From: Styela clava
Taxonomy: Eukaryota; Chordata; Ascidiacea; Stolidobranchia; Styelidae
Direction: 5' to 3'
NCBI RefSeq assembly: GCF_964204865.1
Contig: NC_135250.1
Coordinates: 8,804,001 to 8,868,000, forward strand
Length of the DNA stretch: 64,000 nt
Shown here: piece after piece, positions 1 to 64,000 of the stretch
Position numbering within the stretch: the first letter of the stretch is position 1
Layout: each line of letters begins with the position of its first letter
Translations under genes and position numbers: made by a program
The notes under the pieces: model-generated
Told to the model about the DNA's origin: nothing
What the model saw: the letters and a program-made list of their open reading frames with translations, nothing else
Database searches by the model: none

Positions 1-659
1 ATATTTAAATTGGCTGAGAGGAATAGGATAGGCTATACGCCAAAGATATTGCAAAAACACAATTAGTAGAAAATTATGAATACATGGGTTATAATAAATC
101 TAGTATGAATGGTAGAAATGAGTATCGAATTAACCCACCACGACAGAATCCAGGTTCCTCTTCGCTTCTAGAATTTCGTCTAGGAAACTCATTTTCATTT
201 GCCGTTTCTCAATCTATTAAAATATATTCACGAATTATTTTTATCAAAGATGGTATCACAGTGAATTGGAATAAAACCGACTTACCATGTTGGACTTTTG
301 AAACCATTTTTCTTGATTTCCTCTATTTTTGGCTTTTTAAAAGCCGATTTTGCTTTTTATCCTCATCGCTCGCGTCTGCAACCCGTTATCTACAGATGTG
401 AAGTCAGGTAGACACTTTCTAGTCTAGGCCACTTCTGGCATGAGGTGTGTATTGTTGCCAGTGGTAACCGGATTTGAGTAATAACTAGCCTGATATAAAC
501 TGCGACACTTAAACAGTATAACGTTTGTAACTACCCACAAATAATCAAGACTTTTCCGTTTGATCAAGGCGTAGAATGTTCCTAAAAACACCTGGCATGT
601 TTACCAATACATAATCTACTAAATAGCAGTCAAATAAGCACATTACTTTTCAGATATTG

Positions 660-888
660 ACGATTTGTTATTACTTTCACTGGCTGACCTATAGTTTATA
701 TTTATGGTGGTCTCATGTTGTTTTGATCTAACGCTGTCATTTTGTTTGTTATCCCCATGATCAGCCTTGGAACATTTTAAATATTCCTTCTTAAATTTTC
801 TTAAGTCTCTTCTCCTTTGACTTCTCGAAAGCCGTTTTTGCTATTCATCACCTGCGTCTGCAACAGGTTTGCAGCACGCAAGTCCCAT
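660..888 (-). pseudogene. MGLACCK exon copy 1, in-frame stop
   Basis: This is the first of four copies of a short frame starting M-G-L-A-C-C-K. The Trp codon after A-G-D-E in the intact copies is a TAG stop here, at about residue 16, so no long frame is open. The rest of the copy (basic stretch, then Y-L-K-C-S) is otherwise well kept. The family is not recognised. Gly2 followed by two Cys looks like a myristoylation plus palmitoylation signal, which is inference. Confidence 0.6.
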
Positions 889-989
889 ATTCTCCGCCAG
901 TGAAAACAGATAAGAACTTGGAATCCAAGTCACTTCTGGACCTATTTTACTACTTAAGTTGAAATCACTTTAGTAGTTTCATGTTGTTT

Positions 990-1154
990 TTATCTAACGC
1001 TGTCATTTCGTTTGTTATCCCCATGATCAGCATTGGAACATTTTAAATATTCCTTCTTGAATTTTCTTAAGTCTCTTCTCCTTTGACTTCTCGAAATCCG
1101 ATTTTGGGATTCATCACCTGCGTCTGCAACAGGTTTGCAGCACGCAAGTCCCAT
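990..1154 (-). pseudogene. MGLACCK exon copy 2, premature stop
   Basis: This second copy has Trp to Ser (D-E-S-Q-N-R) and stops after S-V-R, because TCA has become TAA where intact copies continue S-K-Q-H-E-T. Its upstream side is fused directly to the junction of the next 1.2-kb unit at about 1153, so it lacks the upstream sequence shared by copies 1, 3 and 4. It is probably non-functional. Confidence 0.55.
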
Positions 1155-1921
1155 ATTTAAATTGGCTGAGAGGAATAGGATATACGTCAACGTTATTGCA
1201 AAAACACTATTAGTAGAAAATTATGAATAAATAGGTTATAATAAATCTAGTATGGATGGTAGAACCGTAGTGGTATATATTTACGGTAGAACTGAGTATC
1301 GAATAAACCCACCACGACAGAGTCCAGGTTCCTCTTCGCTTCTAGAATTTCTTCAAGGAGAGTCATTTTCATTTGCGGTTTCTCAATCTATTAAAATATA
1401 TTCACGAATTATTTTTTTTAAAGATGGTACCACAGTGATTTGGAATTAAACCGACTTACCATGTTGGACTTTTGAAACCATTTTTTTAAATTTACCTTGA
1501 TTTCCTCTATTTTTGGCTTTTTAAAAGCCGATTTTGCTTTTTATCCTCATCGCTCGCGTCTGCAACCAGTTATCTAGAGATGTGAAGTCAGGTAGAAACT
1601 CTCTAGTCTAGGCCACTCCTGGCATGATGTGTGTATTGTTGCCAGTGGTGACCGGATTTGAGTAATAACTAGTCTGGTATAAACTGCGACACTTAAACGG
1701 TATAACGTTTGTAACTACCCACAAACAATCAGGACTTTTCTGTTTGATCAAGACGTAGAATGTTTCTAAAAACATCTGGCATGTTTACCAATACATAATC
1801 TACTAATAGCAGTCAAATAAGCACATTACTTTATCAGATATTGACGATTTGTTATTACTTTCACTGGCTGGCCTATTGTTTATATTTATAATGCCTGTAA
1901 ATTAAACGCACAAACTAGAAC

Positions 1922-2122
1922 TTAAGTTGAAATCACTTTAGTGGTCTCATGTTGTTTTGATCTAACGCTGTAATTTTGTTTGTTATTCCCATGATCAGCC
2001 TTGGAACATTTTAAATATTCCTTCTTAAATTTTTTTAATTCTCTTCTCCTTTGACTTCTGAAAAGCCGTTTTTGCCATTCATCACCTGCGTCTGAAACAG
2101 CTTTGCAGCACGCAAGTCCCAT
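1922..2122 (-). CDS. MGLACCK short exon, copy 3
   Basis: This is an open copy of the repeated frame, about 66 aa from M-G-L-A-C-C-K to the stop. In order it has the possible dual-acylation N-terminus, D-E-W-Q-K, a basic stretch S-Q-R-R-R-E-L-K-K-F-K-K, then E-Y-L-K-C-S-K-A-D-H-G. An in-frame Met lies 15 codons upstream, but the MG start is the one common to all four copies. Either this is a small protein or it is a 5' coding exon whose later exons lie left of the window; an A-A-GTGATT donor-like site falls near the end. The protein family is not recognised. Confidence 0.4.
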   Translation of the reverse strand: MGLACCKAVSDAGDEWQKRLFRSQRRRELKKFKKEYLKCSKADHGNNKQNYSVRSKQHETTKVIST

Positions 2123-2187
2123 ATTCTTCGCCAGAGAAAACAGATAATAACTTGGAATCCAAGTCACTTCTGGACCTCTTTTACTAC

Positions 2188-2388
2188 TTAAATTGAAATC
2201 AGTTTGATGGTCTCATGTTGTTTTGATCTAACGCTGTCATTTTGTTTGTTATCCCCATGATCAGCCTTGGAACATTTTAAATATTCCTTCTTAAATTTTC
2301 TTAACTCTCTTCTCCTTTGACTTCTCGAAAGCCGTTTTTGCCATTCATCACCTGCGTCTGCAACAGGTTTGCAGCACGCAAGTCCCAT
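2188..2388 (-). CDS. MGLACCK short exon, copy 4
   Basis: This is the second open copy, 266 bp from copy 3, with M-G-L-A-C-C-K-P-V-A-D-A-G-D-E-W-Q-K and the same basic middle section. Most differences from copy 3 are substitutions that keep the frame (P/A, A/S, S/F, R/K), which suggests recent duplication and possibly some coding constraint. No known family is recognised. If the N-terminus is used as a coding start, membrane anchoring by acylation is the natural guess. Confidence 0.4.
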   Translation of the reverse strand: MGLACCKPVADAGDEWQKRLSRSQRRRELRKFKKEYLKCSKADHGDNKQNDSVRSKQHETIKLISI

Positions 2389-2433
2389 ATTCTCCGCCAG
2401 CGAAAACAGATAAGTACTTGGAACCCAAGTCAC

Positions 2434-4647
2434 TACTGGACTTATTTATGGACAGTTACTAGTGGTAACTGAATATGAAACATTGTGATGCCATTGAGGT
2501 AATCAAAAATGATTTCTTGGTTACAAACGGTAAAACCACTGACTATTGGAATATCTTGTCGATAGTGACCTCACAATGATATCCAAAATCGAAGTTGATC
2601 TGGCTTGTGCGGCGAAAGTCCCTTCAAGTGGGATGCTATTCACGTAGCGATTAGCTCGAAATCCCGCCGATTTGTTGACATTCCATCCGCAACAACAGTA
2701 TGTATCCGAAGACATCTTCTCTCACACGCTGACAAAAGTTGATAGCTAGTTGTCCTGGTGGAGTGACAGTTGTCGGATACAGTGATTTCGCTACACCCCA
2801 ATATAGGGTGTGAAAATTTCAAATTTTCAACGAAAATCGACCCAGATTCGGAAACGGCCTTTGATGACGTAGTAGTGAGAACTCATTCCAGAAATTAGCT
2901 CCCTCGCCATTGACGAGTAAGGTGTTCAACCTCTGTTTTTGGCGTTTAAATCTAGTTTCTCATCGCTTAGTTTGATAAAGATTGAAACAATAATGTATTG
3001 TTACGCCTAAATGCTAATGCATAAGGAGTTCTGAATGTGAGGAGATCAAGCCAAGGCGTTTTATGTAATGATCGTACCGGTACGTCAGGAGGCTTTGAAG
3101 AACTGATTCTAGAGTAAGTATTTACCACTATATTTCGTTTATCGACTGTTTGATAAAATATTTAGTCAAAGCATGATCATACGCAATCACACTTTTGTAT
3201 GAACGACAAATACAAATCGCCAATTTGTACATTTACCAAAAGAGTGATAGTCTACTACCGGTACCAGATAAACGTAGAATCCCAATAATGGCTTAGATTT
3301 TTTCACATTATCATGCAACAAGACACTGTTGTATGTTAAACCTTACTAAACTGTCTGGTGATATTACCCTGATCTTATTTTTATGTCTGTTCTTTCAATT
3401 TAATTTGTATACTTCTTTTCTTACTTCTTTTTTTTTTTTTCTACTTCAAGACAGATCCATCCCTGTGAAATCTGCTGTAACCACCAACTACACACTCCAT
3501 ACGTTACGGTAGTGTTTGCGCATATACCGGTACAGTCAGTTAGTTTATATATACCGGAAATATAATAAAAAGACTAGTTATAGGATCAGATAAGCAGAGT
3601 AAACAAACATGAATTATAAAATCTAGATAATTTGAGACAAAAAATGGCCTGGTATGCGCTTTTCCACTTGAAAATATATCGCAGCAAAAGGTCCCGCACA
3701 GAACTCGAGTAGCCTACGTCTTGACCTCGATTAGTTGAGTTTACTGCAATTTCTCATAATGCAATAATATTATTTAAAGATATTGGTATTGATTTAAATC
3801 ACAAAAGCTTCCTCCAAATGCGCCGCCCAATAGAACTAGCACACGGTTCAAAATGAGTACACAGAATGCTATAATTGCCTGTGACCTAATGCAAAGTTTC
3901 GCCGACGAGTTCTCACTACTACGTCATCAACGTGACATACTAATTTGCGTTCGATTTTGGCAGGGTCGACATTTAAAAATACGAGTCTCGCAAACGAAGT
4001 CCATTTTATGCAAATGGTAAACGCCAAAAATCTAAATAAATTATATAGAATCAAATTTGCTACAAAAATGATTGCGTGATAACCCACCTTTAACCCTTCA
4101 TGTGGTACCTTTTGAGTTTTAGATACCGTCTATTGTTACATCATTGTCACAGTTTAAGCACGTTTATTTCGTCACAATTGAATTATACCGGTATCTTATG
4201 TATACGTATGGGTATTAGGATTACACACTGCAGTATTTTAGATATTAGCCGTATATTAAGAAAGCTTAAAGATGTCACAAAACGAAAACTAGGCACTGAA
4301 AACAGACGTTTTTTAGATGAATGACAGCGTTTCCATTTCTTTATTGAAAAGAATCAAACTTCATCGATTTGTCTTCTTACAAACAAAATATTTCAGTTCT
4401 GAAGGAATACAACATTATGCGCCATTATGATCATTTGACGCGCGTATTTCAAAATTTAATTCATTGCTTAATTCATACAAAAGTCAAACAAACATGTTCA
4501 AAAAATGTGAAATGTGTAACAAAGCAACCCATAAGTAGCCATTCATACAATGCCAGATGAGCAAGTAAAATAAAAAGCTGGGGAATATACTGGTCGGATA
4601 CCAAGCAATTGGTAGAGAAACCTCACTCCTGATTGTCCGAATATAGT
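2434..4647. other. Non-coding, with an inverted DDVVVRT relic pair
   Basis: I see no intact gene. A 23-bp sequence at 2862-2884 occurs again, exactly inverted, at about 3909-3931. Read in opposite directions, both places encode D-D-V-V-V-R-T, followed by R-N two to three residues later and preceded by D-P, so similarity extends at protein level beyond the exact match. The left copy soon hits a stop. These look like two decayed copies of one coding exon, or the ends of a roughly 1-kb inverted element. The other short frames here show no recognisable domain. Confidence 0.4.
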
Positions 4648-4772
4648 CAGTGGTGGGATTCAGCCGGTTTAGCATTACTGGTTACTGCCAATGACTTTTT
4701 GTAACAGAACCGGGTAAAAAATATGACTTTTGTAACGGAACCGGCTGACAAAAAAATTGAATTCCACCACTG
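4648..4772. mobile_element. hAT-type MITE, perfect 8-bp TSD
   Basis: The element is 125 bp long. It opens with CAGTGGTGGGATTCAGCCGG and closes with the inverted form (AACCGGCTGAC, then CCACCACTG). It is flanked on both sides by the direct 8-bp duplication AATATAGT (4640-4647 and 4773-4780). Ends of the CAGNG type together with an 8-bp target duplication define the hAT superfamily. It has no coding capacity. Confidence 0.9.
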
Positions 4773-4780
4773 AATATAGT

Positions 4781-6925
4781 GTACTAAAAAGGTCGATTAA
4801 TATACTAAAATGACATGTAATTATTACAAAAAAAGCATTGCCACAATCTTACCAATTAAACAGAATAATACTCATTTAGCACCAGTAAGAAACATTATTT
4901 ACTCAATATATGGCTTGCAAGACGCGATGATTTGAGAGGGCACTGTTGATGAATCTAACCAACTGAATCCCGTTTTAAACAACAAGATCTTCCTTAACTG
5001 AAATAGTAAAAATAAGATTCTGTAATTAATCTTCCTTTTTTAAAACAAACCATTGGGAGGAAACCCTTTTGTTTGAATCTTCAAAGCACAATTTTAGACA
5101 GTTGTTGGCCTATTTATTATTCAAGTTCGATACATTTGATAACATTAACGGTACAAGCATTTACAAAACATAGTAGCCGTCCAGAAAATCAAACTTGCTG
5201 CTTATGTGACATCCCAATTCTGAATGTACAGTTTTGGCGATATGCTTTTTAGATCAAAAAATACCTTTCAAAGAATTTCTTTAGTAAATTTTGAGAACTT
5301 GTTGATTTTGTCTTATACGACGGTATCTAAAAGTTCTATTCATGTAGAAAAATATGGTAACAAAATAAGGGGGTTCTCACGAATCTAATGAATATGGTGT
5401 GAATAAGTTTCAAACAAACCCTCCGGAACGAGTTTATTTTTGACTTGAACGAAGAACGACATTTTCATTTCATAAAAAGCAACATAGTTGAAAACACAAA
5501 AATTCGTCCTAATTAATTATAACAAATCTAAAAAATTACATTTCAGGTTTCTGTAAATTAAAAAAAAAGATTAAACACGTCTGTCTAAACAAGTTTAAAA
5601 TCGAAGAACGTCAAATATACATACATATCACATCACTTAACACAGTGTTGTCGCTCTGGAGTTATTGATAAATCCACTTTGGTTCCATATTTTTCAAGCT
5701 AGTAAAATAAATGAATATTTTCTAATAAATCTCTTAAAAATATTTATATATATACTTATTGTAAATGTCACTAACCAACATGATTATGACAGAACTTTAC
5801 AAGTCATTTATTGGTATGCAGGCTACCTAGTGGGACTTCTGGCTTTCCTTAGATTGAACAATGCCCTTCAAATTTGGCTTATATGTCATTGTTGCCAACC
5901 GAAGCAGTTATTTCACATGAATGTCAATCAGAAAAGATCCATGATTTGATTTCACGTTTTTTTAGGGTAGAAAACAAAGATTCACAGACAAATGTTGGAC
6001 CGCACATTGACAATATCCCTAGCGCATCTCGTTTGACATTGGGGTAGTTTTCCATCGGCATGCTTACCATAACCTAATGGTCACTTCCCTCTCATAAAGA
6101 TCAACCATTTTCAACTCAGTTGCAGCCTCATCTCAGACTAGAGGAAATTTCAAGCAATCAGCTTCAGAAGTAAATGTGTCGTTCCATCTCCATTTGGCAG
6201 AATGGGAGCGATTTCAGCCGGGAATAATAATTTTGCTAGTGTTGTCTATCCGTCTCCTGCTGTCCCTTCGATTAAGATGTGTGGTGATAACTCGATTCTT
6301 TCGCTTCGTGCTTCAATTGCTGCGAATAGCAGGATGGTCTCTATTTCTTTTCTTTTTAGTACATGCTTCTTTCATTTGGTTTCTTCGATGTTGTTCTGTA
6401 TATATTATGCGGTACAATATGCTTTGATTGGTGGCAGATGAACACTCTTATTGTCGTTGAGTTTTGCTATTTTCTTCGATAGCCTGGAGTCTGTGATTGT
6501 TGGCCATCTTTTATAATTTAAATGATCGATTTATAAGCACATCGCTATTTGCAGTCCAAAATTGTCTTGTAATAGGGCACTCCATACGCCTGTTTTAGGC
6601 TTTGCCAAATTTATTGTACAGTTCTTATATGCGTTCTCTGTACCCTTCCCTTTCGTCAGTTAGCCAGAGACATGGTGCCGCCATCCCCGATACACACCAG
6701 AATACCATGGGCTGACCCACAAGTATTCACGGTTTTCGAAGGACCCGTGCATATCCACGTGGTTCCAATTTTAATACACTGATTGGGCATGCCAGACTGC
6801 CGTCTGGGTCGGACGTGTTTTTGTTGCTCTGTTAGATGAAAGATCAATCAATGCTGTTGGACTGAGAATGCTACGCGCTGTGTGTTTCGGTATTTACTAT
6901 TAGATTTGTATCTTGTTAAATCAAC
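4781..6925. other. Intergenic, no gene seen
   Basis: This AT-rich stretch has only short open frames. The longest (5665-5949, +) has no homologue I recognise and no supporting splice pattern. Overlapping frames at 6176-6441 are low in information. I see no repeat with clear ends. Confidence 0.5.
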
Positions 6926-7024
6926 ATGATCAAGGCCCATCCACCGGAATTAAAGAAGTTTATGGATAAAAGATTGGATTTAAAGTTTGTGTTTGGCAGT
7001 CGTCGGCTGCGGTCGCATTTTTGA
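6926..7024 (+). pseudogene. SNRPG: snRNP Sm protein G fragment (pseudogene)
   Basis: A start codon opens a frame reading M-I-K-A-H-P-P-E-L-K-K-F-M-D-K-R-L-D-L-K, which matches the strongly conserved N-terminus of Sm protein G (SNRPG), a core spliceosomal snRNP subunit. The real protein continues as an Sm fold of about 76 aa. Here similarity fades after about 25 codons and the frame stops after 32 residues. No intron donor marks the break. The simplest reading is a 5' fragment of a retro-copied or decayed SNRPG gene. An isolated first exon of a live gene is less likely, because the second Sm motif is not visible downstream. Confidence 0.6.
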
Positions 7025-9301
7025 ACGGCGCAGAAAGATTAGATTGACAACAATGAACCAGCACTTAAGGAATATCAACAAGCAAAGGCCGAAATATGAA
7101 ATTACATGGCAGCATAAAGGCAACATACGGACATCATAACAGAATCGAAAGATGAATACAACAGGGATTGATTCAGATATTTTATTTTGTGACAAAGAGT
7201 ATGATATACTGCTATTTCTAGAAATTCCGCTTGAATACTGAGTATTCAACTATATATGTGTAAATAGTTTGCAGTGTAACTTACAGTGTAACATTTTTAA
7301 ACATTCATTTAGTGGCATATTTTTGATTTGTACTCTCTGTGTGTATACCGGTACTGTTTTAACAATGTTGGCCACGTCAATGTATCAATTAGGCTACAGA
7401 CCTACTCACGTGTGATAAGTGTTTTTCCTAATAATTGCTTTTATGAGTGTCCGCACACCGAATTTGCCGCCATGGTTTTGCGTTTGTTTGTATATTAAAC
7501 CACTTATCACCTTTTCCGCAATGCCCAATCTAGCAATCAGTGTAGTTTTTCATGGCTTGGTTTTTCTTAAAGCTTTCATGGCTTCATGAGTATGACTATC
7601 GTCGCAAATTTATTACATTCCACTCCCCACATTATCTTTGCATGAGGTTGTAGGTATTGGTCATTATCAACGTAATTGTTGAAAGAGAGTACAACAGCCC
7701 GAAAGTTTATTACTATCGTGTATTTTGTTTTTTAAGTTTGGCCCAAGCCTCATTTAATTGGGCTTGTGTTTTTTGTGTGCGTGCTGGTGGGCAGGCACAT
7801 GAGATACTTCATGTTTTGAACTTTTTTGTAGGTTTTGCCTGCCCTCCAGAATTCTCCATTTTAAATTTAGGTTTGTTATGGAGTTTTCGAAATAAACTAT
7901 CTATCTATCTATCTATGTTCAGCGAAGTGAACGCCCAGGCATAAGGCCGCTTTGGCTGCATCTTCTCCGGCTGCCATCCAAATTCTTCTTCGTCGATCCG
8001 CCTCTTCCGGGTGCTGCAGTATTCGATTAAATCGTAAATAGATACTACTACGGTTAAACTTTCTATCAAATCTTCTTCTGAACCGCGCTTCATATTCGTC
8101 GTATAAAACGTTTAAATATTTTAAGCGGACTTAAACTAACATCTGGTTGGTAGTGGATCTTTCAGTAAACATTATCAGTGCTACAATTTAAATCGTTGTT
8201 GTTCTTCAGTCCTTTAAATTCTATTATGTATTTCATTCACTGTATAACAGTGTGTATCCATCTTCATTAAATCCCGGAAACGTGTATTTAGATACTGAGA
8301 TTTTAGATCTCCATTCACAGCTTCGCCATATCAACCGTATTATACCATCGTATATTATTTGTATCAATTGTTGATGTTGTTTTTGACGGGTTTGTTAAAT
8401 CTACTTTATGTTGTTGTTTCTGACAGTGATGCATTGTACACGGCTTTATCCCCGATCTTATTTTTCTGCTTCCTGGTAGACATGATAACTGTAATTCTGG
8501 CCCGGCTGTTGTTTCCCACCGGTCAAATTTTTCAGATACACCGCCTGATGATTGCCCGTTTGTGGTGTTGATGTTCTCCCATATCGTGAGGTACATTAGT
8601 GGTACGATACTCCTCCTGTTTGTGTCGCTGTTGACGGTCTGCCAAAGTTCATCGGGTGATATAACGTCGTTGTTAGATTCTTTACTCTGAAGTATTCGTA
8701 TACAGTAAATGGGTTTGACCACGGTAAAAATCGTTTCCTTGTACTACTTTTCCAATTTGTTAGTAGTTTAAAGCCTTCTGTTCTTGATTAACTTTCAAAG
8801 AAATGTCCTCCTTCGAATTGGTCTATCCATTCGTCTTGGACGTCAGGTGGTGGCGGACATCCTTCTGATCTCCTCCGGATTTCCATGCTCCGTATTGTAT
8901 ACGTTCTCGCCTTTGCATAGGTCGCTAAGACTGTTCCCTTTGTCCAGTTTGTGTCCACTTCTATATGATCATGGATAATTGTACCACTTCCATTAGAAGC
9001 ATGGGTCGCATTAGATCTGGTCTTGCTAACGCTGCTATCATGTTCTATCTCAAGTAATTTGTTTGCTGGTTCATCTTTTTTTCACTCCTCCTCTGACATC
9101 ATTTGTTGACTGTTCTCTTTGTCGTTTCCGAGCTCTATTTATATTTGTTATCCGGCCATAATGTTTTGGTTTGGCAGCACCTCCTCTGGCTAAGTTATCT
9201 ACTGCCATTGCCGGTCCTTCTACTTCTTCATTTTCATCTGCACTTCATTTACTTCACTAAAATATTGAAGCGCGTTGACCGCCGAATTTCGTTTTTGATA
9301 C
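7025..9301. other. Intergenic, ends of old repeats, no intact gene
   Basis: No intact gene is seen. A (CTAT)n microsatellite at about 7897-7916 directly follows AATAAA-like sequence. That arrangement resembles the microsatellite tail of a non-LTR retroelement, but no reverse transcriptase motif is visible upstream. Minus-strand frames between 7905 and 8978 (one of 135 codons) have a protein-like composition but are broken by stops and match no family I know. They could be remnants of a mobile element. Confidence 0.4.
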
Positions 9302-9500
9302 TTACGACATCCGTTGTAGTGCAATAAACCCGTCTCACCACAATGAATTTGATTGTGAGATAATAATGGACGATTGCCAATTTGCCGATTATTTCCAATT
9401 TTTTCATCAAGTTTGATACGATTACGACATCCGTTGTAGTGCAATAAACGCGTCTCACAACAATGAATTTGATTGTGAGATAATAATGGACGATTGCCAA
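9302..9500. repeat. Two-copy tandem repeat, 120-bp period
   Basis: Positions 9302-9380 and 9422-9500 are nearly identical direct copies (79 bp each) that start TTACGACATCCGTTGTAGTG and end GGACGATTGCCAA. They are spaced exactly 120 bp apart with a 41-bp unique spacer. Open frames reported across them on the minus strand are products of the repeat. Confidence 0.9.
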
Positions 9501-9639
9501 GTAAGTTGAACGAGGGCGTTCATGTATCTTCGACGTAAAAGATGATTGTACAAGGAATCATAATATGTTTAGTCAAAACAAGATGAATCGCAGTTTGCAA
9601 GTTGATTTTATCTTTAAAATAAACAAGACGAAAGGAGCC

Positions 9640-9679
9640 ACATAAAACCGTCGCAAGAGCCGCGGGTTGGCCACTCCTG
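9640..9679. mobile_element. Orphan hAT terminus
   Basis: The sequence GCGGGTTGGCCACTCCTG ending at 9679 is the inverted form of a common hAT terminus (CAGGAGTGGCCAACC). A similar terminus in direct orientation is at 31040. No partner end is visible nearby, so this is a truncated or solo end. Confidence 0.45.
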
Positions 9680-9987
9680 ATCTAGCGCTCCCCTGGTTGG
9701 ATCAGTACCATTCTTCGATTGAATTACCTCCCCATCTGTTTTTTTTTTTTCGTCTCAACCAACGCCGCTCTTGCGCCTTAGACATTTTTTCTTTTTTTAC
9801 TCGTTTCCCCACTTTCTTCGTTTGTGCATTTGCAGGACGGCAGCCCCATAATAAAATTGGCCGAGACTATGCGTTTTCGATTTTGTACCGGTATTCGATT
9901 AGTGGTTATCAAGCTTTTTGAAAAATTACGCACAACGCTCGGTCCCCTTGCAATTTTTCTGATGATTGGCGGTCCACTAAACTAAAG

Positions 9988-10315
9988 CAGGGCTACTCAA
10001 CTATTTTTACCAAAGGTCCATTTAGAAAACTTCAAACTTACTGGGGTCCGGACATTACAGAAAATTTATTTCATTAAATAAACGAAACTTCAAATGCAAT
10101 ATTAAATCAAATACAAAGAGCAATGAATAACTCACAAATATGGATACAAATGTCGCACATCGGTACCAGTACGACAAACTGTGTAGTTGTGTATGTAGAT
10201 GGTATCAAAAATCACCTTAAACTATGAAACGAGCCAATATAAATAGGCAGACGGTCCAAATTGAATGATCAGAAGGTCCGGATTTGGACCGCGGTCCGCC
10301 AGTTGAGTAGCCCTG
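9988..10315. mobile_element. hAT-type MITE, 15-bp TIRs
   Basis: The 328-bp element begins CAGGGCTACTCAACT and ends with the exact inverse AGTTGAGTAGCCCTG. The flanks AACTAAAG (9980-9987) and CACTAAAG (10316-10323) agree at 7 of 8 positions, as expected for an ageing hAT target duplication. Its subterminal regions repeat GGTCCGGA-type motifs. It has no coding capacity. Confidence 0.88.
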
Positions 10316-10529
10316 CACTAAAGAATTGAAGGCAAATAAAAACGCGGTATATCAAGCATTCATCTATTGAATGACATTGAAAGTTTCAATTTGAAACAGT
10401 TCAATGAGATGGGTGCGCCTGCTGGGCTTCCACTAGTTCTTCTGTCTTGGATAATGCTCTCATATCGTGTCGCACGTCCATTCTGTTTCAACATTTTGTT
10501 TTAATAGCGAGTAACGTAGAAAAAGCTAC

Positions 10530-11669
10530 CTAACATTCGTAAGCTGTTGCAAATGGAATGGCCACTTTTAGTGCCATTTTAGCGACATCGGGATAGGACA
10601 GTGCTATTTCAATCCTAAATTCACTGCGGGGCATGTATTGAAAATTTAGTTTTGCACCCCAATCACTCACAAGATCGATGTACTGTTTTTGAATCAAACT
10701 GTCTTCCGAGGGTATATCGCTAATAAGTGATTCCAAACGGATTATTGATGAATCGATAATATTTTTTCAAAATCTGGTAAGGTGGGAAAATAACGGAAAA
10801 TTTTCTTCAGCAAGAATGGAAACGTGACGTTTCATGACAACGAGGATATTTTCTCGTATGTGAAGTTCATTTTCATCGAGAAATAAATTTAGAATTGGAT
10901 ATGGGGCATCGCTATTTTTTCATAAATCAGCAAAGAGACGAGAGTTCAGTGCGTTCGTTTTAATGAAGTTAACTACTTTAGCCACACTATTGAAGAAATT
11001 TTCCAATTCATCAAGCATAGTTTTCCCATGAGTGCTTGACGATGAATAATGCAGTGTGTACCAATATCGTCTGGGGACTTCTTTTTCACCAAAATCGGAA
11101 AACCGGAACGATAGCCAAGCATTGCCCACTGCACCGTCTGTGCAAACGCCAATGACATGCTTCCACTTGAGATCATGATCCTCAAAAAAACTTTTCAACT
11201 ATGCCAAATATTTCCTTTGCAGTTTGGTTAGACTGAGAGTTTCGCAAAACAAAAATTCTCCTTCTAAATGCTAAATTGCCAAAAAGGTAAACATCGAATT
11301 CTGTATCTTAGAGGTCACCTGTGAAGGTCAGAATTTCTCAACACGTTTGACATGATAATTTGGCAACAAGGCAAGATCAATTGTTGTCCAATGTTGTGGC
11401 CATTTTTTAGAAATTTCGTAGAAGGCTTTTAGCCCAGCTGCATTTTTCTCTCCAAAATACCCTGTACTATCAAGTCTTCATTCCATTGAATTTTCATCAT
11501 GACGACTGAAGGAGTCTTGATCTTTGGTTTTTGCACTGGAATGATGTGTTTCCAAGTCCTTTTTCAACTTGCTGGGCTTTAATGCAGAACTCTCGAACCC
11601 TGTGTTGCACAGAACGCACTGTGGTTTTTCTTCTCCACCAGAACTTATCACAGAAAAACCAAATTTCAC
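10530..11669 (-). pseudogene. Decayed ZBED5-like hAT transposase
   Basis: Read on the minus strand, several frames in order match the ZBED5/FAM200-like branch of hAT transposases. First comes a BED-type zinc finger start (V-K-F-G-F-S-V, then E-K-P-Q-C-V-L-C and K-P-S-K-L-K-K-D-L-E-T-H-H) near 11669-11530. Next is the catalytic core segment H-V-I-G-V-C-T-D-G-A, with V-V-N-F-I-K-T-N-A-L-N-S-R-L-F, near 11198-10920. Last is a C-terminal dimerisation stretch (Y-P-D-V-A-K-M-A-L, P-F-A-T-A-Y-E-C) near 10736-10530. Stops, frame changes and deletions separate the pieces, and the whole is far shorter than the roughly 600-aa family norm. It is dead. It is not clear whether the MITE at 9988-10315 belongs to it. 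Confidence 0.8.
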
Positions 11670-13748
11670 ATATGAATCGTTATATCTAAATTTCTTTTAT
11701 AAATGATTACCAAACCTCCATTACTTATCGATCTTGATCGGTAAGTATGTTGATAGGTATTTGTCTGTTAGATACACGCGATATCTCACGAAAGCGAGGT
11801 TAAATCTGCTCCAAATTTTACATGTGCATTCATCATATCTCGGACCAGAAGCCTATTAATTTTGGATGAATTATGTAGTATAATTAGCGAGTTATTGATT
11901 AATTAGTGATGGGACACACGATATCGCTATGGAGTAAGAACGGATGAATCGAAACCGCAGTTTCTGTTTTGAGGATCCCCTAACTTTCGATCGATAAGTC
12001 TTCGGTCTCCGACCGATATTCTCGTGTTAGATATTCTGAGCTCTTCGTCCATCTGCCAAGTCTTTCCACGAGTTCCTGTAAAAATCGAGACATAGGAATT
12101 TTGTAATTTTTCACTTTCTTAAAGCTGTAAAGTCGGAGAAAATTCAAATCGACTCTGCCTGTCGAATCCGGACTCAAACCATACTCTGGGTGAGAATTTT
12201 CTTTACTCTGACTACAACTCCCGAATCCGGGATGAAAATAACTTCTACTTCCACTCCAGCTGCAAAATCCGAAATAACCTAATTTTTGTAACAATAACTT
12301 CAACTTTGGGCTGTTTAGAAAATGCGTCTCCTGCTCCAACCCCAGCGAAAAAATGTCATTTTCCTCATCAGCTTATAAAAAAAAAATTCGAATAATGCTT
12401 TTTGTGTTTTACTAAACGTTTCAGTTATTACTTTACCTCTTTCCGAATCCTGATTGTCTTCGTCGCATTTCTATTCCTTTCTTTGAATTCTATTCTTTTC
12501 CAAATCCACTTGAAAGAAGAAGTAATTTGAATTCGTTACTCTTCTTCTTCATAAATATAATCAGGCGTCTCAATGTGATTGAAAGGAGAGGTATTTTAAA
12601 ATATATATCAGTCTTGAAAATATGAAGCTAGCTACTGTTATATATATTGCTGAAGAATGCATCCATAACGATTTGCGGCTCGCATTTCAAAATTCAAAGG
12701 CAAGGGCAAGTTTGGCGTTAAATCGACTATTACCCCGAGTTTCGTTGATATTGCTATTTCAAAATACATACTTGAGTCGTTTTTATGCGGCTCCTCACAA
12801 CCATAAGGTTTGAAGTTGACCCTGACACTAAAAAAGTTGATAACCACTGTTCTAGACCTGAAGTAAAAAATTGAACTTTTTGCTCTACGATAACCCAGAC
12901 AATAGAATGTAATTAGAAATCACATACACGAATATGAAGCGAAAAATTAACATTATTCTCAAATTTATAATTTTTGTAAAAATATGGTACTCTCAAAAAT
13001 ACACATGATTTTACTATTACAGGCTTCCGGAGATTTCCGAACTAGAAGTGTTTTCCTGAAAACTTCCTTTTTGTGGAATAAGTTTTCAACAAGCAGTTTC
13101 GCTGACAGCTTAGAGTAACTTTAGTCCTAAGCGAGTGCAAGTCCGATATGTCGGCTCAGTCAAAAAGCTTGCAGTTAAGGCAGTGACACGGATAAGTTAA
13201 CCAGTTCATTACAGCAGTTGCATTGACCATATGTATATATTATTGTTGAATAACAATAGTTTAATTTGAAATTAATAAACGAACTACTTACTACGTGGTT
13301 GCATCATTATAGTTGTATTATCATGTTTCAAATACAAAATTGAAAACAGCTTAATATCTCCCAGGCATATTATTTATATAAAATATGTACAAACATATCA
13401 ATAAATATATTTCGAAAATAGTGTACCGAATAATATTGTAACAAATTCGTAGATTCGCATATAATACATAAGCTTATCTTGAAGAAATGATAGCAATCAT
13501 TCGTTTATTACAATTTCTCGGTTTTGCATTCAGACAACTCGTTTTGGAACTCATGAATAACCCTGTGATGTGGGCATCCAAGCATGGAAGCGTCAGTCGG
13601 TAAATATTCCGGATGCGTTTTAGTGTGTTTAGCAGGCGCAGAGCGTGTTAATGGTGGACGATTTACATTATCATATAGCTAAGTATTTATATCAAATTAT
13701 CTATCTAATTGTGAAGACTAGGAATTAGTCTCGCGACAGGCCAGCAAT
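11670..13748. other. Intergenic and upstream of the acyl-CoA synthetase gene
   Basis: No gene is seen. A minus-strand frame at 11980-12339 covers a degenerate stretch rich in CGGACTC/GGAGTC-like words, probably an old repeat. The last kilobase before the synthetase start is AT-rich and gives no confident promoter motif. Confidence 0.4.
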
Positions 13749-16700
13749 ATGCCGATCCAGTGTTCTCTTCCAGACATCGTTATACCCGATAAATCATTGT
13801 CTGAAGTGGTACTAGAAAGAATGCTTGGATACGGGGATGCTGTAGCTATGGTAAGTCTCTTAACAACAGCATTTTGTCAAATACAAAATTGCGCTTTTGC
13901 ACACTTGCCTAAGGCTTTATATCAAATTGCTGTTACAATGCTGCGTATTTTTTCGATGAATGCCGGAGCAGAGCTCTGTATGAAATTACGTTAAACTCAA
14001 AAACCAAAGATAGTATTCAGACGAAAAGTCTCTCAACCGCGTTTCGTCGGACCCGCTATCTTGCCACAGGGCAAGGCAACGTGAACTGGCTTGAAGCTGG
14101 ATTTTGATTTGACAATATCTAGAAAACTTGAATAATTTGTATATTCTCATATGAATATGGAAAATATGCTACACTTTTTAAATTTTACAAGCAAAGATGC
14201 ATATATATATCAAGCAGGCATTTTATGCGTGCGAGAAAGTTTTTTATTTCGTGTGTTAATATGACATGCTGCATGTATTTTCTGCGATTATGGTAGGTCT
14301 CTCATAACACCATGGTAAAAAGTGGAACATCTTAACATCTTTGCCATTATTATAGGTGGATAACACACTCGACGGGAAAGAATTCACGTTCAACGAGTTT
14401 CGAGACAAAATTCGTTGCTGTGCTGGATCTTTAAACAAACAGGGTTTGAAACAAGGAGACACTGTAGGTCTATGCGCACCAACTTGCTTAGAATTCCCTG
14501 TTGCAATGTTTGGAATTTTGTCATGCGGCGCAAAAGTAGCTCCATGCAATCCAGAATATACTAAAGGTGTTTGATTCGTATAAAATAACATGAATTACTT
14601 TAGCGGCGAAACCGTTCTGTTGATTTCATATCTTGTTATCAACGTTTTGTAGTTTGGGCACGTGAAAAAGCATGTAGCAATAGGGGGGCAGAATATCGAC
14701 AATCGTAATTATTGATTTCGAGTTTATTTCAGATCTTTAAATACATAATTCCCTTATCGGGTTAATGTCGTACTATAGTACCAGACGTGGTAACATACAC
14801 CCGAGCTGTTTATAACTCTATTATACTCCACAAAGTAACCATCCGAAATAAATTTGCGTAGAGAGAAAAGTTAAAAAAAATTTAAAATATTATGTATGGC
14901 TTTCATGCATAATTGCAAAATTTTTGTCACAGGTGAAATAATACAACAATTCAAAATTTCCGAACCAAATATGGTGTTTGTTAACGAAGGTAATGTTGAG
15001 TTGATGAAAGAAGTGCTGAAGGAACTTTCATACGTCGAGGTATTTTTTTATGAAATCTATTTTTTTAAGCATCCTACTGTAAAATAATACTCTTACGTAG
15101 ATGGGATACTTTAAAACGCTTATGAGACTGTTTTTCTCAACAAGCATCTCACCTAAATACCCAATTGTCGACACATACTCGTGGTAATAACTTATTTTCT
15201 CTTCTCCTAGACGATCTCCTAATAAACGTTAAAATGCAGAAAAGGAATTTTAAAGCTCTAAGCGTTTTTAGGAGTGAAGTTTTTACGAAGTTGTGATTGC
15301 TACACCCATCTATGGTGGCTCATCGTTGTCACTAGTTAAATTAAAAAAGTGAAATAAAAAACTGAAAATAAAAATTAATCAAAAAAAATTCGTAAAAAAA
15401 AAATTAACACGAAATGAAAAAATTAAAATGCAAAAAAAAAAAATTAAAAAAAAACGCGATTGAAATGAAAATAAAAAAGGGTGGCAACGATGGGCCGTCT
15501 GCCCTTTTTTATTTTATTTTTTCAAATTTTTTTTTGAATTTTTATTCCGTTTTTACCTTTTTTTCCTTTCTTATTTTAAATTTTTTTGTTTTTTTACAAA
15601 TTTTATTTTTTCATTTTATTTTTTATATTTTACTAGTGACAACGATGGGCCACCATACTCATCCAATTCATTTACAAGAATGCAAGATCATGTGTGAAAT
15701 AATGAGGAATATCGCGTGATTTTCAAATGATGTTTCCAATTGCATTTTAGTTTCTATATTTCGGTTCAATATTGTAGCAAGTTCTCTAACATCGATATTC
15801 GTTAAAATACGTTCCTATGCTTTATTTGACACCTAACTTGGTCAAAATGTTATTTCTATCACAATTTTTAGAAACTTTTTGTCATTGGACGCAGTGAAGA
15901 ATTTTCTACTTTGAATGATATGCTTCTACCAGAGAACGAGAAGGGTATGTTTACCATTAGAAAACAATCAGGACCTAGTAACGCATTATTTTTAAACTAC
16001 AGTTTTCCGCGCCATATATTTCAGATTAGTGTAATAAATTATACAAAGAATTTACTACACAAAATTATATCACATAGTTATGACAAGGTGACCTATCAGA
16101 AAAATATTTATACTTTCGAAACAAGCTGTATGTTTCAGACGCGGCAGTTCCACCGAGAAATTTTGATACACCCTAATTCTTTTTACCAATGTTCAGGCGC
16201 TAACTGGAAATCTTTCACCCAGGATGACAACCAAGGGAGGAACTTCGCTATACGTTCATGATTAAAAGTTTCATTTTGTTATTTTTTAGATTTTCCTCAA
16301 AATGTTGAAATAAATCCCAGCGAGGATGTTTGCATGTTACCTCATTCCAGTGGAACTACAGGTTTGCCCAAAAGTGTAATGTTAACTCATACAAATCTCG
16401 TTGCTTGTAGTTTGATTGGAGGGTATGTTCTCTCGGTTATGATATTTCATCATTGGGCAAAAACCATGATATTTTTACTGATCTTGTTATGTTATTCAGC
16501 CATGCAACCGGATACACAACGAAAGATTCTTTTTACATGGATAGACCAATGTTTAACATGGGTGGATTTGGGGTTGCAATCTTCACGCTGATGCTCGGTG
16601 TTAAACTTGTGCTAGACAAAGACTCCAATGTGGAAAAAATTCTCGCAGCGGTAGAAAAGTACAAGGTTGGAGTTCTAGTTGCCATTTCGTGTTTCAAATA

Positions 16701-19425
16701 TTTCTATATTCTTACGTACATCTATTCTTTTAGATCACCCATCTTCCAGCAGTGCCATCGCTTATGATACTACTGGCAAAGACAGACGAATATTTCAAAT
16801 ACGATACTTCATCCTTGAAACTCATTCCTTGTGGAGGAGCCTCTTTATCAGAGCCAATAATGAACGCCTTAAAAGAGCGTTATAAAGTTAAAATAGCTCC
16901 AAGTAAGCTGGTTACCCGGTTTTGTCTTGTGTTTATATAGTTATGCTCAATCGTGTAATAAATATATTAATAGTTTTATTCCGGTTATTTGAAGCTATTT
17001 ATATTGCCATTTTAACCAACCGTGATATGATACAAATAATGTTATAGTACGAAAGTATGTAATCAGATAGACACGCCTGCATCATGTAGAACTTTCCATT
17101 TACAAAAATATATTTTTGCAAACGACCTTATGTTTTATTTAGTGTACGGAATGACAGAATGTTCTCCTATATCTATAAATAACGACGCCGAGAATTTTTT
17201 ATCGTCTGTTGGATCAGCGGCACCAAATACTATAGTAAAGGTAGATTACAATCTTTCCTGATTATAAATTCTTTATTAACATTTTTTCATCGCAAACATA
17301 ATCTTGTTATTGGCGTTTTTACCATTGTTTTTCAGGTTGTAGATCTGACCACTGGCGACGAACTTGGTTGTGATCAAAGTGGAGAAATCATGGCTAAAGG
17401 CCCACAAGTGAGTTAAACAAAATCCATGAACCACTAATGCTACATAAGGTTCGTTACCACTTTTAAGATTGTAAGTTATATTTGATAAAAAATGCAGCAT
17501 TTTCTACTGTATCAGGGATCTCAATAACCTGATGAAATGTCGTGTATTCGTTGGAATTTTTGTGGCTTTTGCGGTGTTCAAGTTATATGTATTTAAATCA
17601 CGTTGAGTGTTTTGCAATCATCGCCCAATATATGAACCTCTCCTGACTTTTTCAACGCGGAAAATGAACGGTAAACTATAGTGTTCAAACTGAATAAAAC
17701 ACACAACCATATTTATGTTATATCTTTGAATTTTGTTTCAGTTATCTTTTTGCAAACTTGGGTAACATATATTCTTGCTTGATGACGAACCGATTTCGGA
17801 TTGCACAAGCAGCTAAACAATATAGTTTCGACTAATATACAATTAATTTTTGTACTTGTAGGTTATGAAAGGATATATGAGAAATCCCGAAGCAACCGAT
17901 CTGACAATAGATAAAGATGGGTGGATACACACAGGAGATATTGGTTACTACGATAAAAACGGAATGTTATATGTCATTGACCGTTTAAAAGAAGTTATAA
18001 AATACAAAACTCATCAGGTATAAGAAATGAAAATTTTATTGATATAAATATTGTTTTATCGATTCAAAAGCCAAGTAAAAAGTATTCAGAGTTTCTCAAA
18101 TGCTATTATCCTGGAAAGCAAATCCTGGAGGCAACGTCAAAGTGTAGAAGCACGTCTCCCTGTCAAGAAAACGCATTCGTGCATAATTTCGTATATTTGT
18201 GTCTTGATATAACTGTGGAGAGAACATATACCATATGTCCCAATTTCACGGTATCTTGTCGAATCTTGAATATCTTCACTGTGATCGCAATTTCTTCTGT
18301 CGATTTAATCAATTATTTCGATCAAAGCCACCAAGCTTCAGGAAAAATATGTATATTACATTCCGTACCATTCTCTCATCTAACACTTGGCGACTCAGAT
18401 TTTACGATGGACTTATCGAGACACGTGATCTCTAACGTGCAATACAATCGTATCATACCTCATGCCACTGAGCGCCAAATACTACTAGATCGATTTGTCC
18501 GACTCTAAATTGAATGCCAATTGAGTTTTTGAATTGAATTACAGGTGCCACCTGCGGAATTAGAAAGCTTAATTTTGAAACATCCAAAGGTTGCCGATGT
18601 GGGTGTAATTGGAATACCTGATGACTTTGCAGGCGAAGTACCAAAAGCCTATGTCGTGCGAAAAGACGAAACACTCTCCGAGGACCAAATTATAGAGTTT
18701 GTAAAAAGTAATTATACAGTCACACCTTCTAGTTAATTTATTTTTAACATGACTCGCTTAGCCATCAGTTTGAACAATATCCCAGGTTCAAGTCCTGCTT
18801 AGTCCAGAAGTCACCTTAAGCCCAAGAAAGCGAACCAGAAATATACGCATCTTTTAAAATTCTGCCTACGCTCATCCGGTAGCATCCCCTAGGCCTAGGG
18901 CCTATAGGGTACTAGAATTAGATTGTTTTGTGATAATGACGCATGGTATTTCATCTTATTCACCGTGCAAAATCGTGTCATATTCCATGAACCTCCATCA
19001 TTATATAGTAGGCTAAATATTTGAAATGATGCATATATTTCTGGATCGCTTTCTTAGACTTGGGTTGACTTCTGGACTAAGCAGGACTTGGACCTGTAAT
19101 ATCTAGCCTACTCTATCAAGATGATGGGTCCTGGAATATGTCACGAGTTTTCAGGGTGAATAAGATGCAATATTATGCGTCACTTGCACAAAGCAAACTA
19201 AATCCAGTTAATGCTGTTTGTAATCAATTCAGACTACATTGCAAGTGTTGCTAAGTTTGTTTGTTTTTATAAAAAAAAAATCAGCCCCAGTAACTATGTG
19301 TATTCTGTTTAGATGAACTGGTCGAATACAAACATTTGAGAGGCGGAGTGGAATTTATTGAAGCTATTCCAAAATCTGCTGGGAAAATACGTCGGAGAGA
19401 GTTGAAAAAACTCGCAGGATTTTGA
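13749..19425 (+). CDS. Acyl-CoA synthetase, 4CL/luciferase-like
   Basis: The model has 12 exons: 13749-13850, 14356-14566, 14933-15039, 15872-15944, 16290-16422, 16500-16665, 16734-16902, 17143-17240, 17336-17407, 17862-18017, 18545-18707 and 19313-19425. All have GT/AG borders with compatible phases, giving 520 aa, normal for the family. Enzymes of this type adenylate a carboxylic acid with ATP and transfer it to CoA. Visible motifs are the AMP-binding loop S-S-G-T-T-G-L-P-K (184-192), Y-G-M-T-E (322-326), W-I-H-T-G-D (398-403), hinge region [10 protein letters not shown] (417-426) and the catalytic lysine K508. The motif around K508 reads P-K-S-A-G-K, one residue shorter than the usual P-K-S-x-S-G-K. 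The C-terminus (L-A-G-F) lacks an SKL-type peroxisomal signal. The donor of exon 6 (AAG/GTTGGA) is weak. Substrate is not predictable, and luciferase activity should not be assumed. Confidence 0.92.
15311..15657. mobile_element. AT-rich foldback element in intron 3
   Basis: The element has inverted termini TATGGTGGCTCATCGTTGTC and its complement GACAACGATGGGCCACCATA, around A-rich then T-rich arms that can fold on each other. The flanks CCCATCTA (15305-15312) and CTCATCCA (15658-15665) agree at 6 of 8. The same termini bound the large palindrome at 55464-57029, so the two belong to one family. The open frame at 15414-15719 is only the A/T-rich interior. Confidence 0.8.
18781..19183. repeat. 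Interlaced inverted repeats in intron 11
   Basis: Two different segments are each repeated in inverted form in an interlaced order. Segment A (about 18781-18846, containing CCTGCTTAGTCCAGAAGTCA) pairs with about 19035-19100. Segment B (about 18939-19015, containing GCATCTTATTCACC-like sequence) pairs with about 19104-19183. The order is A, B, inverted A, inverted B, so a simple hairpin cannot pair both at once. This suggests inversion of a rearranged or circularly permuted repeat unit. Confidence 0.65.
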
Positions 19426-19819
19426 TTTATGAATGCTGCTTTTTTGAAACTAAACTTGCATTTAGGTATAGAATTGAATATTTATTGTGTGACTTATAAA
19501 CAGCTTGGTGTTACACGCTATACCTGGAAAATGTTGGGCTTTCTATTCATTAATTTGTTTAATGGATTGACTTAGACATGATGTTTATTTAAAGATTGAT
19601 TATATATTCAACGCCAAGAGAGACAGACGATCTAGGTCGAAACCTCTTATTTTGTGTTGGTTCTTCGGGAAAAATAAAGGATATTTGTAAGAAACAGTTG
19701 GCGATCATAGTGACGCGTATTATAAATAGCAATTGCAGACAGAGATTGAGGGATGTAGGCTTATTAATGCAGATTATCATTATTTTTATGTCGTTCACAA
19801 TTAAAAATTTGCCGTCGTT

Positions 19820-20110
19820 AATTGCGCAGCTCGGCGGTGTGGCGCATCGTGCTAAGCGTTAGGAATACGCTCGCCACCGCATTTCTGATTACCCTTCGTG
19901 GGATTGCAGGTTCGAATCCCATGCGTGGATGATCATGTGCAGGAGGAATTGCCGGACTCCTCGCCGCCGTAGGGTGGTTCACGTAACGCTGATCGGTTAC
20001 GGCTTCCTCTACCATCAAGTCCATGCTTCCGAAAACAAATAACTGGTTAACTAATCCCATACCCGCCCGACCTGGAATGGTAACCGGACGGACCAGAAAT
20101 AGATAAACAT
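19820..20110 (+). mobile_element. tRNA-derived SINE
   Basis: The element shows RNA polymerase III internal promoter boxes: an A-box-like TGGCGCATCG at 19840-19849 and a perfect B box GGTTCGAATCC at 19909-19919. A non-tRNA body runs to about 20110. The spacing is right for a tRNA head, but the cloverleaf is degenerate, so it is not a tRNA gene. It lies about 400 bp downstream of the acyl-CoA synthetase stop. The SINE family is not assigned. Confidence 0.75.
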
Positions 20111-20149
20111 GACAACAAACCCTTTATTGTGCAAACAATTGATCATTTT

Positions 20150-20417
20150 TTGTCATTTATCAAACTAAAACATGCAAAATATCTATGTTTAATAAAAGAT
20201 TTAAAACTATTCACAACGGAGAAAGTGCTCAATATTCAACTTCGCTAGTAGTCAATTTAGTGACATTAGTGATGTCGATAAGATTTTCTGATTATTTTTA
20301 TGACGAAACAACACCAAATGCGATTTTTCGATTACCTTTCAGCAAAGGCGACGTGGGCCATAGATAATTAAGCTGCGGGACACATGTGGCCCGCGGGCCT
20401 GGGTTTGGACCATCCTG
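20150..20417. mobile_element. Truncated hAT element end
   Basis: The sequence ending GGGTTTGGACCATCCTG at 20417, with a GGCCCGCGGGCC core just before it, is the inverted form of the left end of the hAT element at 46651-47591. Similarity continues for about 200 bp (ATGACGAAACAACACC-like). No matching second terminus is visible on the left, so this is a truncated copy. Confidence 0.65.
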
Positions 20418-20538
20418 CTATAAACGTTTGTTTTAATTATTTAGTTCTGTTATAAAGTTTTATTGGTGCTGCTTTGGTAAGTGATCTCCGTATTTCTTAT
20501 TAACTTGGATTATCCTAACCGCGAATATATTTATATTC

Positions 20539-20647
20539 GGTGCTCTTGTAGTATGTGCACCAAGATGGCGCACAACCTGAACATAGTATTGTACCAGATT
20601 AGGGTTCAGGTTGTGCGCCATCTTGGTGCACATGATACGGGAGTGAC
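20539..20647. mobile_element. MITE family M1, copy a
   Basis: This 109-bp foldback has nearly all its length in two inverted arms (GTATGTGCACCAAGATGGCG and its complement). The exact 8-bp duplication TTATATTC flanks it (20531-20538 and 20648-20655). It is one of six copies in the window that share the terminus GGTRCTCCCGAAGTATG. Confidence 0.9.
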
Positions 20648-20663
20648 TTATATTCTGTATATA

Positions 20664-20872
20664 CAGCGTGTCCGAAAAAATTCGCTCGATTTTATGGTAA
20701 TAACAATTAAAAACTTTGCCCGATTTCACAGCAATACCAATTATAAGTTTAAATAAACTTTATTGTATGATAAATGAGAACTGCAAGCACAATAAGAACT
20801 ATTAATAAAAAGACAAATGAAATCTTTTTTTGTTATTAGTATGATATCGGACAGAATTCTTTGGACACACTG
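20664..20872. mobile_element. Tc1/mariner-type MITE
   Basis: The 209-bp element begins CAGCGTGTCCGAAAAAATTC and ends with the imperfect inverse GAATTCTTTGGACACACTG. TA dinucleotides sit immediately outside both ends (20662-20663 and 20873-20874). These features fit the Tc1/mariner superfamily. It is non-coding and lies 16 bp from MITE copy a. Confidence 0.8.
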
Positions 20873-22343
20873 TATATATATTTATATTCTATTCGCCTTG
20901 AGGTCCTGTGCTAATCGTGACCTGGTATTTTTAAGATCTAATCGCGTTGGATCCTATGAAGTAAACTGGATTAAAGCTAATGTTTAGGAGAACAGATCGC
21001 ACTTGTACATTGAGATGCGTATCTTTCTAAGTTTGTAATGACTTGCCATAAACATGTTCACGATCGAGGAATCAGTATTGCTTATTATCTGATTATTATC
21101 TTTTGACTTAGCAATTATAGCAGCAATTTTCATTAAATGCCCCGAAATATTACTCCATGCACTTTGAACCGCAAAATTTAAGCTGTGTTGGCAAAAAGAC
21201 GACAAACAAGTAGATAATAATCCTGATGCAGCAGTCTATGAAAAACAAAATGCTAAGATGCTTGATGAATTACTGTAATTTGTTAGATTGTAATCATGGG
21301 TTTGCCTAAACCTCAGACTCTGGAATTCCACGCTAACGGCAAACGCGGGAATGACCCGGGCATATACTGAAAACAATGGTATTGACCCGATTTATTGCAA
21401 GCCAAGTCATTTTAGGTTAGAGTCGGCCTCTCATCCAAGGATACGATTGGGTATTAAATTGAATGATTTTCATTGTGCGGACCATTCGTCAGCTTGTAGT
21501 CGGCCCGTCCATATTGGGGAAGCTTGTCAAAACCTATATTTGTAATCAACTGTGAAGACTTTTATAAAACCATCTTCATGTTGATATTTTATTGTACAGG
21601 GTACTTGAATAATGACATACCCGCAACGGGTGTAAAAAATTGGAAACTGCGAATTCGTTTAGGTGGGTGTGAAAATCTCGCTCGTCCGTGACGCTCGTCA
21701 CTTTTGAAGATAAAGTGATGGGAAGGTGATGTTATTAATAAGTCCTTTGCTTTCTGCATATTTTGTTGGATAGCCTGTGTATTGAAATTGATATCGCCCT
21801 CCTACATTCAAAGAAGATTTTGTGCCATGTAGCCTAGCGATTAATTCACACCCCATTCACCGTAGTAACGTCTGTTGTCGACGACTGTTCTTGTCAACAC
21901 TACACTTACTGTTCTATATGAAAACGATCTTTTTATTAACCTTCGTTCTGTCAAATTCCCTTCGGCTAAGATGTTTCGAACTAACTTCGTTCGTTTAAGA
22001 TGGCATTCTGAGTAAGACGATAACCACAATTTGTCACGAGGCACACAGAAAAAAGTTATACCATTGTTTTTAAAAGCGATTTATTTCACCTCAAAAAGTT
22101 ACGACTGTATACAGTCGTATATATAAATGAAATATCTGACATGATGAAATACGTTTTTTTTTACAATTAATGGTTACACTAATTACTAAATAGTAATGTT
22201 ATACTAATGTTTTTCTAAATATCTGAATATTCACTGTTTTAAATTTGACCACAAAAGCAGTATGAGAGTGTACAAAATATGTGTACATCTAAAACAAAAT
22301 AATCTTTATTGAACCCGATCGAAGTTGAATATCATGTTTTCTT

Positions 22344-24164
22344 TTAGCTATTGCCTGGAGAGCACTTGCAATAGATCGTCTGCAAAATAAAAAGAAGCAT
22401 TTAAATTCTTTAGGTGCATTTCAACATGCGTCCACATATACATATCAACCACGGAATAAACTGCCACAGGTTGCGCAATTTATTTCACATTGAATGAGAT
22501 CGTGATGTCTCATATACGATTCTGTCATTCGTGATATTTTGATTCAGAGTCAAGTAAGGACCGTATAAAAACATGATAATTATCACCATGACAAATTAAA
22601 ACCGTGTCCGTTTTGATGTCATTTAAAAATCAGAAAAATTGCAAACCTAAAAAACAATGCTCTTGTTGTTTTCGTGTCAAAGTAGCAAAAAGATTTGGTT
22701 GCTATCGATTGGACTACATTTTGTCATAATTCAACAAGTTACTACTAGTGAGTTAAAAAAAATAACTTAATTAATAAATACCAGGTATTGAACAGTTTGT
22801 GGATTGCCTTTTGGTTTTATGCACGTCAGTGTAGGTGTACAACCGCATGGATTTCCATAACTATAAATGTGTAAAATAGTTTTACTCAACATTTAAATTG
22901 TTCATACACCATTGTTGATCTGCGTCCGGTAACTGCTCGTTTGTTTCTAATTCGCCATTTTATTTTATTGGTGAATATTTAGCTAACTAATGTTAATATT
23001 TGATAAAAAAACGTGACAAAAATGCTTGACACAATGTCCACCAGAATAGCTTTTTTCGAATAAACTTAGTACAAGCATTGTACAATGCAAAATGTAATAC
23101 GAGTATTCACATCCAAACTATGATGAAGTATGGTAAAATGTCTCTATGTAGTACTATAGAAAGTGAGAAACTGTATTGTTGCTTACTTGCATTCGTATGA
23201 TTCGAGAAAGTTACAATGTGCCGGTCCTCTAGGCGCCGGAATGTAACATTTTGTGGCACATTCTTCGTCGACGGCGTCGACAGGTGGATATGGCGGGTCA
23301 TTTGGACAAAATGCTCCGGGATTTAACGCTCTGTAAGGCAAAGGGGTTTGTAGCACAGTTCACAATTTTAAAGTTGATATGATTACAATACATCTTTGAA
23401 CGCTACACGATATAATAGTGTAAAATCTTATATAGTATCTATGTAAAGTATTTTCCAAAGATTTAAAATCATGATCTGGCTCAACAATCGTTTATAATCG
23501 AATGACTATTCATTTACTAATACGAATAATTCCTAATAATTTGGATCTACTTAGATAGCGATTAAATACCATATAAACTACTGCAGCTGACATAAATCTA
23601 TACTTACATTTTTGATACAAATTGGCATCTCGGCAAACCATCATATGGGCAATTCTGTAAAACATAATATTTTAGATATAAAATAACTAAAAAGTTTGCA
23701 CTCGAACTAAACCACTACTGAAGGATACTCATTGAATCATATTATTCATTACAAGAAATGCATTGACTTAGAATAAAATTAGATTTTATTGTATAATAGC
23801 AATTGTTCAAAAAATCTGATGTAACTGTAAGAGATTGCATCCCATGCAAAATAGAGGAAATCAATTCGGAACGAAAATCTGTTGAGAAACATTAGCTTTT
23901 TCAAAGATATTTACACAACAATCTTCATTTTTATTGGATTAAATTGCTTTTGGTTATTCCGACAAAATAATTTGTAGATTTGAACTACACGTTTACGTTA
24001 GATAAATATTTTATGAATTTTTGCTAAAAATTGTGTTTTTAACCAACCTCAAGTACTTTTATGTCTGGAAATTGTGCTCCTCGACAGCTATAGAACACCA
24101 TGTATAAAACAGCAAGCTTTACCGGGATATCCATAACTGTTTCTTCGCGAGATAGTATGGTCAT
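22344..24164 (-). CDS. Secreted cysteine-rich small protein
   Basis: There are five exons on the minus strand: 24164-24048, 23654-23608, 23330-23187, 22860-22782 and 22379-22344. All have GT/AG borders and phases that chain to 140 codons plus stop. Met11 (24134) gives a typical signal peptide, M-D-I-P-V-K-L-A-V-L-Y-M-V-F-Y, ending near C-R-G-A, so it may be the true start (130 aa). The mature part has 12 cysteines spread over exons 2-5, including C-G-C-T-P-T-L-T-C and a terminal Y-C-K-C-S-P-G-N-S, suggesting six disulfides in an extracellular domain. I do not recognise the family. A defence peptide, ligand or matrix role would be a guess. Exon 1 ends in a weak GTTGGT donor. A decayed paralogue lies at 27565-27998. 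Confidence 0.72.
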
Positions 24165-24529
24165 CAACCTTGCACGCCCAGCGAATTTATTTCAATTCAA
24201 CATGCCCTCGGGGAAATTTCCCGACCTTCAAATGCTGGCGATTTCAACTTATTCCACAAATAGTACATAATTTATTTATTTTCATACAACGCTTATCCAC
24301 GTCTTTCGCTTCTGACATTTTTAAAAGATCCTGATTTTTTTCGGATTTGACATTGTCCTAGCTTCATACCCTTTCAAACATTTTACGACTATATCACAAT
24401 TTATTATCACATATGCTGAAGAGTTTTCAACCTTGGAGTGGCATACTCACATTTTTAACATTTGTTATCATACGAAATATGTGTCAAAACAGAAGTAGTT
24501 TTTTTTATTTGATGAATCTTGGAAAAAAA

Positions 24530-24639
24530 GGAGCTTCCGAAGTATGTGCACCAAGATGGCGCACAACCTGAACACAGCATGTTTACCAGGCTAGGGTTCG
24601 TATTGTGCGGCATCTTGGTGCACATACTTCGGGAGAGCC
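24530..24639. mobile_element. MITE family M1, copy b
   Basis: This 110-bp foldback has arms of the CCGAAGTATGTGCACCAAGA type. The flanks GAAAAAAA and AAAACAAA agree at 6 of 8. It sits in unit 1 at a position that is empty in unit 2 (about 28639), so it inserted after the duplication. Confidence 0.85.
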
Positions 24640-25710
24640 AAAACAAATGCACAAGTATGATGTGCAAAAACGTGTTTCAGCGGGTGACTTAAACGTTGTG
24701 CGAACTATTTTTAATAAATGTTTAATAACATATTTTTTTAAAAATCTTTTTCATATGACAAACGAAACCGAATGCTTCGACCTGTTTCACTATATGTATT
24801 AGCAAATCAAGTTGATTTGTCTGCTCGTTTGGAAGTGGCACAAGTTTTAAAAACAATCAAACTTAATACAACCAAATAATGAAATCTTACAAAGAATGCT
24901 ATTTTAGACAAGTCCAGTTCGAGTAACGAAACCTTAATTAACCCAAAAGCATAGTTTTTCGTCTGTTCAATAATTATCGAATTAAGAATAAGAGTAGGCC
25001 TAATTCTAAAGCTCATTTGAAGAGAATTAGTCCCAAAATCCAGAAATACATCATTATTGTTCTAATGACCTCGTTATTATTAACAGTATCGGAAAGTATA
25101 ACGCACACGTCTTTGTAAAACATCGTTTTCGGGATTGAGCGCTATGTGCAGAAATAATTATGGACAATTATCACTTACTCAACGAAGAAAATTTCAAATA
25201 ATTACCTTCATTCCAACTAGGTAAATTACCGTTGAGCTTTAATTTATTTTTAACAAAATGCGCAATAAAAATCGAAAATAAAAACAATTTTTTTTTAAAA
25301 CAATTTTACAATGATTTTTGTCCAGTTTGTATCCAGGAATACGTAAAAATAGCCATTTCTATAGGATAATTTAATAAATATATTGTGCACATAATTATGA
25401 TAAGCTAAATTTTGTTATATTATAGCCGTAACTGATCTTTTGTAGAAAGCCTCCGTCAAAAAAAAAAGCTTAAAATAAAAAATGAGTAATTATACAGTCA
25501 CAATTCATATCAATACAACTCATTGATGGAATTCAGCACTGAAATCAGCAATGGCCCAGGGGTTAGCGAACGCGCATTTACTTAAAACGTGGCGATCGCA
25601 ATCTGTATTACTTGAAACGTGTCGGGGCTGTTTTTTTTTCAAATTGGTGGAGACTTTCTACAAAAGATCCGCCCTAGCTTGTATTAGTTCATATCGAAGA
25701 AAATTTTAAC

Positions 25711-26739
25711 ACGAGAAAGCAATGCTTAAATGTATGAACTCGAAAGCCAAAACGATGTAGTACGAGTATGCAATTTTTCAATAATTTTTTTTTTCACTTC
25801 AGGCCAGCGGCAGCGCAGTCTTCGCGACTTCGCCTGAACATCAGCTAGTGACGAATCCGAACGAGGAACCGCCACAACCGCAATTTTGATAACGTCTCGC
25901 ACACAAAAAACGAATTCCATAGAGGCCACATGAATTTTTGAAATAAATAAAAGTAATAGTCTTCTAGCGACAAATACATCTTTAACTACGGAAAATGTTG
26001 AAGCAATTGACAGCGAATACAGAGTAAAGCGATTTTTCATAACATCAAGTGGAAAAATATCCAAACGAATTCATATGCCACTTCGTGTTTAATAATACAC
26101 AATTTATACATAACGTCGTCGCACACAAGAAATTAATCCCATATAGGTCACAGAAAATTTTTGCAAACATTTGAAGTAATTGAGAAGAAAAGCGATTTTT
26201 TTTATTACAACAAGAGAATAAATACAAAATGTCAAAACGATACTTCGTGTTTCATAACAAAACGATTAATTTCGTATCCAAAAGCATTCTTGATCTTGTG
26301 TATCGTGGCACTGTGACGTTATATAAAGCGAAAACGCAACCGAAGCATACTGTGAGTTTTAGGCCACATAAACGTGGGCACTAAGACCCAAGGTCAGTTT
26401 CAACCTATTTGTTTAAATCTTCTCTCCAATATTATAATTGTCAAATGTATCTGACCAATTACGCGGCGTAGCTTCGGAACTTCCAGTCGATGGTAAAAAG
26501 TTTGGAAATGACATTCAAAAACAGGTTTCGAACCAGCTGGAGCCTGGAGAAATAAACTTATACGCTGTCTATATCTTATTATTGCTCGAAAACATTCATT
26601 ATTATTATTTGCATTCGTCATATTCTACAAAAAATAAAAATCAATTTATGGTGCGTGACAAATATTTTTAATCCGCCCGACAAATTAATGCAATTTGTGT
26701 CAGATTGTAAGAATGTGTTTCCCACATCGATGGAATTCA
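25711..26739. other. Spacer between duplication units, no gene seen
   Basis: This is AT-rich sequence. Short frames such as 25726-26064 (-) and 26438-26671 (+) have no recognisable domain or splice support. Confidence 0.4.
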
Positions 26740-27564
26740 ATTCCGATCCTCCATGGCTGCAAACCATTGGACTGACTCGAATATATGGAGGACAATGGAT
26801 TGACTTTATTTATTGCAAGCCAAATCTTTTTGGATAGGAGTCGACTTTTGATATAATCTCATACAACTGGATACCATTGCGTAATAAATTGAATGAAATT
26901 TCTATTTGGTCGGTACAAAATAGGAAAATTTATAATTGTAACCGATTGCATAGGTTCTTGTGAAACCAGCTGTATGTGTTTACATTAAATTTGATATTTT
27001 ATTGAGCCACATACTCTCAACAAGCGTGAGATATTCCACTGCAAACTTATTTGAGTTGATGTTGAAATCTCGCTCACTCGTGACGCATATTTCACATCCA
27101 TTCACTACGTTCGGTATAACATGTGCTTGTCAAGATATGTTATATAGAAACCTTTTTTCTAATAACCATCGTTCTGTCAAATTTTCTTCTACCAAGCTGT
27201 TTGGAACTAACTTTGTCTGTTTTAGATTGCATTCACGATACCCGCAGTTCTTACGATAAACTCGAAAGAAGTTATACTGTATGCCATTGCAATATCAGAA
27301 GAGTTTTATTTCACATAAAAAACGACTACATACACGAGATATCCGACATGACGAATTGCGTATAATATTACAATTGATGGGCTGTATTACATTAATCTTT
27401 GTCCAAGCAAAAATATATATATATAAAAGATATCGACCAAATATCTAAACATTAACACTAAAGTCAAAATATGTATCATTTCGATGTATACTGGCGGGCA
27501 TTGTTATATTGAACTCAAGTTAAGTAGAATATCATATTTTTTCACGAGAGCGTAAATTTCGTCA

Positions 27565-27998
27565 TTAGATGCAACTGCAGTAGGTCGCCTGCAAATGTAA
27601 GAAAAACAATTAAAATTTTCGGAGAGCATCGCACTTTCTACGGGCATAAACATACCAACTACTGCACAATCTGACATCGCCAGCACAATCTGCAATTTTG
27701 ATGAGATGCTGAGTCTCATATTCTAGAAGGATGTATGCCAAACCGTGATATTTTGGTTCGCTGTCCGATTCAGTTTATATTAGTACCGCATGAAAACACA
27801 GTATTTTTCACCAATCAAATTAAAAACGTATCCGTCCTTGATGTCATTCAGGATTGTGGCAGTAAAAAGGCAAAGAATAGTTGTTTCTGAGTTTAAAAAA
27901 TAACTTAATTAATGAATACACGATAATGAACAGTTTCATGATTGCCATGTGGTTTCAGGTAAACCTCTGCAGGTGAACAACTGCACGGATTTCCAGCA
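27565..27998 (-). pseudogene. Truncated paralogue of the cysteine-rich gene
   Basis: Only the last two exons remain: 27998-27920 and 27588-27565. The first is exactly as long as its counterpart (79 bp) and keeps G-N-P-C-S-C-S-P, but the later cysteine is lost (L-T-C has become E-V-Y). The last reads A-T-Y-C-S-C-I and then stops, shortened from T-I-Y-C-K-C-S-P-G-N-S. No signal-peptide exon or exons 2-3 exist upstream, so this is a relic. Confidence 0.75.
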
Positions 27999-28329
27999 CT
28001 GAAAATATATAAAGATATTTTACTCAACATTCGAATCGTTCATACACAATAGTTGATCTTATCCGGTATTTGGTAAGACTGTTTCTTATTCGCCATATTA
28101 CTTTATTGATGCCAAATAGCTAACTGATGTTAATATCTGATAAAAAAACGAGACCAAAATACGGAGAATAAATAATACAAACAACATGTATGGTTGCCTC
28201 CAACACACTCTCGGGAGAATTTCTCGCCATAACAATGATGGCGATTTCCACTTATTTCACATATTGTACTTGCACATAACATCATTTTATACAATGGTCA
28301 AGCACGCTTTTCGCTCTTAATCATTTCTG

Positions 28330-28445
28330 GGACCTCCTAAAGTATGCGCACCAAGATAGCGCATAACCTGAACTCAGGTTGTGTACCTGTACCAGGTTAG
28401 GGTTTAGGTTATGCGACATCTTGGTGCGCATACTTCAGGAGTACC
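28330..28445. mobile_element. MITE family M1, copy c
   Basis: The 116-bp foldback begins GGACCTCCTAAAGTATGCGC and ends with the inverted form GGAGTACC. The exact 8-bp duplication CATTTCTG flanks it (28322-28329 and 28446-28453). The homologous site in unit 1 (near 24320) is uninterrupted. Confidence 0.9.
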
Positions 28446-29735
28446 CATTTCTGGAAGGTCGGGATTCTTTCGGACCTCAACCGTCTCAAACATTTAGGGA
28501 TTTATTACAGATTTATCGAATGCTGAAGATGGGTTTGATTTTCAATCTTTAAATGGAATTTAATTATGTAAATAATTCTATTTTCATTAGCATACGAATT
28601 ATGAGTCAAAACAGTAGTTTTGTCGAACAAGTAGTTTTTTCTTGATAAATCTTAAAAAAATTCAAATTGCGATGCATGACGATGTTCAACGGACCTCATT
28701 TTTTGCGAACTATTTAAAAATGTTTAAAAACCTAGTGTTCCGAAAAACTTATTCACATGACAAGCGAATCCAAATAATTTATATATTATTTACCAAGTGT
28801 AAAATGGATTTGATTTGTCATTTCGTTTCGATGTGGCACACGTTCAAATACAATCAAACTTCAAACATTCAAATAATCGAATCTCCCAAGGAATGCTATT
28901 ATGAACAAATTAAGAAATCTAATTCCTGTCACGAAATCCTCTAAATAACCCAAAAGCATAGTTTTTTGTCTGTTTAATAATTATCGAAATAATAATAAAA
29001 GTAGGCTTAATTCTAAAGCTCGTTCGAAAAAATATTAGTCCGATAATTCAGTAATAAATACATCCTTATTGTTCTAACGACATCCGAATTATCTGTCCAT
29101 CGGAAGAGGCATGACGTATGAAATCTTTATTAATCATCATCTTCGGGATTAAGCGCTGTGACAAAAATTAATGATGGACAATTATCACTGACTTAATAAA
29201 GAAAACTTAAAGTAATTATCTCCATTCCAACGAAGCAAATTACCGGTAGTATCAAATTTATTTTTAACAAAATTCACCAAAAATCGAGATTTAAAACAAT
29301 TTTTATTTTCGATTAATTTCACAATAAATTTTGTTCAGTTTTTTTATAGGAATACGTAGAAGTAGTCATTTCCAATGGATTTTATTTTTAAAATACATAA
29401 CGCTACCCACATATTTATGATAAGCTAAATTTTGTTATATTATAGCCGTAACGAATCTTTTGTGAGAGCCTTCACCAAAAAAATACTCTCGTCCTCACTC
29501 AAAATAATAAAATAGTAATTATTCGGTTACAATTTTCATTCATTGATGGAATTCTTCAATGTCAGGGTTAGGGTTAGCGAACGCGCGTCATTAAAAACAT
29601 GGCGAGCACAATATGCAGTATTTTGACGTGGCGGGGCTGTTTTACCCAAATCTCACATTTTTGCATTAGTGGCGGGGCATTTCTACAAAAGATCCGACAT
29701 AACTCGTATAGTATTAGTTTATATCGAAAAATAAA

Positions 29736-32662
29736 AAGTTTATGATGTTTGTTCCATGTATCATTGCTACATTGGTGAAAAAGTGAAAACGAGTGTGATT
29801 CATAAATGTTGAATATATCGGTGTGTAAAAAACTAATATTATTCAGGAGAATAATAATACTCAAGGTTCGAGATATCCATTCTGGCAATCACAAAAAACA
29901 TAGTGTCGCGTTTGACCTAATTTTTCATCCATTGACGTTTCCGTGAAATTACATAAGAAAAAAGCTAAATTATTACATTTAATTTAATTCTTCATTCATA
30001 ATACGTTGTTATTAACATTAATGCCATTAATCGCGCTTTTACGAAAAATGATGAAAATTAACTTAAAAACAAACGAACTATACATTCAAATACGTTCCGA
30101 CGTTCTGTTTTATTAGCCTTGTATTCTTTTCCCTCATTGTATTCGCAGTTTTGTACCGTTACAAGAAAGTAGAAAATATATATTACAATTGTATAAGCAA
30201 ATAAGCCTAAAATAGCGGGTAGGAAATTGCGCACACACAGCGCTCGAAGACATGTGATAGTGGTTTCGGTTTGGTACTAGAATACGTGAGATAGATTGTA
30301 ACCCAAGGTCAGGAAATCCGATCCTGTAAATTTTAACTTTTTCATCTCTGACCCGTTCCCCTAAACTACTAACTCAGCGCCTTCCCTACTCCTCTTTCAT
30401 CCAGTTTTACCAATTTCGACTTCTGAACTTTATATAAACAACATAGTGCTGTTTTCAAGTTCATAACTTCATGTCACTATTCTCATACTGTTCAACATTG
30501 AAATAAAACGATTTATTTTACTGAAAGCAAAGCAGCATCTTCACAAAAACATTTGAAAGATTTGTTGACATGATATAAAATGATACATCGAGAGTTGGAA
30601 CCTCCAACTTGACTAAACAAAAATCTAAATAAATAGCATTCGCAATTGAACTTTTTTTCTATCGTATATTTAAATTTTTTTTGTTATATTTAACAATTTA
30701 TCTTCATGCCTAACGAAGCGAAATTTCGAGGACCAGCAATATAGCCGTAAAAAGCTGGGAGGGTGGACCAAAGACCTCCGACCTAAACTCATTTTGACAG
30801 GTTACCATATTTAAAGTATAACAACATCACAAATATTCCAATACAAACATAAATTGAGAAATTTTGCAGATGGGCAATTTGCGGTAATGATGCAAATAGA
30901 CTGCGGAATATGGACACTTGAGATCGATAGACAGAAAATATAAATATGTGTTGAATGACTTATAGTATTATATGTTTTTTTTTCAAACATATGATTGTAT
31001 TATCTTGAATGTATGTACAAACGGTACAATCAACTATACCAGGGGTGGCCAACCTGCTTTCGACCGCGATCGACTAAAATCTTCAAAATGAATCGCGACC
31101 GACTGATCGGTAACAAGGTCATGAACACTGAATGTGCAGATAACTGTGCACACGCATACAAAAAATCCAACCGCTGCCAATAAGATGATATTGTGGGCAC
31201 ATTGTTATTGAAATCGACACAAAATTTGTATTTTTTATGCTCCATTTAAGTTGGTTATTTGATTATTTAATTGTACCCGCGATTCTTCGCTTGCTTAGAA
31301 TTAGAACAAATTGGGCATTTTGATGCCACTGCTACCATTGCAAATAAAATTTATCACACTACTCTTGGAGTGAGACAACAACTTTCGCATACTACGGAAG
31401 TTATTATAAGATCGTTTGTCAGTCTAGACACGCGATATTCGGCTCTACATTTTTAAACCTTGGCAACGGAAAAACTTGCATGCGTTACGTAATAATATGC
31501 TTTATCGGGCTTGCCAAGACTCAAATGCTGTATGTGTATTTTGCGCCTGTAAAGTACTGTATTCTTCCTGTTGTAAAACACACAACTAGTTCGAGGCAAT
31601 TTTTGGTGGTATTTCAATAAAATTCACTCAACATCAGACGCGAACGACTGCTCGAGATGTGAGGATCGACCGGTCGTTCGCGATCGACTTGTTCGGATTT
31701 GAAAACAACAACGGATGCGCGGTTTGCCTTATTTTCGAATGCTACCATCGCCATATGGGTGTTTTTCTGTGAGTGTTTCAGATCAACTGTACCAAAGAAT
31801 CATAGTCGATTTCATTCTATATCATTTAACAGTGATATAATTTCATAAACTTTCTCCAAACAACAATCCAAGGGTAATAGAATCTAACATGTACATATAA
31901 AGAGTAGCGAATGTATTGAATCGTAACAATTAGGCCTATAAAAAATATTTTTTATAAACTTTATTATAAGTCGAAACTACATAGTCAAATACATATACAT
32001 ATAGATCATAAAAATATTATTATCCTACGTTTCAAAACACTCTTTAAAAGCATATTGCAAAATTTTTCATTATATCAAAGCTTATGAACTGCATAATTAG
32101 GCAGATCAACTGAAAGAATGGTTTACAGTCCTTCCAAACCAGTGAGTCGCGAAGCTGGTGGTGGATCACCGAGCATTCCCAAACTTTTTGTGAGAGCCTG
32201 TCTCTTATCAAGTCAAGATTTAATCTGATAATATCCAATTTGCAAAGCTCAAGTTTCGCATTAATAGCAAATAGCATGGGATACATTGTTTCTTTTCTCT
32301 TATAATAATATCTCATTGTGGTTTGCACAAAAACGACGCAATAAAAGTGGGCCGCGAACTGGAAAACGTTTGGAAGAACTGATTTAGTAGATGTTTACGA
32401 TTTCATTAAATATTTATATGCATAGCACAGAATTCATTTATTCCCATTCATGTGTTTTCATTAAATCAAAAAAGAATACGTTTTTGAAGATTGGCAAATA
32501 TAGATTTGAATTTTATATATACAATGACATTTATATATACATTCGTAATATGGTATGATATGAATATCATACAGATATATATATTTCATGACAATCAAAT
32601 TTATATGGTGTGTATATGTGTTAACGAATAATTGCAGTTCAAAAATGAATCATTTTGATCTA
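29736..32662. other. Intergenic with hAT remnants, no gene seen
   Basis: No gene is seen. A hAT-like terminus CAGGGGTGGCCAACCTGC starts at 31040, followed by GACCGCGATCGAC; related GATCGAC motifs reappear inverted at about 31665-31690, but the closing terminus is missing. The 3' end of the KEN gene lies just to the right. Short frames here show no domain. Confidence 0.45.
32126..32381. mobile_element. Probable hAT-type MITE
   Basis: The left end CAGTCCTTCCAAACCAG and right end GTTTGGAAGAACTG are inverted relatives, with GTCGCGA and CGCGGCCCAC subterminal motifs. This 256-bp arrangement fits hAT, but the flanking octamers agree poorly (4 of 8), so the boundaries are tentative. Confidence 0.5.
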
Positions 32663-33796
32663 TTATTCGAAGTTCATCTCTGGAAGGGGCTTATTGTATG
32701 CTATTTCTTCAGCATTGAACTTCTTGTATGACATCATTTTCGTGTAAATGTGCATGAATAGTTTGGGAAACCTTGTTGAGAAAAAGTTCCAGTAACCAGC
32801 AGCAGAGTTTTCGAAGCATTCTTTCACGGGCTCCCCGTCTTCGTTCATATGCACATATCGATTTCGAAAAAATCGTAAAAGATCGAATATGCATGTTTTT
32901 TCAAATTTGAATTCTCGTTTTGTGTTTTTCTTAGGCTTGGCGAAATCTGAAATCATTTCTATTTTGATTGGTCCTCTGACTCTTCTTCTATTAAGGCGTG
33001 ACATTTCCTGTTTAGTAAGTTTTAATTCTTCTATCCAACCGCCAGGTGGGATCACTCTTGCCGACGAGTCGTCCTTGAACACTTCTTTTGCATCTGTGAT
33101 TTTTTTGCATCGTGTGGTTTCAAATGATTCATTTAAAAAACCAATTTTGTTTTTAGCAGTCCAATAGAAAGGATGTTCAAGTGCTCGCTTGGTATCGTAA
33201 TTTTCAGACATTTTCCGCATCAAGTCCAACGCTATTTCTGGATCTAAACACTTGAAGTCACTTGAGGTGATGTGCTCGCTGAAAACCGTATGAGCTCCAT
33301 TTGTTAGTACAAAACAGTGCAAGTTAGCATTGAAGACCATGTCTCGTTTTACAGAATCGTTGGAGAATTCATAACTTGTCCCGTTTTTGCTGTCGTCACG
33401 TTGCTCTCCAAGGATAATATACCTCTTGTTTTTTACAAAATACACGACAGATGCGTTAAGACTTCCATGGGATGTTTCTTGTTCATGAAGAAGATGTAGT
33501 GCATTCGTGATCTGCAACAAAAGAATTTGGGAAAATTCTGTTGTAAGTTGTTCTTGTCTTCCCCTTGCCGCTGATATCAGTTCCTCCAAGTTTTGGGGTT
33601 CAAGAAATTCTTCAGTGCAATAGTTGAAATTATTTGCATTTTCAGATTCTGGTGGCTTCGAAATAACGGTTGGATAAAATGAAAGTTTCTTATTTGATGA
33701 ACAGTTGGTTTTAATTGCCAGGTCATCACATTCGTTTTCGGCCCCAACGTCCATGTTCGCCTCGCCGTTGTCGTCGTCTGCTGGTTGTTCAGTCAT
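32663..33796 (-). CDS. Pseudokinase-KEN RNase, IRE1/RNase L-like
   Basis: This is an uninterrupted frame of 377 aa. Residues 85-225 resemble the C-lobe of the IRE1/RNase L kinase: the catalytic-loop position reads H-G-S-L-N (110-114, no Asp), the DFG position reads G-E-Q (130-132), then F-V-L-T-N-G (162-167) and H-P-F-Y-W (208-212). So it should be a dead kinase, and the N-lobe is largely absent. Residues 295-355 match the kinase-extension nuclease domain: D-L-L-R-F-F-R-N with Arg311-Asn312 and His316 at the spacing of the catalytic R-N-x3-H of IRE1 and RNase L, then Y-W-N-F-F and R-F-P-K-L. The catalytic Tyr position appears to be Phe. I see no signal peptide, membrane segment or ankyrin repeats. 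The role is probably RNA cleavage on dimerisation. It lies 556 bp downstream of the LRR gene on the same strand. Confidence 0.8.
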   Translation of the reverse strand: MTEQPADDDNGEANMDVGAENECDDLAIKTNCSSNKKLSFYPTVISKPPESENANNFNYCTEEFLEPQNLEELISAARGRQEQLTTEFSQILLLQITNALHLLHEQETSHGSLNASVVYFVKNKRYIILGEQRDDSKNGTSYEFSNDSVKRDMVFNANLHCFVLTNGAHTVFSEHITSSDFKCLDPEIALDLMRKMSENYDTKRALEHPFYWTAKNKIGFLNESFETTRCKKITDAKEVFKDDSSARVIPPGGWIEELKLTKQEMSRLNRRRVRGPIKIEMISDFAKPKKNTKREFKFEKTCIFDLLRFFRNRYVHMNEDGEPVKECFENSAAGYWNFFSTRFPKLFMHIYTKMMSYKKFNAEEIAYNKPLPEMNFE

Positions 33797-34145
33797 TATT
33801 TCATTACTCTGTTACATTTTGATGCGGCTCTTTTAATGCGTTGGTTAGGATTTCTTTCAATATATATACATTTACGATAAGTGAGTTTTAGGCTAGTTTG
33901 TAACTAAATCTATAATGATGAAAAGAAAACGATTTTATATTAATATATACAGTATCAATGGAGTAAAAAGTAACCAGATGATGAATTTATGTAATAAATA
34001 ATGCATATCTCTACGTTTTAAATAAACAGTTTTTGTTAAACTCAACAATCATATTATTAATAAATATGTAAAAAACACAATATAGCAAATACGAATAAAT
34101 ATCATCACTTGCACTTCTAAACTTTCCTATTTATACTTGCAAATC

Positions 34146-34289
34146 GGCGCTCCCGAAGTATGTGTACCAATATGGGGGTAACTAATTTTGTTCGTCTACC
34201 TTACATCACGATGTGTAAAGGGACTGAAACCTATGGGCGGAATAAAATTATGGCCCAACTCAACCCGGTACACATACTACGGGAGTACC
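34146..34289. mobile_element. MITE family M1, copy d
   Basis: The 144-bp copy has the same ends (CTCCCGAAGTATGTG and inverse) but a diverged interior. The exact 8-bp duplication TGCAAATC flanks it (34138-34145 and 34290-34297). It lies between the LRR gene end and the KEN gene. Confidence 0.9.
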
Positions 34290-34351
34290 TGCAAATCATA
34301 TTCATATTACTACTCATATTACAAATATACACATAACACAAAATTGCATTG

Positions 34352-37300
34352 CTAAAAGTTAAAACAATAGTCTGTAGCCAAGAAGTTGATTGATAAAAAC
34401 TTCAGTCTTTTCTTTGCTGTTTCTGTTGCTTCATACATCCATCGTTCAAAATAATTTTCATATTCTAAAAATAAATAAAAGTTTGAAATGATTTTGATGA
34501 AATCTCACCTAACGACAGAATAACTGAAAAGCCTCAGTATATAGTATATGATCTATTGTTAGGATTTCCATTTTTTCAAAGAAAACGAATGTTGATTTTG
34601 GGTATATTACTAAAGTTCGATTTTCATGGGTAGTTTATATACATGAAAAGAAAACGACGAGGTGCAAGTCGCGAATTCTTTTTGGAAGCTCGTATACCCG
34701 CTGTTTGCTTCACAACAAGTATTGGATACGTGGCTTATTGTTATATATGTTTTAGATATATAATATGCACCCACCGTCTTAGAAAGATTATTGAGTTCCT
34801 CCTGCAGTATACTTTTCAAAGATTCATCAAATTTATTGAAGCGCACATGTAGTTCCTCATCGATATTTGGGAGAAGTTCACATATTGCTCTTATGTGCGA
34901 TTCAGTTGCAACACGCTCTTTATCACTAAGATTCAAACATCGCAGCTGTGCGAAATAAAATTTATATTTGAGTTTTAGTTAGCTATAGCACATATATCGA
35001 TATCTACCAATGAAGTATGGAAGTTGTTTATTGTGTTTCTTTGTCTCGGAAAAGTGAAATGCACAACTGAGTCTTGACATGAGTTGAGCGCGGTCATTCC
35101 TGTTTGCAATGCTGATACAACTGAAAAACCCACCTTTCCATATCCAAGCGCTTTTTTGAATCTTCTCACTTGGTATGGCGACAGCATGCACTCACTAATG
35201 TCAAGATCTTTCAGTTTACAATCAACTACAATGTTGGCTATTTCAATAATTCCTTCACCAATCCTAAAATTATCTCGTACATCCATAGCATCCATCTGTT
35301 ATAAAAATTAAAAGAACTTTGTTCAATAACGATTTCAGATACAAATAAGGCCTTTGACCATTCCATATTATTAATAATTCTATATATAACATACTTGATG
35401 CTCTCCGGCGAAGATTCGGAATAATTTGACTTGCATTCTGCCTAGTTTGCATCCTGCCAAACTCAGCTTTTCAACTTGATATTGCTTCACCGTTTTCCCC
35501 AGTGCTTTGAATGTTCTTCTATTCATGAACGGATTGTAGCTAACGTCGAGTTCAAATAGCTAAATATAACAGAATGTGATTCTAGTTACGCAGAAACTTT
35601 AAATATAACAACAGTCTATCACGACGTCATGAAAAAAATTTTGTTAATAAACTTTTTGGCAAAACCAATAATACAACTGTATCGAATTACCTCTCTCGGA
35701 GAATAAAGATATTTTTATTCGTGAATACTCCTTGTTGAAAATCTCGAGTTCAAGACCAACAAGAACAAATTTTCATAAATATTGAATAACTGATTACATT
35801 ATCGAATAAATAAAATACCAAATGATTCTTCATTTCGTTTTACCTTGGCTTTGTCACTGTTGAATCGGCGAAACCTATTAAAACGCCGCTTTGTCAAACC
35901 ACATGAGCTCAATTTCAGATGTTTAACTTTGTTGGTTCCTACCAGCCCTGCGATAGTTTCGAAAGCTTCGTCTTTCATATCTTCGTTGCAACTTACGTCA
36001 AGTTCGTCCAACTATTAAACAGATGTTTGGAATCTCCAATGATAAGTGTTTCAGATAAATTATATTAACGTGGAAATAAGTTGAAATAAATAACAGCAGA
36101 ATACAGTCTATCATCTTGACATGATTTAGTAGCAAATACCCTAAGAGTAAAGCACATCATAAACACACTTCAAATGTACAACTGAGAAAACACGCAAAAT
36201 TAAGGATGAACAGAATGTGTTCAAAAACGAGTGATTCGATGGTTGGGCGAGAAAATTCTGATGAATTACACCCTGAATGCGTTTCCAATAACGAGCAGTT
36301 TATGAAAACTTTGAAGAATTTGATGTTGGACATTAGTTGATTACCATTTGTACTAATTTTACCACCAATTACCTCGGCAGCACCCAAGCCTTCACTAAAC
36401 TTTTTCAGTTTATTAGAATCCACGTCACAGTCAACAGCTTTGAATGTTTTGCTTCCGCACTTTCTGAGGATTTTCCCCATAGTTTTATACGCCCCCTCGC
36501 TAATATTCTTGTTATAACTGACATCCAATTCGTTCATGTGGGTGATCTAAAAGTAATCTTTAATATTATGAATGGGAAATAATGGTGGCTTTGAATGCAG
36601 GGTAACTTTAACCCTACCTACATCTATCCACGTAACGCGAAGTATTGTCTTGTTGGTGATACTATGAATTGAAACTTCGAACAGCACATTCAATCTTGTT
36701 TGTAATCGAATTTTGTTTAATATATAGCAATAAATCAACGTCATGCCCCGATATTTAAATATTTGTGAATTTGTAGTGACTAGACTGCTGATTTAGTCGA
36801 TGCTAACGTTTTTGAAGAAGGATGATTAAACCAATATTGACTCAATTTCGTACATGTTTAGTTCCGCAACAGTTAAGATCTCTGCCATAGGAGTATAACT
36901 TTACTAAAAAGTGGAAATCATAATTTCTGATTCGGTTGAAAAACATAGTTTAGTTTTGAAATCTGGAAACTTTATCCAAATTCAAGAATGCTTTTACGAC
37001 TCAATATCGGAGATAAAATAGGAAACATTATATTAAGAGTCTTGAGGCTTTATATAACTCATCAATAAGAATTAGGACGCTTTGTGGGGTGGTGGTGGCC
37101 TTTGTGGCAAGTATACGAAGGAGATCAAATCAAAACAAATCAAAATTGTAACATGATTCTTTGACAATTCAATCCATTGTTTTTAATTGTATCAGAAAGT
37201 CGAACAAAAAAGGTGATTTAATTCTAACGAACAAATAAATATTCCCCACCAATAAAAACTAGCGAGAACATATTAATATCAGAAATGATTTTTTAATCGC

Positions 37301-40300
37301 ATGGCTATTGATTTGTCAAATCCTATAATCAAATTGGATGATAACTTGAAACTGTAGAATTCTTAGCGATAAGCAAACAAGATGATTCCATTTGTTTTAC
37401 AAATTATTTCAAAACATTCAATGATGGAATCATCAGTCATCGACGGATATTAAAAAGAACTTTGAACCTGATCATTCTAGCTGTTTAATTGATGTTTCAA
37501 TTTTTGCTACTCAACAATTACCTTTTCATCGGCGAGACATTTTTCAAGTTTGTTCACAACATCGTCTTCTAGTTCATCGTTTTCAATGCACAGTATTTCT
37601 GATTTATACACAGATATGGATTTGCAAATTGATGGAACTAGGCTTTCGATTCCATCTATATTGCTCACAGTAAACTTTTTGATCTAGAAACAAATAACAA
37701 AAAATTTGGTATTATTACTGAAAACTAGTATGTGGAAACATTGTTAAGTTTACAGTAATTTCAGGTGACCCCATGAAAATACAATCAAGAGGATCAGTCT
37801 TTATATGATTCGAAGTTGCGAAATATCTTTTGTACTTTGTGTATACAATAATGTGGTATTTTAAGAGTGAATTCACGCGATGTATTTTTCTGTACCTGTA
37901 CCACAACTATTTAATCTAATATATTGAAAGACTAACTTATCAATGTAAATGTGAAAACTGGTACTGATCATACCTTGCATTTCGTATTTCGAGTTTGTTC
38001 AAGCAATAACTCAAGATGCTTTGGATTCATTTTGCAACTGCGAAGTGCAAGCTCTTCAAGTTTGCTGCGCAGAAGAACAGTTTGGGATAACACTTTGATA
38101 TCGGGTTCGGTTAAACGATGCTCATATATACCAATTTCTTTTATGCACGATCGTATAAGATCAGGAGTCGCGTTTATGGCACCAGCGAGTACGGTAAGTT
38201 GTTGTCGACTGCTTTTAGTATTTTTCAGAGCTTCCATGAAGGTTTTCTCTGCAAATTTGTAATAGTGATAGTAACAAAGACTAAAGCAATTTTATAATAA
38301 AAATAAAATGTCACGGCCTATTTTTTCAAAAAAAAAAACACAAAATACTCACCTTCCCGTGATGGCATTTTATATTCTTGGTCGTTATCAACGTGCACAA
38401 GAATCTTAGAGCATGTTTTTTCTATCTTGTTATCTTCTGGAAGTTTGATGAAGGCTTGAATTTCTGGGTCAAATAGGTATTTAAAGTTCAATAACGAGTT
38501 TTTTTTTGGTTTATGATAAAGCTGCATAGTAAAGACACAAAAGTAAAATAAAATTTGATTCAGGGGAATTGTACATTATTTTTGGGTGCTCCCGAAGTAT
38601 GCGAACCAAGATGGCGGACATCGCAATGTAATATGTGTACTAGGTTAGGGTTAGATCATAATTTTAGGTATAAATACTACGAGAGGCTCTTGGATAGTCT
38701 TCGAACTGATAATAGGACTAAAATAAGGAAAATTGGAAAAAAATTGTCGCCTAACCCTAACCTGTTACCCATGTTACGTTCCGATGTCCGCCATCTTGGT
38801 TCGCATACTTCGGGAGCCCCAATTTTTGAATATGGGATAATTATATTATACTAGCCATTTGCTTTGATGTTGTTGTTATTTTTGGGATGCTGATTACCGC
38901 TTATTTCATAACTGCCCACAAAATCGTTTTGGGTACTATTCTCCGAATGGGAAATTGGAGACTGGAATCGTATTTTCTTTAACTCTGCTGCAGATAAAAA
39001 CCAGTGATTATTGGACAATATTGTAGACCAGGGTTTCCCAAACTTTTTGAGCAGCGGACCCTTATTTGTGAATCTTAGTTTCACGCCGTATCAATTTCTG
39101 TGCCTAACTAACGAAGAAGCATAAATGTTTCATTTACAACACGAAAGTCATGAAAAAGGGATTCATTGCACAATTTATCGTTTCTCGGAGCAATTTCTGA
39201 CGAGCAAACTCGTAAGTCCGACTCTACAGCAAGCCTCGACCTGTATTTTGTCATCATATTGGTAAGAGCTGCCTCACACATGTAAGTCGTTGGAAGAGGC
39301 AATTTTTTAATTGCCTTTTCTAACAGCAATGGATATTCGTCCGCAACGCTCAACCATAAGGATGCAATGGCTCGTTGGTTGAAATCAATCATTAAATATC
39401 GATCGGTCTCTTTCATATCGTTGCGGACCTCCTGTGCAGCCATCACGGACCCCCCGGGGGTCCGCGGACCCCCGTTTGGGAAACCCTGTTGTAGACTATA
39501 ATACGTATTTTGAGATGTTTCATATTCTAAAAATTCATCCGCACTTTTCGTATTGTACACTTATTCAGAAGTATTTTAAAATATTCAAATTTTAGGTTCA
39601 TCTTGTAAATGTAGTTTGCATATTTCACATATATACGTGGCAATTTTGGATATGTAACCAGCCAATTTTGTAAAACATGACATCCGTTCACTCACCATTC
39701 GGCTCTTCCTCTTTTTTGTTTTTATCGTCGTGCAAAGGCACGAAGTATTCGTGTGTTTTAAGCTCTGATTCTTTATCATTCGCCGAAGAATCAATCTTTT
39801 TCGATTTATTTTGACATTCGTCTGAAATATTTTTCAAATATTTTTTAGTTTCTCGATCAGGCCATCCGCGGCTTGATATGATTATTCCGCATATAAACTC
39901 GATTTTAACTCTGGCGTGGACAAATAGTGGGAATGTCGAGGCAAAGAAGCAATGTATGTTTTTAAATGATTCCTGAAAGACATTATTCGCCCGTAACACA
40001 CACCGAATATCTTATATTTTCAGTACATACGGTGTGTTCGTGCACAATCGAAAATGGTTCTCAAGGTTTATCTAATTAGGTGCTATTGAATGACTAGTGA
40101 AGTATTAAACTTTCCAGTAATATTTGCGAAAATGATATACATAGATCTGTAAGCCATATTTTTTGTTTTGTTTTGCGATGCTCATATATACCAATTTCTT
40201 TTATGTACGATCGCATACTATTCATAAGATCTGAAGAAGTCATGTTCATGGCATCAGCGAGTTGTTGTTGGTTTTTAATATTTCTTAGAGCTTCCATGAA

Positions 40301-43300
40301 GATTTTCCCTGCAAATTTGTAATAGTGATATTAACAATAACTAAAATAATAGCAACTACTTTTTCACTTATTTTTCGTAAGCCATTTTATGGGTGATTTT
40401 ATAGTGAATTCCATTTATAATAAAAATAAAATGACTGTCACGGCTCATTTTTTCAAGGAAAAACATAGACACAAAATGCTCACCTTCAGTTGATTGACTT
40501 TTATATTCTTTGTCGTTATTAATGGACGCGAGCAGCTGAGGGTATGTTTCTACTTTTTTTTCTATTGTCAATAACGCAAGGTTATTTTCTAGAAGTTTGA
40601 TTTCGGTTTGAATTTCTGGATCAAAAAAGTATTTGAAGTTCAATAACGAGTTCAGCAAATTCTACATTAATTTTCGAACATGGAATAACTATAAAATACT
40701 TACCATTTGCCTTGTTGTTGTTGTTTTGTTTTGGATGCTGATTACCGCTTATTTCATTACTGCCAATAAAATCGTTTTGAGTACTATTCTCCGAATAGGC
40801 AATTGGAGACTTGGTTTGAGTTTTCTTTAATGCTGTTGCAGACAAAAACCAATGACGAGATTAAAATTATTTGATAATATTGTAGAGTAATACGTATTTT
40901 GAGATGATCCATATTCTAAAAATACATCCGCACTTCTCGTATTATACAGTTATCCAGAAGTATTTCAAAATATTCATTCAATATTTTTACACCTAAAGTC
41001 GTCTATATATTGCAGTATTTGACTGACTTTATGTTTGACAATGGAGATTAATGCAAGCGAGCCGATTCCAATGGTACATAAATGCGTTTTCGAATTCTTC
41101 AAACTGAAAAGGTATTATAACCATGGCAGAAACCCCTCACCATTTGGCTCGTTTTCAGTTGTATGGTTAACGTCTTCCGGGGCCACGAAATTGTCTCGTA
41201 TATGAGTAATATATTCATTGTACTCTTAAACAGAGGTCCGCAAATACGGGCTCGCGACCCAAATTTGGGTCGCGAAACCCTCCACTCTGGTCGCATAACA
41301 ATTAATTTTGCCATGAATATATAAGCATCGTGTCAGTGCAGCGTACTTATGTACTACACTACACAACTACAACCCTGTAAACGCCTATTTATATTTATGG
41401 ATGTTCAACTTCCTTATTTACTGCCGTAACTTTGACCAATCAGCATAAGCGCAAAATTTGACGTAACAATAAACGTTTTAGCAGCCGCTCAGACACTTTT
41501 GTGTCACTCAGACAGATTTTCATGGTTGTGAATATTACCTCGTTTTGCGTGCTATTTGTTAGTTTTTGGTAAATATAGGTCTAAATTGAATAACTCAATA
41601 GTCACTTTATCTTTGTATAGAAGTTTTATTTTAATTGCAGTAATCAAGAATTAGTCTTGAAATAGATTTGATAGACTAGGGTCTACCGGTAAATTTAAAT
41701 GAATGGTTGAATGTTTTGAATTAAAATGATGGGTTGAAACATATAAACCGGTTTATAGGCGCCAACTCGTAAAACCACACTTGGAATAAGTAGCAACAAT
41801 TTTGCACTGATAGAGTATATAGGAAGAATTTTCCGAAGATCGAAACTCGGGGAAACATTCATTACGTAACTTGTTGCATCGTTATTATCCTACTACGTGA
41901 TCAATTGCATTTTTTTCGAAGCAATACGAGGTTAGCAGTATCTGTATGGAATTGTTTCATAAGACATATAACGAGATTTTATGTGCAAAGTTTCTTATAA
42001 TTTTGGGCAAGAAAACTACTAGTGTCAATATTAGTCTAAAAATCGATAACTATTTACATTTACATGCTTACCAAATGAGAAATGTTGTGGGAAATTAGAA
42101 AAAAGTTGCGGACCTTGCTCTAACAATGGCATGCAGATTTAATTTGATTTTTACTAAAATGAAGTCTTATTTCAGATTTATAAATTCATAGCAATATTTT
42201 TATTTGTGGCCTGATATGCGCCAACGCGATTATTCTCATGCGTGGACAATCAAAGGGGCATTTCTATCATATATATTTGAAAAATATCTGCCTTCAAATC
42301 TGTTATACATGTAAATATGTATTGAAAAATATTTTTTTTTTGGTAATAATGTACCTTTTCTCTAACTCTTTTTGGTATTTGTATTTATGCGCTACAGTGA
42401 ACAGATGCATCACTTTTTAACAAAATTACATGATTATATTGTAAATGTAGTTTGTGCATATTTCACATACCTGGCAATTTGGAAATTAACAAGGTCATTT
42501 TGCAAAACATGACATCCGTTCACTCACCATTCGACTCTTCCCCTTTTTTGTTTTTATCGTCGTTCATAGGCATGATGCAATTGCCTGGTTTAGGCTTTGG
42601 TTTTTTATTATTGGCTGAAGAATCAATCTCATCCGATTCATTTTGACATTCGTCTGAAACATTTTTCAAATATTTTATAGTTTCTCGATCGTGCCTTCGG
42701 CCCCTTAATGTCATTATTCTCCGTGAACAAATGGCGGGAATGGCGAGGCAATTAAGAAGCAATGAATGTTATTAAATGCTTCATGGCCGTATATCTAATT
42801 TTTTTCAGTACATACGGTGTGTTCGATCACAATCGAAAAGGGTTTCTCAAAGCTTAGGTGCTACTGAATAACTAGTAAAGTGTTTAACTTTTCAGTAATA
42901 TTTACGCTAATGATATATACATGGATCTGTAAGCGATATTTTTGTTTATTTTTTTCGTATCGTCGCCGGTAGCATGTCAATAGTTGACTTCTTCTGAGTG
43001 GATATCAGCTTTAAATAAAGCAAGTGATACATAACTTCTGCTTCTACTTTTTGCTTTTTTGCATTTCTTTATGTTTGTTCCAATTAATTTTATAGTGAAA
43101 ATAGTAAAATCCGTTTCTACCTAAAGTGAATATTTATTTATAACTTACCTTGCTCATCGATTTCTTGAATGCATTCGTTGTCTATCTTGACTACCGAAGA
43201 ATTGTTTGTTATATTATTTTCTGAGACATTGTTGTGGTTTCTAATAGAATCTACCATTTCGAATTTTTGACTAATGGGATTTAAAAACAATTGATCCTTT

Positions 43301-43677
43301 TCCAGTTTTATGTTTCTGAATTTCTTGACACTGTATTTTTTTGTCACGTTTTCTTTCAATGCAAGTTCTGACAAAGTACTATATACAAAAATTAGTAGTT
43401 CCAAAGTTTTAGAAACACCAGCATCGATCTTTAATAACGTTTCCAACATTTTTTGTGATGTTGCAATCAATTCGGTCACAGCTGCATCGGTACGATCAAA
43501 ATATGGAAAATTCTCAGCAACAACGTGTTGAACTTCCTGTAAACAAGTTTTTGCCATATCGCCACGAACGACGCTGTCATTCTGTGAATTTGCCACAGGA
43601 TTTTTCGTCGACTTATGGACATTTTGTGCAATTGGAAGAAGTGTCAATATTGGAGATTTGTTACCATTTTTTGACAT
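34352..43677 (-). CDS. Leucine-rich-repeat protein, NLR-like tail, multi-exon
   Basis: Exons inferred on the minus strand: 43677-43149; phase-1 linker exons 42653-42528, 40832-40704, 40615-40484, 39821-39696, 38984-38856 and 38463-38353; then 38248-37974, 37683-37522, 36546-36373, 36011-35844, 35559-35395, 35295-35134, 34945-34775 and 34464-34352. From 37683 on the internal exons are phase 0 and 54-58 codons long. They carry ribonuclease-inhibitor-type LRRs (L-D-V-S-Y-N-K-N-I, L-K-L-S-S-C-G-L, L-D-I-S-E-C-M-L), about two repeats per exon. The N-terminal region is unrecognised and no NACHT or TIR domain is visible. The exon at 38984-38856 has a GC donor. The frame of the last exon requires the donor TGG/GTGCAT rather than ACG/GTGGGT. 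The start could lie further upstream, since the frame is open to about 43775 without an ATG. The role is probably ligand sensing, by analogy with NLR tails. Confidence 0.7.
38585..38820. mobile_element. MITE family M1, copy e (long form)
   Basis: The 236-bp copy has outer arms GCTCCCGAAGTATGCG and its complement, and inner CCTAACCCTAACCTG arms. The flanks TATTTTTG and AATTTTTG agree at 7 of 8. It lies in the intron between two linker exons. The matching intron in duplication unit 2 (near 40665) is empty. Confidence 0.9.
39029..39488 (-). mobile_element. hAT element with transposase C-terminus only
   Basis: The 460-bp insert begins CAGGGTTTCCCAAAC and ends with the exact inverse GTTTGGGAAACCCTG. 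Perfect 8-bp duplications TTGTAGAC flank it (39021-39028 and 39489-39496). Inside, a minus-strand frame (part of 39108-39560) encodes a hAT dimerisation domain: F-N-Q-R-A-I-A-S-L-W, E-Y-P-L-L, P-T-T-Y-M-C-E, R-S-R-L-A-V-E-S-D-L-R. The N-terminal and catalytic parts are absent. It is an internally deleted, non-autonomous copy. The duplicated site near 40869-40876 is empty. Confidence 0.92.
40178..40308 (-). pseudogene. Truncated copy of the MEAL exon
   Basis: The acceptor and first 40 or so codons (M-E-A-L-R-N-I-K, ending I-Y-E-H-R) match the exon at 38248-37974. Homology stops at the duplication junction and with it the 3' half and donor site. It therefore cannot be spliced like its parent; if the acceptor is used, translation runs into intron sequence and stops within about 25 codons. 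Probably skipped. Confidence 0.75.
41141..41194 (-). CDS. Possible extra linker exon (18 codons)
   Basis: This 54-bp frame is bounded by an AG and a GTGAGG donor, with the same 1-1 phase as the other linker exons. Its end, T-E-N-E-P-N-G, matches the end of the D-E-C-Q-N exons (E-E-E-P-N-G). The acceptor has a poor pyrimidine tract. It may be a shortened third copy or a relic. Confidence 0.35.
41231..42117. mobile_element. Non-autonomous hAT element
   Basis: The 887-bp element starts CAGAGGTCCGCAAAT and ends TTGCGGACCTTG. The flanks CTCTTAAA and CTCTAACA agree at 6 of 8. Near the left end is the palindrome TCGCGACCCAAATTTGGGTC, a typical hAT subterminal feature. It has no transposase frame. 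It lies in an intron of the LRR gene, within duplication unit 2. Confidence 0.7.
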
Positions 43678-43740
43678 TGCGTCTCCGTCCCTCGTAATGT
43701 TTGTATATTTTTCGATGATTTTTTCGATTGCTCGAAGCAA

Positions 43741-44198
43741 TGAAAAAGATTTCCCTCTTGCTCAACACCTTGCGAACGTACACTAATCTTGCTCGCCGTA
43801 TTAGGCTTGATTTATAATAATACCAACCACATCAGTTGTCTTATTTTAATTAGTAGTTTTCCTTATAATTCACTGATGTGGGTTATCATGAAGTAATCAG
43901 GCAAATATCCTGCTATTATTCTAAACATTATGCAGTGTTTTCGCACAAATATTTGCCTATTATTCAAGAATTGCTATGATACTATTGTTCACTGCATGTA
44001 CCATCATATTTGTATTTTTATCAGCATTTCTTGAATCCCAACAAGTGGCAAACGATAATACATATCATTCTTGAATAGTTTCAAATCTTATTGGGATATT
44101 TTTCATCACAGTCATTGGATTAAATCTCTGTGCTTAGATAAACAGATATTATTTGGGATTTTACACACAGTTTTCTTTATGCCAAACGATTCATTATC
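43741..44198. other. Upstream of the LRR gene, no gene seen
   Basis: The sequence between the first recognised LRR-gene exon and the 44.2-kb inverted repeat holds no gene I can support. A promoter or an upstream non-coding exon of the LRR gene may be here, but no clear motif marks it. Confidence 0.4.
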
Positions 44199-44520
44199 AA
44201 TAGACCTTAGTCATTTAAAACCCATCCCACGCGCAAAAATAAAAGTGATGTAAAAATTTTATTTTTAACATTAGCTCTTATGGGAAATGTGATCACCAGA
44301 GCAGAAATTTGCATTATTTGGGATTTTCTAGATATGTTTCATCGTATACGTGTGCAGTTTTGAGGATAGAATATTTTTTACATTATTTTTGATATTTTTA
44401 TCATGATAAACATGGTCAAGATATTTGATAATCGTTCATTAAATTTTTAATGATCGCGGTGTTTCCGATGACGTCATTCTCACTAGACCATGTGATTCTG
44501 CCAATTCGCCGTGCTCTGTG
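44199..44520. repeat. Left arm of a 2.4-kb inverted repeat
   Basis: About 322 bp here are repeated in inverted orientation at 46325-46647 with roughly 90 percent identity by eye, for example CCGATGACGTCATTCTCACT and AGATATGTTTCATCGTATAC. The arms enclose about 1.8 kb. Confidence 0.88.
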
Positions 44521-46324
44521 GGATATGCGCTGCAAATGCGGCGCTAATGTCGCTTTGGGTACGGTACCGGTACTGGAAGCGTTTAACATTGACAATCTAT
44601 AACCCATACCATTTCTATCACGTTTGTTTACTGGTTTTACGCATTTATACCTGTACCGCTTGCAATCATTTACTGAAGGCATGCTGACGTGTTATTTAAA
44701 CTACCGGTACCGTACCAAGGTTGCAAGAGGTGCAAACTAAATTATTCAGTAAATACTGAAATAGGCCTACGAACAAAAATGTTGGCGAGCCTGCCAATAG
44801 GCAGGATAAGTTATACGGTACCGGTATACAAAAAAGATGAATATCTCCAACCTATAATGGTACAATACCGGTCTTCTAACAAGGTTAAAAACATGACTGA
44901 ATACGAGAGAGAGATTTATTTCATCAACCAGAATACAAGCATTGAATCAATAAAAATTATATACAAAACACACAGTTATTCGGTATAGACTGGGGAGCGA
45001 TACGACCATCACAGTCAGCTCAACCCAGCCCCCCCCCCCCATGTTCGCTATCAAGATTAACAGTTAATTACGATGTTTAAACAATTTAACAAAAACTCCT
45101 TGAAGGAAGGGTTGACTGAGTTACGGAATATTTTTGGATTCGGTTAAACATGTAGTCCATTATTAAACCACTGCTTTTTTTTGTAGATTTTCACTTAGTG
45201 AACACTTAGCAAGTGCGACAGTTAATTTATAAAAAAAAAATTATAAATTAATAACAAATCAGTAGAAGTCAGCTCGGGTATTCAAACATGTGATGATTGA
45301 AGTGAGAAAAAAATTTGAAGTCACGTTTAGGCTATCACATTAAACAACAATGGAAAAGGTACATTGGAATCAGTCAAGCTTCAAATGCTAATGGCATTAA
45401 TGAAAAGAGTATGCGAAATGAAGACTGAAGTTTCCATCTGAGACATTGGAAGACGCTAAAACCTTATAGACTTGATAGTGTGTAAAGCCTTCTCACAATG
45501 CAGTAATAATGGGACATATATTTATAATATCATTATACAGGCTTTAAGTTGAACAATATGTGAAATTAAAATATCTATCTTTGCTAATAAATGCTGAAAC
45601 CATTTATTTCAATCTGCTGAGTGATTAGGGCTAGATTTTGCTGTATGGACCATCACCAGGGCTGGATTTACCAATAGGCTAGGCAGGCTGAAACCTAGAG
45701 CCTCGAAATTCGGTTTCGAAATTTGTAATTCTTTTGAAAACTTGCCACGTTTAAACCCTACGAAATGTATATATATATCAAGCTTTTCAGAGTAGAAAAT
45801 TCTGTACACAACTGGTTTCAACCACAGCATCATAATAAGGGAAATTATTATTATGCGCATTCTGCTGGAAGTTTCTATGTCAAAGTATGGCTGTAGCGGT
45901 TGTTTGATCAAAGAAATTGAAAGCAAAACTGCCTCAAGTAAATTTTTATTCCTTTAATTAAAAATTCACACCCATGAACGGGGAGAATGAAAAATTTAAT
46001 GCACTCATATTTTTAAATTTGAAGCAATGACATGCGGTGTTGTTTAGAGAGAAATTCTTAGCTCAAAAATATGAAAGGGGCCTCGCATGGTCTAAATCCA
46101 GCCCTGAACATCACCAATTTTGGTATAGGTACATGGTGTCAACAAGACTCAACATATGAACTGAGTTAGGCCATTGGATTTTGAAAGATGTACCAGAAAT
46201 GTACATATTTGCATGGAATTCATGAAATATATAACATCCAATAAAAACCAAAATAGGTATTTCGTTGAACGCCAGTTGTGGTCCCGGTACCGGTATTCCA
46301 GTATTCTGTTATCACAAGCAGTTT
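44521..46324. other. Interior of the inverted repeat, no gene
   Basis: The interior holds TACCGGTAC-rich sequence (44560-44860), a run of C at about 45030 and a hAT MITE at 45657. The frame at 44689-44988 (+) has no recognisable domain, and none of the others do either. Confidence 0.45.
45657..46106. mobile_element. hAT-type MITE
   Basis: The 450-bp element begins CAGGGCTGGATTTA and ends with the exact inverse TAAATCCAGCCCTG. The flanks ACCATCAC and AACATCAC agree at 7 of 8. It sits inside the larger inverted repeat and has no coding capacity. Confidence 0.88.
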
Positions 46325-46647
46325 CCACAGAGCATGGCGCGTTGGCAGAATCTCATGGTCTAGTGAGAATGACGTCATCGGAAACACCGCGATCATTAAA
46401 ATTTTAATGAACGATAATCAAATATTTTGACCATGTTTATCATGATAAAAATATCAAAAATAATGTAAAAAATATTCTATCCTCAAAACTACACACGTAT
46501 ACGATGAAACATATCTAGAAAATCCCAGAAAATGCAAATTTTTGCTCTGGTGATCACATTTCCCATAAGAGCTAATGTTAAAAAAATATTTTTACATCAC
46601 TTTCATTTTGGCGCGTAGGATGGGTTTTAAATGACTAAGGTCTATTA
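46325..46647. repeat. Right arm of the 2.4-kb inverted repeat
   Basis: This is the inverted partner of 44199-44520. Its outer end (TAAGGTCTATTAG) lies within a few bases of the insertion point of the hAT element at 46651. Confidence 0.88.
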
Positions 46648-46650
46648 GAA

Positions 46651-47591
46651 CAGGGTGGTCCAAACCCAGGCCCGCGGGCCACATGAGGCCCGCCGCTTTA
46701 TTATCTGTGGCCAGCGTCGCATTATCGGAAGGATAAACAAAAATTGCATTTAGAGTTGTTTCGTCATAAAAAATAACCAAAAAAATCTTTAAGACATATT
46801 TTCACATCCCTAATGTTACTGAATTGACTATAGTTATGTCTAGCTGAGGCAACTAGTGGAATTGAATAATCTGCAATAAGGTGCTTGGCTAGTCTAAATT
46901 GTTAATCGGCTTTCTATCTTTTTTGGTCGAGAATATATGCTAACAAAATAGGCTCCATAGAAAACTAAAAATATAATGGAGAATGTATTAGCCTAGGTCG
47001 GCTATGCCTAATAACTAAATATTAATGTAATGGCCGAACAATATAATTCCTGCCGTTTTTTTTGCAACCAGACTAAATAGTATTTCAAAAAAATACTGTC
47101 TATAGCCAATGTCAGAAAAGTTAGTAATCACCATTCTGTATCTCAAACTTGGTAAAATTCACTAATCAATCAATCTGCGGTTATTTGTAACTTATATTGT
47201 AAACATGATTTGAAAAAAGGCTGAACAATTCAAACATACTTTTGAATGGATATGTGAGTGGAAATACTACAATGCTTGCCCAATATGTCTGCAAGTTGTG
47301 TCCTTCACAATCTAAAACGGCATTCTGTCCGTAGGGCATGTTCTCCGTCATGAAGAGTTTGAAACCTTACACTAAATGTAGATATAGTAAGATTTTTGCA
47401 CGTTTTAGTGAGTTTTTTGGTGGTTTTTGCATGCTTTAGCTTGATAAATGACAAATAATGATCAATGTGTTTGGACAATAAAAGGGTTTGTTTTGTATTG
47501 CACTGTTTACCTATTCTCGGCCCTATTGTGGCCCGCGGACAATACGAAAATAATAGTGTGGCACGCGAGGCGTCAACCTTGGACCACCCTG
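46651..47591. mobile_element. Non-autonomous hAT element
   Basis: The 941-bp element begins CAGGGTGGTCCAAACCCAGG and ends TTGGACCACCCTG. The flanks TATTAGAA and ATTTAGAA agree at 6 of 8. GGCCCGCGGGCC near the left and GTGGCCCGCGG near the right are subterminal repeats. A related truncated copy is at 20150-20417. No transposase domain is recognised. Confidence 0.8.
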
Positions 47592-48810
47592 ATTTAGAAC
47601 ATAATATCACCAATCAGGCCGATTGCTCCGATCACTTTTACACTCGAACCGTTACTAACTAATTTGAAAAATACAGTTCGATGGAAAAACTTGTCTATTA
47701 AACAAACGTATTGAGTTATTTGTTCCCATATTATACTACGGTTTCTCAATATATCCTCAGAGAAATATCACATTGAATACATTTCTTCTTTGTTCAATAG
47801 TTCAGGAATTTTTGCTTTTAAAGAATGTGAACAACAACGTAAGCCTAAACTAAGCAAATATATATTGACTGACTGTGAAATAAGCCTAGCTCATTCATCA
47901 CTATATATAGATATCGCGATTTTCTAAATATGCTCGGAGACTTATGTTTGTTTGTTAGTTTCGACACTTGTTACTAATGAAGTTATGTAAAATAAATTGA
48001 TCTATCCAAAATAATTCGTATCACACATTCAGACTCAATATAATTGAACCTAAAACGCCGCAATATACTGAATACCGACAACTAATAAGAACTAAATGTG
48101 AAAGTAAAACACTGAAACAGCTTCACTTTTAACAGTGTTTGCTTTTTTGCTGGTCTATACGCTATACTTACTCTGTACTCTTGTTACTAAAAATCGCAAC
48201 GCAACATTGCTTAACAATGCTCCTCCGTCTATTATAATTCGAGCCTTTGTGTAGTCAGACTCGGTAAATGATTAACGAAAAGGTGACAGGCTAGAATCAT
48301 TTTAGCGTGAAACTGACGAACTTACGGTTTGTTGGATATGAAAATATATTGAATATTTTGAAAAAAGTCATGAATATTTGGTGTTTTGTCAAACACTATC
48401 CTTGTTAGATTGTTTCGAGGCCATAAGATATTTTTTCTCAAGTTGGCAATAACAACAATAAGCGCATCTGTTGCCACACGATTGAATGAACAAGACACAC
48501 AAGGATCGCTTTTATTATACAAATAGAATATTCTGGTATAGGTGAGGCGCGCATTTACTTGCTACAGTTCCAGAACCTACTACAGTTAATTCTTTCGAAC
48601 GCCTGAAGAATTTAAAGTTGATAACCTGTAAGACAGGTGTGATAGGTAGGTGTCGATCCTGGAGTTTAACTTTGATATCGAATAAAAATTGTAATAAAGT
48701 ATATTATGAGTAGTAATACTAAGTAATAGCGGCAGACATTTAAATAAACAGAAGAATTTCATAACGTGGTGACTCGGCGCACCCATGATATATAATTACA
48801 CAATTATTAG
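47592..48810. other. Intergenic, no gene seen
   Basis: This is AT-rich sequence with short frames only. No repeat termini or coding exons are recognised. Confidence 0.45.
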
Positions 48811-49040
48811 GGTACTCCCGAAGTATGTGAACCAAGATGGCGGACACCAGAACGTAGTATGTGTACCAGGTTAGGCCATAATTTTATTCCAATTTTCCTT
48901 ATTTTAATACTAATACGAGTTCGGTGACTAGCCAAGTGACTCCAGTGGTATTTGTACCTGAAGTTATGGCCCAACCCTAACCTGGCACACATACTACGTT
49001 CCGGTGTCCGCCATATTGGTTCACATACTTCGGGAGCACC
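48811..49040. mobile_element. MITE family M1, copy f (long form)
   Basis: The 230-bp copy has ends GGTACTCCCGAAGTATGTG and its inverse, and inner arms with CGTAGTATGTGTACCAGG. The flanks ATTATTAG and ATTTTTAG agree at 7 of 8. It is closest to copy e. Confidence 0.9.
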
Positions 49041-49350
49041 ATTTTTAGTAGTTCAAGCTCTCGTCTGGGTCATTACCTTTCTGGTGTAGTGAATCCTAAG
49101 ATGGTCCGTATGAACTGAGATAGTGTGTCTTTAGGCCATTTGTTTGTGTTGATTATGAAAATATGTTTATTTTATGTCCGGTGACAGAGCATATTCCGGC
49201 TTAATGTAAAGTCAGAATAAAAAGAAAATATTTTTCCAACTTCTGTGGCCAAAGCATCAATTATCTTGTCCGCAACTTCCACCTTTGAAGAAGACCACAT
49301 ATTACTGTTTTTAAAAATATTGGAACACAACATTTACATCCTCACAATCT

Positions 49351-50674
49351 ATGGCTAAAAATAGCCTAGTTTGGAATTCCAATAGAAAGAAAGATATACT
49401 TTTAGAAGGTACGTAAAGTGCAAGTAGTAACGGGCATTAAATTCAAACCAGGTTCTAATAGTTTAATATAAAAGCAATATAAACGAACATGTGAAACAAC
49501 TTTTTCTCGAATTTGATTGAAGGAAGAAGTTTGTGGCCCTTTTTCATAGCCTGCTGGCGATTATTACGGGATATTTAGGTTGTCATGGCAACATAGCCGT
49601 GCAGCAAGCATAACAGGAAATCCCGCTCCCGCAGCCATTTTCCAAATTTTTTGGTTCAAGCAATATTTTAACCATATTTTAAATACCGAAAATATATCTA
49701 ACTTTTCTGATTTAATTCACTTTCATATTCCAGAAAGAGGGAGATCTTTGGCATCACAGGGAAAATTTTATGAAGCTATCACGGTACTGGAAGAGCTTGA
49801 TACTGTGGAAGACAGTGATATTGGAATCGAACTTCTTATGATAGATTGTTACTTACAACTTGGAAGAGAAAATAAGGCAGATAGAATAATTAATCACGTT
49901 AGGGAGATAATATTTTCCAAGCCTATGTGCGATGTAAACGATGTTATTGAGTTAGCGGATCACTTTATAGAGGATTCTTGTACTGTACGTGCATTGATAT
50001 TGTTTAGGATTGCTAGTGATATGTATATACATTCTTCTGCTTCTCCCGCTGAAGCAATGGATGGTATTTTTCGTTGTATGCAAAAAATGCAAAATCCAGT
50101 TAGAGAAATGTTGAATTTCGATAAGGAACCGAAGGGCACCCAAGATTTAGCCGGCCTCTTCAAGAGTCTTCAACATTTACTGAATACTGGCGATATATCT
50201 CGTGCATCACATCCAAAAAAGTGGCAGAGGAAAAGTGCCCGAAGCAGAATAATTGCAATTGATTTTGGTGTGGAATACATGATGGAAATGCTGGATAGTC
50301 TTCGTACATTGAAAGAAGTCGATTTAGATGAAAAGGCTTTGAAAATGGCATGGTGTTCCAATTATATAGGATATAATTATGCCCAAGTAGATGAATATCG
50401 GAAAACTTTGAAAATTTTGAACAATGGTATTGATAATCTGGAAAAACATTTTGGCAAGCAGGCTTCCATTTACAACGTCTATGGTACACTGCTTACCAAC
50501 GCCGGAGCAGCATTGCATAATTTACAAAAGTATGGTGAAGCTGAAAAAATTAAAGTTAGAGCCCTCACTGCAAAGGAAGATGCAACTGATTACAAAGATA
50601 GAAATGAGAGAAAAAGAGCAATTGAGGAAATACGCGATTCCCTGAAGATAACACGCCAACATATGACTATGTAA
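49351..50674 (+). CDS. TPR-repeat protein, paralogue 1 (no UIM)
   Basis: There are two exons: 49351-49408 (ATG, 19 codons, ending D-I-L-L-E before a GTACGT donor, phase 1) and 49734-50674, totalling 332 aa. The in-frame ATG at 49580 lies in the intron and is not used in this model. TPR-like helices fill residues 20-80 (F-Y-E-A-I-T-V-L-E-E-L; D-C-Y-L-Q-L-G-R-E-N) and 260-320 (L-L-T-N-A-G-A-A-L-H-N-L-Q-K-Y-G-E-A-E). A mid-protein block has D-F-G-V-E-Y. TPRs are protein-binding scaffolds, probably cytosolic here. It shares its exon 2 structure with the paralogues at 53106-54156 and 58173-60831, but its first exon replaces their UIM and linker exons. The family is not named; the first exon rests on splice phase and homology only. 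Confidence 0.75.
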
Positions 50675-52466
50675 CAATATTTGTTCAGTAAAGTAGTTTT
50701 ATTTAATGGTAAACTCAAAATATTAGAGTATAGCCCTTCTCGGGCGGTTCATTTACTTTGACGAGGATTTTTGTAAAACCCATACTTAGTATTCGTATAA
50801 GAATTCCTCATTTAATACGACTGAATCTGTGAAATTGTGTAAACTTCTTGTCAAGCCATCTTTGTTTCGTAAAGTGATTGTAACCTTGATTTTTTTTTAT
50901 ATCTTGGTAAGACACTGACAGACGATAGTCATCCCAGTAGATCAGCAGTGTTCCTGATTTATTGAGTGCGTCTCGAAACTCAACAGAATTGTAGTAAACT
51001 TAACTAATATATGATTAAATATTTTATATATTGTATTTATTATAAATGTTTCATTGCTTCATATTGTAAATGATGTGTAGCAATGTGTGAATCAATAAAT
51101 GCATTATACCTTTATATCTCGTTTACTTTCGGTTACGTGGTGTGTCCCTGTTGTTTTGTAACAATAATGGTAGGAAACATACTTGTTGCAATTTCGTGAG
51201 CTGCAGTTTATTTATTTGCTAAAACGAGTTCAGCGAACATGAGTGATATTTTCAGTATTTCAAAAGAAAATTAGTCAGAAGTGGGGCAAAAACGTTTACC
51301 TTTTGTCTTTCTTTATGCCTACATTTTCACAAATTTTGAAAGGAGAGAAGTACACGACAACGATCACAAAATTGAGTTTAATTTGAAGACAGCATTTTTT
51401 TCGTTTAAGTGCACCGTGATATTTCCCCTGATACTTTGGCGCCGCACGAATAAACAGTTAGATAACAGCCGCAGCAAATGATACAGCCGAATCATGACAA
51501 TGGACAATGACTGAAATAAAAATACTTTGAGCACTCAAAGAACGATCAGGATTCGAAAAGATCTATTATGAATTCCTAATATATGTATATATCATATATA
51601 CAAGTACAAAACAAAAAATACAATATATTTCTATGACATCGCAAGTGGTGAAGTTCATTGTGGTTTTGAACTGAACACTTCTACAATTTATTTGCTCAAT
51701 GGTTTCTTCCTATGCGCAATATCTATAATTGAATTTGACTTATTAGGTAAAGCATAGTCCTAGGATTTAAATTACTGTACTGTACTAGACTTTTTATAGT
51801 TTTGAAAAACAATCGAAAATGCCATAAATAATATGGAAAAAGTTATGACTTTTCGTCTCTATAAATAGAGCAATTTTACACATCAACAACAATCGGATCT
51901 GATGACGCTGGACAAAAAGAGCACATTTAAAAGAATTTCCAGGGAACGTCTACGCTTGGCTAGCTTTTCAATGAACATACAATGAACAACGACCCTTTTC
52001 AGGCTTTGTTTGTTCGACCTTCGTAGCGTATAAAAAAAAATGAAACTTACAACCGTTATCACAGCGTCATATTGTAAGCATCACGCATCAGTCGTTATCG
52101 CCGAGTTGGGTGTATTCGTCGACAAGTTTTTGTGAGCAAAGAATGTTATAGTAAGAAAAGGGACAACAATTGATGTACGTTTTGTGATATGCAAGGACAT
52201 GTATTGAATATTATAGCAGATTTGGTGACGGAATAAAATCTAAAATTAGAAACATTTTAAAGTTGATAGCTGATAGAGGCTTCGATATTAATGACACATT
52301 ATTTGGAATGTTTTGCCTTTCAATGTCGGGTAGGGTATAAAAATTTAAAAATAAAACGGAGAAAAACTTTCTTTACGTTCGAGAATCGCCAGGTTTTGTT
52401 TTACAATCAAGAGTGGCTTAGTAATAATTTTTTTCACACAATGGCCACAAACATATGTCTGATCGG
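50675..52466. other. Intergenic, 3' end of TPR paralogue 1
   Basis: AATAAA at about 51094 could be the polyadenylation signal of paralogue 1. A TATA-like CTATAAATAG at about 51860 is followed by a 27-codon ATG frame at 51902, which shows no family and is weak evidence for a promoter. Nothing else is seen. Confidence 0.35.
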
Positions 52467-52927
52467 TAGGGCTGGGAATTTCAGGGAAAAAATCATTTAC
52501 CGGGTAAAATTAACCGATTAACCGCAGCGTGACGTTTGACGTAATAATTTATAATTTTACCTTGTTACGTCACAATGATTACAGAGCAATTCCGGGTGAT
52601 CTTATCCCGATATCGCTCAAAATTATTAACGAATGGAAATAGTTTCGTGATATCTTTGCTGCAAGCAATATGCAGCGTGCTTCGGGAATATGGAAGTATT
52701 TTAGTAAAACCCGTTTTTCAGTTTTCAACGTGCAAATTTTACTCTGAGATATCATAAAGAAAAAACAGCATCAACTGCACACTTGTTGGATGGCATTGAA
52801 TATACAATTTTCTAATATAATCATGAACAATATATTTCCACCGAAAACTGATTCTGAATTATCATTGTCAATAAAAATAAATCTTAACCGTTAACCATCT
52901 AAAATCAGTTAACCATTCCCAGCCCTA
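52467..52927. mobile_element. hAT-type MITE, perfect 8-bp TSD
   Basis: The 461-bp element begins TAGGGCTGGGAAT and ends ATTCCCAGCCCTA. The exact 8-bp duplication CTGATCGG flanks it (52459-52466 and 52928-52935). Subterminal AACCGATTAACCG and AACCGTTAACC repeats are typical transposase-binding clutter. It lies 180 bp upstream of TPR paralogue 2. Confidence 0.92.
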
Positions 52928-53105
52928 CTGATCGGATATGATGAGATGGGAAAAATGTAATATTTTTGGAATGGCCTTCACTGCTTCGCTTGGAAGATGT
53001 AATTCTAATTAACCAACTACATCAAACTAATGTGAAATTTTTATATATATATTCTGTTAGATATATTCTAGCCGCGGTTAAATCAATAGTTCGCCTGGAA
53101 AAATA

Positions 53106-54156
53106 ATGGAAGAAAACAAATATGATATTCTACAAAATTTTATTTTGGAAGGTAGATATCATTTTGAATGTTGACTATTTTGAAATAATACTATTATTTA
53201 ATTTTCATGCGATTACTTTTTCAGAAAGAGCACGTACCCTAGCGCTACAAGGAATGTTTTACGAAGCAACCTCTCTCTTGGAAGAGTTTACGAACACGAC
53301 AGAAATTGATTTCGGTGTGGAACTCCTTCGAGCCGAGTGTTACCTTCAGCTTGGAAGAGAAAATAAATCCGAAAAATGCATAGAGCGCATTGAGCAATTA
53401 TTATCAATGCCACCGATGTGCGATGCAACAGATATTATTTCGCTAGGAGATGAATTCATAAAAAATGATTTCCGTGTTAAAGCTTTAATTCTCCTGAAAA
53501 TATCGTGTGATATAGTTCAAATATCATCCTTGCCTCCAGAAAAGATTTTTGAAATAATGTGCCTATGCTTCTCAAAAATTGACGATGTGGTGCGACCAAT
53601 TCTAAGAAAAAAGACGTCAAATAGTAATACGGAAAATCTACTTGATATGATCAAAAACTTAGGTAGGGGGTTGACGGACGGTACAGATTCTATCGCTAAG
53701 CCAAAGCTGCAAACGAAAATGAGCGAGCGCGTGCGAATTATTGCTTTGGACTTTGGCTTGGAATACTTACAGGAAATGCTGAAAACACTTGAAAATTTCA
53801 GTGAAATCGATCCCGAAAGGAAAGCTTTGAATATAGCTGAATGTGCTGTTATGCTGGATTGTGACTTTGATGCGGCCGGCGACAACGTCAAATCCCTGAA
53901 GTTTAACAAGATTGGAATTGAGGTTTTAGAAAAACAGTTTGACACATCTGCACTGCGATACAAATTGTATGCCAACCTGCATCAAAATGCAGGTGTAGCT
54001 CACTATAATCTGAATAACTTTAAAAAAGCAGAACATCATTTCTTGCAGGCCATATCGGCGCATGAAAGCGCATGGGACTACGATGACGAAAACGAACGTC
54101 GAAACATAATTCAAAAGGCACAGTCTGACCTTAAAGACACACGACAGCTTTTATAG
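53106..54156 (+). CDS. TPR-repeat protein, paralogue 2 (no UIM)
   Basis: There are two exons: 53106-53151 (M-E-E-N-K-Y-D-I-L-Q-N-F-I-L-E, then a GTAGAT donor, phase 1) and 53225-54156, totalling 325 aa. The downstream ATG at 53122 would read through the intron. Shared signatures are E-R-A-R-T-L-A at the exon 2 start, E-C-Y-L-Q-L-G-R-E-N, D-F-G-L-E-Y and a C-terminal T-R-Q. One clear TPR is L-H-Q-N-A-G-V-A-H-Y-N-L-N-N-F-K-K-A-E. The first exon matches only the last part of the exon before the TPR exon in the UIM-bearing paralogue (D-F-V-I-E), so the N-terminus was shortened. Likely a cytosolic scaffold; partner unknown. Confidence 0.78.
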
Positions 54157-55463
54157 ACTCGTCATTTCAACCAACAAACTATGTATATACGTTTTACCCT
54201 GTATAATCGGGATCAGCTGAATTGTTTACAAGGCTGTTCATTAAAACGTCGTTGCCTTACTCAGAGTGATCACATACTAGTATACGTGCATTAGCGCTTC
54301 TGACGGTTTCCGACAAGTCTTGGCGAATTGTGCAATGACTGCAATTTCGGTGATATTCACAAAAAGCAACACAAAAGAAATTTCAAAGCCCTCTCTATAA
54401 TCGTACACTCGTTTAATGCATCATAAAATAATTGGCTGACTTTTGATTTGAAATATATACGTAAAACGATAATATTCATATATATTCAAGTTCATTTGAT
54501 GAAATATACCAGAACATCGACTGAAAATTACTATTATTAGCAAAACCGAATGAACAAATATAAATTCATTCGTTCGGAATATGATGGGTGTCAATATTTC
54601 AATTTACGTTGGTGACAAGTTTCAATTAGTCTATAAACATTTAATTCTCAGAGTCACATCTTTTGAATTCCACAAATGTCTATGCTGACTACAAAATTTA
54701 TTAGTGGAATTTGTGAATAAAAATGACGTTAGAAATGTGTCAACTATCATTTTTCAACACTCTGAAAACGACAAATAACAATTCACGACATTATATATAA
54801 TAATATGGTGATTTGAGGTTTTTGGTTCCCAAATGCCACCCGTAGGATGTTAGATTAGCCAGTCAATGAATACCTTTGTTGCTAAGCATTTAACAGAGTA
54901 TTGGGGCGGTGATCTTACGTCAGGCCGAAGTTATTAATATTATTACCTTTACCAATTATGAATTACATCAGAATTACAATAAATCTTTAACCGCGATTTG
55001 ATTAGCCTGTGCAGGTTGACAGAGTACCGTATATTATGACTTACCCTGCTTTAATAAATAATCTGACTTTGTACACTCTTCCTGTCTCGAATATACATAT
55101 TATCACAAGTTGTTATACCATCTATTTACGTTAATTCTTAACAAAATAAACGTGTCTTAGTGATTACGATGGTCTGATTCGAAGTCTATACACCCACAAC
55201 ACCAGCGAGTCTTAAAACTTGGAGAAGTTACAGTTCACGGGAATGCCTAACTTCTGATGAAATGCAATACAGCGCAAGCCACTACGATTTGAACTGGAGA
55301 GCGAACTCTATGATGGTCGAGTAGTAGGCTACTAAATCCGATTGAGTGATAGTGTTACGAGCGCTCATAATATTTCCTGGTTAAAGTTTTATCGAGTGTG
55401 TTACATTTGAAAAAGGTGTTGACCGTGGCCTTTTTCTAGCAACGTTCTTTCCATGAGTACCTG
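54157..55463. other. Intergenic, no gene seen
   Basis: This is the 3' flank of TPR paralogue 2 and AT-rich spacer. No gene or repeat termini are recognised. Confidence 0.45.
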
Positions 55464-57029
55464 TATGGTGGCCCATCGTTGTCACGTGTGAAATTTAAAA
55501 AAAAAATGAAAAAATAAAATGAAAAAGCGAAAATAAAAAAATAGTTGTGAAAAAACATAAAAATAATTGAAAAAAAAGAAATAAAAAAAAATTGAAATTA
55601 AAAAAAAAATTGAAAAATAAAACAAAACACAAAAAATTAAAAAAAAATTAAAATTAAAAAAAAAAATTAAAAAAAAAATTGGATAAAAAGAAAATAAAAA
55701 GGTTGACAACGATGGTCCGCCTCGTGGCCCATCGTTGTCACGCGTTTTTATTTTTGGAAAATTTGATGCTGCTTGGGACCAACGTTGTCAGGCTTAATCC
55801 TACACGCACAAATGTGTTTCCTGGGTTTCTAACTCACTACTGATTTTCTTGAGCAATATCCAATAAATTCAACATGAAAATGTTCTATAAATTTTCCCTG
55901 CTACAAGTTCAACCACAAGCAATATATTTATAATAATGATAAGAGAATATAGAATTGGATACGAAAATTTGTTTTTACGTGTAGAAGGTAATTTAATTGG
56001 AAAATGCTGCTTAACTGCTCAGACACTCGTGCGATGCCGGTACGGTACCGTCTGATCGTACCGGTACCCATGCAATCACTCGTGAAAGAATGGGAGATAC
56101 GGATAGTCTCGTAGAATATAGTCTACTGAAACACTCTTTGCGCCTGCCCCATACCGTACAGCCGTAACGTACCGATCCAGACAAATGATAAATCGCCCGT
56201 GCTCAACCATTTATTTCAATCCATACCTCGACTCACTATATTCTACTAGGATCGAGATATGGATTGAAATAAATGGTTGAGCACGGGCGATTTATCATTT
56301 GTCTGGATCGGTACGTTACGGCTGTACGGTATGGGGCAGGCGCAGAGAGTGTTTCAGTAGTCTATATTCTACGAGACTATCCGTATCTCCCATTCTTTCA
56401 TGAGTGATTGTATGGCTACCGGTACGGTCAGACGCAAAGCGACTATAACCGACTACCGGTATTTGGTAAGACGGTACGGTACCGGCATCGCGAGTGTCCA
56501 GACAACTGGGTAGTTAAGCAGCATTCTCCAATTAGATTACCTTATACACGTAAAAACAAATTTTCGTATTCAATTCTATATTCTCTTATCATTATTATAA
56601 ATATATTACTTCTTGTTGAACTTGTAGCATGGAGAATTTATAGAACATTTTCATATTGAATATTGCTCAAGAAAATCAGTAGTGAGTTTGAAACCCAGGG
56701 AACACATTTGTGCGCGTAGGATTATGCCTGACAACGTTGGTCCGAGGCAGAAGCAAATTTTCTAAAAATGAAAACGCGTGACAACGATGGGCCACGAGGC
56801 GGACCATCGTTGTCACCTTTTTATTTTCTTTTTATTCAATTTTTTTTTTTTAATTTTTTTGTTTTTCAATTTTTTTTTTTTGTTTTTATTTATTTTTTTT
56901 TAATTTTAATTTTTTTTTTCATTTTTTTTTTAATTATTTTTATGTTTTTTTACAACAATTTTTTTATTTTCGGTTTTTTATTTTATTTTTTATTTTCAAT
57001 TTTACGCGTGACAACGATGGGCCACCATA
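55464..57029. mobile_element. Large near-perfect palindrome (foldback element)
   Basis: Two arms of about 770 bp are inverted copies of each other around a 20-bp loop centred near 56241. Identity is high along the arms. The main difference is about 50 bp present only on the right, near 56430-56480. The termini are TATGGTGGCCCATCGTTGTC and its inverse, as in the element at 15311. TACCTGTA lies at both borders (55458-55465 and 57030-57037), as a target duplication would. Each arm contains a second internal pair of the GACAACGATGGNCC motif around an A/T-rich foldback, so the palindrome is nested. The frames at 55482-55709 and 56768-57136 are only these A/T runs. No transposase is encoded. Confidence 0.92.
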
Positions 57030-58172
57030 TACCTGTATATATATCCCTATATGCACTGTTGTTTTTCAATTTAATAATATTAAACAAAGTCAAACCAGGT
57101 AATTTGAAAAACAACAGTGAAATTATATTAAAATAACAAGATTATTCCTATACCTGGTGGATAAAGAGTCTTAGTTTTCAGCTGCTCGCTGTGTACCGTG
57201 TCAGCCAACCGTTGTACCGGTAACGTTTAGGGTGTCTTATTTGCCTACCAATTTCCTTCGTTTGTTTACCTGACATAAATTCCATTTTTGATTTACTGTG
57301 GCTTGGCAATAGGCTCTGTTTAATCAAGTCATATTAGCCCAAATTGAACTTTGCATCAGAGGCATTGACTGCTGTTGAGTTTCTTCAATAATGTAGGCCT
57401 ATGTGCTGGATTGTGAATAGATTTACTGCCTAGCTAGATATTTGCCCGGATCCTGTTATGATGTTTGAAGTTTGCCATTATAATTGAATCAAAACTAAAA
57501 AATGACATCTGAAATTTCAATACGACTCATGACATGAATACTGTCTCAGTGAGGTAAATCGAAGTGTGTTGTCTGCAAGAAATGCTTTCCAAAGAATTGA
57601 TGAAAAAAAGTACTACGTAATCTCGACTCAAACCACCCAATTAGCGTCGATAACCTGATAGAATTTGTATATAAATAAGAAGAATCGACTTCGCTGGTGA
57701 CGACATGTCGTTTAGCGATTTCAGGTTATCAAATCAGCTCAATTTATTTTATCACAGAAACACATCATCCCATGCAAAATATACATTAATGCATCATGTG
57801 TTGATGTATTATATATATTAATTTTACAAAACAAAATGTTTGTGAAACTTTTCTGCTTAATCCCAGAACCATCGTTTTGACAGAAATACTTGTCTAATCA
57901 GATTAAATTTTTATATATACAAGGTATGAATGGTGCAAATGAACACTAATTAATTATTTTACAATGGTGAATAAAAAAGTTCACTTTTTATCTCAGGAAT
58001 ATTTAATTTCTACATTCAGTTTATAATACTGCAAAATCATAAAGTTATTACACACATTACACACAGAGTAACCCGTAATTGGGGGAAAATACAATGTATT
58101 AATAAACTCGAAATTCTATTTCTTCAAAAATTTGCAACACTTTTGATAGTTCACTTGTAGAAGCAATTCATT
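57030..58172. other. Intergenic, 3' flank of the UIM-TPR gene
   Basis: No gene is seen. The sequence is AT-rich and lies downstream of the minus-strand TPR gene. Confidence 0.45.
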
Positions 58173-60831
58173 TCATTTGAGATGCTGTCGAGTAACTTTG
58201 AGCGCTTGCTTCACCAATTCGACGTCTCGTCGTTTGTCATTATTGTCGTCGTGATCCACAGCGTTTTCCTTCGCTTCAATTGCTCTGACGTAAGCTTTCT
58301 CAGCTTCCCTGTATTTTTCTTGATTGTGGAGCACAATTCCTATATTATGCAACAATATGCCGTAAATTTTATGCAGCGATGCTTTTGCGCCGAACAACTT
58401 ATCCATTACGGCAATGCCACTACTTCTGACTTTATCACTCTTAGCGTTTTCTCCCATAGCTGCAAGCTCGAATCCAATATAATTGATGCACCATGCTTGT
58501 TTCAAAGTTTGTCTGTCTGGATCAGCTCCTTCTACAGTTTGTAAATCTTCAAGCATTTGGTTCATGTACTCAACACCGAAATCTAAGGCTAAAATACGTT
58601 TCATATCTGCTCCAACAGTTGGCCTTTGATTGGTTGAACCCGCAATGATGCTTGTCGGATCCGATAAATTTTGAAGCAATCTTTGTAGCTTCGCACCACT
58701 ATTCTCTGGCTCTATCATCTCAGTGATTGCATGATGCATGAGCGCCATTGACCGGAAAATGTTTTCAACTTTATCGTCAGGCTTAAGGCTGGAATCTTTT
58801 ACAGCCACGTCACTTGCAATTTTATACAAGATCAGAGCTTGAACGTGGCACTTATTAGCGGTTAGCACTTGTGCGAGATCTAATATCTCATTTACGTCAG
58901 TGAATGAAGACTTCAAAATCATTTTTCTGATTCCATTTACGGCTTTTGTTGCTTTATTTTCTCTGCCCAGTTGTAAATAGCAGTCTGCAATCAGTAGTTT
59001 CACTCCAAATGTAGTATCTTCCATGTCCAGTAACTCCTCTAGAATCGAGGTTGCTTCATAATACTTGGAATTGGACGCAAGTGCTCTAGCTCTTTCTGTA
59101 AACAAGAAGAACTGTATGAGTGGCAATGTAGATCAAAGTACTGAATGAAAACTCTGTTGGAGTATACTGGCACCCCGTCTTAATATGCATGGACACAACT
59201 GGATGTTGAGGCCATTTTTGTACAAGCTACTTTATCAATTGGTATGTTTGAATAAGCAACAGTAACTTATTTTACCTTCAATAACAAAATCTCTTTTCAG
59301 GAGAAGGATGGCACTGTCTTCCTCTGTTTCAGCAGTACTTGGTGTCTGTATGGTGTAATCATGAACGAAGTTGCTTATACCAGCAGTGCCAGACGAAGTG
59401 GATAATTCTGAAAAATGAATGAAAAGTAGTGTAGTATATAATCAATATTACCACTGGAATAGCATTACACAAAAGAAAGTCTAACAAGCTGTTTGGACGT
59501 GCATTATATCAAGACGGTATACCAACAAACGCCTATATTTCGGTATAACGTTTATCATTGGATATTACATTTTTACACTTTATTCTTTTCTAATAACTCT
59601 CTGAATGATGGATAAACTATGAAACGTTTCCATGGGAATTTAAAATCTCACCATTGCTTTTATCTCCACCAGCAGAACTGAGAAGGTTTCCCATCATAGA
59701 ACTGAGTGAACTCAAGTCGCTTAAGTCCGGTTCTTGAACGAGAAAAATTTGCTTAATAAAAGGGATACACTCATTCGAATATATTTTTGACTGGGAACAA
59801 TAAGTATGAAGCTGCTATATTTTACTAAAGGTTTGTAGAGTTCGACTCTTCTCTGGATGAACAGTTGTAAAACTCTAACAGTGTTGAATACGAAAATTAA
59901 TTCCGAGACCTTCAACTATAGCTACGATAACCAAATTATATATATATAATGATAGCCAGCGCCTGGGACGCCTCTTTCGTTTATACTGGACATAAATAAT
60001 TCTGTGAATAAGGGTTTCATGATCATTAAGGAATTTTAAAATCTCACCATTGCTTTTATCTCTGCCAGTAGAACCCAGAAGATTTCCCAGCATAGAGTTC
60101 AATGAACTCAAGTCAGGTTCTTGAAAGAAAAATTTGCTTAATAATAAAACATATGCAGAAACAAAAAATTTTTTTGTGTTTTACATTTTGGCGTCACTAA
60201 AGACAGTCCACGCAAGCGGTATGCAGTCAAGCATGTGCCTTAAAAGGAATACTATCTTGAATATTGACAAATAGTAGGCCTACTTTTTCACTTCGGCGAG
60301 ATGATACTATTCGGGTCGCTGTGACCTTGTCCGATACTGTGTGACTAGCTATAAAAACATGTTATGCTGTAAGTCAGGGATGTGCAACCGTTGATGCATG
60401 AGAGTCAGATAGAAATAGCTGGCTAAAACCGCGGGCCGCACCTGCTCTTAACATGGGTTTTTTAGTAATTGCAGGAACAAATTTGGTTATTCATCTTATG
60501 GCATGCATTGTTCGGTTGACACAAGCTAGTGTTAGGGCGTTGTTAATATTAAATAGTGTGTAAAATCAATTTGGATCGGTCAATTATATCTATTTATTCG
60601 TAAATAAGCAGCAGTCTCTGAATAGGATATCGAGTCACAGGTATTAACTAGTAAACCATCCAACCAAATACAGATTTACATCGCTGCTCAATATACCCAC
60701 ATCTCTTTAAAATTGATGATAAATAGCCTACCTGCTACTGCTGGAATCATTGAGGTTCCAGGTTGTGCATCATTAAGGCTGCTTCTGAGAGCTGCCTGTA
60801 ACATTGCTTCTTCAATAGCCTCGAGATCCAT
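58173..60831 (-). CDS. UIM plus TPR protein, paralogue 3
   Basis: There are five exons: 60831-60732, 60119-60048, 59732-59652, 59407-59276 and 59095-58173. All donors and acceptors fit and every intron is phase 1, giving 435 aa. Exon 1 encodes a ubiquitin-interacting motif: E-E-A-M-L-Q-A-A-L-R-S-S-L-N-D, with core L11, A14, S18 and D21 matching the consensus. Exons 2 and 3 are tandem copies of each other (P-D-L-S-S-L-N-S-M and P-D-L-S-D-L-S-S-L, both ending D-K-S-N). Exon 5 carries the TPR body: D-C-Y-L-Q-L-G-R-E-N, D-F-G-V-E-Y-M, and a clear TPR, L-H-N-I-G-I-V-L-H-N-Q-E-K-Y-R-E-A-E. The likely role is an adaptor that links ubiquitylated cargo to TPR partners. It converges on TPR paralogue 2. 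Confidence 0.82.
60375..60460. mobile_element. hAT-like terminus in intron 1 of the UIM-TPR gene
   Basis: CAGGGATGTGCAACC followed by GCGGGCCGCACC resembles a hAT left end with its subterminal motif. No closing terminus was found, so this is a fragment at best. Confidence 0.35.
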
Positions 60832-61689
60832 TTTAAATGTTAAGAACAGCGCTTACTCGTACTTACAAAGCGGCGGTTGTGACAAAACGCGGAACTATAA
60901 AATTGACGATACCTGATTGACTAAAGTCATTGTGTTGCCGTTACTGTTGGTTAAACTCACGTGATGTCTTGTGTGCAAACAATTGGAACGACTCAGTGAC
61001 GTGTACCCTTTGAAACCGAGTAGGTAAAATCAAAATGGGGGCGTTGAAGAGCTTCTTATCATTCATTGGTCTAATTCACTTACATCCCTAATGGAACATA
61101 CCGTAAGTGAAACGGCATATCGTCTGAAAACTTACTTACGGTTCAACTAACAACATTGTATTATCCATATTTTAAAGATTTATTCAGAATTGGTTATACG
61201 CTTGGGTTGAATGAAATATACTGTAGCAATCTTTACAATAAATGTGTAACTCAGAGTATTGACACAAGCCGATGCCTTTTGTCCAAGGGCTATAAAAATG
61301 CACGCCAAAAGCACCGAGTAACAATGAAAATATATACCTTCCCGCTTTTGCATACGATTGGTGCTTAGCTGCTCAGGTTCAAAATTTAACACATTTCATT
61401 GTTGTTGGGAAGCACTAATGATTGAGTTTCCTGGTTAAGCTGAATCAGAGATTTAAAGTTTAGCTAATTTTTTTTTTAGTTCCATCTCAAAAGGTTAACA
61501 TGTCACGAACCTTCTGTAACGTCCGTGTTCATGTTGTATAATTGTTTTTAGGTTCTCGTACACTGTTATGCGGGCTCCTGCTCAAGTCTGTGTTTCCGTT
61601 CTGACTACTGTACTAACAACAGAATTTGCAATAGGGACGTCCACGAAGTGGAGGTGAAAATCATGGGGTGTTTGAACACTCGGTAGGGG
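60832..61689. other. Upstream of the UIM-TPR gene, no gene seen
   Basis: This probably holds the promoter of the UIM-TPR gene. I see no clear core promoter motif and no coding sequence. Confidence 0.4.
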
Positions 61690-64000
61690 CAGTGGCGGCG
61701 TGCGACAACCGGGGCAAGCTACTGCGGGACCAAGTCACCCCCATCTACGGGGAAAGGATGAGCGCTGTAAGTTCTCCCATCATTTTATGAGTATAAAAAC
61801 CATTCCATCGGTAACAACCAATCGGCAAAAGCGACAATTTTTAAGGATAAGAAAGTGTCTTTAAAACCGGTCCAAGTCAAGGGATTAATAAATATAGACA
61901 TAGTTTATTTTGAAACCTCTTTCAAAAGGAAAGGCAATATTTACCCAGATAAATACAATGACATATTAACAGAAACTTCGGGAAAGCAGACAAAACCTAA
62001 AATAAGGTTTAAAACGTTACTATGAAGAAAGGAAAGGTAATGCAAAGATAAGGACATGCGTCGCTCACTCATAGGTATATATGCTGCTAGACTTCTACTG
62101 CTTGAACATATATGCAACACGCCGCGGTTTCTTGGAAGCAAAATGCTCAATAACGCGCTGGTTAAAGTCATGCATCCCAGAAATAACGTCTCTGTGAATG
62201 GATAAAACAGCCAAGGAATTTAATCTATCTTGCTTCATTGTGTTTCTGAGATACGTTTTAATACGCTTCAGCGTGCTGAATGTTCGCTCTGCGTCGGCGG
62301 AAGAAATAGGCGTCGTCAAAATGATGTCCCGAAATTTTGCAGACGCCGCAAAGGTAGTTACTAGAGTGTTATCTATGAGGAACCCATAGAGCGCGCAAGT
62401 TGATGTGATGTTCAAAAAAGTTTGATTGGTGTATATACATCGCAATTCATTTTCCAATTTACCCACGTTCATCATGGGGTAAAATTTGGAGACAGTAGCC
62501 AACAAATGGATGGGAAATTGACGTGCAAATTTTGAAAAAATTTTGGGGTTCATCAAAGAGAACGCGGCAAGGTGTTCAGTGCGCAGACGATCGCCTATTC
62601 GATTCACCAGAATGTCACAGCATTTCTTTGCAGACAAAATCAAACGCTGCGTTGTTTGCCCGCGGCGTAAAGAAGCACTTCATGTGTCGTCGTATTTTAT
62701 TGTTTCCCGGATACGAGATACAGCATCGCAGAAGTCTGAAATACACGACTGCACAGACGCTCCATCCATTAGCCTTGACTGCAATGCGCCGTATAATACA
62801 TCCACGTGATAGAATATTGTGGAGAAAAAATGAAAACTCACCATCTTCTAGCAGACGCTTTAGACCTGCCGCCTCCCTCACAGAGCGTTCGTCCCAAACC
62901 GGAGAGCTCTGAATGCCATTGAAACACTCAATGAGCTCAGACTTAATTTCGGACACGCCCTGCACCACGCGTGATTGGAAGTTCCAACGTGTTGGTGCAC
63001 AAGCTGGGAGACGGCGGCTACATATCTGGCGAAGGAGGTCAGAGCGCTTCGGCGAAACGGAAAAAAATGAAGAAGACCCCGAGACATTTGCAAAACATAT
63101 ACGGACGAGAGGGGTATCAAGACACATATTTTTAATAACGAGGTTAAATTGGTGTGCATAACAATGTAAAAAATGCGCATGAGGAAAATCTTCTTTTATA
63201 TAAGCTTGAACACCATGTTTCGACCCACTCATGACTGCCGCGCCGTCATAAGTTTGAGCTATCAATTTTGACTTCGCGTTGTAAGGCTGTAACACTTCTT
63301 TCAGTACAGCCGATATCCCGCAAGCCGTGCGATCAACGATTGGTACAAAGCTGTGAAATCTCTCGGTAGATTTACCATCTTTCACAAACCGAAAAATCAC
63401 AGCCAGTTGGGAAACGCACGTGATGTCAGTTGTCTCGTCAGACTGAATCGAAAGGAACTGGCAAATCTCAATTTCCAGAGCCAAATGTTGTAAATAAATT
63501 TTATACATTGAGTCGAGCAAATCATTTTGGATATCCTTAGATGTCCCTTTCCAAACAGTTGCGGCATCAAGATGATTTCTCAATACTGTATCTAGGGATG
63601 CGGTGTATTCCATCATATCCAAAAATACCCCTCTATTAGAAGAGCCAGCCTGTTCATCGTGCCCACGGAGGGACAGCTCGTGACAACCAATGAACTTCAA
63701 AACATCTATCAATCGACCGAGAACATGGCGGTTTTTCTCGACGTTTTGGTTGTGCCGACGAATAGAAACCGCGCGTCCTTCATCCATCTGTGCTGCAATA
63801 TTAACATTTCCGAATGTTCGGTATTTTACTGCATTGTCCAGATGCTCCATGGAAGATTGATGATCCCTGGCACGCTCGGAAAGATGTTTAAGATCTCTAA
63901 AACCAAATTTACACCAACGTGAGTCACGGGCGGTAGCAAAAAGTAGGCAATAAAAACAAAAAAGTGCATTTTTGTCCTCGCTGTAACACAACCATTCGTG
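61690..64000 (-). mobile_element. hAT transposon, ZMYM1/TTF type (partial)
   Basis: One terminus, CAGTGGCGGCGTGCGACAAC, starts at 61690. Downstream lies a reverse-oriented transposase (62095 to the window end). The other terminus and the target duplication lie outside the window; the left flank octamer is GGTAGGGG. Confidence 0.75.
62095..64000 (-). pseudogene. ZMYM1-like hAT transposase, frameshifted, partial
   Basis: The minus-strand frame enters from beyond the window with a TTF-type zinc finger: E-W-L-C-Y-S, F-C-F-Y-C-L-L-F, G-F-R-D-L, then H-Q-S-S-M-E-H. Next come the RNase-H-like core with S-D-E-T-T-D-I, T-Y-D-G-A-A-V-M-S-G and H-C-Y-A-H-Q-F-N-L, and the C-terminal hAT dimerisation block S-S-A-D-A-E-R-T-F-S-T-L-K-R. 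A one-base frame change occurs at about 62805 (the family continuation H-V-D-V-L-Y is in another frame), and an in-frame TGA follows near 62687. The damage is light, so the copy died recently. Active relatives may exist elsewhere in the genome. Confidence 0.85.

Follow-up and report, generated by a model that had tools for sequence, protein, structure and literature searches.

The window, a 64,000-nucleotide stretch of the Styela clava genome (C1:8804001-8868000 of 376.6 Mb), carries on its minus strand a complete open reading frame, P0001, at 32663..33796, identified from the frame itself and from a match to the Ribonuc_2-5A profile PF06479 as encoding a pseudokinase-KEN protein of 377 amino acids. 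As an earlier note on this DNA had proposed, the protein occupies a single exon: we recovered exactly this one reading frame, and its stop-to-stop length of 382 aa compares with a maximum of 300 aa in 200 simulated windows, generated from a second-order Markov model with the same composition as the real window. An in-frame stop codon lies 15 nt 5′ of the ATG (33812..33814, minus strand), placing the first methionine five codons past the stop; in the 13 other members of the clade described below this distance is 3–18 codons. The stop rules out an in-frame fusion via upstream exons, barring an acceptor within the ORF or within those 15 nt, and our scan found no acceptor-like site reaching its criterion within 160 nt of the ORF's start. 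The N-terminal stretch of P0001 resembles that of a single-exon relative, L028 (tblastn, match from window position 33775, E 2e-5), which makes a stray intron unlikely. Outside the frame, an acceptor-like AG preceded by 13 pyrimidines out of 15 (33910..33911, minus strand) would start an exon 113 nt before the ATG and is a possible 5′UTR or trans-splice acceptor, and an AATAAA polyadenylation-type signal (32437..32442, minus strand) begins 221 nt past the stop codon. A one-exon build is ordinary in this genome, where IRE1 is also one open frame.

The C-terminal part of P0001 is a KEN domain (approximately residues 254–360; 32717..33037, minus strand). PF06479, the sole Pfam domain found in the protein, matched residues 289–358 (core match at 32723-32932) with an E-value of 9.6e-16; the score, 58.5 bits, exceeds the cut-off of 23.3. 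The earlier note had described Arg, Asn and His at the catalytic spacing of this domain, and our alignments bear this out: the motif RNRYVH at residues 311–316 (32849..32866, minus strand) lines up with the RNKYHH and RNKKHH motifs in two IRE1 chains, putting R311, N312 and H316 in the IRE1 register. When P0001 was searched against the PDB with phmmer, IRE1 chains came first, from 4.2e-8 (2rio, from yeast) to 3e-6, and RNase L came last at 0.0025. In P0001 the place of the IRE1 catalytic Tyr is occupied by F298, such that activity could be weak. The roles of the IRE1 residues H1061 and R1039 are given in passages of PMC8104961. Parts of PMC3710099 define the motif of the KEN/HEPN superfamily as R-x4-6-H with a polar residue after the R, which R311, N312 and H316 satisfy as a HEPN-type R-x4-H, and describe KEN and its kin as metal-independent RNases; RNase L works as a dimer, according to passages of PMC8104961 and PMC4730318.

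Ahead of the KEN domain lies a degenerate kinase (approximately residues 40–253; 33038..33679, minus strand; boundaries drawn by eye), comprising a beta4/beta5 strip, a C-lobe and an HPFYW end, and recognized through the alignment of clade A1, to which P0001 belongs, and a profile match to the IRE1 kinase. Searched alone, this part of P0001 had no hit in Pfam, Pkinase included, even with E-values up to 10 allowed, and its best PDB match had an E-value of 0.14. With the A1 family profile the likeness is now significant: its C-lobe stretch matched the IRE1 kinase of 2rio at an i-E of 2.6e-14, and the whole profile matched IRE1 at 7.3e-30, RNase L at 8.5e-18 and PKR at 1.9e-6. The alignments also confirm that the catalytic motifs are destroyed, with HGS (residues 110–112; 33461..33469, minus strand) at the HRD position and GEQ (residues 130–132; 33401..33409, minus strand) near the position of the DFG, which is absent, and with an activation segment that is short and mostly missing. 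By eye, nothing similar to the glycine loop of the N-lobe stands ahead of the beta4–beta5 strip. The suggestion that the nucleotide trigger has been lost holds for the usual nucleotide-binding motifs, but a lysine remains aligned at the VAVK place, although without the helix C glutamate.

The remaining structural claim of the note, that the protein has neither the luminal and membrane part of IRE1 nor the ankyrin repeats of RNase L, agrees with our searches. Neither P0001 nor the 9.9 kb upstream yielded a luminal, transmembrane, ankyrin or N-lobe part; a three-frame Pfam search of that upstream stretch, on the same strand, was empty at 0.01, and the maximal hydropathy over 19 residues was 0.86 in P0001 compared with 2.21 in IRE1. 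Using 18 kinase-KEN ORFs as tblastn queries against the window, we found that 17 matched within P0001, the only exception being L010 (nothing below E 0.8); none of the 18 matched significantly elsewhere in the window, the best match outside P0001 having an E-value of 0.044 (L016). A missing N-lobe exon, sought through the upstream Pfam scan and the tblastn of relatives, was not found within the window. Among five upstream exons of relatives, one (that of L024) had matches at other places in the window, with E-values as low as 3e-9; because these matches nearly always involve its first ~37 residues and lie partly on inverted repeats, we read them as a repeat. The inverted-repeat element at 38.6 kb is similar to part of the L024 upstream ORF. 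One of the five exons matched fn3 (PF00041, E 1.3e-8), upstream of the kinase-intact KEN ORF at L033:5473-5862 (minus strand), and the comparable upstream exons of L024, L030, L034 and L035 fell below Pfam significance. Such exons may belong to the kinase-intact KEN genes.

Several other features share the window. On the same strand as P0001, a row of LRR-like exons of a neighboring gene was seen by eye at 34400-36600, with no Pfam match; fusion of P0001 to these exons was considered and rejected, given the in-frame stop and the lack of early acceptor-like sites. Three long TPR-like ORFs (49550-50671 and 53107-54153 on the plus strand, 58176-59132 on the minus strand) are paralogous, with a mutual identity of 38–44%, and a hAT transposase dimerization region (PF05699) lies at 62098-62679 on the minus strand. 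Inverted-repeat elements at 38585-38820 and 28328-28447, and also near 34146, belong to one sequence family, and matches between plus- and minus-strand ORFs mark inverted self-similar stretches at 44200-46600 and 55500-56800.

The gene is not the single free-standing curiosity that had been supposed, but one of at least 28 dispersed kinase- or pseudokinase-KEN loci in the genome. A profile search, with 46 candidates scored, placed PF06479 matches at no fewer than 42 places (all genome counts of KEN domains are lower bounds): one in IRE1, 12 pairing into six tandem copies on C3, of which the one looked into (L040) is multi-exon, and 29 at the 28 other loci. With P0001 as the query we obtained at least 34 genome matches, four of them at places absent from the PF06479 list; of two of these, one is an ORF that by eye closely resembles L015/L016 and ends early in the KEN domain, and the other is a kinase-KEN ORF with altered motifs. 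The IRE1 of this genome (L009) reads open without interruption over 1268 aa and matches Pkinase, KEN and beta-propeller-type profiles; it is a separate frame on another chromosome (C5), and P0001 is not a fragment of it. L009 also has a long C-terminal tail. Elsewhere in the genome, exons for GH6 (C9:16179895-16180164) and GT2 (C9:16177256-16177639) stand 2.3 kb apart on one strand. Cellulose synthase fused to GH6 in a single gene is a hallmark of tunicates, and the exon pair suggests a genome of this group.

The 28 loci comprise 14 in clade A1, 11 kinase-intact relatives (A2) and three in neither: L018, whose frame is broken, L014, a KEN fragment, and L019, with kinase and KEN in different frames. 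PF06479 was matched by all 14 members of A1 and all 11 of A2, and Pkinase at E 0.01 by 2 of 14 and 11 of 11, respectively. In a tree of 28 sequences (all loci but L018, plus IRE1) built from kinase and KEN together (403 columns), the 14 pseudokinase-KEN ORFs formed one clade with an ultrafast bootstrap of 98; the KEN-only tree (121 columns) was weaker, excluding L027 and L036 from the clade and supporting the remainder at 68. Within A1, all 14 members retain H316, 13 retain R311, 12 retain N312 and 11 have the full set of three, and intact HRD and DFG motifs each occur in none of the 12 members that span the catalytic loop (L012 and L022 do not). Across all 28 tree sequences, R is present in 27, N in 26 and H in 25. 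In A2, the K, E, HRD H and R, N, D and G residues of the kinase do not vary, partly by construction as the group was chosen for its kinase motifs; the KEN R and N are invariant as well, and the KEN His is replaced by Tyr in 2 of 11 members (L021 and L023), as is the catalytic His of the KEN fragment L014. Of the two A2 members with this change, L021 has intact-looking kinase motifs and L023 has HRN. Given these opposite losses, of kinase motifs in A1 and of the KEN His in A2 and L014, the two halves of the protein seem to decay in opposite directions depending on the branch.

We next consider the constraint on these copies. Among seven close clade pairs, which are unsaturated and partly overlapping (one member, L012, is itself decaying, and an eighth pair, L028/L025, is saturated), dN/dS ranged from 0.23 to 0.77 and was below 1 at p < 0.05 in 9 of 14 domain comparisons. 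The pairs L020/L032 and L020/L026 were not significantly below 1 in either domain, and the near-identical pair L026/L029 gave a dN/dS of 0.94, from ten changes. The KEN domain was tighter than the pseudokinase part in L012/L015 (0.23 vs 0.41) and L020/L025 (0.44 vs 0.62), but not in L025/L026 (0.59 vs 0.49) or L025/L032 (0.53 vs 0.50). The window gene is 23–39% identical to its 13 clade relatives in the KEN domain and 16–28% in the rest, and as its dS is saturated against them, selection on it can be judged only qualitatively: pN was lower than pS in every one of the 13 KEN comparisons (p between 9.5e-4 and 6e-21), and replacement change was significantly below silent change in 12 of 13 pseudokinase comparisons. 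Decaying copies include L012, L018, L019 and L051. By these sequence comparisons, the family is under loose purifying selection, with birth and decay of copies.

On the sequence evidence assembled here, P0001 is probably a sensorless, IRE1-derived pseudokinase-KEN RNase whose dead kinase serves as a dimerization scaffold; it would be cytosolic, metal-independent and able to cut RNA as a dimer, perhaps in antiviral defense. Because control by nucleotide and by phosphorylation looks lost, we infer that the dead kinase is a scaffold and that regulation comes through expression or a partner: the kinase would read neither nucleotide nor phosphorylation and would act only to pair two KEN domains, and activity, having no built-in trigger, would be set by the amount of protein, through induction of its expression, or by association with IRE1 or a relative whose kinase is intact. 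A role in defense, antiviral or other, would amount to RNase L-like action minus the 2-5A-sensing ankyrin part, and is suggested by the pattern of birth, decay and divergence of copies and by analogy. Expanded KEN proteins are predicted to be catalytically active defense RNases in the part of PMC3710099 that treats them, a proposal which the Styela clava family fits. Viral relatives were considered and rejected, the single pattern match being unconfirmed.

The same residues could be read differently. P0001 might be a regulator and not an enzyme, pairing with IRE1 or a kinase-intact relative to block or tune it, as a dominant-negative or decoy, or binding RNA without cutting it. The exchange of Tyr for Phe at the catalytic site, the loss of the kinase motifs that normally position the dimer, and the three of 14 clade members without R or N all point this way; however, a pure decoy would have no need of the histidine kept throughout the clade or of the nearly invariant R311, and the KEN domain is the tighter part in some close pairs, though not in others. 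On balance we think a regulatory role rather unlikely. The opposite losses in A1 and A2 also allow the expansion to be pictured as a split system, in which kinase-kept relatives that are losing the RNase and the RNase-kept, kinase-dead clade must pair, the kinase partners acting as sensors or switches for diversified RNase effectors, but we hold this to be improbable.

Two further readings deny that P0001 is a complete working gene. The visible decay of other copies (L012, L018, L019 and L051) and the absence of kinase motifs count in favor of its being itself a copy in decay, or a pseudogene, derived from IRE1 or a relative and still open by chance. Such an origin is quite improbable, as the frame, open for more codons than any ORF of the simulated windows, and the catalytic residues are intact despite saturated synonymous divergence, and the loss of kinase motifs is common to the whole clade. 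P0001 could instead be the final exon of a larger gene for a sensor, joined for example to the LRR-like exons seen by eye at ~34.4-36.6 kb on the same strand, or be missing a kinase N-lobe, and some kinase-intact relatives do seem to have upstream exons, including the one at L033 with its significant fn3 match. We regard this as very improbable: the frame is closed by a stop 15 nt before the ATG, with no adequate acceptor-like site early in the ORF; the upstream Pfam scan was empty; the kinase-KEN relatives match inside P0001, 17 of 18, and none significantly elsewhere in the window; and the N-terminus itself resembles that of the single-exon L028.

The kinase domain of IRE1 and of RNase L is generally regarded as the switch that controls RNase activity. 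A clade without the nucleotide pocket and activation segment, yet with the RNase residues, offers a natural way to test if the kinase fold matters solely as a scaffold, and, should the proteins prove active, RNase L-like effectors would have evolved in an invertebrate chordate apart from the vertebrate 2-5A system. IRE1 (ERN1), the best PDB match, shares with P0001 the order of C-lobe and KEN and the catalytic R, N and H in register; P0001 differs from it in lacking the luminal sensor, transmembrane helix, glycine loop, HRD and DFG, and in having Phe for the catalytic Tyr. RNase L likewise has a pseudokinase followed by KEN and no membrane part, but its ankyrin repeats were not found in P0001, and the A1 profile matches it more weakly than IRE1 (8.5e-18 against 7.3e-30). 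Arabidopsis IRE1C keeps an intact kinase. Described in part of PMC6788458 as an IRE1 relative without a sensor domain, it shares the loss of the sensor with P0001 and differs as a plant IRE1 isoform. Among the open-licence PMC matches listed, there was no prior ascidian paper on such a pseudokinase-KEN family. The closest parallel lies in the kinase-less, lineage-specific KEN expansions of the tunicate Oikopleura and of monocots, known to us by description in passages of a 2013 paper (PMC3710099), in which KEN has likewise multiplied without a recognizable kinase, in a tunicate among others, and is predicted to be active and defensive. Styela clava differs from that description in that the degenerate kinase is still visible by family profile and kinase-intact relatives coexist with it; as far as our searches show, what is new relative to the printed account of Oikopleura is a kinase-dead, RNase-kept clade standing beside kinase-kept relatives, together with the detail of what each has lost.
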